Program-made: the position numbers and the translations under genes
Notes under the pieces: generated by a model
What the model saw: the letters and a program-made list of their open reading frames with translations, nothing else
What the model was told of the DNA's origin: nothing
The model's database searches: none
In this document: positions 1-64,000 of the stretch, in pieces
How positions within the stretch are numbered: position 1 is the first letter of the stretch
How the letters are laid out: every line of letters starts with the position of its first letter
NCBI RefSeq assembly: GCF_007164525.1
Contig: NZ_AP019791.1
Location: 1,723,501-1,787,500 of the forward strand
Origin: Rubrobacter xylanophilus
Lineage (GTDB): Bacteria; Actinomycetota; Rubrobacteria; Rubrobacterales; Rubrobacteraceae
Length of the DNA stretch: 64,000 nt
Direction of reading: 5' to 3'

Positions 1-156
1 ACCCGCTCCGCAAGGCGCTCGTCCCTATACTATCACCGGCACGGTAAGTGTCTACGCAAATTTTCCGCTGCGGGCAACGCGAGGAGCCGTTCTGGGGCAG
101 CAAAGGTGATGCATCGGATTTCTCTTGCCGGTCCGCTTCCGCGGATAAACGAAGAG

Positions 157-247
157 CGGAGAGGGAGGGATTCGAACCCTCGAGGCGGCTCTACACCGCC
201 TACGCGATTTCCAGTCGCGCTCCTTAGGCCAGCTCGGACACCTCTCC
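157..247 (-). tRNA. tRNA-Ser(GGA)
   Basis: Class II (long variable arm) tRNA read on the minus strand. The acceptor stem GGAGAGG/CCTCTCC pairs fully with discriminator G. The anticodon loop read on the minus strand is CTGGAAA, giving anticodon GGA. The T-arm contains GGTTCGAATCC, and a GC-rich extra arm lies between the anticodon and T stems as expected for serine. CCA is not encoded. Confidence 0.96.
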
Positions 248-299
248 GTACGGGGCTTGAGTTTATCAGATGTGCGGAGAACCGGTCAGGGAAGGATCT

Positions 300-626
300 C
301 TAGGTCTCGTCCCGCTCCAGCGGGAGGCCGGCCTCGACCCAGTCCTGCTTGCCGCCCTCGTAGTCGTAGACGTTCTCGTAGCCCATGGCCGCCAGCTCCC
401 GGGCGACCCGCGTGGAGGAGTGTCAGTTGAAGTTGGAGCAGTAGGCGACGATGAGGGCGTTCTTCTCCGGGGCGAGCCTCCGGACCTGCTCCATGCTCTC
501 GTAGCGGACGGCTCCGGGGAGATGCCCCTGCCGGTAAGAAGCCTCACCCAGCACCTCGAGCAGCAGCAGATCCTCTCCGCTCTCCATCTTCTCCCTGAGG
601 GTCTCCCTGTCCATGGTCTTGACCAT
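300..626 (-). CDS. Rhodanese-like sulfurtransferase with in-frame UGA at a Cys position (selenoprotein candidate or nonsense mutant)
   Basis: Single-domain rhodanese of 108 codons starting at ATG 626 after a GGAGGTG ribosome site. The reading frame contains TGA at 423-425 (codon 68) but rhodanese homology continues without shift to TAG at 300: downstream residues read HSSTRVARELAAMGYENV and then a DYEGGKQDW motif. The catalytic loop is YCSNFN followed by the UGA; from memory of the family, homologues often have Cys at this second position (CxxxxC). Reading UGA as selenocysteine would give a 108-residue protein, whereas terminating gives a 67-residue fragment that lacks the C-terminal half. 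A short GC hairpin follows the UGA. A sequencing error or real nonsense mutation (TGC to TGA) remains possible. Confidence 0.7.
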
Positions 627-754
627 CTCCCACCTCCAAAAGATCAAAACCCGTACGAATACAAGTCTATATCGTCCGGCGGGCGGGTTCCGGAGAGCCC
701 TTTCTCACCCTGCTTCGGACGGGCCGCCCCTCTGGTATCCTGCCCTTCTGGCGC

Positions 755-1837
755 ATGGGAGAGACGAGGGATATAACCCGGCTGCCGGAGCTCCTGCGGG
801 AGCTGCCGCCCGGAGAGCGGGCGCTCGCCGGGCGCATCTTCGAGGTCTCCGGTGCCACGGGCCGGCTGGTCCCACCAGAGACGATGCATCCCTGGATAGA
901 ATCGTCCTTCGGGTCGGTGGAGGCAGTGCGCGAGCAGCGGATAGTCCGGGTGACGAACCGCTTTACCCTCGAGGGCACGCTCTTCAACTCCCTGCGGGCC
1001 TCCCGGCCGCTGGACGCGAGGACGGAGACGGACCTCGAGGAGGAGATAGCCGCGACCGAGGGGGATCCCTTCTGCCGTCCCGAGGAGGGCACCCCGGAGA
1101 ACGTCTTCGGCCGGGTCCGCGGCCGGTACGCCACGACCGTGGCCAACATCGCCATGTACGACGCCTATCACGGCGTGATCGTCTTCGACGATCACGACCC
1201 GCTCCACCTGACCCCCGAGAAAGTCTCCGACTACGTCGAGGTGGGGCTGGCGTGGCACCGCCGGGTCCTCGAGACCGATCCGGAGTACCGCTACCTCTTC
1301 CTGATGTGGAACTGCCTGTGGCGCGCTGGGGGCTCGATCATCCACGGTCATGCCCAGGCGGTGGCCACCCGTGGCCCTCACTACCCGAAGGTCGAGCGGC
1401 TCAGGAGGGCGGCCGCGGTCTACCGCGCGGAGCATGGCTCGGACTACTTCGAAGACCTCCTCCGCATCCACGAGTCCCTGGGGCTCTCGGTGCCCGCGAG
1501 CGGAGAGGCGGCGGCCTTCGCCAGCCTCACCCCGATCAAGGAGAAGGAGCTGGTGGTGATCGGTGCCTCTCCGGAGGATGAGGCCCTGAAGCACTCGGTG
1601 GGCGGGCTCCTGGAGCGGTTCGTCCGCAGGCTCGGGGTCGCCTCGTTCAACGTCGCCTTCTGCCTGCCCCCGGCCGGTCCCGCACCGGAGGACTGGAGCG
1701 GCTTCCCGGCGGTGGTCCGGATCGTGGACCGCGGCGATCCCGCCAGCCGCACCTCGGACATCGGGGCGATGGAGCTCTACGCAGCCCCGGTGGTGGCCTC
1801 GGACCCGTTCCGGGTGGCCGAGGCGCTGCGCGGCTAG
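755..1837 (+). CDS. GalT-like HIT-superfamily nucleotidyltransferase
   Basis: A 360-residue protein resembling galactose-1-phosphate uridylyltransferase: long central segment with N-terminal PWIESSFGS/NRFTLEG stretches and the HIT active-site motif HGHAQ at residues 197-201, in which the second His would carry the nucleotidyl intermediate. The length fits the GalT family (about 330-370). Substrate cannot be assigned: no other Leloir gene is adjacent and GalT-like proteins include ADP-sugar phosphorylases. The gene stands alone and its stop shares the CTAG tetramer with the convergent DUF192 gene. Confidence 0.75.
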   Translation: MGETRDITRLPELLRELPPGERALAGRIFEVSGATGRLVPPETMHPWIESSFGSVEAVREQRIVRVTNRFTLEGTLFNSLRASRPLDARTETDLEEEIAATEGDPFCRPEEGTPENVFGRVRGRYATTVANIAMYDAYHGVIVFDDHDPLHLTPEKVSDYVEVGLAWHRRVLETDPEYRYLFLMWNCLWRAGGSIIHGHAQAVATRGPHYPKVERLRRAAAVYRAEHGSDYFEDLLRIHESLGLSVPASGEAAAFASLTPIKEKELVVIGASPEDEALKHSVGGLLERFVRRLGVASFNVAFCLPPAGPAPEDWSGFPAVVRIVDRGDPASRTSDIGAMELYAAPVVASDPFRVAEALRG

Positions 1838-2301
1838 GGCAGCTCCACCGTGTCCCCCACCTCCACCCCGCGCTCCTCGAAGAACCCCCGGTTCACCTCC
1901 AGCGCGTACCGCGCGGGCCTCGCGGAGACGTAGTGCGGGGGGTCGTCGTCGAGGGGCTTCATGTTCTGGATGTCCACGATGCGCCCCTCCGAGTCGATGT
2001 AGGCGATGGAGAGCGGGATGAGGGTGTCCTTCATCCAGAACGAGAGCCTCTGCTCCCGGTCGAAGACGAAGAGCATCCCCCGGTTCTCGCCGAGAGCGGT
2101 GCGGTGCATGAGGCCCCGCCGCTGCTCGGCGGGCTCGTCGGCTATCTCCACCCGGATCCTCACGTCCCCTCCGTCCGCGTGGATGGTGAGCGTCCGCGGC
2201 CCGACTCCGCCTCCGGGGGCGGAGCCACCATCGGGCACCTCTCCGCAGCCGGAGAGCGCCACAAGGAGCAGCAGCATCCCGAGAACCGCCGGGCACCTCA
2301 C
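1834..2301 (-). CDS. DUF192 family lipoprotein
   Basis: A 155-residue secreted protein. Residues 1-18 form a lipoprotein signal ending in lipobox LSGC (Cys19), so it should be membrane-anchored outside the cytoplasm. The rest is the DUF192 (COG1430) fold, recognisable from the RRGLMHRTAL and FWMKDTLIPLSIAYID stretches and the C-terminal YALEVNRGFFEERGVEVGD. The family has no firm function. The GTG start overlaps the stop of the upstream alaX gene (GTGA), so it is the last gene of a PHP-alaX-DUF192 operon. Confidence 0.85.
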   Translation of the reverse strand: MRCPAVLGMLLLLVALSGCGEVPDGGSAPGGGVGPRTLTIHADGGDVRIRVEIADEPAEQRRGLMHRTALGENRGMLFVFDREQRLSFWMKDTLIPLSIAYIDSEGRIVDIQNMKPLDDDPPHYVSARPARYALEVNRGFFEERGVEVGDTVELP

Positions 2302-3008
2302 CGCAGGACGAACTCGATACGCTTGTTCTGGCGGCCCTTGCTCTTGTGGCTCGTGACCTCCATCTCCCCCACCTCACGGGTGTTGGCGACGTGGGTCCCG
2401 CCGTCGGCCTGCGAGTCTATGCCCTCGATCTCGACGACGCGCACCATCCGCACCCGCTCGGGGACCAGGTTGACTTGGGTGCGGATGAGGTCCGGGTTCT
2501 CGAGCGCCTCCTTCCGGGGCAGCTCGTAGACCCTCACCGGGCGCTCTTCGGCGAGCGCCGCGTTGGTGAGCCGCTCTATCTCGCCCACCACCTCCGAAGT
2601 CCACTCCCCGGGGAACGAGAAGTCCATCCTCGCGTGGTCGGAGCGCATCTGACCGCCCGTCACGCGCGCGCCGAAGCGCCGCCAGATCACGCCGGAGAGC
2701 ACGTGCAGCGCCGTGTGGTAGCGCATGTGGGCGTAGCGCCGCTCCCAATCCAGCTTGCCCCTGATCTCCCGCACCGTCTCCGGGATGACGTGGTCGAGGA
2801 CGTGGACGATGTGGCCACCCTCCCGCCGGACGTCCACCACCTCCGCGCGCACCGGCCCCACGCCGAGGGAGCCCCTGTCCGGAGGCTGCCCCCCGCCCCC
2901 GGGGTAGAAGGCGGTGCGGTCGAGGATCACCTCCCGCCCGTCGAGCTGGACGACGCGCGCCTCAAACTCGCGCAGGTAGGAGTCCTTCAGGAACAACTCC
3001 TCCGTCAC
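2298..3008 (-). CDS. alaX: Alanyl-tRNA editing protein (AlaX type)
   Basis: A 236-residue stand-alone homologue of the AlaRS editing domain, expected to hydrolyse Ser/Gly mischarged onto tRNA-Ala. It has the N-terminal AlaX-M-like beta domain (PGGGGQPPDRG), the zinc motif HTALH at residues 98-102 and GGTHV at 203-207. The residue before GGTHV is Asp rather than the Cys that usually completes the zinc site (CGGTHV); I recall this variant in some family members, so activity is probably kept. The GTG start overlaps the PHP-gene stop by GTGA. Confidence 0.88.
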   Translation of the reverse strand: MTEELFLKDSYLREFEARVVQLDGREVILDRTAFYPGGGGQPPDRGSLGVGPVRAEVVDVRREGGHIVHVLDHVIPETVREIRGKLDWERRYAHMRYHTALHVLSGVIWRRFGARVTGGQMRSDHARMDFSFPGEWTSEVVGEIERLTNAALAEERPVRVYELPRKEALENPDLIRTQVNLVPERVRMVRVVEIEGIDSQADGGTHVANTREVGEMEVTSHKSKGRQNKRIEFVLR

Positions 3009-3760
3009 AGCGGCAGGCTCCCCCGCTCCCCGTTCCTGAAGGTCACCACCTCCCGGTAGCCCACCTCACGCACCAGCCTCAGGCTCTCGTCGTAGCCGGC
3101 CCCCACCTGCTCAGGGGCGTGGGCGTCGGAGGAGAGGATTATCGGGACGCCGCGCTCGAAGAACATCTCCAGGAAGGCGCGGGAGGGGTAGATCTCCCCG
3201 ACGGGCTTGCGCAGCCCGGCGGAGTTCACGTCCACCACCACCCCTGCCTCGGCGATCGCCTCGGCCGTCTCCTCCAGCATGGGCGTCACGTCCCGCTCAG
3301 GGAAGCGGCGGAAGATCTTGATGAGGTCAGGGTGCCCGATCACGTCGAAGAGCCCCGAGCGGGCCGCCGCCCGCACGCCCGTGAAGTAGGCATCGTACAG
3401 CTCGTAGGTGTCCCGCCCGTAGATGCCGGCGGCGGGGTCTATGTCTATCTCCTCGCCGTCCACCCGGTGGACGCTCCCGATGACGTAGTCGTAGGGCAGC
3501 GCGGTGGCCACCCGCTCCATCGCCGCCTCATTGCCCGGCACGTAGTCTATCTCTATGCCGAGCCGCAGCTCCACGCCCTTCGACCGCTCCCGAGCCTCCT
3601 GGAAGGCGGCCAGGTCGACCTTCTCCAGGTAGCGGTCGTGCTCCGTGATCCCGAGCTCTCTGATGCCCCTCTCCTCGGCCACCCGGCAGTACTTCAGGAT
3701 GTTCTCCACCGTCATGGGCCGGTCGTCGTGAGCCACGACGTGCAGGTGGTAGTCGATCAA
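3005..3760 (-). CDS. PHP-domain phosphatase, HisK-type histidinol-phosphatase family
   Basis: A 251-residue PHP phosphoesterase. Metal-binding motifs are visible in order: DYHLH (residues 3-7), ITEHD near residue 40, GIEIDY, GSVHRV, FDVIGHPDLIK and ILSSDAHAPEQVG. The order and length match HisK-type histidinol-phosphate phosphatase, but no other his gene lies in the window, so the physiological substrate is uncertain. The TTG start is supported by an upstream GGGAGG ribosome site. It is the first gene of the operon with alaX and the DUF192 lipoprotein. Confidence 0.8.
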   Translation of the reverse strand: MIDYHLHVVAHDDRPMTVENILKYCRVAEERGIRELGITEHDRYLEKVDLAAFQEARERSKGVELRLGIEIDYVPGNEAAMERVATALPYDYVIGSVHRVDGEEIDIDPAAGIYGRDTYELYDAYFTGVRAAARSGLFDVIGHPDLIKIFRRFPERDVTPMLEETAEAIAEAGVVVDVNSAGLRKPVGEIYPSRAFLEMFFERGVPIILSSDAHAPEQVGAGYDESLRLVREVGYREVVTFRNGERGSLPL

Positions 3761-3821
3761 GCGGCCTCCCGATGCTCCTTGCGTCCGGCAGCCACTTAAT
3801 CATATAAGATGTCCGGGCGGA

Positions 3822-4679
3822 TTATCTCGTCGGCCGTCCCTGCCACCGGGCGATGACCCCGTACATCAAGGGGAGGCCGGGCACCCCTTCGGGAGGCGCG
3901 AGACGCCCGCCGCCGACCTCCCTCAACCCGGGCAGCTTCCGCTCCCCGTTGACGTACGGGTACTCACGGAGCTCCAGGATCTGCAACCCGGCCCCAGACA
4001 GAGCGGTGATCACCTCCCCGAGCCCCCAGCGGTACAGGTGGCAGGGATGGGGGTTCCTGAAGCCGCGCACCCCGGGCGAATAGCCGCCCGGGGCGAGACC
4101 CTCCCCGGACTCGCCGACGTAGTCCCCGACGCCCTCCTCCAGCCTCACCCGCTCTCCGCCCGAGGGGTAGGCCCGACGGAGCCTCCAGCCGCCGTCGAGC
4201 ATGTCGGCCAAAGGGTGGAACTCCACCATCACGAAACGCCCTCCCCCAGCGAGCACCCCCGCCACCCCGCGCGCCCAGAGATCCAGGTCGCGCAGCCAGC
4301 ACACCACCCCGTAGGAGCAGAAGACCACGTCGAACCTCTCCCGGACCGCCCCGAGCCACCCGCAGACCTCGGAGCGGACGAAACGGGCCTGCAGGCCGGT
4401 CTTCCGGGAGAGCTCCCGGGCCAGTTCGATCGCCCGGTCGCTCATGTCCACCCCGGTAGCCCGGGCCCCGAGGTTGACCAGGCTCAAGGTGTCGCCCCCG
4501 GCGCTGCACATCAGGTGGGCGACCCTCAAGCCCCGCAGATCCCCGAGCAGCTCCCGCTCCTCGGGGAAGAGGGTCACGCCCCCGCTCCGGAGAAAGCCGG
4601 CGAGGGCGCGGCGGTGGCTCGCATGGGCCTCCGCCGCCGCGTTCCAGGAGCGGCGGTTCTGCTCCAAGATCTCATCCAC
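3822..4679 (-). CDS. Class I SAM-dependent methyltransferase
   Basis: A 285-residue Rossmann methyltransferase: motif I HLMCSAGGDTLSLVNLGA followed by GVDMSDRAIELAREL binds SAM, and VVFCSYGVVCWLRDLD is motif IV. The C-terminal half (GGYSPGVRGFRNPHPCHLYRW, then a YPYVNGE stretch) resembles small-molecule methyltransferases. The frame is open further upstream, but the GTG at 4679 is chosen because it overlaps the stop of the glycosyltransferase gene in GTGGATGA. It is the last gene of the pterin-type operon, so a glycosylated pterin or its precursor is a possible methyl acceptor (inference). Confidence 0.82.
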   Translation of the reverse strand: MDEILEQNRRSWNAAAEAHASHRRALAGFLRSGGVTLFPEERELLGDLRGLRVAHLMCSAGGDTLSLVNLGARATGVDMSDRAIELARELSRKTGLQARFVRSEVCGWLGAVRERFDVVFCSYGVVCWLRDLDLWARGVAGVLAGGGRFVMVEFHPLADMLDGGWRLRRAYPSGGERVRLEEGVGDYVGESGEGLAPGGYSPGVRGFRNPHPCHLYRWGLGEVITALSGAGLQILELREYPYVNGERKLPGLREVGGGRLAPPEGVPGLPLMYGVIARWQGRPTR

Positions 4680-5694
4680 CGCCCGCAGCCTCCCGCAGCA
4701 CCCGGACGAACCCGTCCACGGCATCTCTCCAGGAGGGCAGCTCCCGGGCCCGCCGCCGGGCGGCCCGGGACATGCGGTGCCTGAGGCCGGCGTCCCGAAC
4801 CAGTACGCGGAGGGCCTCCCGGGCGCCGTCCACGTCCCCGGGCTCCACCAGCACGCCCGCTCCGCCGACGATTTCCGGCACGGGCCCCACCCGACAACCG
4901 ACCACCGGAAGCCCCCAGCAGAGGGCCTCGGCGTAGGCCATCCCGTATCCCTCGTAGCGGGAGAGGAGCGCGAAGACGTCCGATCCGGCATAGGCCCGCC
5001 GGAGGACCGCGTCGCTCACCTCTCCGGCCACCCGGATCGAGCCGTCCCGGTCCACCAACCGCCGCACCGCGGCGGCATACCCCGCGTCTGCTCCGGTCTC
5101 CCCCACGAGCACCAGCCGCGCACCCTCAGCTCCCAGCCCGCGCCAGGCCCCGACGAGCTCCAGGATGCCCTTGCGCGGGATCCACTGCCCCACACACAAC
5201 ACCTGAACCGGTCCCCCGCTCTCCGGCGTCTTTTCCGGAGAGAGCCGGTCGCGGCCGGGCGGGACAACCCGAATCCTCCCGGAGGGAACCCCGCGCCGGA
5301 GGAGGATCTCTCGCACGTCACTGCTCACCGCGACGAAGAGGTCCGCGCCGAGCAGGAGGCTCCTCTCGAAGTACTCCTCCCCCGGACCGCCGGAGCCCGC
5401 GACGGAGGGTAGCTCGTGGACCAGGACCACCACCGGCCGCCTCCACCGGTCGAGATGCGGCCCGCAGATCCGCCGGGCGAGGGCGTCCACCACGACCACG
5501 TCGACCCCGGAGACGTCGAAGGAGCGCCCGAAATCCCCGGCCTCCGCGTCCTGCTCCTCGGGCGAAGCGCCGCAGGGCGAGACGTAGCGAACCTCGAAAC
5601 CCGCCGCCCGCAGGCCGGAGACGACGATCCCGTTGTACAGGTGTCCCCCCGTACGGCGCTCCGGGTCTCCCACGGTGACGAACGCGACCCGCAA
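4672..5694 (-). CDS. GT4-family glycosyltransferase
   Basis: A 340-residue GT-B fold enzyme. The N-terminal domain starts MRVAFVTVGDPERRTGGHLYN and the C-terminal donor domain has VLCVGQWIPRKGILEL and the EX7E motif in SRYEGYGMAYAEALCWGLPVVG, typical of GT4 enzymes using NDP-sugars. No membrane segment, so likely cytosolic. The TTG start lies 3 nt after the stop of the PTPS-like gene. Position between a pterin-binding protein and a methyltransferase suggests that it glycosylates a small molecule rather than a polysaccharide (inference). Confidence 0.85.
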   Translation of the reverse strand: MRVAFVTVGDPERRTGGHLYNGIVVSGLRAAGFEVRYVSPCGASPEEQDAEAGDFGRSFDVSGVDVVVVDALARRICGPHLDRWRRPVVVLVHELPSVAGSGGPGEEYFERSLLLGADLFVAVSSDVREILLRRGVPSGRIRVVPPGRDRLSPEKTPESGGPVQVLCVGQWIPRKGILELVGAWRGLGAEGARLVLVGETGADAGYAAAVRRLVDRDGSIRVAGEVSDAVLRRAYAGSDVFALLSRYEGYGMAYAEALCWGLPVVGCRVGPVPEIVGGAGVLVEPGDVDGAREALRVLVRDAGLRHRMSRAARRRARELPSWRDAVDGFVRVLREAAGGG

Positions 5695-5697
5695 GCC

Positions 5698-6075
5698 CTA
5701 CTCCAGCGCCCCCTCGCAGGCGGCGTAGACGTCGGGGTTCTCCCAGATCCGGACGGTCAGCGAGGAAAGCCCCCGGCCCCTGAGGCCCGGCGCGAGGCTC
5801 TCCCAGCAGTGGGAAGCCACGACCTCCGCCGTGGTGTTCGCTCCCGAGAGCCCCGGAACCTCGTCCAGGTTTCGGTAATGCAGCGAGGCGGCGATCCCGT
5901 CCACCGCCTCCTGCAGCGCCCCGATGTCGTAGAGCGTGCCGTCCTCCCTCAGGCGCTCCCCCCGGACTACTACCTCCAGCCGGTAGGTGTGCCCGTGCAG
6001 GCGGCTGGCCGGGCCGAAGTCCCCCACGAGCCGGTGGGCCGCCTCGAAGCTCGTGGCCACGCATACCTCGTACAT
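5698..6075 (-). CDS. PTPS/QueD-family pterin-binding protein with altered catalytic residues
   Basis: A 125-residue T-fold protein of the 6-pyruvoyl-tetrahydropterin synthase/6-carboxytetrahydropterin synthase family. The three zinc His are present (His14 in AAHRL, His27 and His29 in LHGHTY) and so is the pterin-anchoring Glu (Glu112 in VRIWE). Aligned by eye with E. coli QueD, the catalytic Cys is Ala23, and the Asp-His pair of LDHHYLN is His66-Tyr67. It should bind a pterin but is unlikely to run the standard PTPS or QueD reaction. Start ATG 6075 follows GGAGG; the gene sits 8 nt after the dehydrogenase gene. Confidence 0.85.
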   Translation of the reverse strand: MYEVCVATSFEAAHRLVGDFGPASRLHGHTYRLEVVVRGERLREDGTLYDIGALQEAVDGIAASLHYRNLDEVPGLSGANTTAEVVASHCWESLAPGLRGRGLSSLTVRIWENPDVYAACEGALE

Positions 6076-6083
6076 CTCTACGC

Positions 6084-7097
6084 TCAGCCTCCTCCCTGAG
6101 GGTAGGTAAGGATCACCTGCAGCACCTCTGACGGAACCTCGTCCACGAGCCGGTAGGCTTCGGGGGCCCGCTCGAAGGGTATCCGGTGGGTCACCATCTC
6201 CTCCAGCGGCAGGCGCCGGAGCAGGTCGAGGACCACCCGCCTGCGCCTCTCCCTGTCCCAGCGGGCCGAGAGCTCGGGGGCGATGCCGCCCACCTGAGAG
6301 GAGCGGATGCGCACCCGGCCCCGGTGAAAGCGTCCCCCGAGGTCCAGCGTCACGGGCTTGGTCCCGTACCAGGAGGCGACGACCACGGTCCCCTCCCGGC
6401 GGACGCACCCGAGAGCCTCCGGGAGCGCCGCCGCCGAGCCGCTGGCCTCCACGACCACGTCGGCCCCTCTCCCCGCGACCGCCTCCCCCACGGCACCGGG
6501 CTCCACGGCCGCCGAAGCCCCGAAACGCAGAGCGAGCTCCCGGCGCCGCTCCAGCGGGTCCACCGCAAGCAGCGACCCCACCCCGCAGAGCCCGAGCAGC
6601 CGGAGGATCAGCAGCCCTACCACGCCGCAGCCGAAGACGACGACGTCCTCCCCGAGCCGGGGGGCGGCGTCGTGGACGACGCCGAGCGCGGTCTCCAGGT
6701 TGGCGAAGAAGGTCCCCCGCTCGGGGGGGATCCCGTCGGGAAGCCGTACCGCGAGGTGTGCCGGGACGGTGAAGCGGTCCTGGTGGGGATGGTGGACGAA
6801 GACGGTGTCGCCGGGAGAGAGCTCCCGCACCCGCTCTCCGGCCCGCTCCACGCGGCCCGAGGCGGCGTACCCGTACTTCACGGGCAGGGCGTAGCTTCCG
6901 GAGAGGGTCGGGAGGTCCAGCGGGAGGTCGGCCGGGGCCTCGCCGCGGTAGACGAGCATCTCGGTGCCGGGGCTTATGGCGGAGGCCACGGTCCTGACCG
7001 TGATCTCCTCCGGACCGGGCGGATCGAGCCTCTCGTACCGGAGCTCGGCCCGGCGGGGCGCGGGGAACCACACGGCGCGGGCCTCAGGCGGGATCAT
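6084..7097 (-). CDS. MDR-superfamily dehydrogenase (zinc alcohol dehydrogenase-like)
   Basis: A 337-residue medium-chain dehydrogenase/reductase. GroES-like N-domain (residues about 1-140) with GYAASGRVERAGERVRELSPGDTVF, then a Rossmann domain with VVVFGCGVVGLLILRLL. The usual CxxCxxC structural zinc cluster and the standard GHE motif are absent, so it may be non-zinc or use another metal site. It lies between the RibD-type gene (overlap of 14 nt) and the PTPS-like gene, and could reduce or oxidise a pterin side chain (inference). Confidence 0.8.
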   Translation of the reverse strand: MIPPEARAVWFPAPRRAELRYERLDPPGPEEITVRTVASAISPGTEMLVYRGEAPADLPLDLPTLSGSYALPVKYGYAASGRVERAGERVRELSPGDTVFVHHPHQDRFTVPAHLAVRLPDGIPPERGTFFANLETALGVVHDAAPRLGEDVVVFGCGVVGLLILRLLGLCGVGSLLAVDPLERRRELALRFGASAAVEPGAVGEAVAGRGADVVVEASGSAAALPEALGCVRREGTVVVASWYGTKPVTLDLGGRFHRGRVRIRSSQVGGIAPELSARWDRERRRRVVLDLLRRLPLEEMVTHRIPFERAPEAYRLVDEVPSEVLQVILTYPQGGG

Positions 7098-7773
7098 CGG
7101 GGTAGTAGATCTCGCCCTCCACCAGGATGTCCGTCCCGCAGACGGTGACCGAGGGCTCCTCCAGAAGCAGAGCTCCGCCGAGGTCGTGGATCCCGAGCTC
7201 GCCCACCGCCTCTATCCCGCACCCCAGCAGCTTGGGGGCGACGCAGACCGCCAGCCGGTCCGCGAGGTGCTCGCGCAGGAAAGAGGTGATGAGGGCGGCC
7301 CCACCCTCGACCATCACCGAGCGGATCCCCCGCTCCCGGAGGGCGACGAGCAGCGCCCGCAGGTCCACCCTTCCCTCCGCGTTCTCCGGAAGCCTGAGGA
7401 CGTGGGCTCCGAGCCGCTCGGCCCGGGCGCGCCTCTCCCGCGGCGCCCGACCCGTCACCGCCAGAACCGTGCGCCCGGCCGCGCCGTCGGAGAGCACCGC
7501 CGCCGAGGGCGGGGTTCTGAGGGTACTGTCCACGACCACCCGCAAAGGGTTCTTACCGGGAGCGAGCCTCACCGTCAGCCGCGGGTCGTCCCTGCAGACG
7601 GTGCCGACCCCCACCATCACCGCGTCGTGGCGGGCCCGCAGCTCGTGGGCGCGGACGAGAGAGCTCTTGCAGCTGATCCACTGCGAGCTTCCGGTGGCGG
7701 TCGCCAGCCGGCCGTCGAGGGTCTGGGCGTAGCTGAGGGTCACCGTCGGCAGGCGGTTCGGCTCCTCTCCCAT
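7084..7773 (-). CDS. RibD C-terminal/dihydrofolate-reductase-like reductase
   Basis: A 229-residue protein consisting only of the RibD reductase domain: TLSYAQTLDGRLATATGSSQWIS, then MVGVGTVCRDDPRLTVRL, VVVDSTLRTP and the C-terminal MVEGGAALITSFL. The deaminase domain of bifunctional RibD is missing. Such enzymes reduce ribose side chains or pterin/pyrimidine rings with NADPH. I chose ATG 7773 because homology begins just after it; no clear ribosome site precedes it. It is the first gene of the five-gene operon and is divergent from folB, 72 bp away. Confidence 0.82.
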   Translation of the reverse strand: MGEEPNRLPTVTLSYAQTLDGRLATATGSSQWISCKSSLVRAHELRARHDAVMVGVGTVCRDDPRLTVRLAPGKNPLRVVVDSTLRTPPSAAVLSDGAAGRTVLAVTGRAPRERRARAERLGAHVLRLPENAEGRVDLRALLVALRERGIRSVMVEGGAALITSFLREHLADRLAVCVAPKLLGCGIEAVGELGIHDLGGALLLEEPSVTVCGTDILVEGEIYYPDDPA

Positions 7774-7845
7774 GTGCGTTCTTATCAGCTTACAGGGCCG
7801 GGGGATTCCGGGCAAAGATTATTACGCGGACGTATACTGGATTGG

Positions 7846-8226
7846 ATGAACCGGAACACAGAAGAAGACAGGATCCTCCTCGAGGGGATGACCTTCTTCG
7901 GTCGCCACGGCACCCTGCGGGCCGAACGAGAGCTGGGACAGCCCTTCGTGGTCGACGTGGAGCTGAGGCTGGACCTGCGCCCCGCCGGGCTCTCGGACGA
8001 CCTCTCCAAGACCGTGGACTACTCCGAGGTACACCGGCTGGCCCGGCGGATCGTGGAGGGGGAGCCGGTGAACCTCACCGAGACGGTGGCGGAGAGGATC
8101 GCCGCGAAGGTTCTGGAGGAGCACCCCGCGGTGGAGGCGGTGCGGGTGAAGGTGAGCAAACCGCACGTCCGACTGGAGGGTACGGTGCTCGCCGGCTCGG
8201 CGGTGGAGATCGTACGCCGCCGGTAG
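7846..8226 (+). CDS. folB: Dihydroneopterin aldolase
   Basis: A 126-residue FolB: ILLEGMTFFGRHGTLRAERELGQPFVVDVEL at the N terminus, KTVDYSEV in the middle and the C-terminal VKVSKPHVRLEGTV, all typical of dihydroneopterin aldolase/epimerase, which cuts 7,8-dihydroneopterin to 6-hydroxymethyl-dihydropterin. No ribosome site; TATACT at 7833-7838 ends 7 nt before the ATG, suggesting a leaderless mRNA. Its divergent pairing with a pterin-type operon, away from other folate genes, is notable. Confidence 0.92.
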   Translation: MNRNTEEDRILLEGMTFFGRHGTLRAERELGQPFVVDVELRLDLRPAGLSDDLSKTVDYSEVHRLARRIVEGEPVNLTETVAERIAAKVLEEHPAVEAVRVKVSKPHVRLEGTVLAGSAVEIVRRR

Positions 8227-8265
8227 GCGAACCGCCCCCGCTCCGGCCGCGTATACAGGGATACC

Positions 8266-9168
8266 GTGCGTTCTGCCGCCCCCCAGCCTTCGGACGGCCT
8301 TCGGGCGCCGGGGCTGCCAGATCCCACCCCGGCGGAGAACGCCGCTCGCGTAAAGCAGCTGACCGACATCTGCGCGGCGGACCTCGTCGAAGCCTTCGGG
8401 GTGGGTCCCGGGACTGGCGGCCGCAGGCTCCTCGAGCGTCTCGCGCGGCCACTGGTGCGAGGCACGGCCCGCAAGATAGCGCTCTACGACGCCATCGTGG
8501 GGGAGGCGGGGCTCGGTGCGGGGGGCTCCTGGGCGATCTCCCACATGGCCCGGCGCTTCGAGGTCTCGAGCTCCGGAAACGTCCCGCCGGAGGGACCGCT
8601 GCTGATCGTCTCGAACCATCCCGGGCTCGCCGACGCCGTGGCCCTGTTCGCCGCCATCCCCCGGCGGGACCTGCGGGTGGTGGCCGCCTGGCGACCGTTT
8701 CTCGACGCCCTGCCGAACACGGCGGAGCGCCTGCTCACCCTCCCGGAGAACGGTGGAAGGGTGGCTCTCATCCGGACCGCCGCCAGGCACCTGCGCTCTG
8801 GAGGGGCGCTTCTGACCTTCCCGGCGGGAAGGATCGAACCAGACCCGGCCCTGTTCCCCGGGGAGGCCCGTGCGCTGAGGGACTGGTCGGAGAGCGTGGA
8901 GCTCTTCGCCCGGCTGGTCCCCGGCCTGGTGGTGGTGCCGGCGGTGGTGAGCGGGGTCGTCTCCCGCGCCGCCCTCCGGAACCCGCTCGTTCTGGTGCGG
9001 CGCAGGGAAGAGGACCGCCGGTGGCTCGCCGCCGCGCTGCAGATGCTGCTGCCGCCGCTGCGGAGGGTGGAGACCCGGGTCAGCTTCGGCCGGCCGCTGC
9101 GCGCGCGGGACGGCGTGATGGCGGGGGTGCTGGCCGAAACCCGGAGGATGATGCGGTCCGGCCCTTAG
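8266..9168 (+). CDS. PlsC-like acyltransferase
   Basis: A 300-residue protein with a lysophospholipid acyltransferase core: HX4D motif in SNHPGLAD (His118, Asp123), and a later FPAGRIEPDPALFPGEARAL block corresponding to the substrate-binding FPEG-like motif. No clear membrane span. The first 100 residues are a helical extension. GTG start: TATACA at 8252-8257 ends 8 nt upstream, so a leaderless transcript is likely. The acyl acceptor is unknown. The stop overlaps the convergent betaine-binding-protein gene by TTAG. Confidence 0.78.
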   Translation: MRSAAPQPSDGLRAPGLPDPTPAENAARVKQLTDICAADLVEAFGVGPGTGGRRLLERLARPLVRGTARKIALYDAIVGEAGLGAGGSWAISHMARRFEVSSSGNVPPEGPLLIVSNHPGLADAVALFAAIPRRDLRVVAAWRPFLDALPNTAERLLTLPENGGRVALIRTAARHLRSGGALLTFPAGRIEPDPALFPGEARALRDWSESVELFARLVPGLVVVPAVVSGVVSRAALRNPLVLVRRREEDRRWLAAALQMLLPPLRRVETRVSFGRPLRARDGVMAGVLAETRRMMRSGP

Positions 9169-10085
9169 GAACCGACGGCCCGAGCGCCGGCGTTCCGCAG
9201 CCAGGTGGAGCGCAGATCCCGGTTGGCCGCGAGCCACCTCCGGGCTCCCTCCTCGGGGCCGCCGGCCTCCCGGATGGCCAGCTGGACGTCCTCCACCTGC
9301 GACTGGGTGAGGACGATGGTGTCTATCAGAGCGTGGGCGAGCGGCTGTTGCTCCTCCATGCCGCGGCGGGTGATGATCCGGATCTCAGCCGGGAGCGTCA
9401 GGCTTCCCAGCGCGTACCCGGGATCTTCGAGGTAGGTGATCTCATACTCCCGATTCATCCAGTGCGGCGCCCAGGCCAGAAACACGAACGGCTCCCTCCG
9501 GCTGTACAGACGCCCGACCTCCTCCAGCATCGCGGCGGCGGATCCGTACTCCTCCACCTCGAGCCCCCAACGGGAGAGCGCCTCCTCCGGCAGCGGGCCG
9601 AGGGCGGAGGCGCCAGGGGCCAGGACCAGAGCCCTCTTCACTCCGGAGCCCTCTATCTCGTCGACCCGGTTTATCCCCACGTAGGATGGCACCGCGAGGC
9701 TCGAACGCGTCACCCCCACGACCCAGGAGTTGAGCAGGTCCAGCTCGTCGAGTCTGCCGTCGAGAGGGTTCTCCCTGCCCTCACCGGCCCGGTCGAGCAG
9801 CTCCTCGTGCACCGGCACCCAGACGTCGCCGAAGACGTCGTAGCGTCCCGAGGCCACCCCGTCGATGGCCTCTGACTGACCCACCCGGTGCACCCGGACC
9901 TCGTAGCCGAGATCCTCCAGAAGCGCCCCGGTCACGCCCACGATCGCCGCGTCTTCGGGCCAGCCGGTGTAGGCGATGTCGATCCGGTCGTCCTGCGAGC
10001 GGGCGGCCACCTGGGAGGAGGCGCCACAGCCGGCCGCCAGCAACACGACCGCGACCAGCAGGACCGGGAGGATCTTCGACCGCAT
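9165..10085 (-). CDS. Glycine betaine-type ABC transporter substrate-binding lipoprotein (second copy)
   Basis: A 306-residue OpuAC/ProX-family lipoprotein: signal with LLAAGC (Cys20), IAYTGWPEDAAIVGVTGALLEDLGYEV, and the ligand region FLAWAPHWMNREYEITYLEDPGY that matches the paralogue upstream. Identity with the 10225-11148 protein looks moderate, so ligand range may differ (choline, betaine, proline betaine or another osmolyte). A 139-nt gap separates it from the first binding-protein gene, so it could have its own promoter. Confidence 0.85.
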   Translation of the reverse strand: MRSKILPVLLVAVVLLAAGCGASSQVAARSQDDRIDIAYTGWPEDAAIVGVTGALLEDLGYEVRVHRVGQSEAIDGVASGRYDVFGDVWVPVHEELLDRAGEGRENPLDGRLDELDLLNSWVVGVTRSSLAVPSYVGINRVDEIEGSGVKRALVLAPGASALGPLPEEALSRWGLEVEEYGSAAAMLEEVGRLYSRREPFVFLAWAPHWMNREYEITYLEDPGYALGSLTLPAEIRIITRRGMEEQQPLAHALIDTIVLTQSQVEDVQLAIREAGGPEEGARRWLAANRDLRSTWLRNAGARAVGS

Positions 10086-10224
10086 CAGCCGGAGCTCTCC
10101 CCCGGCGAGGAACCGGATTTATCTCCAGCAAACACAACAGGCGTACATTTTAAGCCCCTTGGGCCCGCTTTGCGGCTCGCCCTACCGCGGGGGGAGATCC
10201 CCGAGTCCGGAGAAACCCGCGCCC

Positions 10225-11148
10225 TCAGGAGGAGGAGGACTGCCGGGCCTCTCTCGCCGCCTCTATCCAGGGCTGCACCACGTCGCGGTTGTCCTCGAGC
10301 CAGTTCCTGACCCCCTTCACCGGCTCGTCCTCTCCGGCGCGCTTGATCTCGAGCTCCAGCGAGTTGAGCTGCTCCTCGTTGAGCGAGACGGCCTTGAGGA
10401 ACGCATAGGCCACCGGATCCTCCTCCGAGAGCTCCCCGTTGACGACGGTGGTGATCCTGGAGGAGTCGTTGAACTTGCCCTGGGCGTCCTTGGGATCCTT
10501 GAGGTAGACGATGTCGTAGACCTCGTTCATCCAGTGCGGCGACCAGGCCAGGAACAGGATGGGCTCTTCGTTGCTCGCCGCCTCCTCCACCGCCGCCAGC
10601 ATCGCGGCCGTGCTGGACTCCACCAGCCTGAAGTCGTCCAGGTTGTACTCCTTGAAGACCACGTTGCGGATCCGGGGGTGGAAGGAGGCCCCGGGCTCTA
10701 TGCCGACGATCTCGTTGGTCCCCGCCCGTTCCAGCTCGGTGAGGCTGTCTATGTTCATGTAGTCGAGCGCGGCGATGCCGTACTTGGTCTCCCCCTTGTA
10801 CCAGGGATCGAGCACCTCGACGTCGTCCTCGACCTGATCCAGGTAGTTGCGGTTGTTGGGGAGCCAGACGTCCTGGAAGGCGTCGAGGTCCCCGGTGGCG
10901 ACCCCCTGGAACAGCGGCCCCAGGTCGAGCGTCTGCAGCTCCACCCGGTCGTAGCCGAGATCCTCCTCCAGCAGCACCTTGGTGAGGTTGGAGACGGCCA
11001 CGTTCTCGGTCCAGCCTATGGTCCCCAGGGTGAGCTCCCCGCCCTCCGCGGAGGAGCCACCCCCCGCACCACCGGAGCAGCCCACGGCCGCCAGCGCCGC
11101 GGCCGCGGCGAAGAACATCGCAAACAGCGTCTTGCGAATCACCATCAC
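10225..11148 (-). CDS. opuAC: Glycine betaine-type ABC transporter substrate-binding lipoprotein
   Basis: A 307-residue lipoprotein with lipobox AAVGC (Cys24) and the OpuAC fold: LGTIGWTENVAVSNLTKVLLEEDLGYD, VWLPNNRNYLDQVEDD and FLAWSPHWMNEVYDIVYLKDP. The Trp residues in these segments fit a cation-pi cage for quaternary ammonium ligands. It lies 44 nt after the permease gene and completes the importer with the ATPase and permease, allowing uptake of compatible solutes under salt or heat stress. Confidence 0.9.
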   Translation of the reverse strand: MMVIRKTLFAMFFAAAAALAAVGCSGGAGGGSSAEGGELTLGTIGWTENVAVSNLTKVLLEEDLGYDRVELQTLDLGPLFQGVATGDLDAFQDVWLPNNRNYLDQVEDDVEVLDPWYKGETKYGIAALDYMNIDSLTELERAGTNEIVGIEPGASFHPRIRNVVFKEYNLDDFRLVESSTAAMLAAVEEAASNEEPILFLAWSPHWMNEVYDIVYLKDPKDAQGKFNDSSRITTVVNGELSEEDPVAYAFLKAVSLNEEQLNSLELEIKRAGEDEPVKGVRNWLEDNRDVVQPWIEAAREARQSSSS

Positions 11149-11192
11149 ACTCCTTCTCTCGTCTCAGCTCGCAAACAGGGAGAGAACGCCCG

Positions 11193-12074
11193 TCAGGCGG
11201 TCTTCATCCCCGAGCCCGCCCCCCGCGCGCTCCCCCGGATGTTCCGGGTAATCCTGTCCAGCAGGATCGCTATGATCACGATCCCAAGCCCTCCCTTGAA
11301 GCTCTTGCCCACGTCGAGCTGCGAGAGCCCCTGGTAGACCTCCTCGCCGAGCCCCCCGGCCCCGATGAGCGCCGCTATGACCACCATGGAGAGGGAGAGC
11401 ATGATCACCTGGTTGACCCCCGCCATGATCGTGGGCATCGCCAGCGGCAGCTCCACTTTCCTCAAGGTCTGCCAACCCGTGGCCCCGAAGGCGCTCGCCG
11501 CCTCCACCGTCTCCTTCGAGACCTGCTGCAGCCCCAGCATCGTCAGCCGCACCGCCGGCGGCATCGCAAAGATGACCACCGCAACCAGCGCCGGCGCAGC
11601 CCCAAGCCCCAGCAGCACGATCGCCGGCACCAGATAGACGAAGGCCGGCATGGTCTGCATGAAGTCCAGAACCGGCCGCAGCACGGTCTCGACACCCCTG
11701 GACTTGGCCGCCACTATCCCCAAGGGGATGCCCACCACGAGCGCCACGGCCGTAGAGGCGATGACCAGCGCCAGCGTGAGCATCGCGTCCTCCCACAACC
11801 CGAGCCCCTGGAGGAGCAAGAGCCCCGCCACCGTAAGGAGCGCTATGCGCCAGTTGGAGACCAGCCACGCGAGGACCGCGAAAACGACGACCATCACCAG
11901 CGGAGGCAGCGCGGTGAGCCCCGTCTCCAGCACGTCTACGAGGAGGTTCAGAGAACCCTCCAGGGCATCGAAGAAGCCCTCGAAGGTCTCGGAGGTGATG
12001 AAATCCACGAATGACTCGATCCAGCTCTCGAGCGGGATCTCCGGAACCTGCTGCAGGTGGGCCAGTGCCATCAC
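11193..12074 (-). CDS. opuAB: Glycine betaine/proline ABC transporter permease (ProW/OpuAB type)
   Basis: A 293-residue membrane protein with several hydrophobic spans and the ProW-type core: VLDFMQTMPAFVYLVPAIVLLGLG followed by VIFAMPPAVRLTMLGLQQV, and an ABC permease coupling loop EAASAFGATGWQTLRKVELPLAMPTIMAGVNQ. The ATG start overlaps the end of the ATPase gene by 4 nt. It would form the transmembrane pore of the importer. Confidence 0.93.
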   Translation of the reverse strand: MMALAHLQQVPEIPLESWIESFVDFITSETFEGFFDALEGSLNLLVDVLETGLTALPPLVMVVVFAVLAWLVSNWRIALLTVAGLLLLQGLGLWEDAMLTLALVIASTAVALVVGIPLGIVAAKSRGVETVLRPVLDFMQTMPAFVYLVPAIVLLGLGAAPALVAVVIFAMPPAVRLTMLGLQQVSKETVEAASAFGATGWQTLRKVELPLAMPTIMAGVNQVIMLSLSMVVIAALIGAGGLGEEVYQGLSQLDVGKSFKGGLGIVIIAILLDRITRNIRGSARGAGSGMKTA

Positions 12075-13336
12075 CGCTCCCTCTCCCGCACGGCCCCGTC
12101 CGCCTCCTGCGGCTCCTCCACCTCAGAGCCGGCGGTCGTGAGCCCGGCGATGAGCGCCCCACGCACCACGATGCCCTCGAGCCGCCCCCGCTCACCTACC
12201 ACCGCAACCGGCAGCTTGCGCTCCACGAACAAGGGCAGAACCTCCCTGAGCGGAGTATCCGGCCGCACGCTGGGCACCGAGCGGTCTATGGCCCCGGACA
12301 GAGAGCGCTCCCCGCTCTCCAAAATCCTGGCCACCTCCTCCGCCTCGCAGAGCCCCACCAGCCGCCGGTCGCTGTCCACCACGAAGATGCTGGACATCCC
12401 GGCCCGCTTCATCCGCCGCAGAACCACCCGCGGCCCCTCCGCCTCGTAGGCCACCTCCTTGGGGTCGACCATGACCGCCTCGGCGTGACGCACCTTGGCG
12501 TAGTCCACGTCCTCTATGAAGCGCTCGACGTAGCCGTCGGCCGGAGCGGTGAGGATCTCCTCGGGGCTGCCGACCTGCACGATCTCGCCGTCGCGCATGA
12601 TCGCCACCCGGTGGCCGAGCCTCAGAGCCTCGTCCAGGTCGTGGGTGACGAAGACCACCGTGCGCCTGACCTCCCCCTGGATGTCCAGAAAGAGGTTCTG
12701 CATGTCCCGCCTTATGAGCGGATCCAGCGCCGAGAAGGGCTCGTCCATCAGGAGGATCTCCTGCCCCGTGGCAAGCGCCCGCGCAAGCCCCACCCGTTGC
12801 TTCATCCCCCCGGAGAGCTCGCTTATCTGCTTGTTCCCCTGCCCTCCGAGCCCCACCATCTCAAGCGCCTCTTCCCCCCGCTTTCTGCGCTCTCCGGTAG
12901 AGACCCCCTGGATCTCGAGCCCGAAGGTTATGTTGTCCAGCACGCTGCGGTTGGGCAGAAGCCCAAAGTGCTGGAAGACCATCCCCATCTTCTGGCGCCG
13001 GATCTCGCGCACCCGCCGGCCCGATAGCCTGGAGATGGACTCGCCCGCAAGGTAGACCTCCCCCTCGGTCGGCTCGATGAGCCGGTTTATGAGCCTGAGC
13101 AGCGTAGACTTGCCGCTGCCCGAAAGCCCTATGATGACGAAGATCTCCCCCTCGTGCACCTCAAAGGAAGCATCGAAGACCCCGATGGTCGAGCCGGTCT
13201 CCTTCTCGACCTCGGCCTTGCTCCTGCCCGAACGCCGCAGTTCGAGCGCCCTGCGCCCATGCCGCCCGAAGACCCTGCAGAGCCTCTGGGCCCGGATGAC
13301 ACCCCCCCCGGATCCTGAGGCTACGTGCTCTTTCAC
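12071..13336 (-). CDS. opuAA: Glycine betaine/proline ABC transporter ATPase with CBS pair
   Basis: A 421-residue ATPase: Walker A GLSGSGKST, Q-loop MGMVFQHFGLLPNRSV, signature LSGGMKQRVGLARAL, Walker B ILLMDEPFSALDP, H-loop FVTHD. Residues about 290-400 form two CBS repeats (SSIFVVDSDRRLVGL and LPVAVVGERGRLEGIV), which sense ionic strength or nucleotides in OpuA-type transporters. The frame is open to 13609, but the GTG at 13336 is chosen because AAGGGG sits 6 nt upstream and the preceding codons have no ABC homology. First gene of the importer operon. Confidence 0.92.
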   Translation of the reverse strand: MKEHVASGSGGGVIRAQRLCRVFGRHGRRALELRRSGRSKAEVEKETGSTIGVFDASFEVHEGEIFVIIGLSGSGKSTLLRLINRLIEPTEGEVYLAGESISRLSGRRVREIRRQKMGMVFQHFGLLPNRSVLDNITFGLEIQGVSTGERRKRGEEALEMVGLGGQGNKQISELSGGMKQRVGLARALATGQEILLMDEPFSALDPLIRRDMQNLFLDIQGEVRRTVVFVTHDLDEALRLGHRVAIMRDGEIVQVGSPEEILTAPADGYVERFIEDVDYAKVRHAEAVMVDPKEVAYEAEGPRVVLRRMKRAGMSSIFVVDSDRRLVGLCEAEEVARILESGERSLSGAIDRSVPSVRPDTPLREVLPLFVERKLPVAVVGERGRLEGIVVRGALIAGLTTAGSEVEEPQEADGAVRERER

Positions 13337-13571
13337 GGCATCCCCTTCCCGGGACAGCCGCCAACCGAGAGCAGAGTTGCATCCTGCCGGTCGGGAATCG
13401 CAAAAGGCCCAGCCCGCAAAACAGGCTCGGAGGCGTTCATGTAAGGTTCGATGGCTTCTCCCTTGTTCGCCTGCTACTCCGGCCGCGCCACAGCGGCGCG
13501 ACATCCCCAGATTTTCTGGTCGCGGGCAAAACCAGCACCCGCTCCCGCAGTCGTATGCCTCTTGCTTGGAA
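13337..13571 (-). other. Long structured 5' leader of the betaine importer operon
   Basis: If transcription starts a few bases after the TATAAT at 13578-13583, the importer mRNA has a leader of about 235 nt. On the minus strand it can form CCAGA-TCTGG (13507-13519) and CGCGCC-GGCGCG (13484-13500) hairpins. I could not match it to any riboswitch class I know (TPP, cobalamin, glycine, SAM, ydaO). No convincing gene is present. Confidence 0.4.
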
Positions 13572-13577
13572 TACTCA

Positions 13578-13605
13578 ATTATAAGGGGGGCCCCGACCCG
13601 TTCAA
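13578..13605 (-). promoter_or_regulatory. Promoter of the betaine importer operon
   Basis: On the minus strand TTGAAC (13600-13605) and a perfect TATAAT (13578-13583) are separated by 16 bp, close to the consensus for the housekeeping sigma factor. It points toward opuAA and is the best promoter match seen between the tRNA-Arg gene and the operon. Confidence 0.6.
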
Positions 13606-13697
13606 CCACTCCAGCGTTAAGGTATGTTTAGGGTGGTTCGCTCGGCCCACCGCTCCGGTAGAAGATCGGCGGTCTTTGAGATAAACTTTTTTGGCGT

Positions 13698-13770
13698 GCG
13701 CCTGTAGCTCAGGGGATAGAGCAGGGGTTTCCTAAACCCCGTGTCGGAGGTTCGAATCCTTCCAGGCGCA
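13698..13770 (+). tRNA. tRNA-Arg(CCT)
   Basis: Cloverleaf with acceptor stem GCGCCTG/CAGGCGC and discriminator A, D-arm AGCTCAGGGGATAGAGCA, anticodon stem GGGGT/ACCCC closing loop TTCCTAA (anticodon CCT), and T-arm GGAGGTTCGAATCCTTCC. CCA is not encoded. The gene is followed at once by a T-rich stretch (13773-13780) that could aid termination. Confidence 0.96.
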
Positions 13771-14110
13771 CTTCTTTTTTGCCTGCAAATCGCGGGTAGT
13801 CCCGTTCCCAGCCGGAACTCTCCCGTGCACCGACGCGTTCTTCCCTGACCCCCAGCCACATGTTGGGGCAATGGCCGGGAGGTGCAGCGCTTCGAGTCTT
13901 CCGGTGACGGTGTCCAAACCTCTTGCGCCTGATCCGAGGAGAGGGCCCCTGGCGGCTCACCGGACCCGCATGCCGTAGACGACGGCACGCTTCAGGGCCT
14001 CGCCGGGGCTCCGTACGGGTATACCGCCGAAGAACGTCCCGTTCAGCATCCCGACGGCCGATCCAAACCATACAACAATCCGCCGCAGAGGCGGCAAGCA
14101 TCAGAGGCGT
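13771..14110. other. Intergenic region with no recognised gene
   Basis: About 340 bp between tRNA-Arg and the membrane-protein gene. Frames are open on both strands but the translations are arginine/serine/proline rich, lack ribosome sites and match no family I know. It sits 3' of a tRNA, a usual integration position, but I see no integrase fragment or direct repeat of the tRNA end. Confidence 0.5.
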
Positions 14111-14698
14111 TTAGAGAAGGATTTCGAAGGCGGCCCAGGTAGCCCCGGTACCGACCAGCATACCGAGCGCGAGTTCGAGTGGGGTGTGGCGCTGGAGGGT
14201 ACTGCGGGCCCACCAGACGGGGGGTATCAGGAGGGCCACCGGGACGCCCCACGCCCCGAAGACGTAGGAGACGCAGATGGCGGCTCCGGAGACCCCGGCG
14301 GTGTGCAGAGAGGGGTTGGTGAGCGGGGTAGCGGCGGCCAAGAGCACGGTGGCGAGGGCGAAGGCGAGGAGCATGGCCCTCAGGGGGGCGGGTCCGCCGA
14401 GGAGCGTCACGAGCAGGAAGGCGGTCACATACAGCGCGGCGACCACCCGCAGGGGACCGACGCGCTCGCCGCGCAGGATCCTGCGGGGGTCCCGCACCCG
14501 GCCGGTGCGCACCAGGTGGTGGAGGTAGATCAGCGAGAGGCCCGTGGTGAGCAGGATGCACAGAAAGGCCCACAGCAGGCCGCCGTAACCTCCGGCCTCC
14601 CATCCGACGGCGAGGAACAGCGCGGTCGCCAGAGCGGGCAGCCGGGTCAGGGAGGAGATCAGCTCCGCGAGTTTCTTGGAGGCACCACGGCGGTTCAC
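14111..14698 (-). CDS. Integral membrane protein, PAP2-like
   Basis: A 195-residue hydrophobic protein with about six transmembrane segments. It carries TPLTNPSLHTAGVSGAAICVSYVFG, reminiscent of the SxxxHT-type motif of PAP2 phosphatases, and RRILRGERVGPLRVVAALYVTAFLL. The classical KxxxxxxRP motif is not seen, so catalysis is not assured. The frame extends upstream, but the GTG at 14698 is chosen because a TACAAT box (minus strand, 14708-14713) ends 9 nt before it; the transcript would be leaderless. Confidence 0.65.
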   Translation of the reverse strand: MNRRGASKKLAELISSLTRLPALATALFLAVGWEAGGYGGLLWAFLCILLTTGLSLIYLHHLVRTGRVRDPRRILRGERVGPLRVVAALYVTAFLLVTLLGGPAPLRAMLLAFALATVLLAAATPLTNPSLHTAGVSGAAICVSYVFGAWGVPVALLIPPVWWARSTLQRHTPLELALGMLVGTGATWAAFEILL

Positions 14699-14707
14699 GG
14701 CCCGCCG

Positions 14708-14717
14708 ATTGTACAAT
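14708..14717. promoter_or_regulatory. Palindromic bidirectional -10 element
   Basis: The perfect palindrome ATTGTACAAT gives TACAAT on both strands. On plus it ends 8 nt before the Nif3 ATG (14726); on minus it ends 9 nt before the GTG of the membrane-protein gene (14698). Both transcripts would be leaderless and only one polymerase could occupy the site at a time. Confidence 0.55.
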
Positions 14718-14725
14718 GGTCGACG

Positions 14726-15808
14726 ATGGCACCGCACGCACGACAGGTCATCGAGGAGATAGAGCGCCTCGCTCCGCCGGAGCTGGCCGAGGACTGGGAC
14801 AACTGCGGACTGCAGGTGGGAGACCCCGACTCGGCGGTCTCGCGGGTGCTTGTGGCCCTCACCCCGCTGCCGGAGGTCTTCGACGAGGCGGAGGAGACGG
14901 GGGCGGACTTTCTGCTGCTGCACCACCCGCTCCTGTTCCGCCCGCTCAAAAACCTCGACACTTCCGGTTATCCCGGGGACCTGGTAGCGCGGGCGGTGCG
15001 GGCCGGGCTCACGGTCTACGCCGCCCACACCAGCTACGATGCCGCGCCGGGCGGCGTCTCGGAGGCGCTGGCGGAATCACTTGGCCTGAGAGGACCGCTG
15101 GAGGTCCTCTCCCCGCGAGGGGCGCTGCGCAAGCTCGTTGTCTTCGTCCCCGAAGAGCGTGCGGACGGGGTGGCCGAAGCGCTCGCCGGGGAGGGAGCCG
15201 GCGTGATCGGGGACTACACCCACTGCACCTTCCGGGCGCCCGGAACGGGGACGTTCCTCGGCGGCGAGAGCACGAGCCCCGCGGTGGGCGAGCGGGGCCG
15301 GCTCGAGCGCGTGCCGGAGGTGCGCCTGGAGACGGTCGTCCCGGCGCATCTGGCGCGCCGGGCGGTTGAAGCGGCGAAGGCCGCCCATCCCTACGAGGAG
15401 GTCGCCCTCGACCTCTACCCGGTGGACGGGCGCCCGCAGAACTGCGGATACGGGCGGGTGGGCCACCTGCCGGAGCCGCTCTCTCCGGAGGAGCTGCGGG
15501 ATCACGTCTCCGAAGCGCTCGGCTTCCCCGCCCGGCTGGTCTGCCGGGCGGGGGAGGAGCGCATCGAGCGGGTAGCCGTCCTCGGGGGCTCCGGCGGGGG
15601 TTTCATCCGGGAAGCCGCGGCCGCCGGGGCGGAGGCCTATGTGACCGGCGACCTCGACTACCACGACGCGCTGCTCGCCGAGTCGCTCGGGCTCGCCGCA
15701 ATAGACGCCGGACACGCACCCACCGAGCTGCCCGCGCTCGATCCCCTGGCCCGCCGGCTGGAGAAGGCGTCGGGGGTTCCGGCCGCCGCTAGCCGGGTGC
15801 GCCGCTAG
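14726..15808 (+). CDS. Nif3-like dinuclear metal-centre protein (DUF34)
   Basis: A 360-residue Nif3-family protein. The N-terminal half has WDNCGLQVGD and LLLHHPLLFRPLKNL, and the C-terminal half GSGGGFIREAAAAGAEAYVTGDLDYHDALLAESLGLAAIDAGHAPTE, which together hold the dinuclear metal ligands. The length indicates the form with the central CutA-like insert (residues about 130-235, with the PYEEVALDLYPV stretch). It may act as a metal-dependent hydrolase such as a GTP cyclohydrolase I-like or metallochaperone activity proposed for the family; not settled. Leaderless start. Confidence 0.9.
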   Translation: MAPHARQVIEEIERLAPPELAEDWDNCGLQVGDPDSAVSRVLVALTPLPEVFDEAEETGADFLLLHHPLLFRPLKNLDTSGYPGDLVARAVRAGLTVYAAHTSYDAAPGGVSEALAESLGLRGPLEVLSPRGALRKLVVFVPEERADGVAEALAGEGAGVIGDYTHCTFRAPGTGTFLGGESTSPAVGERGRLERVPEVRLETVVPAHLARRAVEAAKAAHPYEEVALDLYPVDGRPQNCGYGRVGHLPEPLSPEELRDHVSEALGFPARLVCRAGEERIERVAVLGGSGGGFIREAAAAGAEAYVTGDLDYHDALLAESLGLAAIDAGHAPTELPALDPLARRLEKASGVPAAASRVRR

Positions 15809-16745
15809 AGAGGAGGCGCTCCAGCTCCTCGCGGGTGGGCAGCGCGCCCATCGCCCCGTAGCCGGTGCAGGCCAGGGCTCCCGCGGCGGCTCCCCGGCGG
15901 GCGGCCTCGCGCACCGCCTCCTCCCCCCACCCGCGCCCCGCCAGGTGCACGAGCGCCGCGGCGAGAAAGGCATCCCCCGCGCCCGTGGCGTCCACAGCCT
16001 CCACCCGGAAGGCGGGCACTCGACCGGAGAAGCCCTCCCCGGCGTAGAAGGCCCCGCGGGACCCCAGGCTCACGAAGACCAGGGAGGCCCCCCGGCCGAG
16101 CAGCAGCCGGGCCGCCTCCTCCGGCTCCTCCACCCCCAGCAGCGGCCGCAGCTCGTCGTCGCTCAGCTTCACCACGGTGGCGAGCTCCAGCAGCGGCGCC
16201 ACCACCTCGCGGGCGGCCTCCACGCTCTCCCAGAGGTGCTCCCGGAAGTTCACGTCGAAGGCCACCGGGACCCCCGCCTCGCGGGCCAGATGGGCGAACC
16301 TGAGCGTCGCCGAGCGGACCGGCTCCCGGATGAGCGGGATGCTCCCGAAGTTCGCGAAGGAGGCCCCGGAGAGGATCTGCGGGGCCACGTCCTTCTCCTG
16401 CAGCAGCTCGTCGGCGGCGGGGCTCGAGCGGTAGAAGGTGAACTCCCGGTCGCCGTCGGCGGAGATCTCCACGAAGGCCAGCGAGGTGCGGGTCGGCGGC
16501 CGCTGCAGGAGAACCCGCGAAGTGTCCACCCCCTCCGCCCGCAGCGCCCGCAGGATGAAGTTTCCGAAGAGGTCGTCGCCGACCGACCCCACGAACGCGG
16601 CCTCCGCCCCGAGGCGACAGGCGGCCACCGCCACGTTGGCCGGGGCTCCCCCGGGCCGGGCGACGAACGGCAGCTCGACGGGCGAGGTCGCCTCCTGCCG
16701 GTAGACGTCCGCGACCACCTCACCCAGAGAGACGATCCGGGTCAC
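15789..16745 (-). CDS. PfkB-family carbohydrate kinase (fructokinase-like)
   Basis: A 318-residue ribokinase-fold kinase: N-terminal ISLGEVVADV-type strand, GGAPANVAVAACRLGAEAAFVGSVGDDLFG (PfkB signature 1), and VDATGAGDAFLAAAL (signature 2, with catalytic Asp in GAGD). The similarity is closest to fructokinases. The GTG start overlaps manA by GTGA, so both are co-translated: together they would interconvert mannose/fructose phosphates and feed glycolysis. Its 3' end overlaps the convergent Nif3 gene by 20 bp. Confidence 0.88.
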   Translation of the reverse strand: MTRIVSLGEVVADVYRQEATSPVELPFVARPGGAPANVAVAACRLGAEAAFVGSVGDDLFGNFILRALRAEGVDTSRVLLQRPPTRTSLAFVEISADGDREFTFYRSSPAADELLQEKDVAPQILSGASFANFGSIPLIREPVRSATLRFAHLAREAGVPVAFDVNFREHLWESVEAAREVVAPLLELATVVKLSDDELRPLLGVEEPEEAARLLLGRGASLVFVSLGSRGAFYAGEGFSGRVPAFRVEAVDATGAGDAFLAAALVHLAGRGWGEEAVREAARRGAAAGALACTGYGAMGALPTREELERLLSSGAPG

Positions 16746-17845
16746 GCTCTTACCTCCCCCAGGGTCGAGATCTCCTCGTCCGAGTACCCGGCCTCCCGCA
16801 GCGGACCGACCACGTCTCGCCGCAGGTCCGGGACGTAGCAGGCGACCAGGCTACCCTTCCCCTCCGGCACGAGCCGCACCTCTCCGATGGCGGCCGGCAA
16901 AAGACAGCTCTCCGCCCTTCCGAGCACCTCGGTCCCGCCCGCATGCTCCAGCGCCACCTCCCCATCCCCCACGTTGGAGAGGGTCAGGCAGCGCCAGGGA
17001 TGGGTGGGCTCCAGCCGGGGCTCCACGAGGGTCCAGCGCTCCAGGGCGAAGTGGGGCCCGGCGCAGCACAGAACGCGGCGGTTGCGCCCCTCCTCCAGCA
17101 CAAGCCCGGGGTTCGGGATCGGGCGGGGTTCCGTCACCATCTCCTCCAGGGCGGTCTCTACGTTGGCCCGCCACTCCTCCTCCCCCAGCGGACGGCCGTA
17201 GAGATCCTCCGGCATCACGCTCACCCCGAGGTCCGAGGTCTGCTGCACCTCGAAGACCAGGGTCTCCGGCCCGAAGGAGTGGAGGACGCCCCCCGGCACG
17301 TAGACGGTGTCCCCGCTCTCTATCCGGCGGCGGACCATGACGGCCTCGTAGTCCCGTGCGAGGAACGCCTCGCGCAGCTCCTCACGCGAGACCCCCTCCT
17401 TCACGCCCGCGAGGACCGTCGCCCCCTCGGCGGCCCAGAGGATGTGCCAGGCCTCGGTCTTGCCGTTGGGCTCACCGTACTTTCTCCGCGCGGTCTCGTC
17501 GTCGGCGTGCAGGTGGACCGGGAGCATGCGGGAAGCGTCGAGGAACTTACAGAGGATGGGGAAGTGCGGCCCGCGCCACCCCTTGCCGACCAGCTCGTCC
17601 GGAAACTTCTCGACGAGGTCGTGCAGCGTCCGCCCCGCGTAGGGGCCGTTCAGGATTCTCCCCGTGGTCTCCCGGTAGTCGCTTATCTCCCAGGTCTCCG
17701 CCACCACCCCCCCGGGTGCGTCCCGCTTGCCGAGCAGATCAGGGATCAAACGGTCCCCAAAGGCATAGGCCCGGACGTGGTAGCCGAGCTTTATGGGATA
17801 CGCCTCCATCACCTGCCGCCTCCTCCCGCGCTCCAGAAGCTTCAT
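16742..17845 (-). CDS. manA: Mannose-6-phosphate isomerase, type I
   Basis: A 367-residue class I phosphomannose isomerase converting mannose 6-phosphate to fructose 6-phosphate. Zinc-site segments are visible: FLDASRMLPVHLHADDETARRKYGEPNGKTEAWHIL and the cupin strand DTVYVPGGVLHSFGPETLVFEVQQTSD. Start ATG 17845: TAGGAT (minus strand, 17855-17860) ends 9 nt upstream, so leaderless start is likely, although an internal ATG at 17809 begins MEAYPIKLGYHVR. It heads the manA-kinase operon, divergent from the first GH92 gene. Confidence 0.9.
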   Translation of the reverse strand: MKLLERGRRRQVMEAYPIKLGYHVRAYAFGDRLIPDLLGKRDAPGGVVAETWEISDYRETTGRILNGPYAGRTLHDLVEKFPDELVGKGWRGPHFPILCKFLDASRMLPVHLHADDETARRKYGEPNGKTEAWHILWAAEGATVLAGVKEGVSREELREAFLARDYEAVMVRRRIESGDTVYVPGGVLHSFGPETLVFEVQQTSDLGVSVMPEDLYGRPLGEEEWRANVETALEEMVTEPRPIPNPGLVLEEGRNRRVLCCAGPHFALERWTLVEPRLEPTHPWRCLTLSNVGDGEVALEHAGGTEVLGRAESCLLPAAIGEVRLVPEGKGSLVACYVPDLRRDVVGPLREAGYSDEEISTLGEVRA

Positions 17846-17906
17846 AGATAGATTATCCTAGTCCAAACGCCCCGCGGGACGCACCGGCCCTTGCGCCCGC
17901 CCCATA

Positions 17907-17937
17907 TGTTACGTTAACATTGTCGTCAACGATGTCA
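17907..17937. promoter_or_regulatory. Candidate LacI-family operator(s) between manA and the GH92 gene
   Basis: Two overlapping dyads: TGTTACGTTAACA (17907-17919, five-base arms) and ACATTGTCGTCAACGATGT (17917-17935, imperfect). Read on the minus strand, 17924-17937 is TGACATCGTTGACG, which matches TGACAACCTTGTCA of the palindrome at 27634-27653 at 10 of 14 positions. The position in the divergent manA/GH92 interval suits control of both by the LacI protein encoded at 26.5 kb. Confidence 0.45.
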
Positions 17938-18049
17938 TAGGGGAAGGGTAGCGCACGGTTCTGGGGCGTGCGCCTCTCCACACCGGGTAGGGGCCGGGGG
18001 CTCCTCACCCCCGGCCCAGCGAGGACAGGGGAGAGGGGGAGTTTGAGTC

Positions 18050-21000
18050 ATGGGGATAAGGACGGCGAGCTGCGCCGCTCTACTCTGCACGATACTTGCG
18101 GTGCTGGCCCCGGCCGGCGGGGTCTTTGCGCGGGAGGCGGGGGAGGAGGGTTTTGGTGAGCCCGCCTCGTACGTAAACCCGTTTATCGGGACGCAGCGGG
18201 ACGGCAACACCTTTCCGGGGCCGGTGGTGCCCTTCGGGATGGTGCAGCTGAGCCCCGACACCGGGCACTACGCGGGCTACTCCTACGACGACCCGCAGAT
18301 ACGCGGCTTCAGCCACACCCACCTCTCGGGTGTCGGGTGCGCCACCCACGGCGACGTCCCCTTCATGCCCACCACCGGCGAGGTGCGGGAGACGGCCCCC
18401 GGGGAGTATGGCTCGGGGTTCGACCACGCCTCCGAGCGGGCGGAGCCCGGGTACTACGCCGTCACCCTCGACCGCTACGGCGTCCGGGCCGAGCTGACGG
18501 CCACGGAGCGCACGGGCTGGCACCGCTACGCCTTTCCGGAGGGCCGGGGGGGCAACGTCCTGATCAACGTGGGCGAGAGCCTCAGTGCGGAGTTCGACGC
18601 TGGGGTCTGGATCTCGGGCGACGACACCGTTGAGGGCTTCGTCACCAGCGGGAACTTTTGCGCCTCGGACAACCGCTACACCGTCTACTTCTCCGCCAGG
18701 TTCGACCGGCCCTTCGAGCGGTTCGGCACCTGGAACGGAGGGACGATAACCGGAGGGAGCCGCCGGGCAGAGGGCCCCGACGCTGGGGCCTACGTAAGCT
18801 TCGAGGGGCGGGGTTCCCGGGAGGTGGTCGCCAGGGTCGGCATCTCCTACGTCTCCGTCGAGGGGGCGCGTAGAAACCTGGAGGCGGAGGCCTCCGGTCG
18901 CAGCTTCGACGAGGTGAGGGAGAGGGCCTGGGAGGCGTGGAACCGCGAGCTCTCCAGGGTGGAGATCTCCGGCGCAGGCCCCGACCAGCGGGCCGTCTTC
19001 TACACCGCGCTCTACCACGCTCTGCTGCACCCCAACATCTTCTCCGACGCCGACGGCCGCTACATGGGCTGGGACGGCCGGGTGCACAGGACCGGCGACG
19101 GCGCGCAGTATGCCAACTTCTCCCTATGGGACACCTACCGACCGCAACACCAGCTCCTCGCCCTGCTCGTCCCGGAGAGGGCAAAAGACATGCTGGGGTC
19201 GCTGCTAGACATCGAGCGGGAGGCGGGCTGGCTCCCCAAGTGGGCGCTCAACAACGCGGAGACCAACGTCATGACCGGGGACCCCGTGACTCCGGTGCTC
19301 GTAGACGGGCACCTGAAAGGGCTGCTCGAGGGCAGGGAACGCGAAGCCTACCGCACCCTCTACAAGAACGCCACCCGGCGGCCGCCCGAGGACAGCCGGT
19401 TCGCGGGGCGGGCCGGGGCCAGGGACTACGCGCGGCTCGGTTACGTGCCCTACGACCCTTCCCGTCCCGGAAAGCCCGGGGACAACGACTACCACCACGG
19501 GGCCTCGGCCACGCTGGAGTACGCGCTCTCGGACTGCGCGATGGCGCTCATGGCCAGGGACCTCGGCTACCGGGAGGATTACGGGTTCTTCCTCGAGCGG
19601 GCGCAGAGCTACCGCAACCTCTGGGACAGGAGCACCGGCTTCTTCCGACCCAGGCTCCCCGACGGCTCCTTCCTGGCCCCCTACGACCCCAAGGGCAACC
19701 AGGGCTTCCACGAGGGCACGGCGCACCAGTACCACTGGCTCGTCCCGCAGAACTTTCCGGACCTGATCCGGCTCTCCGGAGGGCGGGAGGAGACGAGCCG
19801 CCGGCTGGACTACTTCTTCGCCTACCAGGAGCTGCTCAGGGATCCCGAGGGCACCGCCCGCAACGTGTGGGTCAGCGGCCCCTACGACTACTACGGCGCC
19901 GACCGCTACAACCCGAACAACGAGCCCGACCTGCACTCCCCCTACACCTACCTGTGGACCGGCGAGCCGCACAAGACCGCCGACGTCGTGCGCGCCCAGC
20001 GCACCCTGTTCACCAACGGCCCCGACGGCATGACGGGCAACGACGACCTCGGAACCATGAGCGCGTGGTACATCTTCTCCTCCATCGGGCTCTACCCGGT
20101 GATGGGCGGGGCCGACTACTACGCGCTCACCAGCCCGGCCTACGAGCGGGTGGAGATACACCTCCATCCCGGGTTCTACGACGCCCCCTCGCTCGTGATA
20201 GAAGCTCCCGGCGCCTCCCAGGAAAACCGCTACGTCCGGGGTGTCAGGCTCAACGGAAAGCCCCACCGGAGCTCCTGGATCCAGCACGAGCGGATCCGGG
20301 AGGGCGCCAGGCTCGGCTTCGAGCTCGGCCCCTCGCCCGCCGGCTGGGCGACCCGGCCCTCCGAGGCCCCGCCGGCGGCCTGCGGCGCAAAGAAGCCCAC
20401 AACCAGGAGCCTCTACCTCAACGCCTCCCCCTCCGAGACCACCCTCCCGCAGGGCGGGCAGACGCGCCTCGAGGTCTTCCCGACCGTCACCGCGACCGCC
20501 GAGGGGAGGGTGGAGGGCAGGATCGACATAAGCGCTCCGGAGGGGTGGCGGGTGGAGCCCGGCCGCCTGCGGTTCTCCCTGCACAGCGGCGGAACCCCGG
20601 TCCAGAAGGAGTACCCGTTCCTCATAACCATCCCCGAAGGGATCCCGGCCGGAGAGTACGAGGTCGGTCTCTCCGCCCGGGCCGGTCCCCTGAGCGACAC
20701 CTCCTCCCTCACCGTCAGGGTGGTCGAGGCCCGGTGCGCCGCGGAGGACCGGGGCTTCTGCGCCGCCGATCTCCGGCACAGCCTCAACAGCGACGGTGTC
20801 TCCACCGACGCCAACCCGGGCGACGGCGACTTCGACGGCCTCGGCTTCAGCTACCCGGCGGAGGAGCTTCCGGTCCCCGGCCCGTTCGAGTCCGGCGGCG
20901 TGCTCTACTGGTTCACCGAGACCTCCGACGGCGCCCCGAACAACATCGAGGCGCGGGGACAGACCGTGCCGCTCGTCCCCGAGCGCTACGCGGCGGCGCA

Positions 21001-21304
21001 CATCCTGGGAGCGGCGCACCACGGCGCCGTGGAGACGGCGGCCACCGTAACCTACGCCGACGGCTCGACCGAGAGGCTGCAGCTCAGCCTCTCGGATTGG
21101 GCGCAGGAGACCCCGCAGTTCGGGGAGGAGGTGGCCGTCAGGACGACCCACCGCCACCAAGAGGGCGCGGGGGACGTGGGGCCGCCGGTAGCCATCTTCG
21201 CGTTCAGCCTGGAGCTGGACCCCTCCAGGGAGGTCCGGTTCTTGACCCTGCCGGCAGAGGTCCGGCTCCACCTCTTCGCCATCACCCTGAGGAGAAGTGA
21301 CTGA
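18050..21304 (+). CDS. Secreted GH92 alpha-mannosidase with C-terminal accessory domains
   Basis: A 1084-residue exported enzyme. Residues 1-27 are a signal peptide. The GH92 core (about 38-770) begins YVNPFIGTQRDGNTFPGPVVPFGMVQLSPD and contains the catalytic-acid region HEGTAHQYHWLVPQ and the base region GNDDLGTMSAWYIFSSIGLYPV. GH92 enzymes are calcium-dependent exo-alpha-mannosidases. After it come an NEW3/Ig-like domain (about 795-905) and a beta-sandwich domain of about 180 residues (GDGDFDGLGFSYPAEELP onward) of unassigned type, perhaps carbohydrate binding. It leads a cluster with a PfkB kinase whose start overlaps its stop. Confidence 0.9.
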   Translation: MGIRTASCAALLCTILAVLAPAGGVFAREAGEEGFGEPASYVNPFIGTQRDGNTFPGPVVPFGMVQLSPDTGHYAGYSYDDPQIRGFSHTHLSGVGCATHGDVPFMPTTGEVRETAPGEYGSGFDHASERAEPGYYAVTLDRYGVRAELTATERTGWHRYAFPEGRGGNVLINVGESLSAEFDAGVWISGDDTVEGFVTSGNFCASDNRYTVYFSARFDRPFERFGTWNGGTITGGSRRAEGPDAGAYVSFEGRGSREVVARVGISYVSVEGARRNLEAEASGRSFDEVRERAWEAWNRELSRVEISGAGPDQRAVFYTALYHALLHPNIFSDADGRYMGWDGRVHRTGDGAQYANFSLWDTYRPQHQLLALLVPERAKDMLGSLLDIEREAGWLPKWALNNAETNVMTGDPVTPVLVDGHLKGLLEGREREAYRTLYKNATRRPPEDSRFAGRAGARDYARLGYVPYDPSRPGKPGDNDYHHGASATLEYALSDCAMALMARDLGYREDYGFFLERAQSYRNLWDRSTGFFRPRLPDGSFLAPYDPKGNQGFHEGTAHQYHWLVPQNFPDLIRLSGGREETSRRLDYFFAYQELLRDPEGTARNVWVSGPYDYYGADRYNPNNEPDLHSPYTYLWTGEPHKTADVVRAQRTLFTNGPDGMTGNDDLGTMSAWYIFSSIGLYPVMGGADYYALTSPAYERVEIHLHPGFYDAPSLVIEAPGASQENRYVRGVRLNGKPHRSSWIQHERIREGARLGFELGPSPAGWATRPSEAPPAACGAKKPTTRSLYLNASPSETTLPQGGQTRLEVFPTVTATAEGRVEGRIDISAPEGWRVEPGRLRFSLHSGGTPVQKEYPFLITIPEGIPAGEYEVGLSARAGPLSDTSSLTVRVVEARCAAEDRGFCAADLRHSLNSDGVSTDANPGDGDFDGLGFSYPAEELPVPGPFESGGVLYWFTETSDGAPNNIEARGQTVPLVPERYAAAHILGAAHHGAVETAATVTYADGSTERLQLSLSDWAQETPQFGEEVAVRTTHRHQEGAGDVGPPVAIFAFSLELDPSREVRFLTLPAEVRLHLFAITLRRSD

Positions 21305-22445
21305 GCGAGCGGTCATCGCGGGGCACCTCTGCCTCGACCTGATACCCCGGCTCCCCTCCGGGCCGGACGGCTTCCGCTTCCGGCCGGGGGCCCTGGTGCC
21401 CGCGGGGAGGGCCACCGTCTCCACCGGCGGCTGCGTCCCCAACACCGGGTTGGCGCTCCACAGGCTCGGGGCGGACGTCAACCTCCTGGGCAAGGTCGGG
21501 GACGACCCCTTCGGGGAGCTGGTCCGCGGGGCGCTCGCGCGGGAGGGGGAGCATCTCGCCCGAGACCTCCTGAGGTCCCCCGGCGCGCACACCTCCTACA
21601 GCATCGTGCTGAGCCCGCCGAGGGAGGACCGTATGATCCTGCACTACCCGGGCGCGAACGACGACTTCGGTCCGGAGGACGTCCCCGACGCGGCCCTCCG
21701 GAGGGCGGCGCTCTTCCACTTCGGCTACCCCCCGGTGATGCGCCGGATGTACGAGGACGGCGGCGCGAGCCTGGCCTCGCTGATGAGCAGGGCGAGAGCG
21801 GCAGGACTTCTCACCTCGCTGGACATGGCCTACCCGGATCCCGTCTCCCCCGCTGGGCGGGCGGACTGGCCACGCATTCTGGCAAGGGCCCTCCCCCACG
21901 TCGACGTCTTCCTCCCCAGCCTGGAGGAGACGCTGCTGATGCTCCGGAGCGAGGCGCCCTCCGGGCGGGCCCGCCCGCAGGACATCCGCTCCCTGGCGGA
22001 GAGGCTCCTCTCCCTGGGCCCGGCCGTCGTGGGGCTGAAGATGGGGGAACGCGGCATCTACCTGAGCACCGCCGCGGAGAAGCGGCTGGCCCAGGCGGGC
22101 CCACCGCTCTCGCGCAGCCCCGGCGCCTGGGCCGGGCGCGAGCTCTGGTCCGGCGCCTTCGAGACCAAGACCACCGGCACCACGGGGGCCGGGGACGCCG
22201 CCGTCGCCGGCTTCCTCTTCGGGCTGCTCAACGAGATGCCACCAGAGAAAGCCCTGACGGCCGCCTGCGCGGCGGGGGCCTGCAGCGTGGAGGCCCCAGA
22301 CGCCACCAGCGGGATAAGGAGGTGGGAGGAAGTAGAGCTCAGGATAGAGAGGGGCTGGCGAAGGCGCCGGCCCCCGGTGGACGCGTCGTGGCGGGAGGCG
22401 GCCTGGCCGGGCCTCTGGGCCGGGCCCGAGGACCGCTGCGCCTGA
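21297..22445 (+). CDS. PfkB-family sugar kinase
   Basis: A 382-residue ribokinase-fold kinase: VSTGGCVPNTGLALHRLGADVNLLGKVGDDPFG (signature 1) and TGTTGAGDAAVAGFLFG (signature 2 with the GAGD catalytic Asp). An unusually long tail of about 45 residues follows the fold. The GTG start overlaps the GH92 stop (GTGACTGA), so expression is coupled to mannosidase production. It may phosphorylate the released sugar, plausibly mannose, for the ManA isomerase (inference); no hexokinase-type mannokinase is nearby. Confidence 0.85.
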   Translation: MTERAVIAGHLCLDLIPRLPSGPDGFRFRPGALVPAGRATVSTGGCVPNTGLALHRLGADVNLLGKVGDDPFGELVRGALAREGEHLARDLLRSPGAHTSYSIVLSPPREDRMILHYPGANDDFGPEDVPDAALRRAALFHFGYPPVMRRMYEDGGASLASLMSRARAAGLLTSLDMAYPDPVSPAGRADWPRILARALPHVDVFLPSLEETLLMLRSEAPSGRARPQDIRSLAERLLSLGPAVVGLKMGERGIYLSTAAEKRLAQAGPPLSRSPGAWAGRELWSGAFETKTTGTTGAGDAAVAGFLFGLLNEMPPEKALTAACAAGACSVEAPDATSGIRRWEEVELRIERGWRRRRPPVDASWREAAWPGLWAGPEDRCA

Positions 22446-22532
22446 GAAAGAGCACAGAGCCGGGGGCTTGCGCCGTTCAAGACCCTCTCGAATAAGCTGA
22501 TGGAGCATGGTTTTCGTGGGGAAGGGGGAAGG

Positions 22533-25500
22533 ATGAGGGGAGATCTCGGGTCTTGCGATCTGCGCGGTGCGATGTTGAGGTTGGCCGGGCTCGGGGTTGT
22601 GCTGGTTCTGCTCGTGGGGCTCTCCGGCGGGCTGACCGCGGCGGGCGCCCGATCCCAGAGCGTGGGAGGTGAGGCGGCGTTCTACTCCTCCTTCGAGGTT
22701 TCCGAACCGCAGCCCGACTGGGAAAACGCGGCAGAGACTGGCCCGGGCGGAGAGCCCCGGGCCTCGGGCGTGATCGGCCCCGAGCCGGAGTGCATCCCGG
22801 GCAACATACGGGAGAAGGTCGCAGAGATCCGGGTGAGCGGCGAGAACACCGGCGGGGGCGAGGTCAAGGAGAACCTCCTCGACTGCTCGGCGCAGACCAA
22901 GTGGCTGGTCTTCGAGAGCACCGGCTGGGTGGAGCTCGAGCTCTCCGAGCCGGTGGCCGTCGTGCGCTACGCACTGACCTCGGCCAACGACTTCCCGGGC
23001 CGCGACCCGAGGGACTGGACCCTCTCCGGCTCCCAGGACGGCCAGAGCTGGACGGTCCTCGACCGGCAGACGGGCCAGGACTTTGCGGAGCGGTTCCAGA
23101 CCAGAGAGTACGACCTGCAGAACAGCGCCGCCTACCGCTACTACCGGCTTGAGATCACGGCCAACCACGGCGACGGCCTGCTGCAGCTCGCTGAGCTGCA
23201 GCTCTCCGACGGCAGCCCGGCCCCTCCGCGCCTCTCCCACATGGCAAGCGAGGTGGGCGGCGGGCCGCGCGGCGGCTACAACGCCAAGTCCGGCGCGGGC
23301 TTCACCGGGCTCAGGGCGCTCCGCTACGGCGGCGCGCACACCGCTGAGGGCCGGGGGTACTCGTACAACAAGGTCTTCGACGTCAACATAAGGGTCACGC
23401 CGCAGACCGAGCTCTCCTACAGGATCTACCCGGACTTCATCCAGGGCGACCTCGGCTACCCCAGCACCTACGCCGCGGTAGACCTCGCCTTCACCGACGG
23501 GACCTACCTCAGCGAGCTCGGCGCCCGGGACCAGCACGGCGCCCTCCTCAGCCCCCGGGGGCAGGGGGGGTCCAAGACCCTCTACACCAACCAGTGGAAC
23601 CACAAGTCTTCCAGGATCGGTGAGGTGGCCTCGGGCAAGGTCATCGACCGGATCCTCGTCGCCTACGACAACCCGGACGGCCCGGCGAGCTTCGGCGGCT
23701 GGATCGACGACATCCGGATAGAGACCAGCCCCTCGAAACCGGAGAGGAGCCGGCCCTCCGACTGGGTTCTGACCACCCGCGGGACCAACTCCAGCGGGAG
23801 CTTCTCGCGCGGCAACACCATCCCGGCCACCGCGGTGCCGCACGGCTTTAACTTCTGGGTACCGGTAACCAACGCAGGGTCGCTTAGCTGGCTCTACGAG
23901 TACCACAAGGACAACAACGAGGAGAACCTGCCCGAGCTGGAGGCGTTCGCCGTAAGCCACGAGCCGAGCCCGTGGATGGGGGACCGGCAGACCTTCCAGT
24001 TCATGCCCTCGGCGGCGGAGGGCGAGCCGCCGGTGGGGCGGCGGGAGCGGGCGCTGGCGTTCCGGCACGAGAACGAGGTCGCCAAGCCGCACTACTACGG
24101 CGTCAGGTTCGAGAACGGCATCCGGGCGGAGATCGCGCCGACCGACCACGCCGCCGTCCTGCGCTTTAGCTTCCCGGGCGAGAACGCCAGCCTCGTCTTC
24201 GACAACGTCGATGACCGGGCGGCGTTCACGGTGGACCGGGACGCCGGCGTGGTGATCGGCTGGTCCGACGTGCGCAGCGGGCTCTCCAACGGGGCCATCC
24301 GGATGTTCTTCTACGCCGAGTTCGACGACCCGATAACCGCGAGCGGCAGCAGTGCCCGGCAGACGGCGTGGGCCCGCTTTGAGGCGGGGAGCGACCGGAG
24401 CGTGACCATGCGGGCAGCGACCTCCCTCATCAGCGTCGAGCAGGCGAGAAAGAACTTGCGGCTGGAGATCTCGCCCGGCGACACCCTCGAGGAGGTGCGC
24501 GAGCGGGCGCAGCGGCTCTGGGACGAGAAGCTCGGGGTGATCGAGGTCAAGGGCGCCACCGAGGACCAGCTCACCACCCTCTACTCGGGGCTCTACCGGC
24601 TCTTTCTCTACCCCAACTCCGCCTTCGAGAACGTCGGCACGAGGGAGGACCCGGTCTACAAGCACGCCGTCCAGTCCTCGGCCGCAACGCAGATACCCCC
24701 CGGCACCACCCCGACGCACACCGGGGCGCCGGTGGTGGAAGGCAAGGTCTACGTCAACAACGGCTTCTGGGACACCTACAGGACGGTTTGGGCGGCCTAC
24801 TCGCTGCTCTCCCCGCAAACGGCCGGGGAGCTGGTGGACGGCTTCGTCCAGCAGTACCGGGACGGCGGCTGGGTGTCCCGGTGGTCCTCCCCAGGATACG
24901 CCAACCTGATGACGGGTACCAGCTCGGACGTGGCCTTCGCCGACGCCTACGTGAAGGGCGTTCCGGGCATCGACGCCGAGGACACCTACGCAGCCGCCCT
25001 CAAGAACGCCACCGTCGCCCCGCCCGGTCCCGACCTGTACAACACCAACGTGGGGCGCAAGGGCCTGATCGAGTCGACCTTCCTGGGCTACACGCCGTCG
25101 CGGGTCTCGGAGGGCGTCTCCTGGGCCCTCGAGGGCTACATCAACGACTTCGGCATCGCCAACATGGCCCGCAAGATGTCCCGGGAGCCGGGGCTCACGG
25201 CCACGGAACGGCGGCGGCTGCGAGAGGAGGCCGAGTACTTCCTGGGCCGGGCGCAGAACTACGTCAACATGTTCGATCCCGCCATCGGCTTCTTCCAGGG
25301 CAGGGCCTCTGACGGAGCCTGGAAGTCCCCGCCCGAGGAGTACGACCCCCGGGTGTGGGGCCACAACCACGACTACACCGAGACCAACGGCTGGAACTTC
25401 GCCTTCCATGTGCCGCACGACGGGCAGGGGCTCGCCAACCTCTACGGCGGCAGGGAGGCCCTGGCCGCCAAGCTCGACGAGTTCTTCAGCACCCCGGAGA

Positions 25501-26498
25501 CGGCCGGATTCCCGGGCTCCTACGGCGGGATCATCCACGAGATGCTCGAGGCTCGCGACGTGCGGATGGGCCAGTGGGGGGCGAGCAACCAGGTCTCCCA
25601 CCACATCCCCTGGATGTACGACTACGCCGGCCAGCCGTGGAAGACGCAGAGGATCGTCCGCGAGGCCCTCTCCCGCCTCTTCGTGGGCAGCGAGATCGGG
25701 CAGGGCTACCCCGGCGACGAGGACAACGGGGAGATGTCCGCCTGGTACATCTTTGCTGCTCTCGGCTTCTACCCGCTGCAGATGGGCAGCGAATACTACG
25801 TGATCGGCTCGCCGCTCTTTGAGGAGACGACCGTGCACCTGCAGAACGGCGAGGAGATCGTCGTCCGGGCCCCGGACAACAGCCGGAGGAACGTCTATGT
25901 GCAGGGCCTCAAGGTGGACGGCCGCCGCTACGAGAAGACCTACATCTCCCACGAGCAGCTGGCCGACGGGGCCGTGCTGGAGTTCGACATGGGCCCGCGT
26001 CCCTCCCGCTGGGGAACCGGCAAGAACGCGGCACCGCCCTCGATCACGGAGGGCAGGGACATCCCGCAGCCACCGCGCGACGCGACCGGCGAAGACCGCG
26101 GCATGCCGACGGCGGGCGGCGGCGCGGACGCAGAGACCCTGTTCGATGACACCTCAACCACCCAGACCTCCTTCTCCGGGGAGGGGCGCTGGCTGCAGTA
26201 CCGTTTCGACGGCGACAGGAAGTTGCGGGTCGGCTTCTACACGCTCACCTCTGGAGAAGCCGACGATGCACCCCGCGGCTGGGTTGTTAAGGGCTCCAAC
26301 GACGGCCGCAGGTGGGTGGTGCTCGACGAGCGCTGGGGCGAGGAGTTCCGGTGGAGTCTACAAACCCGCCCGTTCAAGCTCGAGCGCCCGGGCAACTTCC
26401 GGCTCTACCGGATCGAGTTCGCCCAGGAAGGGAGCGGCGCACCGGTGGCGCTGGCCGAGGTGGAGCTGCTGACCGGCGGGGAACCGCCCCCTCGCTAG
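22533..26498 (+). CDS. Secreted GH92 alpha-mannosidase flanked by discoidin-like domains
   Basis: A 1321-residue exported enzyme. Hydrophobic signal at about residues 13-36, then an F5/8-type (discoidin-like) domain (KENLLDCSAQTKWLVF through QLAELQLSDG), a beta-sandwich, the GH92 core (about 415-1185; NGFWDTYRTVWAAYSLLSPQ, TETNGWNFAFHVPHDGQG, DEDNGEMSAWYIFAALGFYPLQ) and a second discoidin-like domain at the C terminus. ATG 22533 is chosen for its purine-rich ribosome site; ATG 22500 is the alternative. The two discoidin-like domains suggest binding to a glycan or cell-wall surface. Larger than the first GH92 enzyme and probably with different linkage preference. Confidence 0.88.
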   Translation: MRGDLGSCDLRGAMLRLAGLGVVLVLLVGLSGGLTAAGARSQSVGGEAAFYSSFEVSEPQPDWENAAETGPGGEPRASGVIGPEPECIPGNIREKVAEIRVSGENTGGGEVKENLLDCSAQTKWLVFESTGWVELELSEPVAVVRYALTSANDFPGRDPRDWTLSGSQDGQSWTVLDRQTGQDFAERFQTREYDLQNSAAYRYYRLEITANHGDGLLQLAELQLSDGSPAPPRLSHMASEVGGGPRGGYNAKSGAGFTGLRALRYGGAHTAEGRGYSYNKVFDVNIRVTPQTELSYRIYPDFIQGDLGYPSTYAAVDLAFTDGTYLSELGARDQHGALLSPRGQGGSKTLYTNQWNHKSSRIGEVASGKVIDRILVAYDNPDGPASFGGWIDDIRIETSPSKPERSRPSDWVLTTRGTNSSGSFSRGNTIPATAVPHGFNFWVPVTNAGSLSWLYEYHKDNNEENLPELEAFAVSHEPSPWMGDRQTFQFMPSAAEGEPPVGRRERALAFRHENEVAKPHYYGVRFENGIRAEIAPTDHAAVLRFSFPGENASLVFDNVDDRAAFTVDRDAGVVIGWSDVRSGLSNGAIRMFFYAEFDDPITASGSSARQTAWARFEAGSDRSVTMRAATSLISVEQARKNLRLEISPGDTLEEVRERAQRLWDEKLGVIEVKGATEDQLTTLYSGLYRLFLYPNSAFENVGTREDPVYKHAVQSSAATQIPPGTTPTHTGAPVVEGKVYVNNGFWDTYRTVWAAYSLLSPQTAGELVDGFVQQYRDGGWVSRWSSPGYANLMTGTSSDVAFADAYVKGVPGIDAEDTYAAALKNATVAPPGPDLYNTNVGRKGLIESTFLGYTPSRVSEGVSWALEGYINDFGIANMARKMSREPGLTATERRRLREEAEYFLGRAQNYVNMFDPAIGFFQGRASDGAWKSPPEEYDPRVWGHNHDYTETNGWNFAFHVPHDGQGLANLYGGREALAAKLDEFFSTPETAGFPGSYGGIIHEMLEARDVRMGQWGASNQVSHHIPWMYDYAGQPWKTQRIVREALSRLFVGSEIGQGYPGDEDNGEMSAWYIFAALGFYPLQMGSEYYVIGSPLFEETTVHLQNGEEIVVRAPDNSRRNVYVQGLKVDGRRYEKTYISHEQLADGAVLEFDMGPRPSRWGTGKNAAPPSITEGRDIPQPPRDATGEDRGMPTAGGGADAETLFDDTSTTQTSFSGEGRWLQYRFDGDRKLRVGFYTLTSGEADDAPRGWVVKGSNDGRRWVVLDERWGEEFRWSLQTRPFKLERPGNFRLYRIEFAQEGSGAPVALAEVELLTGGEPPPR

Positions 26499-26550
26499 TG
26501 ACGGCGGCGTTTGCGCGGGTGCTGCTCCCGTGCTAGCGTTGCCTCAAGCG

Positions 26551-27600
26551 ATGTCCGGAGCAGCACGCAGAGAAGAAGAGCCCGGCAGACCCGGCGGCCG
26601 GGTGACGCTGCGCGACGTGGCCCGGGAGGCCGGTGTCTCCATCAAGACGGTCTCCCGGGTCGTCAACGGCGAGCGGGAGGTGAACCCGGAGACGGCAGCC
26701 CGGGTCTCGGAGGTGCTCTCGCGGCTGCGGTACAGGCCCAACGAGCTGGCCCGCAGCCTGAAGGGCCGACGGTCGCGCACGATCGGGCTCATGATCGCGG
26801 ACATCTCCAACCCCTTTTACTCGGGCTGCGCCAAGGCGGTGGAGGAGGTGGCCCGCGAGCGGGGATACGCGGTGATCCTGTGCGCATCGGCCGAGGACGC
26901 ACAGACGGAGCGGGAGTACGTGGACTTGCTCATCCAGCGGCGAGTGGAGGGCCTGCTGCTCGTCCCTGCCGCCGACGGCCACGAGTACCTCCGGCAGGAG
27001 CAGACGGCAGGGCTCGCGGTGGTAGCCCTGGACCGCCCGATCGCCGGGCTCCCGACGGACGCGGTCATCGTCCAGAACCGGGCCGGGACGCGCAGGGCCG
27101 TCCAACACCTCATAGAGCACGGGCACCGGAGGATCGCCTTTGTCGGGGCCGGCAGGGAACTCTACACCACCCGCAAACGGCTGGAAGGGTACCGGGAGGC
27201 GCTGCGGGAGGCGGGCCTGGAGGAGCTGGTGCGCCTGGAGGCCCCGGACGCCCCCTCCGCCGCGGGCAGGATGAGGGAGCTGCTGGCGCTAAACACCCCC
27301 CCGACGGCCGTCTTCGCGGCGAACAACCTGATCACGCTCGGCGCCCTGCAGGCCCTGGAGCAGGCCGGAGCACGCGTCCCCGAGGACGTAGCCCTCGTCG
27401 GGTTCGACGACTTCGCTCTGGCGGCCGTGCTTCGCCCCCGGCTCACCCTCGTCCGCCAGCCGGCCGACGAGCTCGGCCGCCGCGCAGCCCGCCTGCTCAT
27501 CGACCGCCTGGAGAACAAACTCCCCCCCACCCCCCGCAGAACCGTGCTGCCCACCGAGCTCATCATCCGCGAGTCCTGCGGTTGCCAGCCCAACCCTTGA
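26551..27600 (+). CDS. LacI-family transcriptional regulator
   Basis: A 349-residue regulator: N-terminal HTH with VTLRDVAREAGVSIKTVSRVVNGEREVNPETAARV and hinge helix RYRPNELARSLKGRRSRTIGLMI, followed by a periplasmic-binding-like effector domain ending LIIRESCG. It lies between GH92 genes and the sugar importer, so it probably represses the mannoside locus until a mannose-type ligand binds. ATG 26551 is chosen; GTG 26530 would add seven residues. Candidate operators are at 17907-17937 and 27634-27653. Confidence 0.93.
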   Translation: MSGAARREEEPGRPGGRVTLRDVAREAGVSIKTVSRVVNGEREVNPETAARVSEVLSRLRYRPNELARSLKGRRSRTIGLMIADISNPFYSGCAKAVEEVARERGYAVILCASAEDAQTEREYVDLLIQRRVEGLLLVPAADGHEYLRQEQTAGLAVVALDRPIAGLPTDAVIVQNRAGTRRAVQHLIEHGHRRIAFVGAGRELYTTRKRLEGYREALREAGLEELVRLEAPDAPSAAGRMRELLALNTPPTAVFAANNLITLGALQALEQAGARVPEDVALVGFDDFALAAVLRPRLTLVRQPADELGRRAARLLIDRLENKLPPTPRRTVLPTELIIRESCGCQPNP

Positions 27601-27633
27601 CAGGCCCGCCCAGGAGAGGCTACCCTGAAGCAG

Positions 27634-27653
27634 TTCTGACAACCTTGTCAGAA
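27634..27653. promoter_or_regulatory. Perfect palindrome upstream of the sugar ABC operon (operator)
   Basis: TTCTGACAACCTTGTCAGAA: two 9-bp arms around CC, centred 44 bp before the GTG of the ATPase gene. It has no following T-run, so an operator reads better than a terminator. The core TGACAACCTTGTCA resembles part of the manA/GH92 intergenic dyad. The neighbouring LacI-family protein is the obvious candidate ligand. Confidence 0.65.
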
Positions 27654-27687
27654 AGGGAACCGCCGGCAGAGCCGGGAGGAGGAAGGG

Positions 27688-28464
27688 GTGAACGACGGAG
27701 GACGGGAGCCCACGCTGAGCGCCCGCGGGATAACCAAGTCCTTTGGGGCGGTACAGGCGCTGAAGGGCGTGGACTTTGAGGTGTATCCCGGGGAGGTTGT
27801 GGCGCTCATCGGGGACAACGGCGCGGGCAAGAGCACCCTCATCAACGTCATAACCGGGGTCTTCCCCCCTGACTCGGGGGAGATCATCTTCGAGGGGCGC
27901 AGGGTGGAGTTCGAGACGCCGCACGACGCGAGGGATCTGGGGATCGAGACCGTATACCAGGATCTCGCGGTGGCGCCGCAGCTGAACGCGGTGGCCAACA
28001 TCTTTCTCGGCCGCGAGCGGCGGAGGGAGGGTCTTCTGGGGAGACTCGGGTTTCTGGACGAGAAGCGGATGCAGCGGCAGACGGAGGAGCAGCTTCGCGA
28101 GCTGCGGGTGCGCATCCCGGACCTCACCAAGCCCCTCAGCACCTTCTCCGGCGGGCAACGCCAGGGGGTGGCGGTGGCCCGGGCGGTGATGTGGGCCAGC
28201 AAGGTGGTCATCATGGACGAACCCACGGCGGCCCTCGGGGTGGCCCAGGCCGGCATGGTCCTCGACCTCGTGCGGCGGGTGCGCCAGACCGGGATACCGG
28301 TCGTGTTCATCAGCCACAACATGCCGCAGGTCTTCGAGGTCGCCGACCGGATAGTCGTCCTGCGGCTGGGAGAGGTAGCCGCCGAGCTAGATCCCAGAGA
28401 GGCCACCACCGACGACGCCGTGGCGGCGATGACCGGCTCGCTGCGCGGGGAGGGGGCGGCATGA
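27688..28464 (+). CDS. Sugar ABC transporter ATPase (single-domain, FrcA-like)
   Basis: A 258-residue ATPase: Walker A GDNGAGKST, Q-loop ETVYQDLAVAPQLN, signature FSGGQRQGVAVARAVMWAS, Walker B VVIMDEPTAALG, H-loop FISHN. It is of the carbohydrate-uptake CUT2 type but with one ATPase domain only, as in FrcA-like systems. GTG start preceded by GGAGGAAGGG. Its stop overlaps the permease start (ATGA). Energises the importer encoded with the next two genes. Confidence 0.92.
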   Translation: MNDGGREPTLSARGITKSFGAVQALKGVDFEVYPGEVVALIGDNGAGKSTLINVITGVFPPDSGEIIFEGRRVEFETPHDARDLGIETVYQDLAVAPQLNAVANIFLGRERRREGLLGRLGFLDEKRMQRQTEEQLRELRVRIPDLTKPLSTFSGGQRQGVAVARAVMWASKVVIMDEPTAALGVAQAGMVLDLVRRVRQTGIPVVFISHNMPQVFEVADRIVVLRLGEVAAELDPREATTDDAVAAMTGSLRGEGAA

Positions 28465-29489
28465 TGGCGGGCAAGGCCGGGGGCAGGCTCCGCCGGCTGG
28501 TCTCCGGCTTCACCTCCGTGTGGATAATCCTCATCCTGGCCATCCTCGTGGCGGCCTTCTCCGTCTGGCACGGGAGGGCCTTCCTCAGCGCCGACAACTT
28601 CCTCAACATCGCGGTGGATGCCTCGGAGCTCCTGCTGCTCGCGGTGGGGTTGACCTTCGTGATCATCACCGCTGGCATAGACCTCTCCGTGGGGGCCATA
28701 CTCGTGCTCTCCAGCGTGATCGCCGCCCAGACCATGGTCGCGCTCTCCGGGACGCCGGAGCAGGTCCAGAACTACACCTACCCCAACCAGGCCGTCGGCA
28801 TACCCGCTGGGATAGTGGTCGGCCTGCTCGTCGGGACCGGGTGCGGGCTCGTAAACGGCCTCATCATCACCAAGCTCAAGCTCACGCCCTTTATAGCTAC
28901 GCTGGGCACCCTGGGGATCTTCCTCGGTACGGCCCAGATCCTCTCCGGGGGTACCAACGTGCCCTACGTGCCGCCCGCCATCCAGTCCGAGTTCGGGACC
29001 CGCCAGCTGCTCGGCGTCCTCCCCGTCCCCATAGCCATAAGCGCGGTGGTGGTCGTCGTGGCCATCCTCATGCTGCATAAGACCCGCTTCGGGCGGCACA
29101 CCTACGCCATAGGCTCCAACGTGGAGGCCGCCCGCCGGGTGGGCATCGACGTGGAGCGCCATCTCCTGAAGGTCTACACGCTGAGCGGCTTTCTAGCGGG
29201 GCTCGCGGGGATCATCGACGTCGCCCGGTTCAACACCGCCTCGGTCGGCGCGCACACCCTGGACAACCTGGCGGCCATCTCGGCCGCCGTCATAGGGGGC
29301 ACCAGCCTCTTCGGCGGCATCGGGACCATAGTAGGATCTGTGGTGGGGACCTTCATTCCGGCGGTCCTCAGGAACGGCTTCGTGATAGGGGGGGTCCAGC
29401 CCTTCTGGCAGCAGGTGGCCATAGGCGTGGTGCTGATCCTGGCCGTCTTTATAGACCAGCGGCGCAGGAGCGCCGAGGAGCGGATGTAG
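28461..29489 (+). CDS. Sugar ABC transporter permease (RbsC family)
   Basis: A 342-residue membrane protein of the CUT2 permease family with about ten spans: TFVIITAGIDLSVGAILVLSSVIAAQ is the diagnostic motif, followed by LKLTPFIATLGTLGIFLGTAQILSGG and HTYAIGSNVEAARRVGIDVERH (coupling region). Start ATG 28461 overlaps the ATPase stop. Pairs with the ATPase and the binding protein for monosaccharide uptake. Confidence 0.92.
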   Translation: MMAGKAGGRLRRLVSGFTSVWIILILAILVAAFSVWHGRAFLSADNFLNIAVDASELLLLAVGLTFVIITAGIDLSVGAILVLSSVIAAQTMVALSGTPEQVQNYTYPNQAVGIPAGIVVGLLVGTGCGLVNGLIITKLKLTPFIATLGTLGIFLGTAQILSGGTNVPYVPPAIQSEFGTRQLLGVLPVPIAISAVVVVVAILMLHKTRFGRHTYAIGSNVEAARRVGIDVERHLLKVYTLSGFLAGLAGIIDVARFNTASVGAHTLDNLAAISAAVIGGTSLFGGIGTIVGSVVGTFIPAVLRNGFVIGGVQPFWQQVAIGVVLILAVFIDQRRRSAEERM

Positions 29490-29513
29490 GGCGAACCGGG
29501 GAAAGGAGCGAGG

Positions 29514-30530
29514 ATGAGCGAAGGCCTCTTCTGGCGGAGACGCAGGATCTCGCGCCGCGAGTTTCTCGGCGTCGCGGCCGCGAGCACCGGGGCAGTGTTC
29601 CTCGGGGGCCTCACCACCTCCTGCGGCGGGGCGGGAGGAGAAGGCGAGGGCTATAGGCTCGCCCTCATAGTCGGGGTCACCGGCGACGAGTTCTACACCA
29701 CCATGGAGTGCGGGGCGCGGGCGGCGGCCCAGAAGCTCGGTGCCAGGCTCAACGTGCAGGGGCCCGAGGAGTTCTCGCCCGCTGCACAGACCCCCATACT
29801 GAACGCCGTGGTGCAGTCCAACCCCGACGCCATCCTCATCGCCCCCACAGACCGGACCGCGATGGTGGGCCCCATCCAGAGCGCCGTCAACCAGGACATT
29901 CCCGTGGTGCTGGTGGACACCACCATTGAGAAGGAAGAGATAGCACTGGCCCGGATCTCCTCAGACAACGTCGATGGGGGCAGGATGGCCGGGGAGGCCC
30001 TGGCTGAACAGATAGGGGGTGAGGGCAAGGTGCTCCTCATCAGCGTCAAGCCGGGCATCTCCACCACCGACCAGCGCAAGCAGGGCTTCGAGGAAGCGAT
30101 AAAGCAGTACCCGGACATCGAGTACCTGGGGACCGAGTACTGCAACGACGACCCCACCCAGGCGGCCTCCATCACCACCTCCACCCTGCAGGCCCACCCG
30201 GACCTGGCGGGCATCTTCGGCGCCAACGTCTTCTCCGGCCAGGGAGCCGGGACCGGGGTCCGGCAGGCGGGCAAGCGGGACCAGGTGAGCGTGGTGGCCT
30301 TCGACGCATCCCCGACCCAGGTGGAGGATCTGCGCCGGGGCAACCTGGACGTGCTCATCGCCCAGCATCCCAACGACATCGGGAGAAGGGGCGTCCAGAT
30401 CGCCGTGAGGTACCTGGAGAGCGGCGAGGAGCCGGAGAACAAGCAGATCACCACCGGCTTCACCACCGTCACCCGCGACAACCTAGACGACCCCGAGGTC
30501 GAGCGGTACCTCTACCGGGCCCAGTGCTAG
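29514..30530 (+). CDS. Sugar ABC transporter substrate-binding lipoprotein, Tat-exported
   Basis: A 338-residue RbsB-type binding protein. The N terminus has a twin-arginine-like RRRISRREFLG signal and lipobox TTSC (Cys near residue 42), so it is probably exported folded through Tat and then lipidated. The two-lobed domain shows NPDAILIAPTDRTAMVGPI, NQDIPVVLVDTTI and ISSDNVDGGRMAGEAL. The most likely ligand is a hexose released by the GH92 enzymes, which is inferred from context only. Confidence 0.9.
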   Translation: MSEGLFWRRRRISRREFLGVAAASTGAVFLGGLTTSCGGAGGEGEGYRLALIVGVTGDEFYTTMECGARAAAQKLGARLNVQGPEEFSPAAQTPILNAVVQSNPDAILIAPTDRTAMVGPIQSAVNQDIPVVLVDTTIEKEEIALARISSDNVDGGRMAGEALAEQIGGEGKVLLISVKPGISTTDQRKQGFEEAIKQYPDIEYLGTEYCNDDPTQAASITTSTLQAHPDLAGIFGANVFSGQGAGTGVRQAGKRDQVSVVAFDASPTQVEDLRRGNLDVLIAQHPNDIGRRGVQIAVRYLESGEEPENKQITTGFTTVTRDNLDDPEVERYLYRAQC

Positions 30531-30581
30531 GGGCCTAAAGCAACCTGAAAACCCACCGCCCGGGGCGGTAACATCCGCCCC

Positions 30582-32165
30582 ATGGCTGCGATGCTCCGCT
30601 CCATCTTCACCATGTCGGCGGCGACGGCGCTCTCGCGCCTCACCGGCTTCGTGCGGACGATGGTGCAGGCGGCGGTGGTGGGGACGGGCACGGTGGTGGC
30701 CGAGGCCTACACCGTCGCCAACACGCTGCCGAACCAGATCTACGAGCTGTTCATGGGCGGGCTGCTCTCCTCGATCTTCATCCCGCTTTTGGTGGACCGG
30801 CTCGCCCGCCACGGAGAGGAGGACGCCCGCCGGCTCACGAGCGCGCTGCTGACCCTGATCCTCCCCTTCCTCTCCGTCATCGCCCTGCTGGGCATCGTCT
30901 TCGCCGGGCCCCTCATAAGGCTCCTCACCGACTGGACGGGCTCCGGCAACCTCCCTCCGGGGCGGGCCCGGGAGACCACGGAGCTCGCGGTGCTCCTCTT
31001 CCGGATCTTCGCCCTGCAGATAGTCTTCTACGGGATCGGGGCGCTGGCCACCGGGGTCCTGAACTCCCATCGGCGCTTCTTCCTGCCCACCTTCGCCCCG
31101 GTCCTGAACAACCTGGCGGTCATCGCCTCCTTCGCCGGCTACGCCATCCTGGCCCGCGAGCGGCCGCTCGCGGCGATATACCTGCTGGCCGCGGGCACGA
31201 CCCTCGGGGTGGCGGTGATGTCCCTCGTGCTGGTGCCCCAGGCGCTGCGCCTCGGGTACCGGCCGAGACCGACGCCCTGGCACCCGTCGCTGCTGCCGGC
31301 GGCCCGGCTGGCCGGACCCATGCTCGTCTTCGTCGCTGCGGCGGTCGGGGTGCAGGCGGCGGCCAACTTCTTCGGCTCGGCCTTCAGCGGCGCCTCCGAC
31401 CTCTGGTACGCCTTCATGATCTTCCAGCTGCCCTACGGGGTCTTCGCGGTGGCGATCGCCACCGCCCTCGTCCCGGAGCTAGCCGAACGCCACGCCCGGG
31501 GGGACGCCGCGGGCTTCCGGGAAGATCTCTCGTTCGGGCTGCGCACGATGGCGTTCGTCATGGTCCCGGCGGCGGTGGGAATGGTCGCCCTCTCCCGCCC
31601 GATAGTCGGGTTGCTCTACGAGCGTGGGGACTTCGGAGCCCGGGACACGGCGGAGGTCTCGGGGCTCTTGGCCGCCTACGGGCTCGGGCTCCTGGGGTAC
31701 GCGGCCTACTTCATCCTGGTCCGCTCGTTCTACGCCCGACAGAACACCCGCATTCCGGCGGCCCTGAACGTGGCCCTCCTGCTCCTCTACGTGGCCCTCG
31801 CCCACCTCCTCTCCTCCGCGCTCGGGCTCGCGGGCGTGGCGCTGGCCTTCTCGGCCTCCTACACCCTGCTCGCGCTCGCGCTTCTGGCCGCGATGCGCCG
31901 GGAGGTAAAGCGGGTGGATGGAGCGCGGATGGCCCGCTCCCTGTTGAAGGCGCTGGCCGCGGGAGCGGCCATGTACGCCACCGCCCGGGGCGTGCTGTTC
32001 GCGCTCGGGCCGGGCGAGAGCCTGGCCGAGAGGACGCTCGCGCTCGCTCTCGGAGGAGGGCTCTCCCTCGCAGCCTATCTGGCCGCGGCCTATCTCCTGC
32101 GCGCCGAGGAGCTACGCTCGGCCGTGCTCTTGCTGCGCCGGCGCTCCGTGCGGGCCGCCCGCTAG
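30582..32165 (+). CDS. murJ: MurJ-family lipid II flippase
   Basis: A 527-residue polytopic membrane protein with about 14 spans. The N-terminal SAATALSRLTGFVRTMVQAAVVG and ANTLPNQIYELFMGGLLSSIFIPLL are characteristic of MurJ/MviN, which translocates lipid-linked peptidoglycan precursor. A TAACAT box (30569-30574) ends 7 nt before the ATG and there is no ribosome site, so a leaderless mRNA is likely. The stop shares CTAG with the convergent small gene. Confidence 0.92.
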   Translation: MAAMLRSIFTMSAATALSRLTGFVRTMVQAAVVGTGTVVAEAYTVANTLPNQIYELFMGGLLSSIFIPLLVDRLARHGEEDARRLTSALLTLILPFLSVIALLGIVFAGPLIRLLTDWTGSGNLPPGRARETTELAVLLFRIFALQIVFYGIGALATGVLNSHRRFFLPTFAPVLNNLAVIASFAGYAILARERPLAAIYLLAAGTTLGVAVMSLVLVPQALRLGYRPRPTPWHPSLLPAARLAGPMLVFVAAAVGVQAAANFFGSAFSGASDLWYAFMIFQLPYGVFAVAIATALVPELAERHARGDAAGFREDLSFGLRTMAFVMVPAAVGMVALSRPIVGLLYERGDFGARDTAEVSGLLAAYGLGLLGYAAYFILVRSFYARQNTRIPAALNVALLLLYVALAHLLSSALGLAGVALAFSASYTLLALALLAAMRREVKRVDGARMARSLLKALAAGAAMYATARGVLFALGPGESLAERTLALALGGGLSLAAYLAAAYLLRAEELRSAVLLLRRRSVRAAR

Positions 32166-32545
32166 TCCCCCCATCCCAGAAACTCCGTCTTCTTCTCGTC
32201 CCGCTTGCCCTCGTCCACGATCCTCACTATCTTCGAGGGGGCGGGGTTCTCTATGGTGACCGCGTTGCCCTGCGAATCGTAGACCTGGATCGCCACGCAC
32301 AGGTAGTCCCCCGGGGCGTGCTCCTCAGAGACCTTCACCGAGACCTCCACCGTGGCCTCCCTCTCGCCCCGGCCGTTGCCCCGCAGCTCCAGCAAGTGGT
32401 CCGGGTCGAGGCCGCGCGGCCCCAGACCCCCCGAGTACCTCAGGCGCTTGAAGACCGCCCGCACCTGGGCGATGCCGTCCTCGTCCCGCAGGCGGACCGG
32501 CACCCGGATCACATCGTCTATCGAGTAGCTTCGGGGTTCGGTCAT
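32162..32545 (-). CDS. Conserved hypothetical protein
   Basis: A 127-residue soluble, charged protein that I cannot place in a family. The pattern of alternating hydrophobic residues (ATVEVSVKVSEEHAPGDYLCVAIQVYDSQGNAVTIENP) suggests an all-beta, Ig-like or C2-like fold, after a helical N-terminal stretch RYSIDD-like start (MTEPRSYSIDDVIRVP). No signal or membrane segment. It lies 26 nt downstream of a small membrane-protein gene, probably in the same transcript. Confidence 0.6.
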   Translation of the reverse strand: MTEPRSYSIDDVIRVPVRLRDEDGIAQVRAVFKRLRYSGGLGPRGLDPDHLLELRGNGRGEREATVEVSVKVSEEHAPGDYLCVAIQVYDSQGNAVTIENPAPSKIVRIVDEGKRDEKKTEFLGWGD

Positions 32546-32571
32546 GGCCTCGAAAACCTCCCTCCGGCCTC

Positions 32572-32784
32572 TCAGCGGCCGGCGAACAGCCGGCGCACGA
32601 TGACGGAGGCCAGGATGGTGGAGGTGGCGGTGGTGGCACCCTTCAGGAGGGCCTCCAGCGCGTCGTCCTTGATCCCCCGCTGCTCGGGGATGTCTATGAG
32701 CCGGTCGGCCACGAAGTGGCTTATGCCGTAGGCTATGGCGGCGGCGAGAACGGTTATGAGCCGCTGCTGGGTGGCATCGTCCAT
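32572..32784 (-). CDS. Small membrane protein of unknown function
   Basis: A 70-residue protein: LITVLAAAIAYGISHFVADRLI and GATTATSTILASVIVRRLFAGR are likely membrane helices joined by a charged loop. ATG 32784 follows AAGGAGGC. I know no family for it. It is followed by the hypothetical beta-rich protein gene. Confidence 0.55.
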   Translation of the reverse strand: MDDATQQRLITVLAAAIAYGISHFVADRLIDIPEQRGIKDDALEALLKGATTATSTILASVIVRRLFAGR

Positions 32785-32976
32785 GAGAGATGAGCCTCCT
32801 TGTCGTCTCTGCCGTCTGCCGTATATTACCCGTGGGAGGCTGGCTTTACTCGGCCGTCCGGACCGCGGCGCCCCTCCCCTGCACTGCAGGGGAAACTTCC
32901 GCGGCGCCCAAACGTATTCTCTCCCGTAGTACGTCGATGGGCTGCGGCCCCGGAAGAGAGCGGGAGAGAAACATAT

Positions 32977-33240
32977 ATGGGCATCATAAGCTGGATCGTC
33001 GTGGGTCTCATCGCCGGGCTCCTGGCCAAGCTGGTCATGCCCGGCGACGATCCGGGAGGGCTGGTGATCACCACCCTGATCGGGATGGCCGGGGCGCTGG
33101 TGGGCGGCTTTCTGGTGAGCCTGCTGGGCGGGGCCGGGGTGACCGGCTTCAACATATGGTCCATCCTGGTGGCCACGCTGGGGGCCATCATCCTGCTCGC
33201 CCTCTACCGGGCGCTCGCCGGGGGACGCCGCAGGGTCTAG
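32977..33240 (+). CDS. GlsB/YeaQ/YmgE family membrane protein
   Basis: An 87-residue protein with three membrane helices and the family pattern: MGIISWIVVGLIAGLLAKLVMPGDDPGGLVITTLIGMAGALVGG. Members are often called transglycosylase-associated proteins, are frequently stress induced, and have no established activity. ATG 32977 follows GGGAGAG. The stop shares CTAG with birA. Confidence 0.85.
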   Translation: MGIISWIVVGLIAGLLAKLVMPGDDPGGLVITTLIGMAGALVGGFLVSLLGGAGVTGFNIWSILVATLGAIILLALYRALAGGRRRV

Positions 33241-34019
33241 AGGAAGTCCCCCCGCAGCTTCTCCACCTCGCCCTCGAAGACCTCCACGGTCCCCGAAGGG
33301 GTTTCGAGCAGCAGCGCCCCCTCGGAGTTGAGGTCGGCTGCCACCCCCTCCACCACGCCGCCGAACCGCCGCACCCGCACCCTCCGGCCCAGGGTGCAAT
33401 CGAGCGCCCGCCAGTCGTCCAGTACCGCTCCGAAGTCCTCCCCCGCACGACCGAGCTCCGTCTCCAGGCGGCCGAGCAGCAGCCCGATGAGCCGCAGGAG
33501 GTCCACGTCGCGGCCCAGCTCCCGCCGGAGGGTGGTCGCGGCGGGGGAGCCGGTCTCCTCCGGGTCCAGGTTCGCGTTGAGCCCGATGCCGAGCAGCACG
33601 CAGGTTCCCTCCCCCTCGGCGAGGATGCCGCAGACCTTGCGGCCCCCGACGAGGAGGTCGTTGGGCCACTTTATCCGGGCCTCCACCCCGAGCTCCCAGA
33701 GCGCCTTCGCCCCGGCGACCGCGGCGGCCGGCGTGATCCTGTGCAGCTTCCCCAAGGAGAGCTCGGGGCGGAGCACGAGCGACATCCAGAGCCCACCCGG
33801 CGGCGAGACCCACTGGCGCCCGCGCCGACCCCGACCGCCGCTCTGCACCCGCGCCAGCACCGCCGTGCCGTGCCCCGCCCCCGCGCGGACCAGCTCCCGC
33901 GCCCGCTCCTGGGTGGAGGGCAGCTCCCCGTGGACCTCGACCCGCCGGGCAAGCGGGCTTCCGAGGGCCTCTATGGAAGCCCTCTCCGGGAAGCCACCGC
34001 GTGTACGCGCCTCATCCAC
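33237..34019 (-). CDS. birA: Biotin--[acetyl-CoA-carboxylase] ligase
   Basis: A 260-residue biotin protein ligase: STQERARELVRAGAGHGTAVLARVQSGGRGRRGRQWVSPPGGLWMSLVL holds the biotinyl-AMP loop GRGRRGRQW, and WPNDLLVGGRKVCGILAE is the ligase core. A C-terminal SH3-like domain follows. The DNA-binding helix-turn-helix of E. coli BirA is absent, so it is a mono-functional enzyme. The GTG start at 34019 is the only start in the homologous region. Confidence 0.92.
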   Translation of the reverse strand: MDEARTRGGFPERASIEALGSPLARRVEVHGELPSTQERARELVRAGAGHGTAVLARVQSGGRGRRGRQWVSPPGGLWMSLVLRPELSLGKLHRITPAAAVAGAKALWELGVEARIKWPNDLLVGGRKVCGILAEGEGTCVLLGIGLNANLDPEETGSPAATTLRRELGRDVDLLRLIGLLLGRLETELGRAGEDFGAVLDDWRALDCTLGRRVRVRRFGGVVEGVAADLNSEGALLLETPSGTVEVFEGEVEKLRGDFL

Positions 34020-34088
34020 GCCGTACCGACCGGTAGTTTACAACCCCTTAACCCGGGCACGTCCCCCGGCATGGTATAAAGGCGCCCT

Positions 34089-34760
34089 GTGATGGAGACC
34101 CTGCTAAACCTCCTCCGCTCCATCCCGCAGTCCCCGGGTGGGCTGCTCTCCTTCATCACCGGTCTGCTCCTGGCCCACGGCTACCTGGTGGTCTTCCTGG
34201 GAGCGGCGCTGGACAACTTCGGGCTTCCCGCCTCGGGGGACATAGTGCTCTTCGCCGGCGGCTGGCTCGCCAACACCAGCCCCCGCGTCGACCTCCCGTT
34301 CATCATGCTCGCCGGCTTCTGCGGGGCCCTCGTCTCGGACAACACCGTCTACTGGGCCGGCAGGATCGGGGGGCGGCCCCTGATCTCGCGCATCCTCAAG
34401 ATGCGCATCCTGCACTTCCTCATCAACGAGCGCAGCCTCACGAAGGCCGAGCGGTACTTCGAAGGCCACGGCGGCAAGACGGTCTTCGTGGGACGCTTCG
34501 GTCCGGGGCTCCGGAGCATGGCCCCCCTCTTCGCCGGGGTCTCCCGGATGAACTACTACCGGTTCCTCCCCTACAACCTCGCCGCGGTGACCCTCTGGGC
34601 CATCTCCTACTCGCTCGTGGGCTACGTGTTCGGCGAGTACTGGGACGAGCTCCTGACCGTGGCCCGCTCCTTCGGCTACGGGGTCGTGGTTCTCGTGATG
34701 CTGGCGCTGATCCTCTATGCCTACCGGCGGGCGAGAAGAGCGCGCCAGAAGAAGCCCTAG
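34089..34760 (+). CDS. DedA-family membrane protein
   Basis: A 223-residue DedA protein: GYLVVFLGAALDNFGLPASGDIVLFAGGWLA and GGKTVFVGRFGPGLRSMAPLFAGVSRMNYYRFLPYNL contain the conserved acidic/Arg positions of the family, which is linked to lipid-carrier flipping and membrane homeostasis. GTG 34089 is followed by ATG; TATAAA at 34075-34080 with a TGG extension ends 8 nt upstream, giving a leaderless start. Confidence 0.88.
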   Translation: MMETLLNLLRSIPQSPGGLLSFITGLLLAHGYLVVFLGAALDNFGLPASGDIVLFAGGWLANTSPRVDLPFIMLAGFCGALVSDNTVYWAGRIGGRPLISRILKMRILHFLINERSLTKAERYFEGHGGKTVFVGRFGPGLRSMAPLFAGVSRMNYYRFLPYNLAAVTLWAISYSLVGYVFGEYWDELLTVARSFGYGVVVLVMLALILYAYRRARRARQKKP

Positions 34761-35218
34761 ACGGCCCCGTCCTCCCGGACCACCAGCACCGGGCAGTGGG
34801 CGTGGCGCACCACCGAATCCGAGACGCTGCCCATAAGCGCCCGCCGCAGGCCGGTCAGGCCCCGGCTGCCGACCACGATGAGCCCCGCGCCCAGTTCCTC
34901 GGCGAGCCGCACTATCTCTTCGTCCGCCCGGCCCTCACCGAGATGCACCTCCTCGACCTTCGCCCCCGCGGCCTCGAGCCGCTCCCGCTGCCGCTTCAGG
35001 AAGTCCCGGGCCTCCTCCCGCAGCCGCCCCATCTCGGCCTCGATCCTCTCGCGCTGGAAGAAATGCGGATACGGCGGGTGAAGCGCCTCGGGCAAGACGT
35101 AGACCACGTGCAGCTCCGAGCCGGTGCTTGCGGCCAGCTCTGCGGCAGCCCGGCCGGCGAGATCGGCCTCTCGGGAACCGTCGGTGGCGAACAGTATCTT
35201 CCGCGGAAAGAAGCTCAT
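34757..35218 (-). CDS. Universal stress protein (UspA family)
   Basis: A 153-residue single-domain Usp: KILFATDGSREADLAGRAAAELA at the N terminus and the ATP-binding loop VVGSRGLTGLRRALMGSVSDSVVRHAHCPVLVV (GxxGx9G S/T), so it is an ATP-binding type. Start ATG 35218 is preceded by AGGAGGTG. Convergent with the DedA gene, sharing CTAG as both stops. Confidence 0.92.
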   Translation of the reverse strand: MSFFPRKILFATDGSREADLAGRAAAELAASTGSELHVVYVLPEALHPPYPHFFQRERIEAEMGRLREEARDFLKRQRERLEAAGAKVEEVHLGEGRADEEIVRLAEELGAGLIVVGSRGLTGLRRALMGSVSDSVVRHAHCPVLVVREDGAV

Positions 35219-35450
35219 CTTCGCAACACCTCCTCCTGTGTGGCTCTCCCTCTCCCTCCCGTGAAGATACCCCGGCGTATACCCGTAGACAACCCGGAGC
35301 CGCTCCGGCAAACTCCTCGGGCGCCTTCGCCCGGGAACTCGACCGATCCGCGGACCCGCAGGAGACGCTCCGGTTCACGCCGGTCCGAATCGCCGAGCCG
35401 CCGGATCTCGAGACCGAGATGAACGGAAGGTGCCCGGCAAAAGCGAGTCC

Positions 35451-35879
35451 CTAACCCTCCCGAGGCAGAACGGTGGCGGTCCGGGAGACGAACTCGGAGA
35501 GCGTCTGCCCCTGCAGGTAGTCCAGGATGGCCCCCTGTCCCTCCTCCCAAGCCTCGTGCATCGCGCAGGGAGCCCCGGCGCCGCAGGCGCGGTCCTCCAT
35601 GATGCATCGGGTCACCTCGAAGGGACCCTCGATGGCCTCGACCGCCTCCCGCAGGGTGATCTGCTCCGGCGGCCGGGCCAGCTCAGAACCCCCTCGCCGT
35701 CCCTCGCTGCTCCGGACCAGCTCCGCACGAGAGAGCTTGGCCAGAACCCGGGCCAGGAGCCGCCGCGGGATGCCGGTGTCGGCAGCGATCGTGTCCGCCG
35801 TCACCCTGCGTCCGACGTGGGCCAGGTAGATCAGGGCGCGCAGCGCGTAGCGGCCCTCGCTGGAGAGCTCGAGCCTCAT
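35451..35879 (-). CDS. Rrf2-family transcriptional regulator (likely Fe-S)
   Basis: A 142-residue winged-helix regulator: MRLELSSEGRYALRALIYLA, then IPRRLLARVLAKLSRAELVRSSEGRRGG, then a cysteine cluster CIMEDRACGAGAPC that would ligate an iron-sulphur cluster (C-x6-C-x5-C, slightly closer spaced than in IscR/NsrR). Such proteins sense iron, NO, or redox state. It is divergent from the cupin gene over a 44-bp dyad (35894-35937), which is its likely binding site. Confidence 0.88.
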   Translation of the reverse strand: MRLELSSEGRYALRALIYLAHVGRRVTADTIAADTGIPRRLLARVLAKLSRAELVRSSEGRRGGSELARPPEQITLREAVEAIEGPFEVTRCIMEDRACGAGAPCAMHEAWEEGQGAILDYLQGQTLSEFVSRTATVLPREG

Positions 35880-35893
35880 GCGCCGCCGTTTCC

Positions 35894-35937
35894 CGCGAAG
35901 TAGTACATATCCCTATTGTACACAATACCACTTCGCG
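35894..35937. promoter_or_regulatory. Large dyad in the Rrf2/cupin interval
   Basis: Arms CGCGAAGTAGTA (35894-35905) and TACCACTTCGCG (35926-35937) are complementary at 11 of 12 positions. Inside, ATTGTACACAAT (35915-35926) is a second dyad with 5-bp arms and contains the minus-strand TACAAT that could be the -10 of the Rrf2 gene. Good candidate for the Rrf2 operator, with autoregulation. Confidence 0.55.
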
Positions 35938-35977
35938 GAGGACGGCGCACGTTCTGGGGTGGTAAGCTCGAAAGGCG

Positions 35978-36325
35978 GTGGAAAGCGTCTTCCTGGACAT
36001 GGTGCGCGCGGCGGCACGGGGTGGCAGGGGGACGGTATGGACGCTCGCCGACTCCGGGGAGCTCAACGCCAACCTCCTGCGCTTCCCGGCGGGGACCGGG
36101 GTGGAGGAGCATACCAACGAGGCGGTCGACGTGCTGCTCGTAGGAGTCGCCGGGGAGGGGCTCGCCAGGGTCGGCAACGAGGAGCACCGGCTGCGTCCCG
36201 GTGTGCTGCTCGCGATCCCCAAGGGCGCTCCGCGCAGCCTGCGCGGCCTCTCCGGGGACTTCGCCTGCCTCAGCGTCCATCGTAGGCGGGGACCGCTCGT
36301 CCCGAAACGGCGCCGGGGGGCTTAG
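35978..36325 (+). CDS. Small cupin-domain protein
   Basis: A 115-residue single cupin barrel: FPAGTGVEEHTNEAVDVLLVGVAGEGLARVGNEEHRLRPGVLLAIPKGAPRSLRG. Cupin motif 1 retains one His (EEHTNE) and motif 2 ends with PKGAPRS where the metal-binding His is replaced, so it may not bind metal normally. GTG 35978; TAAGCT (35963-35968) ends 9 nt upstream. Probably regulated with the divergent Rrf2 gene. Confidence 0.72.
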   Translation: MESVFLDMVRAAARGGRGTVWTLADSGELNANLLRFPAGTGVEEHTNEAVDVLLVGVAGEGLARVGNEEHRLRPGVLLAIPKGAPRSLRGLSGDFACLSVHRRRGPLVPKRRRGA

Positions 36326-36335
36326 CCTCTGGCGG

Positions 36336-37490
36336 TCAACGGGCGAGGGCGGCCCGGTACACCCTCTCAACCTCGCCGGCCACCCGGTTCCAGTCGTAGC
36401 GCCGGGCCGTCCGCAGCCCGGCGGCCGCGAGGCGCTTCCGGAGGGTGGGGTTCTTCAGGAGTCCCGTGAGCGCCGCGGCGAGGGCCTCCGGGTCTCCCGG
36501 GGGGAACAGCAGGCCGTCGCGGCCGTGGGTGATCACGCGGTCGTAGCCCGGGATGTCGCTCGCCACCACCGGAAGCCCGGCCGCCATCGCCTCGACCAGG
36601 ACCATCCCGAAGGACTCGCGCCCCGTGGAGGGGGCGCAGAGCACCTCGGCCGAGTGCATCGCCCGCACGAGCCCCTCCCCGTCGACCACCCCACGCACCT
36701 CGACGCTGGAGAGGAGCCGCTTGGGGACGTCCACGTCCTCGGGGCGGCTCCCCACGATCACGAGCCGGGCGCCGGGCACGGCGTCGAGGACCCGCCCGAA
36801 GGCCTCCAGAAGGACCGGAAGCCCCTTGCGGGGGACGGGACGCCCGACGAAGAGCACCTCCCCCGGGCGACGCCCGAGGCCGGGTGGGGGCGAGAAGCGC
36901 TCCACGTCCACGCCGTTCGGTATGATCCAGCAGTCCGACCGGAAGTAGCGTCCGGCGGACGCGGCGGCGGCCGGGGAGACGGCGATCCGCTCGCAGAGCA
37001 CCCGGCCGATGCGGTCGGTGGGGTCCAGCAGGGCACGGGCCACCCGGAAGATCCGGCAGTAGACAGAGCCCTCCGGGTAGTTGGCGTGGAAGGTCCCGAC
37101 GACCGGGAGGCGCAGCTCCTCGGCGGCGGCCAGGGCGGCCAGCGAGACCATCGGGGCCAGCGGTTCGTGGACGTGGATCACGTCGGGGCGCAGCGCCTTC
37201 ACCGCCCGGCGCACCGTCCCCCACACCCGCGGCGAGAAGGCTATGTTGGCGAGCGAGCCGTTGGCCGGGAAGGGCAACGAGCGGCCGACCGGTACGACCC
37301 TCTCCGGCGGCGGGTGGTGACGCCCCAGCCTGGGGTGCAGCAGCCGGGTGCGCAGGTCCAGCGGGTCGTTCGGAGCCAGGACCCGCACCTCGTGGCCGCG
37401 CCGCTCCAGCTGGCAGGCCAGCGCGTCAACGTGCTCCAGGACCCCGCCGGGGAAGGACCAGGAGTAGGGCGAGACCAGGCAGACCCTCAC
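36336..37490 (-). CDS. GT4 glycosyltransferase (PimA-like)
   Basis: A 384-residue GT-B enzyme: N-terminal VRVCLVSPYSWSFPGGVLEHVDALACQLERRGHEV and GTFHANYPEGS, C-terminal EVLFVGRPVPRKGLPVLLEAF and the EX7E motif in GRESFGMVLVEAMAAGLPVVAS. The SxxFPGGV-H start resembles PimA, which mannosylates phosphatidyl-myo-inositol, so a lipid glycosylation role is plausible. Frame is open upstream; GTG 37490 is chosen for the GTGA overlap with the Mut7-C gene. Confidence 0.85.
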   Translation of the reverse strand: MRVCLVSPYSWSFPGGVLEHVDALACQLERRGHEVRVLAPNDPLDLRTRLLHPRLGRHHPPPERVVPVGRSLPFPANGSLANIAFSPRVWGTVRRAVKALRPDVIHVHEPLAPMVSLAALAAAEELRLPVVGTFHANYPEGSVYCRIFRVARALLDPTDRIGRVLCERIAVSPAAAASAGRYFRSDCWIIPNGVDVERFSPPPGLGRRPGEVLFVGRPVPRKGLPVLLEAFGRVLDAVPGARLVIVGSRPEDVDVPKRLLSSVEVRGVVDGEGLVRAMHSAEVLCAPSTGRESFGMVLVEAMAAGLPVVASDIPGYDRVITHGRDGLLFPPGDPEALAAALTGLLKNPTLRKRLAAAGLRTARRYDWNRVAGEVERVYRAALAR

Positions 37491-37945
37491 CCGAAGACCC
37501 TCCCGAGACGGCCCCCGATCCGCTCCCAGTGCGAGCCGTACCAGAAGACCCGCCGGCAGCCCCGGCAGCGGAAGAAGAGCCGCTGCCGCCCGGCCACCCC
37601 CGGCGGGACATCGTCCGCCACATCCTCCGGGGAGGCCTCCGCGAGCTCGCCGTTGCACTCCATGCAGCGGGAGGGGAGGCGGCGCAGCCCGAAGTGCGTG
37701 GCGACCACCCTGAGCTGCTCCTCCACGGAGAGGTCCTGGGGAAGAAGGAGCACCCCGACCCGCCCGTCCCTGACGGGGGCCCGCTCCATGAAACCCCCGT
37801 CGCAGGTCAGGATCACGCGGTCCTCCTCCATCGCCCGCCGCACGATCTCGCCGTCCGGCTCCCCGCGGGCGCAGCTGGCGTCGTACCCCGCGGCCCTGAG
37901 CCATTTGGCCAGCCCGCCGAGCATGGCGTCGCACAGGAAACGCAC
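37487..37945 (-). CDS. Mut7-C RNase-domain protein with zinc ribbon
   Basis: A 152-residue protein: PIN-like Mut7-C domain MRFLCDAMLGGLAKWLRAAGYDASCA with acidic residues (Asp6, EEDRVILTCDGGF) for a metal-dependent nuclease site, followed by a zinc ribbon CMECNGEL...CRGC. The family is thought to be a ribonuclease but its targets are unknown. GTG start; it overlaps the glycosyltransferase gene by 4 nt and follows dut by 4 nt. Confidence 0.83.
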   Translation of the reverse strand: MRFLCDAMLGGLAKWLRAAGYDASCARGEPDGEIVRRAMEEDRVILTCDGGFMERAPVRDGRVGVLLLPQDLSVEEQLRVVATHFGLRRLPSRCMECNGELAEASPEDVADDVPPGVAGRQRLFFRCRGCRRVFWYGSHWERIGGRLGRVFG

Positions 37946-37949
37946 CGCG

Positions 37950-38405
37950 CTACGTCCCCGAGGAACCGAACCCCGCCTCGCCGCGGCCGTCGGGGGAATC
38001 CCCGAGCGAGGCGGCCTCCACGAAGGCGGCGGCCTCCGCCCGGACGAGGAGCAGCTGGGCGACCCGCATGCCGGGCTCCACCCGGAAGGACTCCCGCGGG
38101 TCGTGGTTGATGAGCGGGATCCTGACCTCTCCCCGGTAGCCGGGGTCTATGAGGCCGGGGGCGTTGGCCAGCGAGACGCCGTGGCGGGAGGCAAGCCCGC
38201 TGCGCGGCAGGACCAGCCCCGCATAACCCTCCGGGATGGCGACCGAGAGGCCGGTGCGTACCAGAGACCGCCCCCCCGGCGGAAGCTCGACGCCCTCCAC
38301 CACCCGCAGGTCGTATCCCGCGTCCCCGGCGTGGGCCCGCTCGGGGGGACGGGCTCCGGGGACGAGCCGCCGGAACGGGACCTTGAGGGCGCGCTCGCCT
38401 CGCAT
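37950..38405 (-). CDS. dut: dUTP diphosphatase
   Basis: A 151-residue trimeric-type dUTPase hydrolysing dUTP to dUMP. Motifs: AGDAGYDLR (1), LPRSGLASRHGV (2), NAPGLIDPGYRGEVRIPLINHD (3), RVAQLLLVR (4) and the mobile C-terminal arm GRGEAGFGSSG (5). ATG 38405. It begins the dut, Mut7-C, PimA-like gene run. ThyX elsewhere in the window would use the dUMP product. Confidence 0.94.
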   Translation of the reverse strand: MRGERALKVPFRRLVPGARPPERAHAGDAGYDLRVVEGVELPPGGRSLVRTGLSVAIPEGYAGLVLPRSGLASRHGVSLANAPGLIDPGYRGEVRIPLINHDPRESFRVEPGMRVAQLLLVRAEAAAFVEAASLGDSPDGRGEAGFGSSGT

Positions 38406-38438
38406 GCTGCGGCAAATCTTAGCACGCGGGTCGAGGGA

Positions 38439-40775
38439 TCAGCCGGAACCGCGCAGGCGCACCTCGGGATCCCGGAACGCGACCCGGGCATCCTCGGTGT
38501 ACAACCCCACCCGGCCGTGCAGGATCGGATCGGGATCGGTGTAGGAGATCACGCGCTCCCCGTCGACGTAGACGGTGATCCGGGGACCGCGCAGCTCTAT
38601 CCGATACGTGTGCCACCGGCCCGGCCGGGCGGCCGGCTCCGGGCGGGTGACGAGGAACTCCTGCCCCACGCCCGCCGGCGGGACCAGCTTGCCGAGCTCT
38701 AGGCCGTTGGTCTTGTGGGCCAGGTAGTAGCTGCGGCCCTCGCCCGCGTAGCGGAAGAGGAGCCAGCCACTCTCCCACGGGTTCGGGGGCGAGTTCCGGC
38801 GCAGCTGCTTCTCGAGCCGCATCCGGACGGTGAAGGTGTAGTCGCGCCAGCCCGGCTCCCCGGCCAGCGCGAGCGCGGCGCTGGTCTGCGAGGGGGATCC
38901 GACGGCCCGCGGCTCCAGGACCGCCGCACCGTCCTCCACCCCGACCCGGCCGTAGCCGTCGTAGACCACCTCCCAGTCGAGCCCGCTCCAGCCCTCGAGC
39001 TCTCCCCCGCCGGAGGGACCGCCCCCGGAGAAGAAGCGGACGCCGCCGGCGATCCCGGCCAGGAGGAGCAGTGCCGCGGACGCGGCGACCCACGCCCGCA
39101 GGCTTCCCCCGGCCAGGAACGCGGCGGGAGGCGGGGAGCGCCACATGCTCCTGAGCCGGAGGAGCAGCACGCCGGCCGCCGCCAGGATCGCGAGGACGGT
39201 CCACGGCGCATCCCGCACCGCCGGCCACCAGGAGAACTGCCTCTCCAGCGCGTCGTCCAGCGCCATGAGGGCCAGCCAGGGGCCGGAGACCAGCCAGGAC
39301 TTGAGGCGGGTTAGCGGGTCGGGACGGTAGTCGTAGGAGACCTCGGTGGGCAGGTCCTTCAGGTCGGCGAAGACGTAGCCCTGCCGGGAGAGCCCCTCCA
39401 CCAGGCGCTCCAGCTCGGAGGGCGGCACGCTCGCCGGGTGGTAGAAGCCCACCGCCCAGGCGTCGCGGACGATCTTGAGCAGCCGGGCGCGCTCCAGCTG
39501 ATCCTCCACCGTGCGCCCCTCCCGCGGCGCTATGTAGCCCAGGTTCTCCGGGACGAGAACCTGCCCGTAGGGGTCGGGGCCGGAGGGGTAGGGCAGCCAC
39601 CCGACCGGGTCGCGGGTCTCTATGGCGTGCGAGAAGTACTCCGCGAAGGTCCGGTAGGCGAGCGGGGAGGCCGCGTAGTGGGGGGTCTCCCACAGGCGCG
39701 GCTCGAGGCCGTTGTCGCGGAGGATGCGGATGCCGTCCTCGAGCTTGCGGGCGTACATCTCTCGCGTCTCGCCGGCGATGGGGGCGTCACGCTGCTCGTC
39801 CCAAAACTCGTAGTCCTCGCCGCTGCCGAAGGTGTGGTGGTAGCCGTGCAGGATGATGGTTCCGCCACGCTCCTGAGCGTAGCGCAGCGCCCGGACGAAC
39901 CCCGGCCTCTCGGAGAGCTCCACCACCCTTCCGTCCTCGAAGCGCTGCGCGGGGATGACCCCCAGCGCGAACGGGACCCGGCGCTCGTGGAGGTAGTCGG
40001 CGATGCGGATGATCCTCTCGGGCGGGATGTGCACGGAGACGTCCTCCAGCCGGACGACCGCCCGCCGCGGCCCCTCGGCCGGGACGCCGAGGAAGTCGTG
40101 GAGTACGTCGGCCAGGATGAGGACCGGGGCGTCGCGCTCCGGGTCCGGGTAGGCCGAGCTCGAGGCGGGCAGCCCGTTGACGTACCAGAGGTTCTTGCCG
40201 CGCAGGACGTACGGCACCGGCTCCTGGCCGGCGAGCTCGTAAGAGGCGAGCACCCGGACGCCGGGCGAGGCTATCCGGATGCGGCGGAGCTCCCCGGGGG
40301 CCGCCGGGTAACTCTCTTCGCGGTAGCGGACCTGGATGGGCCCCTCCGGCCGCAGATTCCCCTCCGGGAAGAACCCGAAGTCTGCCCCGCCGAGATCCTC
40401 GAGCCTGTGGCCGAGCCAGAGCACCGGCCGCTCCGGGCGCGCGAGATCCCGGAGCAGATCATCGGGCAGAGGTCTCAGAGCATCGTTGCCGACCACGACG
40501 ACCCTGTCGTAGCGGGAGGCCATGCCGGGCTCGTACTCCTCCGGGGAGATCACGGCGGTCTCGCGGGTGAAGTGCCGGAGCAGCATCTCCATCTGCAGGC
40601 CCATCCTCTCGGAGGCCCGCTGCCACTCGGACGAGGGCTGGTTGACGACGAGGACGGCCGGGGTCCCGGAGCCTTCGTCGGCCCCCGCGACGCCGGCGGG
40701 CGTGAGGAGAAGCAGCACCGCGACGAGCAACGCCGGGAGCAGGCGGCCGGCTACCCGAGAACCCCAGCCCACCAT
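38439..40775 (-). CDS. DUF2334 deacetylase-like membrane protein with C-terminal beta-sandwich domain
   Basis: A 778-residue protein. Signal/anchor at residues 12-32, a Rossmann-like DUF (to about 210), then a polysaccharide-deacetylase-type DUF2334 domain with AVVRLEDVSVHIPPERI, GTIILHGYHH and LWETPHYAASPLAY supplying Asp and His ligands. Two membrane helices (about 540-600) precede a C-terminal LamG/DUF1080-like domain (WEVVYDGYGRVGV to GRVGLYTEDARVAF) that is paralogous to the 44367-45095 protein. It likely trims an envelope polysaccharide made by the GT2 upstream. Start ATG 40775 overlaps the previous gene by 25 nt. Confidence 0.75.
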   Translation of the reverse strand: MVGWGSRVAGRLLPALLVAVLLLLTPAGVAGADEGSGTPAVLVVNQPSSEWQRASERMGLQMEMLLRHFTRETAVISPEEYEPGMASRYDRVVVVGNDALRPLPDDLLRDLARPERPVLWLGHRLEDLGGADFGFFPEGNLRPEGPIQVRYREESYPAAPGELRRIRIASPGVRVLASYELAGQEPVPYVLRGKNLWYVNGLPASSSAYPDPERDAPVLILADVLHDFLGVPAEGPRRAVVRLEDVSVHIPPERIIRIADYLHERRVPFALGVIPAQRFEDGRVVELSERPGFVRALRYAQERGGTIILHGYHHTFGSGEDYEFWDEQRDAPIAGETREMYARKLEDGIRILRDNGLEPRLWETPHYAASPLAYRTFAEYFSHAIETRDPVGWLPYPSGPDPYGQVLVPENLGYIAPREGRTVEDQLERARLLKIVRDAWAVGFYHPASVPPSELERLVEGLSRQGYVFADLKDLPTEVSYDYRPDPLTRLKSWLVSGPWLALMALDDALERQFSWWPAVRDAPWTVLAILAAAGVLLLRLRSMWRSPPPAAFLAGGSLRAWVAASAALLLLAGIAGGVRFFSGGGPSGGGELEGWSGLDWEVVYDGYGRVGVEDGAAVLEPRAVGSPSQTSAALALAGEPGWRDYTFTVRMRLEKQLRRNSPPNPWESGWLLFRYAGEGRSYYLAHKTNGLELGKLVPPAGVGQEFLVTRPEPAARPGRWHTYRIELRGPRITVYVDGERVISYTDPDPILHGRVGLYTEDARVAFRDPEVRLRGSG

Positions 40776-41719
40776 CTGACACCGTATCCCGCGGCCACGG
40801 CGGCGGCCAGGTCCCCCGGCGCTCCCGGAGAGCCTCCGGCGAGCAGCCCCACGGCGGACGCGGCGACCAGGAACAGAAAGAGTTCGGTCTGCATCCTCCC
40901 CCGCAGCGTCCCGCACCGGGCCCGCACCAGCAGCCCGCCCGCCGCCGAGACGGTGAGGAGGAACCAGAGGCCAGCCCCGGAGACACCGGACAGCAGCCCC
41001 TCAGCCCCGGATATCCCGCCCCGGGCCGCGGCCTCCGCCGGGACCGCGAGGGAGAGAACACCCGCGGCGCAGACGGAGGCGGCCATGACGAGCGCGGCAG
41101 TAAAGCGCCACGAGCCGAGGGGCCACCGGCGGGCGAGGAGAATGCCGAGCACTGAGAGCAACCATGCATGGGCGACGTGTTCCGGACCGCCGGCGAGGAC
41201 GAGGGACGCCGCCGCGGCGAAGCAGCCGGCGAGCGGCAAGAACGCCGCGCGGCGGGCCTGAACGCACAGGAGCGCGCAGCCGGAGGCCAGGATGAGGAGC
41301 GCGGAAGGGAGGCCACCCGCGAGGGCTCCGGCGAAGACCGGCAGCGCCAGAGCCGCCGCGGCGAGCCGGGAGGGGGTCGGGAGGGTACGGGATGCGGCGA
41401 GCGCCGCTCCGAGGCCGGCGAGAAGCACGCCGGCGCGCACGAGATCTCCGGCGGCGGGCGGTGTGCGGTCGATGAGCGCGGCGGCCGCCAGAACGAAAAC
41501 GGCGGGCTCGAGAAGGGGGAGCAGGCGCGGTAGGCCTCTCCGGAGAGGCGCGAACCTCCGAAGTTCGACCACCTCTCCGGCCGGCGTCCACTGCTCCCGC
41601 AGCCGGAGAAGCATCAGCCCGCCGGTCGCCGCGCAGGCCAGCGGCACCGACAAAAAGCCCCCCAGGACGCCGGCGGCGAGCAGCGGCAGGGCGGCGAGGA
41701 CGGCGAACGCCCGGATCAC
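40751..41719 (-). CDS. Polytopic membrane protein of the polysaccharide operon
   Basis: A 322-residue alanine/leucine-rich protein with about ten predicted membrane spans and no recognised motif. It could be a flippase, polymerase, or export component, but nothing in the sequence decides. The GTG start at 41719 overlaps the wecB stop by GTGA, so it is translated with wecB. Confidence 0.65.
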   Translation of the reverse strand: MIRAFAVLAALPLLAAGVLGGFLSVPLACAATGGLMLLRLREQWTPAGEVVELRRFAPLRRGLPRLLPLLEPAVFVLAAAALIDRTPPAAGDLVRAGVLLAGLGAALAASRTLPTPSRLAAAALALPVFAGALAGGLPSALLILASGCALLCVQARRAAFLPLAGCFAAAASLVLAGGPEHVAHAWLLSVLGILLARRWPLGSWRFTAALVMAASVCAAGVLSLAVPAEAAARGGISGAEGLLSGVSGAGLWFLLTVSAAGGLLVRARCGTLRGRMQTELFLFLVAASAVGLLAGGSPGAPGDLAAAVAAGYGVRWWAGVLG

Positions 41720-42936
41720 GCGGCCCCCTCCTCGGAGATCTCCGCCGGGGCGGGCGAGAAGGGAGCCGGAGCCTCGCCGCTCAGGCCGAAGTGGAAGCGC
41801 AGCGCGGCGGCGACCCGGCGGGACGCCCGCCCGTCGCCGTAGGGATTGCGGGCCCGGGCCATCCTCCGGTAGGTCTCCCCATCGCGCAGCAGGGTCTCCG
41901 CGGCGGCGAGCACCCTCTCGGGGGCGGTCCCCACCAGGAGCGAGGTACCGGCCTCCACCGCCTCCGGGCGCTCGGTGGTCTCCCGGAGCACCAGCACCGG
42001 CTTGCCGAGCGCCGGGGCCTCCTCCTGAAGCCCGCCCGAGTCCGTGAGGACGAACTCGCAGGCGTCCAGCTTCGCTACCAGCTCCTCGTAGTCCAGGGGC
42101 TCCAGGAGCTTTATCCGCACGTTGTCCCCGAGCAGGCGGTACACCGTCTCCCGGACGAACGGCGAGCGGTGGACGGGGAAGATCACCTCCACCTCCGGGT
42201 TGCGCCGGACGAGCTCCAGGATGGCCCGGCACACCCGCTCCAGGACCTCTCCCCGGCTCTCGCGGCGGTGCATCGTCACCAGCACCTTCCGGCGCCTCCA
42301 GCGGCGCCGCTCGGCCTCCGGGGGGAACGGGGGGACGGGTGGGATCCGCTCCTTCACGGAGAGCAGGGCGTCTATGACGGTGTTCCCGGTCACGAGGATG
42401 TCTCGCTCCGGGACGTTCTCCAACTGCAGCCGGCGGGCGGCGTGGGGCGTGGGTGCGAAGTGCAGGGCGGCCAGCGTCCCTATGAGCCGCCGGTTGCCCT
42501 CCTCGGGGAAGGGGCTGTAGAGGTCGGCGGTGCGCAGCCCGGCCTCCAGGTGGGCCACCGGCACCCGGGAGTAGTAGGCGGCGAGGGCGCCGGCCATCGC
42601 CGAGGTGGTGTCCCCCTGCACGAGCACGATGTCTGGGTTCAGGCGCGAGATCTCACCGTCCAGCGCCTCGAGCGCCCGGTTGGTCAGGCCGGTGAGGCTC
42701 TGGCGGTCCCGCATTACGCCGAGCTCGACGTCGGGCTCGAGCTCGAAGGCCGAGAGGGCCTGCTCGAGCATCTCCCGGTGCTGGCCGGTGCTGCACAGCA
42801 CGACGTCGAAGTCTCCGTCCTCGCGCAGCTCCCTGATTACCGGGGCCACCTTTATGGCCTCGGGACGGGTCCCCACGACTGCGAGCACGCGGGGACGCCT
42901 GCGGCAGAGATCCAACCTTGCCCTTCCGGATGCCAT
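41716..42936 (-). CDS. wecB: UDP-N-acetylglucosamine 2-epimerase
   Basis: A 406-residue WecB: VVGTRPEAIKVAPVIREL, VLCSTGQHREMLEQAL, VQGDTTSAMAGALAAYY, HLEAGLRTADLYSPFPEEGNRRLIGTLA and LTDSGGLQEEAPALGKPVLVLRETTERPEA, with all usual UDP-binding and catalytic residues. It interconverts UDP-GlcNAc and UDP-ManNAc, giving ManNAc for an envelope polymer. About 20 extra N-terminal residues; it starts 4 nt after the GT2 gene. Confidence 0.94.
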   Translation of the reverse strand: MASGRARLDLCRRRPRVLAVVGTRPEAIKVAPVIRELREDGDFDVVLCSTGQHREMLEQALSAFELEPDVELGVMRDRQSLTGLTNRALEALDGEISRLNPDIVLVQGDTTSAMAGALAAYYSRVPVAHLEAGLRTADLYSPFPEEGNRRLIGTLAALHFAPTPHAARRLQLENVPERDILVTGNTVIDALLSVKERIPPVPPFPPEAERRRWRRRKVLVTMHRRESRGEVLERVCRAILELVRRNPEVEVIFPVHRSPFVRETVYRLLGDNVRIKLLEPLDYEELVAKLDACEFVLTDSGGLQEEAPALGKPVLVLRETTERPEAVEAGTSLLVGTAPERVLAAAETLLRDGETYRRMARARNPYGDGRASRRVAAALRFHFGLSGEAPAPFSPAPAEISEEGAA

Positions 42937-42940
42937 CGTT

Positions 42941-44203
42941 CTAGAGGACCTCCTTCTTCTGGGAGAGATCACCGGCGAGCGAGGGTCCCTCCGCCTCCTC
43001 CTCGGTGGTGAACCGCGCGGTCTTGGCCCAGCCTCTCCTCCCGAGGAGGATGTTCCACCAGGCCGCGACGGAGGAGAGGAACCACACGCCCGAGTAGAAG
43101 ACGAAGAGGTGCCCGTGCAACAAAGAGCTGAAGATCCCGCGGCCCTCGATCCTGACCAAGTAGGCGACGGCCAGCGGGGCGACCACGAAGCCCACGGCGT
43201 AGGTGAGCGCGAGGGCGGGGACCCTCCAGTCGCCGAAGCCCGAGAGCAGTTGATGCCAGGAGACGAGCGCCGCAAGGCCGATGGGGAGGATCGTGGCTGG
43301 CAGAAGCAGGAACACGGCGAGGTCCAGCCGGGTGCGCAGGGGCAGGACGCCGCGCAGGAGGCGCGGGAGGTATTGCCAGCACACCAGATGCCCCTGCATC
43401 CAGCGGCTCCGCTGACGCACCAGCCGGCCGAGCTCGGGCACGGCCTCCTGCCAGACGGTGGCCGAGGGACAGAAGCGCAGCAGGCCGCTTCCGGAGGCGA
43501 GCAGGCGGAGGCTGAGGTCGAGGTCCTCGGTCAGCGAGTCGGCCCGCCAGGGCTCCTCGCCCAGCCCCTCCAGGGCCGAGAGCCGGACGCATTGTCCGTT
43601 GCCGCCGAGGGTGGCGCTCCCGAGCAGGTTCTTGGCCCGGCACATCACCCGCCCCCAGATCGCGAACTCCAGGTTCTGCCAGAAGGTGAGCAGGTTGGTG
43701 TCGGCGTTGTACATCCGGACCGCCGACTGGACCCCGACGACGCGCGGGTCGGCGAAGTAGGGGGCCACGGCGTCGAGAAACCCCGGCTCCACCCGGGCGT
43801 CCGCATCGAAAACGGTGACGATGATGTTCTGGGCGCCGAAGTACTCGCTGATCCTCATCTGGCGGATGGCGGCGAGCCCGGCGTTGAGGACGTGTCCCTT
43901 GCCCCGGCGGGCCTCGCCGGGGGGCTGGCGGAGCAGGCGGACCCGGGGGTTCTTGAGAAACGGCTCCACCGAACCGACGGTGTCGTCGTCGGAGTCGTCG
44001 TCGATGACCAGCACGAGGAAGTTGCCCCGCAGCCGCAGCAGGCTGGAGAGGGTCCGGGAGATCACCCGCTCCTCGTTGAGCGCGGGGACGAGCAACACGA
44101 AGAGCAGGCCGCTGTCCAGAGCATCCCCGGGACGGGGCTCGGAGCTCCGGGCGGCGAGCACGGCGAGCGCATACCCGTAGAGGGCGACGAACAGGATGGT
44201 CAT
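42941..44203 (-). CDS. Membrane GT2 glycosyltransferase (processive, PgaC/hyaluronan-synthase-like)
   Basis: A 420-residue enzyme: an N-terminal span, a GT2 domain with IDDDSDDD (donor binding), VFDADARVEPGF (DxD), SLTEDLDLSLRLL (TED, base) and QRSRWMQG (QxxRW of processive synthases), then three to four C-terminal membrane helices. This architecture synthesises and extrudes beta-linked amino-sugar or glucose polymers. ATG 44203 is chosen: TATACG (minus strand, 44213-44218) ends 9 nt upstream; TTG 44221 would lie on the promoter. Heads the GT2-wecB-membrane-DUF2334 operon. Confidence 0.85.
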   Translation of the reverse strand: MTILFVALYGYALAVLAARSSEPRPGDALDSGLLFVLLVPALNEERVISRTLSSLLRLRGNFLVLVIDDDSDDDTVGSVEPFLKNPRVRLLRQPPGEARRGKGHVLNAGLAAIRQMRISEYFGAQNIIVTVFDADARVEPGFLDAVAPYFADPRVVGVQSAVRMYNADTNLLTFWQNLEFAIWGRVMCRAKNLLGSATLGGNGQCVRLSALEGLGEEPWRADSLTEDLDLSLRLLASGSGLLRFCPSATVWQEAVPELGRLVRQRSRWMQGHLVCWQYLPRLLRGVLPLRTRLDLAVFLLLPATILPIGLAALVSWHQLLSGFGDWRVPALALTYAVGFVVAPLAVAYLVRIEGRGIFSSLLHGHLFVFYSGVWFLSSVAAWWNILLGRRGWAKTARFTTEEEAEGPSLAGDLSQKKEVL

Positions 44204-44366
44204 GGTCACTGCCGTATACAACCGGGCTCTCCTTCGCTCTTCTCTTCGGCGACCAACACGAGAAGAAGGTTAGAAGGGCGAGCCCGAAGCGACATCCGCC
44301 GAACGGCGGGTCTGGTGGAGGATCTTTGCCTTACTCCGGGTGGCGTAGGCCACCCGGGAGACGCTT

Positions 44367-45095
44367 CTAACCGACTGGAGCAGACCGGACCCGCACACCG
44401 TCGAAGAGGGTGCGCGCATCCTCGGTGTACATCCCTACTTTACCTCTGAGATAGGGCCTGTCACCGGCCGGGCCGGGGGTGTCGACGAAGCGCTTCACCA
44501 CCCGCACCCCGTCGACCCACACGTCTATGGTCCTCCCCACCTGCCTTACGCGTATCCTGTTCCACTCGCCGACGGAGAGCCGGGGCGAGGAGGCGGTGTA
44601 CAGGAAGCGCTGAGCCCCCGGATAACCGGGGTGGGCCTTGCCAAGCTCTATGCCGTTGGGTTTGAGGATGAAGTAGTAGAAGCGGGTATCGCTCCTGTAG
44701 CCCCAGAGCACCCAGGCGACCTCCCAGGGGTTCGGAGCCGAGCCCCGCCGCAGATGCCGCACGGTCTTCTGCCGGAGGGTGAGGTCCACGCCCGAGAATT
44801 TCCTGCGGGAGACGACGAGGCTGGCGTGGGTCTCGGCCGCGGCGGTGGCGGCGGCCGGCCGCTGGTAGTGGCGTCCCCAGCGGTTCACGCCTACCTCGCC
44901 GTAACCGTTGTAGACCACCCGCCACCCGCCCCGAGTAGCCCCCTCGGGCCACTCGCCGGCCGCATAGGAGGAGAAGTCGTCGCGGAAGGCGCCGCCCTCG
45001 GCCCCGGCGGGCGGGGACGCGAGGAGCACCAAGAGGAGCGCGAGGAGCAGACCTGCGCTCCCGACGAGAGAAACCCGCTGTCCGGCACCGCCCAT
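44367..45095 (-). CDS. Secreted LamG/DUF1080-like domain protein
   Basis: A 242-residue exported protein: signal peptide of about 32 residues ending in SPPAGA, then one jelly-roll domain. It shares with the DUF2334 protein the series VVYNGYGEVGV, LRRGSAPNPWEVAW, NGIELGK and GKVGMYTEDAR. The fold resembles DUF1080/3-keto-disaccharide hydrolase or laminin-G domains and may bind a glycan. The catalytic role, if any, is unknown. It sits next to a polysaccharide operon and a response-regulator gene. Confidence 0.7.
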   Translation of the reverse strand: MGGAGQRVSLVGSAGLLLALLLVLLASPPAGAEGGAFRDDFSSYAAGEWPEGATRGGWRVVYNGYGEVGVNRWGRHYQRPAAATAAAETHASLVVSRRKFSGVDLTLRQKTVRHLRRGSAPNPWEVAWVLWGYRSDTRFYYFILKPNGIELGKAHPGYPGAQRFLYTASSPRLSVGEWNRIRVRQVGRTIDVWVDGVRVVKRFVDTPGPAGDRPYLRGKVGMYTEDARTLFDGVRVRSAPVG

Positions 45096-45129
45096 GTATG
45101 GGGGTTATCGGACGGAGCGGAATGCGGCT

Positions 45130-45849
45130 TTAGTCGTTCTTCCCTCGCTCGCTTCGGGATCCGGAGGAATCGATGAGGCCGAGCTCGAAGGCCCGGGCGA
45201 CGGCCTGGGTCCGGTCGGAGACCCCCAGCTTGCGGATGATGTTCTGCACGTGGGACTTGGCGGTGCCCCGGCTGATCACGAGCTCCCGGGCTATCTCCGG
45301 GTTGGTCCTGCCGCGGGCCATCAGCAGGAGCACCTCCCGCTCCCGGGAGGTGAGCTCCTCCGCCGGCTCCGGAGCACCCGGGCCGGTCGGGTGGCGGGCG
45401 AGATCCTGTATCAGGCGGGCGGCCAGCTCCTGGTTCAGCGGGGACTCGCCGGAGAGCAGTCGGCGGAGGGCGCTGATCATTCGCGGCAGCGGGGAGGACT
45501 TCAGCACGTAGCCTGCGGCGCCGGCCTTCAGCGCCTCCAGCATGTACTCCGGGTTCTCGTGGGCGGTGACCACCAGCACGGCCACCTCCGGATACTCCTC
45601 CTTTATCCGACGGGTCGCCTCCAGGCCGTCCATGCCGGGCATGGCCACATCCATGACCACCACGTCCGGACGCAGGGTGCGGCACAGTTCGAGCGCCTCG
45701 CGACCGCTCGACGCCTCGCCGACCACCGCGAAGTCCGGCTCCTGCTCCAGCACCAGCCGGAAGCCCGCACGGATGAGATCGTGGTCGTCGGCGATGATCA
45801 GTCGGGCGGGACCGGATCCCGCCCTTGCGTTGTGCTCATCTCCACCCAT
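45130..45849 (-). CDS. NarL/FixJ-family response regulator
   Basis: A 239-residue regulator: receiver domain with the acidic pair in IIADDHDLIRAG, phospho-acceptor Asp in VVVMDVAMPGMDG and the switch Lys in YVLKSS; then a LuxR-type HTH: ELTSREREVLLLMARGRTNPEIARELVISRGTAKSHVQNIIRKL. No histidine kinase is encoded in the window. The long upstream frame is ignored; ATG 45849 precedes the receiver directly. Divergent from metG. Confidence 0.9.
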   Translation of the reverse strand: MGGDEHNARAGSGPARLIIADDHDLIRAGFRLVLEQEPDFAVVGEASSGREALELCRTLRPDVVVMDVAMPGMDGLEATRRIKEEYPEVAVLVVTAHENPEYMLEALKAGAAGYVLKSSPLPRMISALRRLLSGESPLNQELAARLIQDLARHPTGPGAPEPAEELTSREREVLLLMARGRTNPEIARELVISRGTAKSHVQNIIRKLGVSDRTQAVARAFELGLIDSSGSRSERGKND

Positions 45850-45940
45850 ACCGCGAAGCCAACTGGAACGTATTATTACACACCGCTCCCGGGAAGCCCG
45901 GGGTAAAAGCGGAGCCCCGCAGGTGCTATGCTTAGGGGCC

Positions 45941-47650
45941 ATGAGCGAGAGAAGCGAGCGTTACCTGGTCACCTCCGCGCTGCCGTACGCCAACGGTCCC
46001 CTGCACGTCGGGCACATGGTCGGGGCCTACCTCCCGGCGGACATCTTCGTCCGCTACCTCCGGCTGCGCGGGGAGGACGTCGTCTACGTGTGCGGCACCG
46101 ACGAGCACGGGGTTCCCATCACCCTCACCGCCGAGCGCGAGGGCAAGAGCCCCCGCGAGATCGTCGACTACTGGTACGCGCACATGAAGGAGACCTTCGC
46201 CCGCTTCTCCATCAGCTTCGACAACTTCTCGCGCACCTCCACGCCGCTGCACGCGCAGAACACCCAGCTCTTCTACCGCAAGCTCAAGCAGGGCGGCTAC
46301 ATAAGCAAGGCCGAGTCCAAGCAGATGTACAGTCCCACGGAGGGGCGTTTCCTCCCCGACCGCTACGTGGAGGGGACGTGCCCGGTGTGCGGCTACAGGG
46401 AGGCGCGGGGCGACCAGTGCGACAACTGCGGCTCGTGGTACGAGGCCTACGAGCTCATAGAGCCGCACTCCAAGATCACCGGCGGGCCGGTGGAGGTGCG
46501 TGAGACCACCCACCTCTACCTGGACCTCCCCAAGTTCGCCGGGAGGTTGAAGGACTGGATCTCCTCCCAGCGGCACTGGCGGGAGCCGGTGAAGAACTTC
46601 ATCATCAGCATGATCGAGGGTGGTCTGGAGCGCCGGCCGATCACCCGGGACATCTCCTGGGGGGTGCCCGTGCCGGAGCCGGGCTTCGAGGACAAGCGCT
46701 TCTACGTGTGGTTCGACGCCCCCATCGGCTACGTCTCCTCCACGCAGGAGTGGGCCGAGAAGATCGGCGAGCCCGACCGCTGGCGGGAGTACTGGCAGGA
46801 TCCGGGGACCCGACTGATCCACTTCATCGGCAAGGACAACACGGTCTTCCACACCACCATGTGGCCCGCGATGCTGATGGGGGTGGCCGAGGACGGGGAG
46901 GAGCCCTACATCCTGCCCTACGACGTTCCGGCCAACGAGTTCATGAACCTGGAGGTTCCGGTGGAGGGCGAGCGGCGGGCGATGCAGATGTCCACCAGCC
47001 GCAACCTGGCCGTCTGGCTGCACGACGCCCTCGATCGTTTCCCCGCCGACCCTTTGCGTTTCTACCTGGCCTCCACCCTGCCGGAGACCGGAGACGTGGT
47101 CTTCTCCTGGCGGGAGTTCCAGAACCGGGTGAACTCGGACCTCATCGGGAACCTGGGCAACTACGTAAACCGGGTCCTCTCGTTCGCCGAGCGGTACTTC
47201 GGCGGCACCCTGAGGCGGCCCTCCAAGCTCCCGGCCGGATCGGAGGAGGTCTTCGAGGACTTCCGGAGGCTGGAGGAGAGCTACGGGCGGAAGATGTTCG
47301 ACGAGCGGCCGCGCGAGGCCTTCGCCGACCTTCTGGCGCTGGGGCGCCGGGCCAACCGGTTCTTCGACGCGGCGGCGCCCTGGAAGACGCGCAAGGAGGA
47401 TCCCGAGAGGACCCGGGCGGACCTCTACGTCTGCTGCGCGCTGCTGGGCTCGATAGCCTACCACGCCACCCCCTACGTGCCGGGGTCCATGGAGAGGCTG
47501 CAGGGCTTCTTCGAGGGTCCGGTGGAACGCATCACCGACCTCGCCCCCCCCGAGGCCTACCGGGTCGAGGGTGCACGCCCGCTCTTCTCCCGGATCGAGG
47601 ACGCGGCCGTGACCGAGGCCGAAGAACAGCTCGCGAGAGCGGCCGGCTAG
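45941..47650 (+). CDS. metG: Methionyl-tRNA synthetase
   Basis: A 569-residue class I aminoacyl-tRNA synthetase: ANGPLHVGHM (HIGH motif), zinc knuckle CPVCGYREARGDQCDNC, WGVPVPEPGFEDKRFYVWFDAPIGY and a KMSKS region that reads QMSTSRNLAVW. The first Lys of KMSKS is Gln; the STSRN form matches one subgroup (I recall KISTSRN in Bacteroidetes enzymes), but the missing Lys is unusual. An anticodon-binding domain follows; no C-terminal EMAP domain. TATGCT with TGC extension (45927-45932) ends 8 nt before ATG. Confidence 0.93.
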   Translation: MSERSERYLVTSALPYANGPLHVGHMVGAYLPADIFVRYLRLRGEDVVYVCGTDEHGVPITLTAEREGKSPREIVDYWYAHMKETFARFSISFDNFSRTSTPLHAQNTQLFYRKLKQGGYISKAESKQMYSPTEGRFLPDRYVEGTCPVCGYREARGDQCDNCGSWYEAYELIEPHSKITGGPVEVRETTHLYLDLPKFAGRLKDWISSQRHWREPVKNFIISMIEGGLERRPITRDISWGVPVPEPGFEDKRFYVWFDAPIGYVSSTQEWAEKIGEPDRWREYWQDPGTRLIHFIGKDNTVFHTTMWPAMLMGVAEDGEEPYILPYDVPANEFMNLEVPVEGERRAMQMSTSRNLAVWLHDALDRFPADPLRFYLASTLPETGDVVFSWREFQNRVNSDLIGNLGNYVNRVLSFAERYFGGTLRRPSKLPAGSEEVFEDFRRLEESYGRKMFDERPREAFADLLALGRRANRFFDAAAPWKTRKEDPERTRADLYVCCALLGSIAYHATPYVPGSMERLQGFFEGPVERITDLAPPEAYRVEGARPLFSRIEDAAVTEAEEQLARAAG

Positions 47651-47667
47651 GAAGACCGAGTAGCCCT

Positions 47668-48747
47668 TCAGGCCTTTACGAAGCGCCCGAGCAGGAGCGC
47701 GAGGAAAAAGATCGCGACCCCGGACGCGGCTATCGCGCCGAGGGCCAACCTCAGGCCCACCAGCTCCGCCATCCCCCCGACGATCACCGGTCCCACCAGA
47801 AAACCGCCGTAGCCCAGGGTGGTGACGACCGAGATCCCGGCCCCCGCCCGGCCCGGGGAGAGCTCCCCGGCGAGGGAGAAGGCCACGGGCACGACGAGCG
47901 AGAGCGCGAGCCCCACGAGGAGGAACCCACCCACCACGAGCGGCGGCCAGGTGCCGGCGAGCGAGAGCAGCATCCCGAGCGCTGTGAGCGGCCCGGCGCA
48001 GAGCAGCACCCGGCGGTTGCCGTAGCGGGCGACGAACGCGGCGCCGCCGAGCCGGCCGAGGGCCATGGCGCCGTAGAAGACGGCGACCCCCGAGCCTCCG
48101 AGAAGCGCCGGGAAACCCAGGGTCTGCCGGAGGTATATCCCGGACCAGTGCTCCATCTCCCCCTCCGAGAGGAGCCCAAGGGTGGCGACGGCCGCGACGA
48201 GCAGGAGCGGCCCGTTGCGGTAGAGCGGCCTCCTTCCTGCCCCGCCGTCCTCCGGACCGCGGCGCTCCGGAGGGTCGGGGAGCCTCCCCAGGCAGAGGGC
48301 GGCGACCGCGGCCCCCAGCGGCAGAAGCGTGAGCAGGTACAGCAACCGGTAGTCCGTCCCGGCGGAGAGCATCACCCCGGCGGAGACCGCCCCCACCACC
48401 CCACCGCCGGAGAAGGCGGCGTGCAGCAGCGACATCAGCCGCCTGCGCAGGGCCAGCTCCAGGTCCACCGCCACCGCGTTTATCCCCACGTCGTAGAGCC
48501 CGGAGCCCGCGTAGAGCACCACGAGCGCCGCCAGAAACATCGCGTAGCCCTCCGCCAGCGCGAGCCCGGCCACCCCACCTCCGAAGACCGCCGCCGAGGC
48601 GGCGATGAACGTCCGCCGGCCGAGGAGATCGGCGGTCCAGCCCAGAAGCGCCATGGCGAGCATGGAGGCCAGAGCGCCCACAAAGAGGGCGAACCCCAGC
48701 GGCCCCGGCGAGAGGCCGAGGGACCGGCTGAGGTCGGCCAGTAACAC
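47668..48747 (-). CDS. MFS transporter with missing or non-canonical start
   Basis: At least 359 residues with 11 clear spans of the major facilitator superfamily, including GWTADLLGRRTF (the loop 2-3 motif A) and NRRVLLCAGPLTALGM. The first ordinary start is GTG 48747, but that lies after a hydrophobic stretch LSSGLGAFGAFGLFWGVFA which looks like the first membrane helix. Upstream in frame there is no ATG, GTG or TTG before a stop; ATC at 48814-48816 is the only plausible substitute. The gene may be damaged or use a rare start. Substrate unknown. Confidence 0.75.
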   Translation of the reverse strand: MLLADLSRSLGLSPGPLGFALFVGALASMLAMALLGWTADLLGRRTFIAASAAVFGGGVAGLALAEGYAMFLAALVVLYAGSGLYDVGINAVAVDLELALRRRLMSLLHAAFSGGGVVGAVSAGVMLSAGTDYRLLYLLTLLPLGAAVAALCLGRLPDPPERRGPEDGGAGRRPLYRNGPLLLVAAVATLGLLSEGEMEHWSGIYLRQTLGFPALLGGSGVAVFYGAMALGRLGGAAFVARYGNRRVLLCAGPLTALGMLLSLAGTWPPLVVGGFLLVGLALSLVVPVAFSLAGELSPGRAGAGISVVTTLGYGGFLVGPVIVGGMAELVGLRLALGAIAASGVAIFFLALLLGRFVKA

Positions 48748-48820
48748 CGCGAAGACCCCCCAGAAGAGGCCGAAGGCGCCGAAGGCCCCGAGGCCGGAGG
48801 AGAGGGTGCCTGTGATCCGG

Positions 48821-49182
48821 CTACCCGAGCTCGTAGCTCTTCTCCCGCCAGGCTGCGAGGCCGCCTTCCATGTTGGCTACGTTGGTGTAGCCCATCTCCT
48901 GCAGCGTCTTCGCGACCAGGGCGCCGCGGCCTCCGGCGGCGCAGTGGACCACCACGCGGGCGTCACGTTCGGGAAGATCGGGGAGGCGGCCCGGTACTCG
49001 AGCACGCCGTGCGGGATGTGCTTCGCCCCCGGGATGTGTCCCCGGCTCCACTCCTTGGGCTCCCGGACGTCGACCACGGTGATGTCTTCCCCGGAGCGCA
49101 GGGCCTCGTGCACCTCTTCGGGGCTCACCTGGCGGGTCTGGCTCCGGGCTTCGGCGACGAGATCCTCGTAGCTTCTGGCCAT
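48821..49182 (-). pseudogene. Rhodanese-like protein disrupted by a frameshift
   Basis: N-terminal half (MARSYEDLVAEARSQTRQVS, then ITVVDVREPKEWSRGHIPGAKHIPHGVLEYRA) is in one frame; the rest (LPDLPERDARVVVHCAAGG RG, then KTLQEMGYTNVANMEGGLAAW) is in the frame shifted by -1. The junction is within about 48983-48995. Restoring one lost base gives a normal single-domain rhodanese of about 120 residues with active-site Cys in HCAAGGRG. No X-XXY-YYZ slippery heptamer is evident, so a real or technical single-base deletion is the simplest reading. Confidence 0.8.
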
Positions 49183-49263
49183 CCCGTCCTCCTTCTCCGA
49201 TCCCTCCGGCGGCGAACCCTATGTTATCCGAGAGAGGGGCGCCCAGGCTTCGCGCCCCGAGCC

Positions 49264-50187
49264 TCAGGCCTTTCTGTGCTCGGTGGTCACGGTGAAGGTG
49301 CCGTCGGGGAGCCGAACGATCCGGTAGTCACCGAAGAGGATGGGATCGGCGCGGCGCAGACAGAGGAAGAGTCGGACGGCGAGGTTGCGGATCTCGGTCT
49401 CCGCGTGCGCGTCGGCACGCATCTCGACGATGTGCCGCAGGGCCCGTACGTTGGCGGTGAAGACCATCGGGGCCTCGGTCTCGTTTGGCAGGAGCGAGCG
49501 GGAGGTCTGCTGGACCTTCTTGCGGGCGTCGGTGGCGCGGTCCGCCGCGAGGTGCTCCTCTCCAGCCTCCTGCCGTCGCAGCAGCCGATCGGCCAGCTCC
49601 TCGTACTCGGCCCGGGCGCGGTCTATCCGCTCCTCGAAGAGTCGGTGAAGCTCTTCGTCCTCTTGGTATTCCGGTCGTTCCACGAAGCGGAGCACGTTCC
49701 CCGCGACGTAGCGCTGGCTGACCTGGGAGAAGGCGGTGCCGGCCCGGTGCCGGACCAGCTCGTGGGTGACGCTGCGGCTCACGCCATATAGAAGGAAGCC
49801 GAAGCTGGCGTGCTCCAGCACGCTGCCGTGCCCCGCCGAGGTGAGCCGTTCGAAGTACCCTGCGGCGTCAGCGTTTTTCGTCCGCCGGGGGCCGAAGCTC
49901 ATGTAACACGTCTGGCCGGCGGTTTTGCAGAGCTGGGAGGAGTCGGGGAGCCGCACGGGGTCCGCCAGGTACCCGGTGAACCGCAGCTCCCGATCGAAGC
50001 CCTCCAGGAACCCGGCGAGCCCCGCCAGCCCGACCCGCGGACGGGAGATCATGACGACGCCCGGGGCCCTGAGATAGGGAGTCCCGGACCCCGTGCGATG
50101 GACCGGGCTGTGGATCGCCGGGAACCCCTCCTCTACCGTCCCGCCCAGCTCCTCGAACAGCTCCTCGGCAAGCCCGGTGGTCTCCAC
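49264..50187 (-). CDS. thyX: Flavin-dependent thymidylate synthase
   Basis: A 307-residue ThyX making dTMP from dUMP with FAD and methylene-THF. The signature RHRxxSxxxxSxRY appears as RHRAGTAFSQVSQRY, with HGSVLEHASFGFLLYG before it and RNLAVRLFLCLRRADPILF after. It has about 60 extra residues relative to many ThyX proteins, including an N-terminal extension. GTG 50187 is used (GGGAGGG just upstream) rather than the longer frame to 50295. Confidence 0.93.
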   Translation of the reverse strand: METTGLAEELFEELGGTVEEGFPAIHSPVHRTGSGTPYLRAPGVVMISRPRVGLAGLAGFLEGFDRELRFTGYLADPVRLPDSSQLCKTAGQTCYMSFGPRRTKNADAAGYFERLTSAGHGSVLEHASFGFLLYGVSRSVTHELVRHRAGTAFSQVSQRYVAGNVLRFVERPEYQEDEELHRLFEERIDRARAEYEELADRLLRRQEAGEEHLAADRATDARKKVQQTSRSLLPNETEAPMVFTANVRALRHIVEMRADAHAETEIRNLAVRLFLCLRRADPILFGDYRIVRLPDGTFTVTTEHRKA

Positions 50188-50254
50188 GGCCCTCCCTTCT
50201 TCGCCGGTCTCCTCCGGGAGAAGGTTACCCCATCCGGGCCGTGGTTTTGAGCCC

Positions 50255-51103
50255 TCAGACGGCCTCTGAGAGCCCGCAGCGCAGGGAGCCCGCATAGCGC
50301 CCGGAGCGGAGGGCGCGCAGGGCCTTGAGCTCGACCTGCCGGGCCCGCTCCTGGGAGATGCCCAGGATCTCGGAGACCTCCCGCAGGGTGCGGGCCCTCT
50401 CCCCGTCGAGGCCGTGCCGCATCCGCAGGACGCGGGCCTCTCGCTCGGGCAGAGAACGGACGGCCTCCAGCAACAGGTTGCGCCAGGGGCCGGCCTCGAC
50501 CCGGGCGTACTCCTCGGAGGCGGCCTCGTCGGGGAGGAGATCCCCCAGTTCGGCGCCGTCCTCCCCGTCCCCGAGCCGGGCGCTGATGCTGGAGATGGGT
50601 TGGGCCACCTCCCTGAGCCTGCGGGCCTCCTCCGGGCCGGTTCCCAGGCGCCCGGCCACCTCCTCGTCGGTGGGCTCGCGCCCGAGCTCGACGCTCAGCG
50701 CGCCCTCGGCCCGCCGGAGCCGGTAGACGCTGTCCACGACGTGGGCGGGGAGGCGCACGGTCCGCCCCTGATCCGCCACGGCCCGGGTTATGGCCTGCCT
50801 GATCCACCAGGTGGCGTACGTGGAGAACCTGTTCCCCATCTCGGGGTCGAACTTCTCGACGGCCCGGATGAGCCCGGCGTTGCCCTCCTGGATGAGATCC
50901 TCGAAGGGAACGCCCCGGCCCCGGTAGCGTTTGGCTATGGCGACGACGAGCCTGAGGTTGGACTCTATGAGCCTCCGGCGGGCCACCCCGTCCCCGGAAC
51001 GGGCCCGCCGGGAGAGCTCGACCTCCTCTTCGGCGGTGAGCAGCCTCCCGTACCGGATCCTGCCCAGATACTGCGTCAGAACGTCTTCGGTGGCGTAGGC
51101 CAT
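50255..51103 (-). CDS. Sigma-70 family alternative sigma factor (RpoD-like, group 2/3)
   Basis: A 282-residue sigma factor with regions 1.2-2.4 ([77 protein letters not shown]), region 3 and region 4 ([51 protein letters not shown]). Region 1.1 is missing, so it is an alternative rather than the principal factor. Last gene of a five-gene operon with a putative annealing protein, which is an unusual place for a sigma gene. ATG 51103 has GGGGGAGG upstream. Confidence 0.92.
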
Positions 51104-51122
51104 GTTCCTCCCCCTCTCATGC

Positions 51123-51407
51123 TCAGGCCGCGGGATGGGATCCGCCGGCCCGCGGTCCGGCGTGGGTCACGAACCTGCTCAGCACCCGCTCGTCGAGGCT
51201 GGAGGTGATGCGCCAGCTCCGGCCGCACACCCCACAGGCGAGCTCCAGCCGGCGCCGCTCCCCGGGCCTTCGCAGCACCTCCCGCTTGAGCGCCCGGATG
51301 CAGCAGACGGGAAGCGCCCACAGGTAGTACTCTTCGTCCGGGCTGGAGACCGGAGAGAGGACGGTGTCCGGCCGCAGGGTCCTTCTCTTTCTCGCTCCGG
51401 ATTTCAT
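51123..51407 (-). CDS. Small basic Cys-containing protein
   Basis: A 94-residue protein starting [20 protein letters not shown], with [39 protein letters not shown]. The ACGVCGRSW knuckle plus the upstream CC pair could bind zinc. ATG 51407 follows GGAGGAAGG; GTG 51413 would add two residues. No family recognised. Lies 19 nt before the sigma gene and may act with it. Confidence 0.6.
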
Positions 51408-51422
51408 GAGCACCTTCCTCCC

Positions 51423-51596
51423 TCACCCCCTGATACGCTTCGCCAGAAGCCCCAAAACCCGCTGCAACTCCCACCGCAGGAGATATCCCCACCAACCGCC
51501 ACCCCCCTTCGACACCGCGGCGAGCCGGGCTTCCGCGGCCTCCTGAATGAGCGCCCCGCTCCTCTCCCGCATGAACCGCGGGTCCATCCCGTGCAT
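51423..51596 (-). CDS. Small ORF of unknown function
   Basis: A 57-residue ORF with start ATG 51596 preceded by GGAGGGAGG. Sequence features: MHGMDPRFMRERSGALIQEA (a charged, helical start), a GGGGWWGYLLRW stretch and basic end LLAKRIRG. The second half is amphipathic. It sits 21 nt after and 15 nt before its neighbours, consistent with a genuine operon member. No homologue known to me. Confidence 0.5.
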   Translation of the reverse strand: MHGMDPRFMRERSGALIQEAAEARLAAVSKGGGGWWGYLLRWELQRVLGLLAKRIRG

Positions 51597-51617
51597 TTTC
51601 GTCCTCCCTCCCGCCGC

Positions 51618-51821
51618 TCAGGCAGCTCCTTTGCTCTCCTCCGGCCCTCCCTCGGTGAAGGCGCACCCCTCGGGCTCGACGGCGGGGGGCGCCTGCCACA
51701 TCGCCCCGCACACCGGGCACTCGAATGCGCCCTGAAAGGAGCGGGCGCTCCGCCGGCAACAGCCGGGAAGATCCTGTTCGTAGAGCGCCTCCCCGCCCAT
51801 GGCCGCCATCCAGACCCGCAT
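51618..51821 (-). CDS. Small Cys-rich (zinc-ribbon-like) protein
   Basis: A 67-residue protein: MRVWMAAMGGEALYEQDL then CCRRSARSFQGAFECPVCGAMWQAPPAV and a Glu-rich tail with one more Cys. The FECPVCGAMW knuckle with the upstream CC pair suggests one zinc-binding module. The start overlaps the stop of the annealing-like gene (TGATG), so it is translationally coupled. Function unknown. Confidence 0.6.
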   Translation of the reverse strand: MRVWMAAMGGEALYEQDLPGCCRRSARSFQGAFECPVCGAMWQAPPAVEPEGCAFTEGGPEESKGAA

Positions 51822-52387
51822 CACGCCGCCTTCCCGGAGAGCCGGCCGATCCACTCGCTGGCCTCCTCGCGGGTGAGCTCGGCGAGCGGCTTGCCGACCA
51901 TCTCCTCGAACTTGGGGACGCCATCCTCGACGGCGTCGGCGATGAGGGCCTCGAGATAGTTGAGCTGCTTGCGGGTGGCCGGCAGCCCCCCCTTGCCGTC
52001 CTGAGCCCGGGAGGCCGCCCGCTGCGGCTCCGCCTCCCGGCCGGACTCCACGACCTCCTCGTCCCCGAGCTCCTCGTAGGCGGTTACCCCGACGTTGATC
52101 GCGTCCCGCAGAGCCCGCGCCTTCGCCCGCGTCTCGGCCATCCGGATGAGATGCGGCGCTATGTGCCGGCCCACGTTCGCGGGAGAAGCATCCCCGATCC
52201 CGCTGAACTTCCCGTCCTCCGTCCTGACCACCGCCCTCACGATGGCCACCTCGCCGTTCTCCGGGCTCGGCGCCTGTAGAAGCTCGGTCTCTATGCTCCT
52301 CAAACCCCGCGCATGAGCCTCCTCCAGAAGCCCCGCATACAGCACGAACCGCTTCCCCTGACGCTCGATCATGTACTCCTCGCGCAT
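51821..52387 (-). CDS. Putative single-strand-annealing/Rad52-like protein
   Basis: A 188-residue soluble protein. Residues about 20-105 (IETELLQAPSPENGEVAIVRAVV, GIGDASPANVGRHIAPHLIR, MAETRAKARALRDAINVGV) resemble stretches I associate with Rad52/Erf-like annealing proteins of phages and thermophiles, especially the AETRAKARALR helix. After a charged linker, residues 135-188 (ATRKQLNYLEALIADAVEDG, LTREEASEWIGRLSG) form a helical module seen in phage-type recombination proteins. Assignment is by motif memory, not proof. ATG 52387 follows GGAGG; the operon promoter carries an inverted repeat at 52429-52446. Confidence 0.55.
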   Translation of the reverse strand: MREEYMIERQGKRFVLYAGLLEEAHARGLRSIETELLQAPSPENGEVAIVRAVVRTEDGKFSGIGDASPANVGRHIAPHLIRMAETRAKARALRDAINVGVTAYEELGDEEVVESGREAEPQRAASRAQDGKGGLPATRKQLNYLEALIADAVEDGVPKFEEMVGKPLAELTREEASEWIGRLSGKAA

Positions 52388-52428
52388 CACTACACCTCCT
52401 CCGAGGCCATCACACTGTCGCTGGTTTC

Positions 52429-52446
52429 TTCACTGAATTTAGTGAA
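52429..52446. promoter_or_regulatory. Operator at the annealing-protein/sigma operon promoter
   Basis: TTCACTGAATTTAGTGAA: 6-bp perfect arms TTCACT/AGTGAA around an AT-rich centre. On the minus strand it contains TAAATT, a possible -10, about 45-55 nt before the first gene. Nearly the same repeat occurs at the start of the DUF4325-HTH gene (53033-53048), strongly suggesting a common regulator. Confidence 0.65.
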
Positions 52447-52466
52447 ATAAAGGTTAAATAAAAGCA

Positions 52467-53054
52467 TCAGGCGATCCTCTCGTAGACGTACTGGCGACCG
52501 CTCTGGCCGGGCCTGCGGCCGACGAGGCCGAGCCTGAAGAGGTTGGTGGCCCGGTTGTTGCAGGCGGTCTGGTTGAGGCCGAGGCGCTTTGCGAGCTCGG
52601 CGGTGGTGATACTGCCGGCGCTGTGGATGGTCTGCAGGGTTTCGAGCAGGTGGTCTTTTATACTGCCTACCACCGAGGGCTCGCCGCCGGGCTCGGGGAC
52701 CCGGATCATGGCGAGAGAACGCTGGCGGAGCGAGGCCTCCACGTTCTCCAGAAGATCGCGATCCTCCTCCACCAGCACCACCTTCCGATCGCCGTACTCC
52801 CCGGCGGACACCCGGGAGACCAGTATCCCCAGCGCCTCGTCCGCGAACGAGTAGTCCATCATCTCCACACCCCGGGTGTCCACGTAAAGTACACCACCCT
52901 TCGGAAGCCCCGAAAGAGCCTCCTCCAGCGCCTCCCGGACCTCCCGGCCCGCCCGGCGGGTCACCATCAGCCGCCCCGCCTCCGAGACCTCGAAGACCCG
53001 CCGCACCCGATCCTCAGCCATGGACCCCGTTCTCACTGTATTCAGTGAAATCAT
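52467..53054 (-). CDS. DUF4325 (STAS-like) protein with C-terminal winged helix
   Basis: A 195-residue protein. Residues about 15-125 are a STAS-like DUF4325 domain (GGVLYVDTRGVEMMDYSFADEALGILVSRV; the SFADE motif is typical). Residues 130-195 form a winged helix: HLLETLQTIHSAGSITTAELAKRLGLNQTACNNRATNLFRLGLVGRR. This combines a signalling fold with a DNA-binding domain. ATG 53054 lies 8 nt after TACAAT, so it is probably leaderless; ATG 53021 is an alternative. An inverted repeat overlaps its first codons, consistent with autoregulation. Confidence 0.78.
   Translation of the reverse strand: MISLNTVRTGSMAEDRVRRVFEVSEAGRLMVTRRAGREVREALEEALSGLPKGGVLYVDTRGVEMMDYSFADEALGILVSRVSAGEYGDRKVVLVEEDRDLLENVEASLRQRSLAMIRVPEPGGEPSVVGSIKDHLLETLQTIHSAGSITTAELAKRLGLNQTACNNRATNLFRLGLVGRRPGQSGRQYVYERIA
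53033..53048. promoter_or_regulatory. Operator overlapping the first codons of the DUF4325-HTH gene
   Basis: TCACTGTATTCAGTGA: 6-bp arms TCACTG/CAGTGA. On the minus strand it reads TTCACTGAATACAGTGAG, matching the operator at 52429-52446 in 14 of 18 positions. It begins about 6 nt downstream of the predicted leaderless start, where a bound protein would block polymerase. Confidence 0.65.
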
Positions 53055-53062
53055 TTGAAGGC

Positions 53063-53091
53063 ATTGTAACCGGTACGGGGTCGGGATTCAA
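53063..53091 (-). promoter_or_regulatory. Promoter of the DUF4325-HTH gene
   Basis: Minus-strand TTGAAT (53086-53091), 17-bp spacer, TACAAT (53063-53068), close to the housekeeping consensus. The TACAAT ends 8 nt before ATG 53054, which would place the transcription start at or very near the start codon. Confidence 0.7.
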
Positions 53092-53119
53092 CGTCGTTTG
53101 CGCTGGCATGTGGAACATT

Positions 53120-54031
53120 TTAGGCGTTTTTGGTGGGGAGGTGTCGGGGGAGGGAGACGCGGACGAAGGTACCGGGGAAGAGCGGGACGTTACGGGAGTT
53201 TTTACGGTTTCTGTAGACGGTGATCCTTCCGGAGCCCGAGCGGATGGAGAGCGATCCGCCGGCCTCGGCGGCCTTCTGGGCCACGAGCGTGAGTCCGCCG
53301 CCCCGGCCGAGCTCGCCGGTGGCGGAGACCCCCATCTTCAGGGCGTGGCGGAGGGCATCGTTGTCGGTGGTGGTGTATCTGGCGTGGGCCGGGTTGCGGG
53401 AGAGGGTTTCGCGGACGCCGACCCCGCCGTCGGCGATGGCGACCAGCACCTCCTCCCCGCGCCGGCGGGCGCCGCTGACGATGTGGTGGTAGGCCTGAAC
53501 GGCGGCGTAGGCGCCGAAGGAGGAAGCGCCGTGTTCGGCGGCGTTGGCGCAGATCTCCGAGAGGGTGGAGCAGATGGCCACCCGCTCCTTCAGCAGGTAC
53601 CCCTGGCGCTCCAGGATCTCCGAGATACGCTCGATGATCGCCGGGATCTCACCCTCGTCGTGGAAGTTGACCAGCTCCTGCAGGGTGCCCGGGTTGTGGC
53701 GGCGGCGCTCCTCGAACGGGGCGACGTCCACGTTGGTTCGCACCCGCCCGCCGAACAGCCGGAAGAAGTTCATTCGCTCCAGGTAGGCCGGGACGTCGTC
53801 TCCCGCAAGCAGCAGGGTCACCTCCTCGGAGCGCGGGATCGCGTACTCCAGCAGCGCCGCGAGCCCGCACAGTCCGGCAGGCTCGACGAACTCCACGGCG
53901 CGCAGGTCCAGCACCACCGGCTCGCCCGCGAGCCCCGAGCATCCTTCGAAGGCCGGGTCCAGGCTGCCCAGCGTGAGCACCCCGCTCATCGCGCCGCGGC
54001 GGCGCACATCCAGCCTGAGCAAAGTCTCCAT
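53120..54031 (-). CDS. STAS-GHKL ATPase fusion (anti-sigma-factor-like)
   Basis: A 303-residue cytosolic protein. N-terminal STAS-like domain (VVLDLRAVEFVEPAGLCGLAALLEYAI), then from about residue 140 a GHKL/HATPase_c domain: N-box SEICANAAEHG, G1 VLVAIADGGVGV, G2 GELGRGGGLTLVAQKAAEAGG. It has no His-phosphotransfer domain, so it resembles RsbW/SpoIIAB-type kinases rather than sensor kinases, but fused to a STAS domain. TACAAT (54040-54045) ends 8 nt before ATG 54031, giving a leaderless start. Adjacent to the DUF4325-HTH gene, which carries a matching STAS-like domain. Confidence 0.8.
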   Translation of the reverse strand: METLLRLDVRRRGAMSGVLTLGSLDPAFEGCSGLAGEPVVLDLRAVEFVEPAGLCGLAALLEYAIPRSEEVTLLLAGDDVPAYLERMNFFRLFGGRVRTNVDVAPFEERRRHNPGTLQELVNFHDEGEIPAIIERISEILERQGYLLKERVAICSTLSEICANAAEHGASSFGAYAAVQAYHHIVSGARRRGEEVLVAIADGGVGVRETLSRNPAHARYTTTDNDALRHALKMGVSATGELGRGGGLTLVAQKAAEAGGSLSIRSGSGRITVYRNRKNSRNVPLFPGTFVRVSLPRHLPTKNA

Positions 54032-54071
54032 CGATGCCAATTGTAGCCCGGGATACGGAATGTGCCCCCGC

Positions 54072-54629
54072 CTAATGCCGGCGGCGCTCGTAGAAGACCT
54101 CCGCGTAGCGGCGGTTGTCGTAGCGGCTCAGGATGGACCCCTCCCCCACCCGCTCGAAGCCGCACTTCTCGAAGACCCGGCGCATCCGCCGGTTGTGGGC
54201 CAGCGTGGAGCCCCGCACCACCCTGAGCCCCAGCCGCTGGAAGGCGTAGTCCACCAGCAGCCGCACCGCCTCGGTGGCGTAACCGCGGCCGCGCAGCTCC
54301 TCGGGGCCTATCTTGATCCCCAGCTCGCACCCTCCACCGCGGAAGTCGTACAGGGTGGCGAGACCCACCGGCCGTTCTCCGGCCTCGATGATGAACGTCT
54401 TGACCCCCGGGTCCTCCCAGCGCAGCAGGTAGTCCCGCCGGGCGGCCTCCAGCGAGACGGAAACCGGCGCCCGGCCGTTCCAGGCGGCCAGCTCGGGGTC
54501 CCGGTCCCACTCGTAGACCGTCTCCACGTCGGCCTCGCGGGGAGGCCGCAGGCTCACCCCCTCGCCCCGCAGGACGTCCAGATCCTCCGCGTGTATGTCG
54601 TCCGCTCCTTTCCTGCTCTCTCTGGTCAC
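54072..54629 (-). CDS. GNAT-family N-acetyltransferase (RimJ/RimL type)
   Basis: A 185-residue acetyltransferase: VSLRPPREADVETVYEWDRDPEL start, CELGIKIGPEELRGRGYATEAVRLLVDYAFQRLGLRVV (acetyl-CoA loop RGRGYA) and LAHNRRMRRVFEKCGFERVGEGS. It may modify ribosomal-protein N termini or small amines; substrate unknown. GTG start at 54629. A 40-nt gap separates it from the STAS-GHKL gene downstream; the TACAAT box there suggests separate transcription. Confidence 0.85.
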   Translation of the reverse strand: MTRESRKGADDIHAEDLDVLRGEGVSLRPPREADVETVYEWDRDPELAAWNGRAPVSVSLEAARRDYLLRWEDPGVKTFIIEAGERPVGLATLYDFRGGGCELGIKIGPEELRGRGYATEAVRLLVDYAFQRLGLRVVRGSTLAHNRRMRRVFEKCGFERVGEGSILSRYDNRRYAEVFYERRRH

Positions 54630-54697
54630 ATCCCGAGGAGACGCCGTTCTCCCCCAGAAACTCCCGGCACACCCCGGATTTTAGCTAGAATGTGGTG

Positions 54698-54724
54698 ATG
54701 GTGACAGCCGGGGGGCCGTCTTGA
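54698..54724 (+). CDS. Candidate leaderless leader peptide before the HD-like gene
   Basis: Eight-codon ORF (MVTAGGPS, stop TGA) beginning 6 nt after TAGAAT (54686-54691). Its stop overlaps the TTG start of the HD-family gene (TTGA), giving translational coupling or attenuation. The pattern of a -10 box directly before an ATG recurs in this window. Confidence 0.4.
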   Translation: MVTAGGPS

Positions 54725-56043
54725 GCAGCACCATGGGAGACTTCTTCGGGGGATCCACGCGGCGGGTGCGAGACCCGGTGTGGGGATACATCCCCGTGGA
54801 CAGGCCCGCGCGGGCTCTGATGGAGAGCGGGGCCCTGGAACGCATGAAGGGCCTGCACCAGCTCGGGTTCGCCCACCTGGTCTTCGGTAACGCCCGCCAC
54901 TCGCGCTACGACCACGCGCTCGGCGTCTGCCACCTCACCCGGCTGACCCTGCAGCGGATAGTGGACTCCGGTGCCTACCTGGAGGAACGGGACATCCGCT
55001 GCGCGCTCGCCGCCGCGCTCCTGCTCCACGCCGGCAGTTACCCCTACGCTGACGCCCTGGAGGGACTCGGGCTCCCACCGCGCCGGGAGCTGAGCCGGCG
55101 CTGGATCGAAGACTCCGACGTCGCCCGGGTGCTGGAGAAGGAGTGGGAGCTGGAGCCGCACAACGTGCTGCGGCTCGTCCTCCCCGCCGGGGAGGAACCG
55201 GTCGCCCTCACCCCCACCGAACACCTCCTCCGAGACATCCTCGCCGGCTCGCTCGACGCCGACTCGCTGGACAACCTGGCGCGGGACGCCGCGGCCGTCG
55301 GGGTCTCCTTCCTTCCGCTGAAGGCCGAGGCTCTGCTCGAAAACCTGAGGGTCGTGGGACAGGAGAACCGGGCGGTGCTCTCGGTGGACGAGGAGGGCGC
55401 GGGCTCCCTGCAGGCGCTGGTCTTCTCCCGCTACCTCATGGAGTACAACGTCTACGGGCACCACGCGCTGCGCGCCCCCACCGTCATGTTCCGGCGCGCC
55501 GCGCAGGACGCCCTGCAGGGCGGGGCCGTCGCACCGGAGAAGCTGGCCCGCCTGGACGACGCCCGGGCCTTCGCCCTCATCCGGGAGTCCGCGAAAGAGG
55601 AGAGCCCCGCCGGCGCGCTGACTCGCCTCCTCTCCGAACGGCGGCTCTACCGCCGGGCGATAGAGCTGGACGAACGACACCCCGGCTACGGCTCCCTGCT
55701 GCGTCTCAGGGAAGACGCCAACTGGCGCCGGCGAGTCGAGGAAGCCTGGGCCCGCTACCTCACCCGCTACCGCAAGGGCGAGGCCGGCCCCTTCGACATA
55801 CTCGTAGACATCCCACCGCAGAACGGGCTCTCGGTCGGGCTCCGCTTCATCCGACGCCTGCCCGTAGTCCCCGGGGAGCGCAACCTCACCACCTGGCAGA
55901 GCCTCTCCGGCCTCTCCGAGGAGGACATGCTCCGCTGCAGCGTGCCGCTGCACCGCATCCGCATCTTCACCGCGACCGAGGAACTCGCCCGGTCCGTGAG
56001 GCGCCACGCCGAAGAGCTCTTCACCATCGCAGAAGAGGTGTAG
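54721..56043 (+). CDS. HD-domain family protein (SAMHD1-like) lacking the HD aspartate
   Basis: A 440-residue protein of the HD-phosphohydrolase type. Early residues PARALMESGALERMKGLHQLGFAHLVFGNARHSRYDHALGV correspond to the first His and RHS/YDH region of dNTPase-like HD proteins, but the HD pair is HA (ALLLHAGSYPYADALE instead of LLHDIGH). Metal-dependent hydrolysis is therefore doubtful. C-terminal half (RYLTRYRKGEAGPFDILVDIPPQNGLSVGL) resembles the regulatory part of SAMHD1-like proteins. TTG 54721; ATG 54733 is the alternative. Confidence 0.75.
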   Translation: MSSTMGDFFGGSTRRVRDPVWGYIPVDRPARALMESGALERMKGLHQLGFAHLVFGNARHSRYDHALGVCHLTRLTLQRIVDSGAYLEERDIRCALAAALLLHAGSYPYADALEGLGLPPRRELSRRWIEDSDVARVLEKEWELEPHNVLRLVLPAGEEPVALTPTEHLLRDILAGSLDADSLDNLARDAAAVGVSFLPLKAEALLENLRVVGQENRAVLSVDEEGAGSLQALVFSRYLMEYNVYGHHALRAPTVMFRRAAQDALQGGAVAPEKLARLDDARAFALIRESAKEESPAGALTRLLSERRLYRRAIELDERHPGYGSLLRLREDANWRRRVEEAWARYLTRYRKGEAGPFDILVDIPPQNGLSVGLRFIRRLPVVPGERNLTTWQSLSGLSEEDMLRCSVPLHRIRIFTATEELARSVRRHAEELFTIAEEV

Positions 56044-56066
56044 CAGAGAACCCGGGGGCAGAAGAA

Positions 56067-56110
56067 AAGGGCCGGTGTTCACAGAAGGGAGTGACCCTTT
56101 TCCGGCCCTT
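56067..56110 (+). terminator. Nested hairpin after the HD-like gene
   Basis: Outer stem AAGGGCCGG/CCGGCCCTT (9 bp) with an inner stem AAGGG/CCCTT. There is no U-tract, so it may be a factor-dependent terminator or a 3'-end stabilising structure. Confidence 0.55.
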
Positions 56111-56232
56111 AGCGGCCCCGCAGAAGAGACCGCTAGGAAATGGTACAAACAGTATAAAGCCATGTGAGACCAAGCGCAAGTCGTCGACGGGAAGAAAACC
56201 GGCGGGCTTCTACACACGAGAGAAATGCCTGG

Positions 56233-56238
56233 TATAAT
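56233..56238 (+). promoter_or_regulatory. -10 element of tRNA-Lys
   Basis: Perfect TATAAT with the TGG extension (extended -10) 14 bp upstream of the tRNA gene. The -35 region is poor. Confidence 0.6.
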
Positions 56239-56251
56239 CTTGCTTGCGCGT

Positions 56252-56324
56252 GGGCCGCTAGCTCAATTGGCAGAGCAAGAGACTCTTAATCTCTAGGTTC
56301 CAGGTTCGAGTCCTGGGCGGCTCA
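56252..56324 (+). tRNA. tRNA-Lys(CTT)
   Basis: Acceptor stem GGGCCGC/GCGGCTC (one G-U) with discriminator A; D-arm AGCTCAATTGGCAGAGCA; anticodon stem AGAGA/TCTCT with loop CTCTTAA, anticodon CTT; T-arm CCAGGTTCGAGTCCTGG. CCA is not encoded. Confidence 0.97.
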
Positions 56325-56367
56325 CTTCGAGAAATCTGCGTTTGCAGGTGAAACGCAGCGGTTTCGA

Positions 56368-56396
56368 ATCGCCCCCGGTAGAGTGCCGGGGGCGAT
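56368..56396 (+). terminator. Terminator-like hairpin after tRNA-Lys
   Basis: Perfect 11-bp stem ATCGCCCCCGG/CCGGGGGCGAT with a 7-nt loop, 44 nt after the tRNA, followed only by a short T-run. It is self-complementary, so it could serve either strand. Confidence 0.6.
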
Positions 56397-57012
56397 TTAC
56401 TGCCATGGGGATTTTCTGTCCTTCGGCTCCGCCGGCCGGGAGCTTCATCCATTGCGGAGGCCGCGCCGCCGTCCATGCCGGGCAGGACGTGGGAGCTGGC
56501 GTCTAGGGTAGGCGTGATGCTGGCGTACACCAGGAGCCCTCCCCGTACCGCATCTGCCCTCGCTCCCGTCGAAATGCGCCCAACAAACCCGGAGACAGGC
56601 AAGGTGACATCATGACCAAGAAGCTCATTACCGATGAACCATGGGAAGCGATCGAGCCTCTTCTGCAGCAAGAGCCGCCAACCGAAGAGCAGCGTACTCG
56701 GGAGACACTCGCCCAGGAGATGGGCTGCGGCTCCGGCATGACTGGCTGAGGCCATACACCTCCGATCCGCAAACCTCGCGTCCGACAGCGCAAGCGTCCC
56801 AAGAGCCACAGCGGCCGTGGATCATCCCCCCTCCTGCGGGTCCATCGGCCTTGCCCTTCCACAACCGGATCGCCCCCAAAGAGTAGTACCCGCCGGAGCA
56901 ATGTTCGTGCACCCTGCCCAAAGACTTCGCCGCCCGAGCCGGTTAGATTGGCTGGGACGAATCGTCGGGCGTTCGACGCCGGGGCGTCTCCGTGGTCGCG
57001 AGAAGGAGCTCA
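56397..57012. other. Degenerate region between tRNA-Lys and modA
   Basis: About 615 bp without an intact gene. Apart from the IS5 remnant I recognise nothing in it; the frames are short and biased. The last 20 bases hold the AAGGAG ribosome site for modA. Confidence 0.5.
56612..56749 (+). pseudogene. Remnant of an IS5-family transposase
   Basis: A 45-codon ORF: MTKKLITDEPWEAIEPLLQQ matches the N terminus I know for IS5/IS427-type transposases, then a deletion jumps to LAQEMGCGSGMT, which in intact proteins lies after about 30 further residues. The rest, to about 57000, holds no recognisable transposase frame. No terminal inverted repeats could be recognised. An old insertion that is inactive. 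Confidence 0.65.
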
Positions 57013-57846
57013 ATGGCACCGAGGAAGGTCAACCACCGGTTCACCGGACACGCGGTGAAGCTGCTGGCCGTGCTGGCACTGCTCCCGGTGCTGGCGGCCG
57101 GGTGCGGAAACGGAGCAGAAGCGGGCAGCGAAGAAGCCGGAGGTGAGATAAACGTCTTCGCCGCCGCCTCCCTGGTAGACGCCTTCGGGCAGATGAAGGA
57201 AGCCTTCGAGGAGGAGAACCCCGGCGCGGAGGTGCGGCTGAACTTCGCGGGCAGTTCGACGCTTCTGACCCAGATCCAACAGGGAGCCCCGGCCGACGTA
57301 TTCGCCTCCGCCGACGAAGAGAAGATGAACCAGGCACTGGAGAAGGGGCTGGTCGAAGCCCCCCGGGATTTCGCCACCAACGAGCTGACCGTAATCGTGC
57401 CGGAGGGCAACCCGGCAGGGATCCAGAGCCTCGAGGATCTCGCCGGCGAAGACGTAACGCTGGTGCTCGCCGAGGAAGAGGTGCCGGTGGCCGAGTACGC
57501 CGAGAAGGTGCTGCACAGAGCAGAGTCGGAGTACGGGAAAGACTTCTCCGAGAGAGTCCTCCAGAACGTCCGCAGCCGGGAGGTGGACGTGCGGGCGGCG
57601 GCGAACCGGGTCTCTCTAAACGAGGCCGACGCCACCTTCGTCTACGAGAGCGACATAACCCCGGACATGGAGCGGCGGGTAAAGGCCATAGAGATACCAC
57701 CGGAGTTGAACGTGACGGCCACCTACCCCATAGCCGTCACCACGGACGCCAGAAACCCGGAGCTGGCGCGGCGATGGGTGGGGTTCGTGCTCTCGAAGGA
57801 GGGCCAGCGCATACTGAAGAGGTGGGGCTTTGAACCGGCCGGTTAG
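57013..57846 (+). CDS. modA: Molybdate-type ABC transporter substrate-binding lipoprotein
   Basis: A 277-residue ModA: lipobox LAAGC, then INVFAAASLVDAFGQMKEAFEEENPGAEVRLNFAGSSTLLTQIQQGAPADVFASAD, typical of oxyanion-binding ModA. Later ADATFVYESDI and TYPIAVTTDARNPELARRWVGFVLS. Ligand is molybdate or tungstate. ATG 57013 follows AAGGAG. Co-transcribed with modB. Confidence 0.9.
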   Translation: MAPRKVNHRFTGHAVKLLAVLALLPVLAAGCGNGAEAGSEEAGGEINVFAAASLVDAFGQMKEAFEEENPGAEVRLNFAGSSTLLTQIQQGAPADVFASADEEKMNQALEKGLVEAPRDFATNELTVIVPEGNPAGIQSLEDLAGEDVTLVLAEEEVPVAEYAEKVLHRAESEYGKDFSERVLQNVRSREVDVRAAANRVSLNEADATFVYESDITPDMERRVKAIEIPPELNVTATYPIAVTTDARNPELARRWVGFVLSKEGQRILKRWGFEPAG

Positions 57847-58741
57847 CGGAGAAGGCCTGGCGCGGGCGTTACCCGCAACGATACCCGGGCTCTCCGGACG
57901 AGAACGCGTGGGCCAGAAGGCGAAATCCCCCGCACGCAGCGGCCGGTTCGTCCGGGAGGGTCCCGTGGGGGTCGGGGCAGTCGCTCTGGCGCTCCTGATC
58001 GGGTTCATAGCGCTGCCGCTGGCGAGCCTCGTGATCTGGACCGTGAGCGAGGAGTCCTGGGAGGCGATGACGCACCCCGCGGCCCTCGACGCCCTGCGCC
58101 TGAGCGCCTTCACCACGGCCACGACGATGGGGATCATACTCCTGGTCGGCACCCCGGCCGCCTACGTGCTGGCCCGCTGTGAGTTCCCGGGCAAGCGCCT
58201 GGTAGACACTCTGGTGGACATCCCTGCCGTGCTTCCCCCCTCGGCGGCCGGCATAGCGCTACTTCTGGCCTTTGGCCGCGCCGGGCTGCTCGGCGAGCAC
58301 CTGAGCGCTCTTGGCATCAACGTGAGCTTCTCCACAGCAGCGGTGATCCTCGCGGAGCTGTTCGTGGCAAGCCACTTCTACGTCAGACAGGCCAGCGTGG
58401 GCTTCGCGCAGGTGGACCGTTCCGTCGAAGAATCGGCGATGGTGGACGGAGCGCGACGGATCACGGTCTTCATGCGGGTCACCGTGCCGCTGGCTTTCCC
58501 GGCGCTTCTGGCCGGGGCGGTGACGGCCTGGGCCCGGGCCCTGGGGGAGTTCGGGGGAACGATCATCTTCGCCGGCAACTTCCGGGGCATCACACAGACC
58601 ATACCGCTGGCGATCTTCAGCGAGCTGGAGCGGGACTTCGACGCCGCGGTGGCGCTCTCGGTGCTGGTTCTGGCCTTCGCCTTCGCCGTGATCCTGACCA
58701 CCAGGTTCCTGACCCGCCGGGCGACGGAGTTCGAGAGGTGA
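57830..58741 (+). CDS. modB: Molybdate-type ABC transporter permease
   Basis: A 303-residue permease: spans at about 48-70, 95-120, 130-155, 170-195, 215-245 and 270-295, with the family core VDIPAVLPPSAAGIALLLAFG and coupling loop EESAMVDGARRITVFMRVTVPLAFPALLAGAVTAWARALGEFGGTIIFAGN. It overlaps modA by 17 nt if TTG 57830 is used. No ATPase (modC) follows, so the pump must use an ATPase encoded elsewhere. Confidence 0.88.
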   Translation: MNRPVSGEGLARALPATIPGLSGRERVGQKAKSPARSGRFVREGPVGVGAVALALLIGFIALPLASLVIWTVSEESWEAMTHPAALDALRLSAFTTATTMGIILLVGTPAAYVLARCEFPGKRLVDTLVDIPAVLPPSAAGIALLLAFGRAGLLGEHLSALGINVSFSTAAVILAELFVASHFYVRQASVGFAQVDRSVEESAMVDGARRITVFMRVTVPLAFPALLAGAVTAWARALGEFGGTIIFAGNFRGITQTIPLAIFSELERDFDAAVALSVLVLAFAFAVILTTRFLTRRATEFER

Positions 58742-58985
58742 ACCCTCCCGGCGGAGGGGATGCCACAAGAGACCTCCCCCCGCAGCTTCGCTCATATCCG
58801 AACCGTCGCGGAAGCTCGCCTCCGTCACCGACGCCGGACAGGGAGAGCCGAGCGCACACGACCGCCCCGACCCGCGGCGCGGTGCCGGTCTGGTCCACAC
58901 GCGTTATGATCCCTCCCGACGGAGCACCTTCGCCGCGACGAAGGCGCTTCATCCGCTGCGGGATGCATCCGGAGAGGAGGTGCGG

Positions 58986-59969
58986 ATGCCGGACGTGCCG
59001 AAAGCGGAGAAGTTCCGGGGATGCCTGGTCGGTCAGGCTCTGGGAGACGCGCTCGGCTTCGTGGTCGAGGGCCGCCCTCCCGAGACCTGCCGGCGGTATG
59101 TGGAAGACGTCCTGGAAGGTGGCGGGGACATCCCCTTCGGGCAGTACTCCGACGACACTCAGCTCGCCCGCGAGCTCCTGCTGAGCTACGCAGAGCGCGG
59201 AAGGTTCGAACCAGCAGACTACGCGCGCAGGATAGTCGCCCTCTTCTCCGAGGGCAGGGTCGTCGGCCCCGGAAGATCCACCCGGGCGGCCGCCAGGCGG
59301 CTCGCTCGCGGCATCCCCTGGAACGAAGCCGGGACCCCTCCACCCGCGGCGGGCAACGGCAGCGCCATGCGCGCTGGTCCGATCGGCCTCCTCTTCCACG
59401 ACGACCCCGAAGGCCTGGTGCGGGCGGCCACCGTACAGGGAATCATCACCCACGCCGATCCGCGCTGCTCCGCGGGAGCGGTCGCCGTCGCCGGAGCCGT
59501 CGCCCTGGCCCTGTGCCGGTGCCCGATCGAGCCCGCGGCCTTCCTTGCACGGCTCGCCGAGCTGACCGAAGGGGTAGAACCAGGCTTCGCCTCCAGCCTG
59601 CGGCGTCTGACGAGCTGGCTCCCCCTGCCGCCGGACGAGGCAGCAACCCACATCGCGGCGGAAGGACTGGAGCACGGACCGGAAACGCGAGGGATACCGC
59701 CGTTCGTCGTGGGAAGCGTGCTCTGGAGCCTGTACTCGTTCCTGAAGAGCCCGGACGACTACCGGCGAACGATCCGCACGGCCATCGCGGCGGGCGGAGA
59801 CACGGACACCACCGCCGCGATGGCCGGGGCGATGAGCGGCGCCCGCCTCGGGCTGGCCGCCGTTCCCCAGGACCTCACGCTCCACCTGACGGACCGAGGG
59901 ACATGGGGCCTCTCGGAGCTCGTGCGGCTGGCCGACGAATGCTATGAGATAAAGCGAAGCTCCACCTAG
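58986..59969 (+). CDS. ADP-ribosylglycohydrolase (ARH/DraG family)
   Basis: A 327-residue hydrolase: FRGCLVGQALGDALGFVVEG start, YSDDTQLARELL (Mg-binding SDDTQ), NGSAMRAGPIGLLF and GGDTDTTAAMAGAMSGARLGL (second metal motif). It would remove ADP-ribose from proteins, nucleic acids or small molecules. ATG 58986 follows GGAGAGGAGG. No transferase partner (DraT or DarT) is next to it. The preceding 244 bp shows no gene. Confidence 0.9.
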   Translation: MPDVPKAEKFRGCLVGQALGDALGFVVEGRPPETCRRYVEDVLEGGGDIPFGQYSDDTQLARELLLSYAERGRFEPADYARRIVALFSEGRVVGPGRSTRAAARRLARGIPWNEAGTPPPAAGNGSAMRAGPIGLLFHDDPEGLVRAATVQGIITHADPRCSAGAVAVAGAVALALCRCPIEPAAFLARLAELTEGVEPGFASSLRRLTSWLPLPPDEAATHIAAEGLEHGPETRGIPPFVVGSVLWSLYSFLKSPDDYRRTIRTAIAAGGDTDTTAAMAGAMSGARLGLAAVPQDLTLHLTDRGTWGLSELVRLADECYEIKRSST

Positions 59970-60431
59970 CGGCTCGGGGACGGCAGGAGACGGGGACGCA
60001 TTCTTTCCACCAGTAGTCGTCCGGGCGTCACCGGACATACGCCCACCAGAGGAGCCGTTCGGGTCCCGACGAGTGGTGTCCTGGAGCCGCCATCGCGGCA
60101 AAGCGTCAGGCCGGCGGAGGCTTCTCAGCCCAGAACCTTCTTCGGAAGCCCGACTGATCCTCACCTCTTCGACCGCACCGAGCCCCCGGGCACGAAGGAG
60201 ACCGGCCACACGGCTCCCTCATCCCGACCCGCCCCTCCAGACTTCTTCGCGCTCATCGTCTTCTCCCCGGTGGTTCTTCCACGCTCCGGTGGGCGGAGTG
60301 CTCCACTCGCGGCTCGGCTCCGCTTCTCGTTTCCCGAACGATCCCCGCCTGACGGATACGCTGGTGACCGGGAAAACACCACCGGATCGGAGGACGAGCC
60401 GGGCAGACTGCTTTCAGCCCTCTCCGTCTCC
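59970..60431. other. Non-coding stretch after the ADP-ribosylglycohydrolase gene
   Basis: About 460 bp of biased sequence in which all frames give Ser/Arg/Pro-rich translations. I recognise no gene, tRNA, hairpin with T-run or repeat. It may be a decayed gene. Confidence 0.45.
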
Positions 60432-61244
60432 TCACGCACGCCGTTCGTCCCCTTCGGACGGGACGAACGCCACGGCCCTCACCCATGCCCCGCTACCCCG
60501 CTCGACCCTGACCGGGAAGCACACCAGCGTCGCCCCCACCGGGGGAAGCTCCTCGAGGTTGGCGAGCTTCTCGATCTGGCAGTACTCGCGCTCCATCCCG
60601 GCGAAGTGCGCCGGCCACAGCAGCGAGGGATCACGCCTCTCTCTCCACTCCTCACCGATCACGGGATATGGTCTGTCCAGGCTCCAGGCGTCGGTCCCGA
60701 TGAGCCGCACGCCCCTCTCCACCAGGTAGAGCACCGCCTCCCTCCCCAAACCGCACCCGCGCCAGAAGAACTCCTCCTCTCCCCAGTGCTCGCCGGCTCC
60801 CGTGCGCAGGAGCACGATATCCCCGGCCGAGGGGGTGTGTCCGATCTCCTCCAGCCGCTCCTCGAGCTCCTCCACCGGTACCAGACACCCGTCGGGAAGA
60901 TCCGAGACGTCGATTACGACCGCGGGACCGACGAACCACGACAGAGGCATCTCGTCTATGGTCCTCGCGCGCCTGCCCTCCGAGACGGGGGCGTAGTGGA
61001 AGGGCGCGTCGACGTGGGTGGCGGCGTGGGTGGAGGCCTCCACGATCTCCCCGGCGAAGCCGAGTCCCGCGGGCAGGGCGCTCTCCGGTATCCCGAACGT
61101 CAGCCGCCAGAGCTCCGCCCCCTCCTCGTGGGTGATGCGGCGCAGGTGCGGGGGCGCAGGCTCACCGGGCGTCGGCCCCAGCGGTCTGCTCAGGTCCACC
61201 AGGCGGACGCGCCCGCCCGGGAGCAAGACCTCCCCATGCTCCAT
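60432..61244 (-). CDS. Cyclase-family metal-dependent hydrolase (kynurenine-formamidase-like)
   Basis: A 270-residue protein of the PF04199 cyclase/formamidase family: VRLVDLSRPLGPTPGEPAPP, then STHAATHVDAPFHY, which is the HxTHxDxPxH metal site, and later LIGTDAWSLDRP and PAHFAG. Family members hydrolyse amides (N-formylkynurenine) or polyketide rings. No tryptophan-degradation gene is adjacent, so substrate unknown. ATG 61244 is followed by MEHGEV and preceded by GAGGGAT. Confidence 0.82.
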   Translation of the reverse strand: MEHGEVLLPGGRVRLVDLSRPLGPTPGEPAPPHLRRITHEEGAELWRLTFGIPESALPAGLGFAGEIVEASTHAATHVDAPFHYAPVSEGRRARTIDEMPLSWFVGPAVVIDVSDLPDGCLVPVEELEERLEEIGHTPSAGDIVLLRTGAGEHWGEEEFFWRGCGLGREAVLYLVERGVRLIGTDAWSLDRPYPVIGEEWRERRDPSLLWPAHFAGMEREYCQIEKLANLEELPPVGATLVCFPVRVERGSGAWVRAVAFVPSEGDERRA

Positions 61245-61306
61245 TAGATCCCTCCTCTCTTCCCGCCGTTCCGCGAAATCCCCGCCCCCCGGGTTAGGAT
61301 ACCGGC

Positions 61307-61954
61307 ATGCTGCCAGACGCTCACGGTTCGCCCCTCATGCTCGTCCTGGACCTCACCGGCACCTTCGCCTTCGGCCTCAGCGGGGGGCTGGCCGGGGTAC
61401 GCGCCCGGCTGGATCTCTACGGCGTCTTGGTGCTCGCAGCCGTCGTGGGGCTCGCCGGAGGAATCATCCGAGACATCCTGCTCGGCGCGCTGCCCCCCGC
61501 GACCTTCAGCGACTGGCGGTACCTGGCGGTAGCGGCCCTCGCCGGGCTCACGACCTTCTTCTTCCACCGCACGATAGAACGCTTCTACCGGCCGGTGGCG
61601 GTCTTCGACGCCGCGGGGCTCTCGCTCTTCTGCGTCACCGGGGCGGCTAAGGCCCTCGAGTTCAACGTGGGGGCCGTTCAGGCGGTTCTGCTCGGGGTGA
61701 TCACGGCGACCGGCGGGGGGATGCTCAGGGATGTTCTCGTCCGTGAGATCCCGACGGTGCTGCGCAGCGAGCTGTACGCGGTGCCAGCCCTGATCGGGGC
61801 GTCGATCACGGTGGCATCGTCCAGGCTCGGGTACGACCCGACGGCCGCATCGCTCCTCGCGGCGGCGGCCTGCTTTATCGTCCGCCTGGCGAGCCTCCAC
61901 TTCGACATCGGTCTCCCCACTCCCCCGGACGGTCGCGGCAAGCCGGGGGAGTGA
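61307..61954 (+). CDS. TRIC-family (UPF0126) cation channel
   Basis: A 215-residue membrane protein with two repeats of about three spans: FAFGLSGGLAGVRARLDLYGVLVLAAVVGLAGGIIRDILLGALPP and LFCVTGAAKALEFNVGAVQAVLLGVITATGGGMLRDVLVREIPTVL. The GGxxRD motif in each repeat is diagnostic of prokaryotic TRIC channels, thought to conduct K+ or Na+. TAGGAT (61295-61300) ends 6 nt before ATG 61307. Convergent with the AraC gene. Confidence 0.88.
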   Translation: MLPDAHGSPLMLVLDLTGTFAFGLSGGLAGVRARLDLYGVLVLAAVVGLAGGIIRDILLGALPPATFSDWRYLAVAALAGLTTFFFHRTIERFYRPVAVFDAAGLSLFCVTGAAKALEFNVGAVQAVLLGVITATGGGMLRDVLVREIPTVLRSELYAVPALIGASITVASSRLGYDPTAASLLAAAACFIVRLASLHFDIGLPTPPDGRGKPGE

Positions 61955-61963
61955 GCGCCGGAA

Positions 61964-62887
61964 TCACAGCCCGGCGGGCTCCATGGCCGCCTCCCGCAGC
62001 CGCTCGACGTCGCGCGCAGGCGGCTCGCCGAAGAGCCGCTTGTAGTCGCGGGTGAAGTGCGAGGGGTCGCGGTAGCCGACGCGGTGGGCGGCGCCTGCGG
62101 CGTCGAGTCCCTCGCCGAGCATGAGCCGCCGGGCCTCCTGCAGCCTCATCCTCTTCTGGAACTGCAGCGGGCTCATCGCGGTGACCGCCTTGAAGTGGTG
62201 GTGGAAGCTCGATGTGCTCATCCCGAGCTCGCGCGCGAGCTCCTCGATGCGCAGCGGCCGGGCGAGATCTTCGCGCAGCCTCTCCATGGCCCTCGCGATG
62301 CGGTGGGCGTGCCCGCCGCGGATGGCGATCTGACGCAGCCGCGCCCCCTGATCCCCCCGCAGGAGCCGGAAGACGATCTCCCGGATTACGAGCGGCCTGA
62401 GAAAGCGCGCCTCCTCTTCCGGCTCCTCCAGGAGCCGCAGCAACCTCACGACGGCGTCCAGGAGCCCCCCGTCCAGCGGGCTCACGTCGAAGGCCCGCAC
62501 GGCGCGCTCCCCGGAGACGGCGTGCCCGGCCTCGACCATCACCGAACCGATGAGCGCGGGGTCCAGATCCAACACTACGCCGAGATACGGCCGTTCCTCC
62601 GAGGCCTCCGTGATCCGGCTGGCGATGGGGAGGGCGGCGGCGGTGACGAGGTAGTGGTTGGCGTCGTAGCGGTAGAGCTCGTCGCCGAGCCAGACCTCCT
62701 TCGCCCCCTGCGCGACCACGCACACCGCAGGGAACGAGACGCCGTGATCCAGCCCGGTGGGCGCGCAGGCCCTGCGCAGCCGCAGCCCGCCGGGCAGCTC
62801 GACGGCCCCGGCCTCGCGCACGGCCCGCCCGACGCGCTCCACGAGCTCCCGGCGCCTCTCCGTCTCCTGACCGTCCATCGAGTCCAT
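61964..62887 (-). CDS. AraC-family transcriptional regulator
   Basis: A 307-residue regulator: N-terminal AraC_N-type cupin (residues about 20-185) and two helix-turn-helix units (LRIEELARELGMSTSSFHHHFKAVTAMSPLQFQKRMRLQEARRLML and AAHRVGYRDPSHFTRDYKRLFG). It resembles YqhC-type activators that control aldehyde reductases. Divergent from the zinc alcohol dehydrogenase gene across a 201-bp interval, its likely target. Confidence 0.88.
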   Translation of the reverse strand: MDSMDGQETERRRELVERVGRAVREAGAVELPGGLRLRRACAPTGLDHGVSFPAVCVVAQGAKEVWLGDELYRYDANHYLVTAAALPIASRITEASEERPYLGVVLDLDPALIGSVMVEAGHAVSGERAVRAFDVSPLDGGLLDAVVRLLRLLEEPEEEARFLRPLVIREIVFRLLRGDQGARLRQIAIRGGHAHRIARAMERLREDLARPLRIEELARELGMSTSSFHHHFKAVTAMSPLQFQKRMRLQEARRLMLGEGLDAAGAAHRVGYRDPSHFTRDYKRLFGEPPARDVERLREAAMEPAGL

Positions 62888-63088
62888 GACGCCCCCTCCG
62901 CCCGATTCCGCAGGTTTGCAGGATGATACAAGAGTTCTGGAGGATCATTATACCGGCCCTCGCTCTAACGCTCGTAAAATAGCCGGCGTGCGGAGGAATA
63001 TTTCACCGGGCTTCGGAATCCGCCCGGACTTTCGTCCAAGTAGTGTGCTCCGCCGTCGGTGAGATCGCAGACAGGAGGTAGCCAAACC

Positions 63089-64000
63089 ATGCGAGGAACG
63101 GTTCTCTATGGAACGCGGGACGTGCGCGTCGAGGAGCGTCCGGAGCCGGAGATCGTCGAGCCGACCGACGCCATCATCCGGCTCTCGGCGGCGTGCGTGT
63201 GCGGCTCGGACCTCTGGCCCTACCGCGGCATCGACCCGGTGAGCGAGCCGACGCCGATGGGCCACGAGTACGTCGGCGTCGTCGAGGAGGTCGGCAGCGA
63301 GGTACGGAACATAAAGCCGGGGCAGTTCGTCGTCGGCTCCTTCTTCGCCTCGGACAACACCTGCGAGATCTGCCAGAGTGGCTACCAGTCCTCCTGCGTC
63401 AACCGCGTGCTCATGGGGAGCATCGGAACCCAGGCCGAGTACGCCCGCATCCCACTGGCTGATGGCACATTGGTGGCGACGCCGGACATACCCGATGACG
63501 ACCTGATCCCCCACCTCCTCGCCGCCTCGGACGTGCTCGGCACCGGCTGGTTCGGCGCGGTGGCGGCCGAGGCCGGCCCGGGCAAGACGGTCGCGGTCGT
63601 CGGCGACGGCGCGGTCGGGTTGCTCGCGGTGCTCTCCGCGAAGCAGATGGGTGCCGAGCGGATCATCGCGATGAGCCGGCACGAATCGCGCCAGAGGCTC
63701 GCGCTCGAGTTCGGCGCAACCGACATCGTCGAGGAGCGCGGGGACGCGGGCGTCGAGCGCATAAAGGAGCTGACCGACGGGCTCGGGGCGCACTCGGTCG
63801 TCGAGGCGGTCGGGACGCAGGAGGCGATGATGCAGGCGATCCGATCGACCCGTCCCGGCGGACACGTGGGCTTCGTCGGCGTGCTGCACGGGGTGGAGAT
63901 CCCGGGCGAGGAGTTCTTCTCCTCGCACGTGCACCTGCACGGCGGTCCGGCTCCGGTGCGGCGCTTTCTGCCCGAGCTGATCGACCTGATCTGGCAGCGC
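63089..64000 (+). CDS. Zinc-dependent alcohol dehydrogenase (partial at the window end)
   Basis: At least 304 residues of an MDR zinc dehydrogenase: catalytic-zinc CVCGSDLWPYRG and GHEYVGVVEEVGSEVRNIKPGQFVV; a shortened structural-zinc loop CEICQSGYQSSC with Cys at CxxCxxxxxxxC; Rossmann VAVVGDGAVGLLAVLSAKQMGAE. ATG 63089 follows AGGAGGT. Open to the right edge, so the C terminus is missing. Pairing with the AraC gene suggests induction by an aldehyde or alcohol. Confidence 0.9.
   Translation, partial: MRGTVLYGTRDVRVEERPEPEIVEPTDAIIRLSAACVCGSDLWPYRGIDPVSEPTPMGHEYVGVVEEVGSEVRNIKPGQFVVGSFFASDNTCEICQSGYQSSCVNRVLMGSIGTQAEYARIPLADGTLVATPDIPDDDLIPHLLAASDVLGTGWFGAVAAEAGPGKTVAVVGDGAVGLLAVLSAKQMGAERIIAMSRHESRQRLALEFGATDIVEERGDAGVERIKELTDGLGAHSVVEAVGTQEAMMQAIRSTRPGGHVGFVGVLHGVEIPGEEFFSSHVHLHGGPAPVRRFLPELIDLIWQR

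Follow-up and report, generated by a model that had tools for sequence, protein, structure and literature searches.

Organization of the locus

Within the window (the whole 64,000-nucleotide stretch of Rubrobacter xylanophilus DNA analysed herein), five closely packed genes on the minus strand form a true operon. In the order of transcription, they encode a stand-alone RibD C-terminal (pyrimidine) reductase of 229 aa without a deaminase domain (7084..7773; PF01872), an MDR-family polyol-type dehydrogenase of 337 aa (6084..7097; PF00107/PF08240), a PTPS-fold protein of 125 aa that is of the SCO6650/PTPS-IV kind and lacks the catalytic Cys (5698..6075; PF01242), a GT4-type glycosyltransferase of 340 aa with a TTG start (4672..5694; PF13692, PF00534), and a class I SAM-dependent methyltransferase of 285 aa with a GTG start (3822..4679; PF13649). 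As read from the sequence, the first two genes overlap by 14 nt and the last two by 8 nt, while the PTPS gene is separated from the MDR gene by 8 nt and from the GT4 gene by 3 nt. The five-gene minus-strand operon of the original prediction therefore stands: all five open reading frames are present with the domains claimed for them, and they overlap or lie within 8 nt of one another.

Divergently oriented on the plus strand is folB (dihydroneopterin aldolase; 7846..8226; PF02152), the only FolB match in the Rubrobacter genome, with the active-site Tyr, Glu and Lys retained in the alignment. The intergenic region between the two starts (7773 for the RibD-type gene and 7846 for folB) belongs to neither strand and spans 72 bp (7774..7845), just as had been proposed. 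A search of this region for a sigma-70-like promoter found none, a result that is uninformative for this organism. A gene for a PlsC-like acyltransferase (8266..9168, plus strand; PF01553) follows folB after about 40 nt, and it too shows conservation along with the cassette. On the other side, 61 nt past the methyltransferase gene, lies a gene for a PHP-family (histidinol-phosphatase-like) phosphoesterase (3005..3760, minus strand), which adjoins the cassette only in Rubrobacteraceae and is a possible cassette member that would remove a phosphate.

Family searches of the Rubrobacter genome located FolE and HPPK away from the cassette, and likewise RibA, which is present only as a fused form; a fused housekeeping RibD lies elsewhere, at genome position 653058. 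The FolE/FolK association expected of a folate synthesis operon was not seen at the cassette.

Properties of the encoded proteins

The reductase matches PF01872 with 183 bits (E 5.4e-54). It scores higher against TIGR01508, the archaeal 2,5-diamino-6-ribosylaminopyrimidinone-phosphate reductase (162.5 bits; cut-off 186.45), than against TIGR00326, or RibD (128.9 bits), both values being below the respective cut-offs. Its best PDB matches are 6p8c and 2azn.

The dehydrogenase (ADH_zinc_N, 56 bits) yielded an AlphaFold model with a pLDDT of 93.9, and the top structural neighbours, which are tied, are mostly polyol and alcohol dehydrogenases. The protein shares the MDR fold with sorbitol-type polyol dehydrogenases and is about 19-30% identical to the structures listed. 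Residues S42, G44, E46, Y77, H105, E135 and H258 are invariant across 44 cassette homologues. BchC was the best NCBIfam match, but this identity was rejected at 82 bits against a TIGR01202 cut-off of 291.

The PTPS-fold protein (PF01242, 109 bits) is the sole PTPS match in the genome, and its best PDB match is SCO6650 (3d7j). The catalytic Cys of PTPS and QueD (CxxxHGH or CxxxxxHGH) is replaced by Ala in the window and by Ala or Glu in 77 of 77 aligned homologues, and the positions of the catalytic Asp-His pair are occupied by His-Tyr. Both the zinc His triad and the pterin-anchoring Glu are kept (AHR, HGH, WE); in a branch of homologues from Streptomyces and Proteobacteria, the third zinc His is Ala. 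Since the catalytic Cys is absent, PTPS activity is unlikely, and the reading of the protein as a true PTPS or QueD was rejected from its active-site residues. The section on PTPS-IV proteins (COG0720/IPR007115; AGeNNT cluster 62) in an earlier account states that they "preferentially contain" FGPAQ and lists GCHII (PF00925) and RibD_C (PF01872) as neighbours (PMC5445326). FGPA is present here, but the window reads FGPAS where the Proteobacteria/Streptomyces branch has FGPAQ. The neighbourhood is shared, with RibD_C in the window and GCHII at the cassettes of relatives.

The glycosyltransferase (Glyco_trans_1_4, 81 bits; PF13692, E 1.4e-22; PF00534, E 6.4e-22) has MshA- and BshA-type GT4 enzymes as its nearest PDB sequences. 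Among the structural neighbours of the methyltransferase (Methyltransf_25, 42 bits; model pLDDT 83.9) is ToxA, the N-methyltransferase of toxoflavin synthesis, which ties with other neighbours at a Z of about 19. The nearest folds of the dehydrogenase and the methyltransferase were considered as guides to substrates, but ties within such large superfamilies name none.

Distribution of the cassette

At least 581 relatives of the MDR dehydrogenase were found, and 86 loci were read. A PTPS homologue occurs in 77 of these loci, GT4 in 78, the RibD_C reductase in 67, and GTP cyclohydrolase II or III in 40 (GCHII in 35). Automatic clustering of neighbours was noisy (antisense ORFs) and was used solely for families confirmed by profiles. 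The association of these genes is beyond chance. It recurs across several bacterial phyla and in archaea, including haloarchaea; the cassette is not an actinobacterial one. Among relatives, the genes were found to stay linked to one another and to folB. Homologues occurring separately would speak against a pterin operon, but the opposite was found, as they stay clustered.

Close relatives of the PTPS-fold protein (64-85% identity) mark 23 loci in Rubrobacteraceae, the window itself among them. The order RibD-MDR-PTPS-GT-MT is kept for the genes present, except at one locus with a spacer and at some cut by contig ends. GCHII adjoins the cassette in one member of this family (G033), but not in the window itself. 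In Chloroflexia (Oscillochloris, Chloroploca and Roseiflexaceae), folB lies within the operon, and those genomes gave no second FolB match. A PlsC-like acyltransferase is found at 17 of the 86 loci and a CDP-alcohol phosphatidyltransferase at 33, never together, and this mutual exclusion suggests that the two may be alternative means of lipid attachment. The PTPS gene is missing from four Chloroflexota loci (L045, L046, L051 and L052), and reduced sets at two others (L078 and L094) comprise GCHII, RibD_C and MDR without PTPS, GT4 or methyltransferase.

At nine loci, a GCHII-RibD_C fusion adjoins the MDR gene. A search with one FolE query gave no match at any cassette locus. In two Roseiflexaceae genomes (L057/L058), FolB is kept, but searches for FolE, FolE2 and HPPK gave no match, and across this family 17 of 26 genomes gave no FolE match; in draft genomes, such absences are suggestive only. 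A FAPy-type GCHII throughout was rejected: among the aligned GCHIIs, only that of Streptomyces, which has a creatininase gene beside it, carries Met at a conserved Tyr, and the others keep Tyr.

Discussion

The cassette probably makes a sugar-bearing, methylated pterin from GTP while bypassing the enzyme with which pterin synthesis normally begins, and perhaps links it to a lipid. We put the probability at about one half that its product is a reduced pterin with decorations, built from a precursor that GTP cyclohydrolase II rather than I supplies. We infer for the cassette the substrates of the first two steps, all reactions from the third onward, the order of decoration and the product. GCHII would first convert GTP to 2,5-diamino-6-(5-phosphoribosylamino)pyrimidin-4-one, the enzyme being the housekeeping RibA in Rubrobacter and elsewhere one that is encoded in the cassette or fused to the reductase; in haloarchaea, GCH III would give the formylated form. 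RibD_C would then turn the ribosyl into a ribityl chain to give 2,5-diamino-ribitylamino-pyrimidinone phosphate, with the 2-amino group retained because the cassette has no deaminase. The MDR enzyme may oxidise the ribityl phosphate at its 2'-OH to leave a ketone, much as sorbitol-type dehydrogenases act on polyols. This ketone would condense with the 5-amino group, perhaps within the PTPS-fold protein, to form 7,8-dihydroneopterin 3'-phosphate. A possible task of FolB in the Rubrobacter/Chloroflexia branch is to trim the side chain or to epimerise it. GT4 and the methyltransferase would add a sugar and a methyl group, and a lipid may be attached by the PlsC-like acyltransferase or, elsewhere, by the CDP-alcohol phosphatidyltransferase.

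This route is supported because cyclohydrolase II or III recurs at the loci and fuses to RibD_C while the one FolE query found none there, because RibD_C favours the archaeal reductase model over RibD, because the modelled MDR structure is close to those of polyol and alcohol dehydrogenases, because the PTPS-fold protein keeps the pterin-anchoring Glu without the catalytic Cys, and because FolB persists in the L057/L058 genomes. The glycosylated, methylated pterin of the original prediction agrees with all of the annotated activities, but the GTP cyclohydrolase I/PTPS route that it implied is not supported, since the cassette is partnered by cyclohydrolase II (or archaeal III) and several cassette-bearing genomes gave no match to FolE, FolE2 or HPPK. 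Ring closure cannot always depend on PTPS, given the four Chloroflexota loci and the reduced sets without it.

In the classical alternative, FolE would supply dihydroneopterin triphosphate and the cassette would only decorate it in a cyanopterin-like manner, with RibD_C as a pterin reductase and MDR as a side-chain oxidoreductase acting before GT4 and the methyltransferase. GCH I followed by phosphate removal is the more direct way to the proposed pterin, so that the detour of reducing and then oxidising needs a reason. Moreover, Rubrobacter has FolE and only a fused RibA, so its precursor could be shared or GCH I-derived, folB adjoins the operon, and the kinship of RibD_C with dihydrofolate reductases (weak PDB match 1cz3) means that the reductase might act on a finished pterin. 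Nonetheless, this alternative appears unlikely, as the cyclohydrolase that repeatedly accompanies the cassette, and that is joined to RibD_C in fusions, is II or III rather than I, and FolE and FolE2 have no match in several cassette genomes.

A product other than a pterin, such as a decorated 2,5-diaminopyrimidine or a deazaflavin-like compound, is improbable. In this reading, the PTPS fold would bind the 2-amino-4-oxo-pyrimidine. Such a pyrimidine is what GCHII and RibD_C make, PTPS-IV lacks the catalytic residues of PTPS, and a published remark, given as unpublished data, ties PTPS-IV to F420 (PMC5041015). However, FolB, whose known substrates are dihydropterins, is encoded within the operon and persists in genomes in which searches found no folate genes, and no F420-type family was among the recurrent neighbours in the noisy clustering. 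A loose gene set tied to riboflavin or folate supply is highly improbable, for although GCHII and RibD_C are riboflavin-type enzymes and folB is a folate gene, order and content, including GT4, methyltransferase and MDR, are kept across bacteria and archaea, and RibA and RibD of Rubrobacter are located elsewhere.

The proposed GCHII-derived pathway resembles several known systems in part. Cyanobacterial and Chlorobium pterin glycosides (cyanopterin; CtPGT, PMC5683033) likewise arise by glycosylation of a GTP-derived pterin. However, these cyanopterin/limipterin-type systems start at GCH I and reach tetrahydrobiopterin through PTPS and a reductase, whereas the cassette has neither a catalytically intact PTPS nor a FolE partner; it has an MDR dehydrogenase and a methyltransferase, and possibly enzymes of lipid attachment. 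In Burkholderia, toxoflavin biosynthesis draws on a precursor of the GCHII type and includes RibD-like and N-methyltransferase steps, and the fold of its ToxA is one of those nearest to the cassette methyltransferase; to our knowledge, that pathway has no GT4, PTPS or polyol dehydrogenase and follows other ring chemistry. A Streptomyces cassette (L032) contains a CDP-alcohol phosphatidyltransferase, MDR, PTPS, GT4, a methyltransferase, a creatininase and GCHII. SCO6650 is not known to carry out the PTPS reaction, and SCO6655 is a GCHII homologue with an altered product. Rubrobacter differs from the SCO6650 system in retaining the full zinc His triad and in having FolB and PlsC-like partners, but no GCHII or creatininase in the cassette.

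Literature searches on the Streptomyces cluster, on lipid-linked pterins and for a product already characterised turned up no characterised pathway. Parts of the gene set had nonetheless been noted before, in connection with SCO6650 and with the PTPS-IV neighbourhood; the PTPS-IV section cited above does not describe the MDR-GT4-methyltransferase set, the lipid enzymes, the FolB link or a route (PMC5445326).

It is conceivable, but rather doubtful, that a GCH I-independent pathway in bacteria and archaea leads to a glycosylated, methylated pterin anchored in the membrane by acylation or phosphatidyl transfer, possibly a lipid-soluble redox or light-sensing cofactor. The proposed pathway predicts a second way from GTP to the pterin ring and offers PTPS-fold proteins, for which 6-carboxytetrahydropterin synthase is the usual label, a role that can be tested. 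The cassette points to an uncharacterised metabolite pathway in hundreds of genomes, in a range that extends from Rubrobacter to haloarchaea.

Results

Sequence and profile searches recovered the five-gene operon of the original prediction as described. Genes for a RibD_C reductase (RibD), an MDR dehydrogenase, a PTPS-fold protein, a GT4 glycosyltransferase (GT) and a methyltransferase (MT) lie on the minus strand at 3822-7773; RibD and MDR overlap by 14 nt, GT and MT by 8 nt, and gaps of 8 and 3 nt separate MDR from PTPS and PTPS from GT. The divergent folB starts 72 bp from the operon on the opposite strand, and a gene for a PlsC-like acyltransferase (PF01553) follows on the folB strand about 40 nt 3' of it. 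PHP phosphoesterase, AlaX-like and DUF192-like genes (1834-3760) keep their position after the cassette in Rubrobacteraceae. The genes at 9165-13609, as judged from ORF translations only, apparently encode an ABC transporter of glycine betaine/choline type, with a pair of substrate-binding proteins, one permease and an ATPase with CBS domains.

Family searches covered the R. xylanophilus genome, which consists of one contig of 3.02 Mb and has its nearest relatives among Rubrobacteraceae. FolB and the PTPS family each gave a single match, namely folB adjoining the operon and the cassette copy, respectively; FolE also gave one. Housekeeping RibD and RibA sit together away from the cassette (genome positions 653058 and 654980). 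Three further RibD_C matches (117952, 714333 and 1472953) occur beyond the cassette copy and the fused RibD.

Most Rubrobacteraceae searched carry a close relative of the PTPS protein (64-85% identity), with the order of RibD, MDR, GT and MT around it unchanged where the contig was long enough. Scanning an MDR alignment against 84,980 species genomes gave at least 581 relatives. The 86 loci read (80 loci, 5 plasmid loci and the window) were picked by MDR similarity, so that the following counts are not frequencies among genomes: PTPS 77, GT4 78, RibD_C 67, a methyltransferase of either type 59, GTP cyclohydrolase II (GCHII) 35 and archaeal GCH III 5. They span Actinomycetota, Chloroflexota, Thermomicrobiota, Pseudomonadota, Thermodesulfobacteriota, Myxococcota, Acidobacteriota, Binatota, haloarchaea and methanogens; the gene set is neither local nor specifically actinobacterial. 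MDR sequences fall into three main groups in the tree, and the nesting of those from Rubrobacter within the Chloroflexota/Thermomicrobiota group suggests transfer between these phyla. In one Rubrobacter draft assembly, LC3_2, there are two cassettes (L037 and L042), each on a separate contig, and the second includes a GCHII gene. Four Chloroflexota loci (L045, which starts within its RibD_C gene, L046, L051 and L052) have MDR, GT4, and GCHII and/or RibD_C, with no PTPS homologue; some have two GT4 genes.

The partner cyclohydrolase of the cassette is II, not I: one FolE query against the 86 loci found no match in any. GCHII and RibD_C form a single fused protein, GCHII first, in nine loci. L078 and L094, the latter with GCHII and RibD_C as separate genes, have these two and MDR, and the PTPS, GT4 and methyltransferase profiles found no match there; L095 resembles them, but its contig stops just past the MDR gene. 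The GCHII of a Streptomyces locus has Met (KLRAM) where other aligned GCHII have Tyr, a change that yields the formylated intermediate, and adjoins a gene of the creatininase family, to which the archaeal deformylase belongs.

The PTPS proteins fall into three active-site classes, roughly parallel to the MDR groups: those of Rubrobacter, Chloroflexia and Thermomicrobiota have Ala in place of the Cys and retain three His; those of Proteobacteria, Streptomyces and Acidobacteria also have Ala there, and their third His is replaced by Ala; and those of Anaerolineae, haloarchaea, sulfate reducers and Methylococcaceae have Glu at the Cys position. The catalytic Cys occurs in none of the aligned cassette proteins. 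SCO6650 is the nearest solved structure to the window protein, which fits membership of the PTPS-IV subfamily. A 2017 paper describes a PTPS-IV neighbourhood with PF00925 and PF01872 (PMC5445326), and a 2016 review links PTPS-IV to F420 through unpublished work (PMC5041015).

Discussion

The MDR model (pLDDT 93.9) has polyol and alcohol dehydrogenases, tied at Z 32-35, as nearest folds, a likeness that suits an enzyme which would oxidise the ribityl chain to a 2'-ketone. By established chemistry, GCH I closes the pterin ring through such a ketone beside the free 5-amino group. The methyltransferase (METHYLTRANSFERASE) model resembles ToxA, tied with many other methyltransferases; the substrate of ToxA is a GCHII-derived bicyclic compound.

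FolB supports a link between the cassette and pterins. Oscillochloris, Chloroploca and two Roseiflexaceae genomes have the genes MT-FolB-RibD-MDR-PTPS-GT, in this order, on one strand, and this FolB is the sole match in each genome. In the alignment, FolB keeps the active-site Tyr, Glu and Lys. FolE, FolE2 and HPPK searches, which gave matches in control genomes, gave none in the two Roseiflexaceae genomes. Across that family, 17 of 26 genomes gave no FolE match, so the incompleteness of two drafts does not by itself explain its absence there. Read most simply, this FolB would serve the cassette pathway, a dihydropterin probably being made without GCH I. On gene content, the predicted glycosylated, methylated pterin stands in outline, strengthened by FolB, with GCHII as the probable source of its precursor.

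The acyltransferase occurs in 17 of the 86 loci and a CDP-alcohol phosphatidyltransferase in 33, never together (Fisher p 8e-5); in the 55 loci whose flanks extend for 5 kb or more in both directions, the counts for acyltransferase, phosphatidyltransferase and both are 15, 26 and 0 (p 6.5e-6). The data that drew attention to this pattern were also those used to test it, and the test ignores relatedness of the loci. Even so, the acyltransferase is spread over each of the three MDR groups, and the phosphatidyltransferase over two. As both families act on lipids, we infer that they may offer two alternative routes for anchoring the product. LPG-synthase-type membrane proteins occur in seven cassette loci and cytochrome b in five, the latter within or near the cassette in L033, L100, L101, L105 and L107, all Pseudomonadota. 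The precursor route, the phylogenetic spread and a possible lipid step correct or extend the original prediction.

Follow-up and report, generated by a model that had tools for sequence, protein, structure and literature searches.

The DNA analysed, here called the window, was a stretch of 64,000 nucleotides from Rubrobacter xylanophilus, in which a STAS-GHKL kinase gene, a gene for a STAS-winged-helix (STAS-wHTH) protein, and an operon with a sigma factor gene in last place were located in this order on the minus strand (Table 1). The kinase and regulator genes and the operon were found where the first-pass annotation had placed them. The operon had been described as containing five genes; four of these were conserved, whereas for the fifth ORF (57 aa) only one of 27 relatives, the nearest, offered a convincing homologue. 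Since ThyX homology in relatives mostly begins at approximately residue 27-39, the true start of the ThyX gene is probably located after the sigma stop codon, and the gene is possibly co-transcribed with the sigma operon. Of nine proteins from the window that were compared with Pfam (E-values up to 1), none matched a PIN-type (VapC-like) family.

Table 1. Positions of genes and predicted regulatory elements, numbered within the window.
Feature	Position	Strand	Remarks
STAS-GHKL kinase, CapK-like, without N-terminal HTH	53120..54040	-	exact start codon uncertain
-35 element TTGAAT, predicted STAS-wHTH promoter	53086..53091	-	17-bp spacing to -10
-10 element TACAAT, predicted STAS-wHTH promoter	53063..53068	-	8 nt 5' of ATG
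Operator 1 (predicted), over codons 2-8 of STAS-wHTH gene	53032..53049	.	- strand TTCACTGAATACAGTGAG
STAS-winged-helix protein, CapS-like putative repressor	52467..53054	-	S69 aligns with CapS S54
Operator 2 (predicted), gap ahead of annealing/sigma operon	52429..52446	.	+ strand TTCACTGAATTTAGTGAA
Putative ssDNA-annealing/recombination protein, 189 aa	51821..52390	-	conserved start = second M, 52387
Small Cys-rich protein, 78 aa, conserved operon gene 2	51618..51854	-	
57-aa ORF, probably not a conserved gene	51423..51596	-	clear homologue in nearest relative (L009) only
Small Cys-rich protein, 96 aa, conserved operon gene 3	51123..51413	-	
Sigma-70 factor, regions 1.2-4, RpoD-like, conserved operon gene 4	50255..51103	-	
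ThyX, 3' of sigma gene	49264..50295	-	Pfam; often there in relatives

Conservation of genes and operators

The STAS-wHTH protein was present in 34 of 39 genomes of the class, and in all 22 of those of high quality. The search for the neighbour pair across genomes, which had been proposed as a check in the first-pass annotation, located the kinase gene on the same strand 5' of the STAS-wHTH gene, with a gap of at most 727 bp, in 27/27 Rubrobacteraceae-type loci, two of which were cut by contig ends. The order annealing-small-small-sigma followed 3' in 26 of these 27 loci; in the remaining locus the contig ended first (26/26 informative). GNAT, HD-domain, and ThyX genes were retained neighbours of the cluster in many loci.

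An inverted repeat had been reported at both the regulator gene and the operon, and both copies were recovered at their exact positions with 0 mismatches each. That the repeat is common to the two places was upheld, with the correction that the first copy does not occupy an ordinary promoter between genes: operator 1 is positioned directly behind a -35/-10 promoter and inside the conserved, ATG-started STAS-wHTH ORF. The STAS-wHTH mRNA is probably leaderless, or nearly so, because the -10 element is so close to the ATG. When up to three mismatches were allowed, the 64-kb window contained five matches versus 0.10 expected, four of which represented the two sites on both strands, and five or more matches were obtained in 0 of 100 shuffled windows. 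Among the 39 genomes, 71 exact operator sites were identified, of which 70 were located at three places (31 where the STAS-wHTH gene starts, 25 in the gap preceding the annealing gene, and 14 preceding a third gene) and one elsewhere; a reversed control pattern matched once in the same genomes. The constraint on operator 1 was shown computationally to act at the DNA level: the codons beneath it were TCA in 28/28 cases, versus 3.4% of Ser codons in the genes of the cluster, and ACA in 28/28 cases, versus 5.0% of Thr codons.

The third place is the promoter of an unstudied gene of 176 aa, where the operator is located in or beside the -35/-10 spacer, directly before TATAAT. After one of 33 loci had been dropped for too little upstream sequence, an operator with 0-2 mismatches was present in 18 of the 32 evaluable third-gene promoters, and at least 4 mismatches were counted in the other 14; the best scores of the control were 4-6. 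Promoter scoring, which carries no shuffled control, gave no clear -10 for the annealing gene, so that direct repression is less obvious at this promoter than at the other two. Looser operator searches were noisier in the control, with six control matches in a one-mismatch search of six genomes and four, versus ten operator matches, in a three-mismatch search of the genome studied here. For this reason, inexact sites elsewhere in the genomes, for example G000:C1:146076 near another sigma gene, were discounted and taken as chance. The SOS box GAACN4GTTC was absent from the window. The predicted regulon obtained by these computations has three members, namely the regulator gene, the annealing/sigma operon, and the third gene. 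That a single circuit joins the kinase-regulator pair to the operon, with the STAS-wHTH protein regulating both its own gene and the sigma operon, is strongly supported, because genes and operators alike are conserved across the family.

Relatedness of the proteins to CapK and CapS

The arrangement had been considered novel, a claim that does not stand, as it is that of CapK/CapS, published in June 2026 (Chambers et al., EMBO J. 2026, PMC13373217; PDB 9z71, 9z72, 9z73). CapK is an ssDNA-activated GHKL kinase, and CapS is a STAS-wHTH repressor acting on two operators and phosphorylated by CapK; ssDNA-stimulated phosphorylation, loss of the dimer, and induction by DNA damage were reported, and an immune operon was located 3' in 348/443 cases (PMC13373217).

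The regulator had been annotated as a DUF4325-winged helix protein. The winged helix passed the Pfam cut-offs (MarR and HTH_24), and DUF4325 was marginal (16.3 bits versus a cut-off of 23). The STAS-wHTH family profile retrieved solved CapS over almost its full length (9z71, E 3.6e-7; 9z72, E 1.3e-5), and alignment with E. roggenkampii CapS using hhalign gave an E-value of 1.3e-7. S69, which aligns with the CapS phosphoserine, was invariant in 21 alignment rows and was positioned at the start of helix 68-83, the second STAS helix, in the predicted structure (pLDDT 85.9). At the positions of CapS N145 and K151 the Rubrobacter protein has A164 and T170; the nearby N166/N167 are invariant. In a structure comparison the model aligned with Listeria stressosome 7b0u (Z 10.1, 104 aligned) and RsbS 6jhk (Z 9.9, 104 aligned), with MarR-type wHTH matched in most rows. 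Foldseek returned nothing at E 0.001 or better for this model, its best rows being MarR-type wHTH. CapS entries were not among the structural matches listed, from a library reaching to April 2026, and their absence is no evidence. The core STAS-wHTH proteins formed one group (support 94/95) in a tree that carries a long-branch warning.

The kinase (306 aa) begins at its STAS domain. Both domains of the STAS-GHKL fusion described earlier were detected by Pfam, all with scores under the Pfam cut-offs (HATPase_c 1.6e-5, STAS 0.0069, STAS_2 0.005). The kinase profile matched CapK with an E-value of 5.8e-10, versus 0.0031 and 0.11 for two RsbW-like kinases (PF13581) that this genome also encodes, and shared with CapK the motif YLxRxxFF, the N-box (N166 = CapK N218), and RGxGL. 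PHROG 3364 was matched by both the core kinase (98.3 bits) and CapK (48.5 bits), and by the RsbW-like controls at 12 and 20.9 bits only. The ssDNA-stacking aromatic is W68 in CapK and F54 in VapK (PMC13373217). On the basis of sequence alignment alone, CapK W68 falls in a gap of both alignments to the core kinases, and none of 19 core kinase rows has an aromatic residue (F, W, or Y) in the region expected to face it, residues 14-30; the nearest aromatic, F31, was present in 18 of 19 rows and aligns with CapK F74. The signal may therefore be something other than ssDNA, or ssDNA may bind in another manner. Near CapK K237/K239, some of the basic residues are conserved. A search of PDB sequences with the kinase profile gave no match at 0.01, the kinase tree had long branches and no resolved branching order, and searches of phage and plasmid records with the core kinase gave distant partial matches only (7 and 3 records, respectively).

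For the product of operon gene 1, the label of annealing protein gained indirect support from genomic context and none from Pfam, in which no annealing family, or any other, matched. Homologues were located in phage replication/recombination regions, one adjoining SSB, and a paralogue in the same genome comes after DnaD-like and DnaC/IstB-like genes; the protein is considered a putative ssDNA-annealing/recombination protein. Its predicted structure was poor (pLDDT 60.6), and nothing significant was found using Foldseek (best E 0.23) or a PDB profile search (best E 0.46). A match to the phage Sak annealing protein 8pq8 at E 0.9 was not counted as evidence. The sigma factor was scored best by RpoD models (NF006666, 284.8 bits, itself under the cut-off of that model) and gave 132.6 bits with the SigB/F/G model TIGR02980 (cut-off 234.35); we classify it as RpoD-like, group 2.

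Proposed mechanism and alternatives

The locus is likely to encode a CapK/CapS-type kinase-repressor switch that was domesticated as a core regulator of the Rubrobacteraceae and that probably answers DNA damage. As in CapK/CapS, the STAS-GHKL kinase gene is followed by the STAS-wHTH gene, the phosphoserine position and the N-box Asn are shared, and palindromes occur both at the promoter of the regulator itself and ahead of the operon that follows. The palindrome has the 18-bp length of the CapS 'wide palindrome' (TTAA-N10-TTAA; PMC13373217), but the half-site is TTCACT rather than TTAA, and both sites have equal spacing, with no 'narrow' site. Unlike CapK, the Rubrobacter kinase lacks the N-terminal HTH, the deletion of which was without effect in the published assay (PMC13373217), and seems to lack a clear counterpart of W68. 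The locus also differs from CapKS in that it is core in its family rather than immune-linked, its targets being the annealing/sigma operon and a distant third gene. VapKSC resembles it in having a kinase without HTH and a STAS partner with a conserved Ser/Thr, but VapS lacks a wHTH and keeps a VapC toxin bound (PMC13373217).

In resting cells, a STAS-wHTH dimer would occupy the 18-bp operators and repress its own gene, with the operator immediately past the transcription start, as well as the operon for the annealing protein, small proteins, and sigma factor and, in approximately half of the genomes, the third gene. Under stress, most likely ssDNA arising from DNA damage or desiccation, the kinase would become active and phosphorylate S69, the dimer would come apart, and all targets would be induced; ssDNA would then be the substrate of the annealing protein, and the response would be widened by the sigma factor. 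Repression, phosphorylation, and dimer loss are inferred by analogy with CapKS, and ssDNA as the signal, the annealing activity, and a wider sigma regulon more weakly.

The same switch could instead respond to heat, desiccation, a ligand, or the ATP level, with the annealing operon as one of several stress outputs. This is unlikely in our estimation: the lack of an aromatic at residues 14-30 in every core kinase row, the missing HTH, and a sigma output suggestive of general stress favour it, but a target gene resembling a DNA-transaction protein and the partly kept basic residues count against it. In partner switching of the SpoIIAB/SpoIIAA and RsbW/RsbV type, the sigma factor is held by the kinase. 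In those systems, too, a GHKL kinase phosphorylates a STAS serine (also PMC13373217), as is predicted here, but the Rubrobacter STAS module carries a fused DNA-binding domain. The families of kinase and STAS protein and the sigma gene in the operon would suit a classical scheme with the GHKL protein as anti-sigma factor and the STAS-wHTH protein as antagonist; we consider this very improbable, given a sigma factor that is RpoD-like and under the SigB/F/G cut-off, a wHTH and conserved operators that such a model does not need, and a kinase nearer to CapK than to the two RsbW-like proteins.

Equally little credence is given to a model in which the STAS-wHTH protein activates the annealing operon, to a degree tuned by phosphorylation, and represses only its own gene. 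The annealing promoter without a clear -10, and an operator where core promoter elements are expected, are consistent with activation, but CapS represses at the corresponding place (PMC13373217), and the third-gene operator directly before TATAAT fits repression. Finally, the operon might be an unrecognised immune operon within an ordinary CapKS-guarded defence locus. HTH-less Actinomycetota pairs, in which STAS-GHKL likewise adjoins STAS-wHTH, do have defence-type neighbours: ThiF for a Janibacter plasmid (NZ_CP046475.1), BrxL for the second copy in R. marinus (L042), and an E1-like gene for L080. The Rubrobacter locus differs from these in being core in 22/22 good genomes and in retaining GNAT, HD-domain, and ThyX genes as neighbours in many loci, its STAS-wHTH proteins form one group, and PADLOC gave no match for the annealing protein, the one operon product scanned; an immune role for the operon is thus extremely improbable.

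Possible relation to DNA damage responses

CapKS-type pairs have so far been described mostly beside bacterial immune genes. As far as literature searches reach, a core circuit acting on a DNA-handling/sigma operon is new, the arrangement itself being known from CapK/CapS. According to passages of its genome paper (PMC4148983), the extremely radiation-resistant R. radiotolerans RSPS-4 has neither LexA nor irrE, pprA, or ddrA-D, which raises the question of how its repair genes are switched on and gives the switch described here its importance. It is possible, and proposed tentatively, that an ssDNA-sensing CapK/CapS-type switch is the core DNA-damage/desiccation response of the Rubrobacteraceae, independent of LexA and IrrE, driving an annealing protein, a dedicated response-widening sigma factor, and, in approximately half of the genomes, a new 176-aa effector. 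If this is true, one and the same family would supply both immune-linked regulators and a core regulator of stress. The switch is defined and conserved, the regulon and phosphosite predicted for it are a small set of targets and a single serine, and it is accessible to the assays established for CapKS. It need not be the sole regulator of damage responses, because LexA homologues over the cut-off occur, patchily, in 28 of the 39 class genomes, and three LexA-like proteins in the present genome ruled out that it is LexA-free.

Conservation of the locus

The core locus has a conserved kinase-regulator pair homologous to CapK/CapS (CapKS) and conserved operators, and its predicted regulon is small. 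The window spans G000:C1:1723501-1787500 of a complete 3.02-Mb genome. On its minus strand, the genes were arranged in the order GNAT, STAS-GHKL kinase, STAS-wHTH regulator, 189-aa protein, two small Cys-rich proteins, sigma factor, and ThyX. A scan of named genomes for STAS-wHTH yielded 30 loci, comprising 27 of Rubrobacteraceae type, two from Abditibacteriota, and one from another bacterium. The pairing that the first-pass annotation had proposed to look for was recovered in all 27 Rubrobacteraceae-type loci (two of which end at contig ends), with STAS-GHKL upstream on the same strand and no more than 727 bp away. Downstream, 26 of these loci continue with the 189-aa gene, the two small genes, and the sigma gene, and the contig of the 27th stops earlier. 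At the three remaining loci (L036, L037, and L038), STAS-wHTH was present without the operon; no other window genes were found there (ORFs of L036 and L038 inspected), and no adjoining STAS-GHKL gene was seen in L036 and L038. In one locus (L010), a gap of about 1 kb splits the ThyX homology at residue ~130, and the interruption is possibly an intein.

Among 39 genomes of the class, 22 were classed as good (completeness ≥90%, contamination ≤5%); this set is not independent of the named-genome loci because the two share genomes (R. marinus is in both). The STAS-wHTH profile matched 34 of the 39 and all 22 good genomes, whereas LexA was patchy, with a match in 19 of the 22. The 189-aa profile matched 38 genomes, some via a paralogue only, and the operon-type copy (E < 1e-95) was present in 33, including every good one. 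In a phylum-wide sample of 296 genomes, the matches at 1e-12 were 25 members of the family plus a single genome from outside it.

Coordinates of features at and beyond the core locus (G000, R. xylanophilus; L-numbers, fetched loci)
Feature	Genome or window position	Locus position
STAS-GHKL protein	window 53120-54040	
Promoter of the 189-aa operon	window 52395-52470	
176-aa gene (outside the window)	G000:C1:1709241-1709768	L004:1537-2067
Operator of the 176-aa gene	G000:C1:1709205	
Operator before an unrelated small ORF	G022:C40:15457	L079
189-aa paralogue	G000, 2.29 Mb	L041:4111-6237
Second pair of R. marinus	G028	L042:5203-6751
Actinobacterial tandem row		L080:2021-6478
Interrupted ThyX homology		L010:4625-6637

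Operators and predicted regulon

The two inverted repeats that the first-pass annotation had described were both confirmed exactly in sequence and position. The STAS-wHTH promoter has the form TTG-17-TANNNT and is followed about 8 nt further by a conserved ATG (28 of 28), and codons 2-8 of the gene lie under operator 1. Within these codons TCA and ACA were each used in 28 of 28 sequences, against a cluster-gene background of 3.4% of Ser and 5.0% of Thr codons. The operator-1 codons are thus conserved at the DNA level as well as at the protein level. With a relaxed pattern, 27 of 27 loci (window counted) showed a second palindrome between the STAS-wHTH and 189-aa genes. In the promoter of this operon, the operator is flanked by TTTTTG and GATA, which are conserved in relatives. 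This promoter shows no clear -10 and may be recognised by a different sigma factor, potentially the one encoded in the operon.

A search with the exact pattern YTCACTN5CAGTGAR gave 71 sites in the 39 genomes, of which 31 fall on the start of the STAS-wHTH gene, 25 between that gene and the 189-aa gene, 14 upstream of a distant third gene, and one elsewhere; the reversed control pattern gave one match. With one mismatch allowed, the control matched six times in six genomes, and the argument therefore relies on perfect matches. That one narrow and specific set of targets keeps recurring is the strongest evidence for an operator role of the repeats, which is predicted from sequence. The product of the third gene is a 176-aa protein with no Pfam match and no known family; the gene was found at threshold in 34 of 39 class genomes (one match weak, 2.9e-4). 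Of 32 promoters of this gene, 18 have the operator (0-2 mismatches), placed directly upstream of a TATAAT-like box, and 14 lack it; the copy in R. xylanophilus has one mismatch. One exact operator (L079) precedes a small, unrelated ORF that has its own TATAAT-like box.

Relation to CapK/CapS

The arrangement had been regarded as new; its kind has been known since 2026 from CapK/CapS. As described in the main text of that report, ssDNA activates CapK, which phosphorylates CapS at S54, and the phosphorylated CapS dimer dissociates, freeing two palindromes, which are located in the capK-capS interval and ahead of the following operon (PMC13373217). The terms 'Rubrobacter', 'Actinomyc', and 'Actinobact' are absent from that main text. 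Literature searches on Rubrobacter and STAS, Rubrobacter transcriptome and DNA damage, and CapK and CapS returned no paper on this locus among the matches listed.

The STAS-wHTH family profile matched the solved CapS structures (9z71, 9z72/9z73) along almost their entire length. Compared with the E. roggenkampii pair, taken from a plasmid record, the core kinase gave an E-value of 5.8e-10 and the regulator 1.3e-7; two RsbW-like kinases of R. xylanophilus gave 0.0031 and 0.11 against the same kinase profile. For PHROG 3364, the core kinase scored 98.3 bits, CapK 48.5, and the RsbW-like controls 12 and 20.9. S69 of STAS-wHTH aligns on S54 of CapS, N166 of the core kinase aligns on N218 of CapK, and the operator, at 18 bp, is as long as the 'wide' CapS palindrome. 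However, the half-sites differ, and no CapS-type narrow site was seen at the core locus. The HTH domain of CapK is missing from the core kinase, as it is from VapK and from the kinases of Janibacter, R. marinus, and L080. In the alignment, W68 of CapK is opposite a gap; residues 14-30 contain no aromatic in any core kinase, and the nearest is F31 (18 of 19 rows). ssDNA sensing by the core kinase is thus uncertain. The downstream operon is not among the known immune operons, and core STAS-wHTH sequences formed one group apart from defence-linked ones (support 94/95, 98% of bootstraps, with a long-branch warning); branching in the kinase tree was not resolved. The STAS-GHKL protein of the window also matched the PADLOC model for DrmA (DISARM) over ~200 residues (E 2.7e-8).

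By analogy with CapKS, STAS-wHTH would repress its targets until phosphorylation released them, and the signal, judged also from the nature of the target, may be ssDNA or damage. R. radiotolerans RSPS-4 has been reported without LexA, irrE, pprA, and ddrA-D (PMC4148983).

Other pairs were observed elsewhere. In R. marinus, a second STAS-GHKL and STAS-wHTH pair adjoins a 330-aa gene and BrxL; it is a defence-type CapKS-like locus sharing a genome with the core locus. A similar pair (L043) lies near an integrase-like gene. An actinobacterial row (L080) carries STAS-GHKL, STAS-wHTH, and a further STAS-GHKL-like gene in tandem, continuing with a small protein and then an E1-like gene.

The output operon

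Phage relatives of the 189-aa protein include that of Rossellomorea phage phiT1 (42.6% identical over query residues 1-146), which carries a DNA repair and recombination annotation and is encoded in a stretch that also has replication and helicase genes. In Paenibacillus phage API480, the gene of the relative (46.3%, residues 6-126) adjoins the SSB gene, with primase and polymerase next. A second, divergent family copy is present in 34 of 39 class genomes, its gene context being known from R. xylanophilus, where the paralogue is part of a gene row that includes DnaD-like and DnaC/IstB-like genes. These contexts support a predicted action of the 189-aa protein on ssDNA, with annealing as a putative activity. 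Its ETRAKARALRD motif may resemble Rad52/ERF-type proteins.

Regions 1.2, 2, 3, and 4 are all present in the sigma factor, and its best-scoring models were those of RpoD, yet under their cut-offs. It shares 47-51% identity with four other RpoD-like sigmas of R. xylanophilus, in whose genome sigma region 2 was detected at 17 places, and we classify it as group 2.
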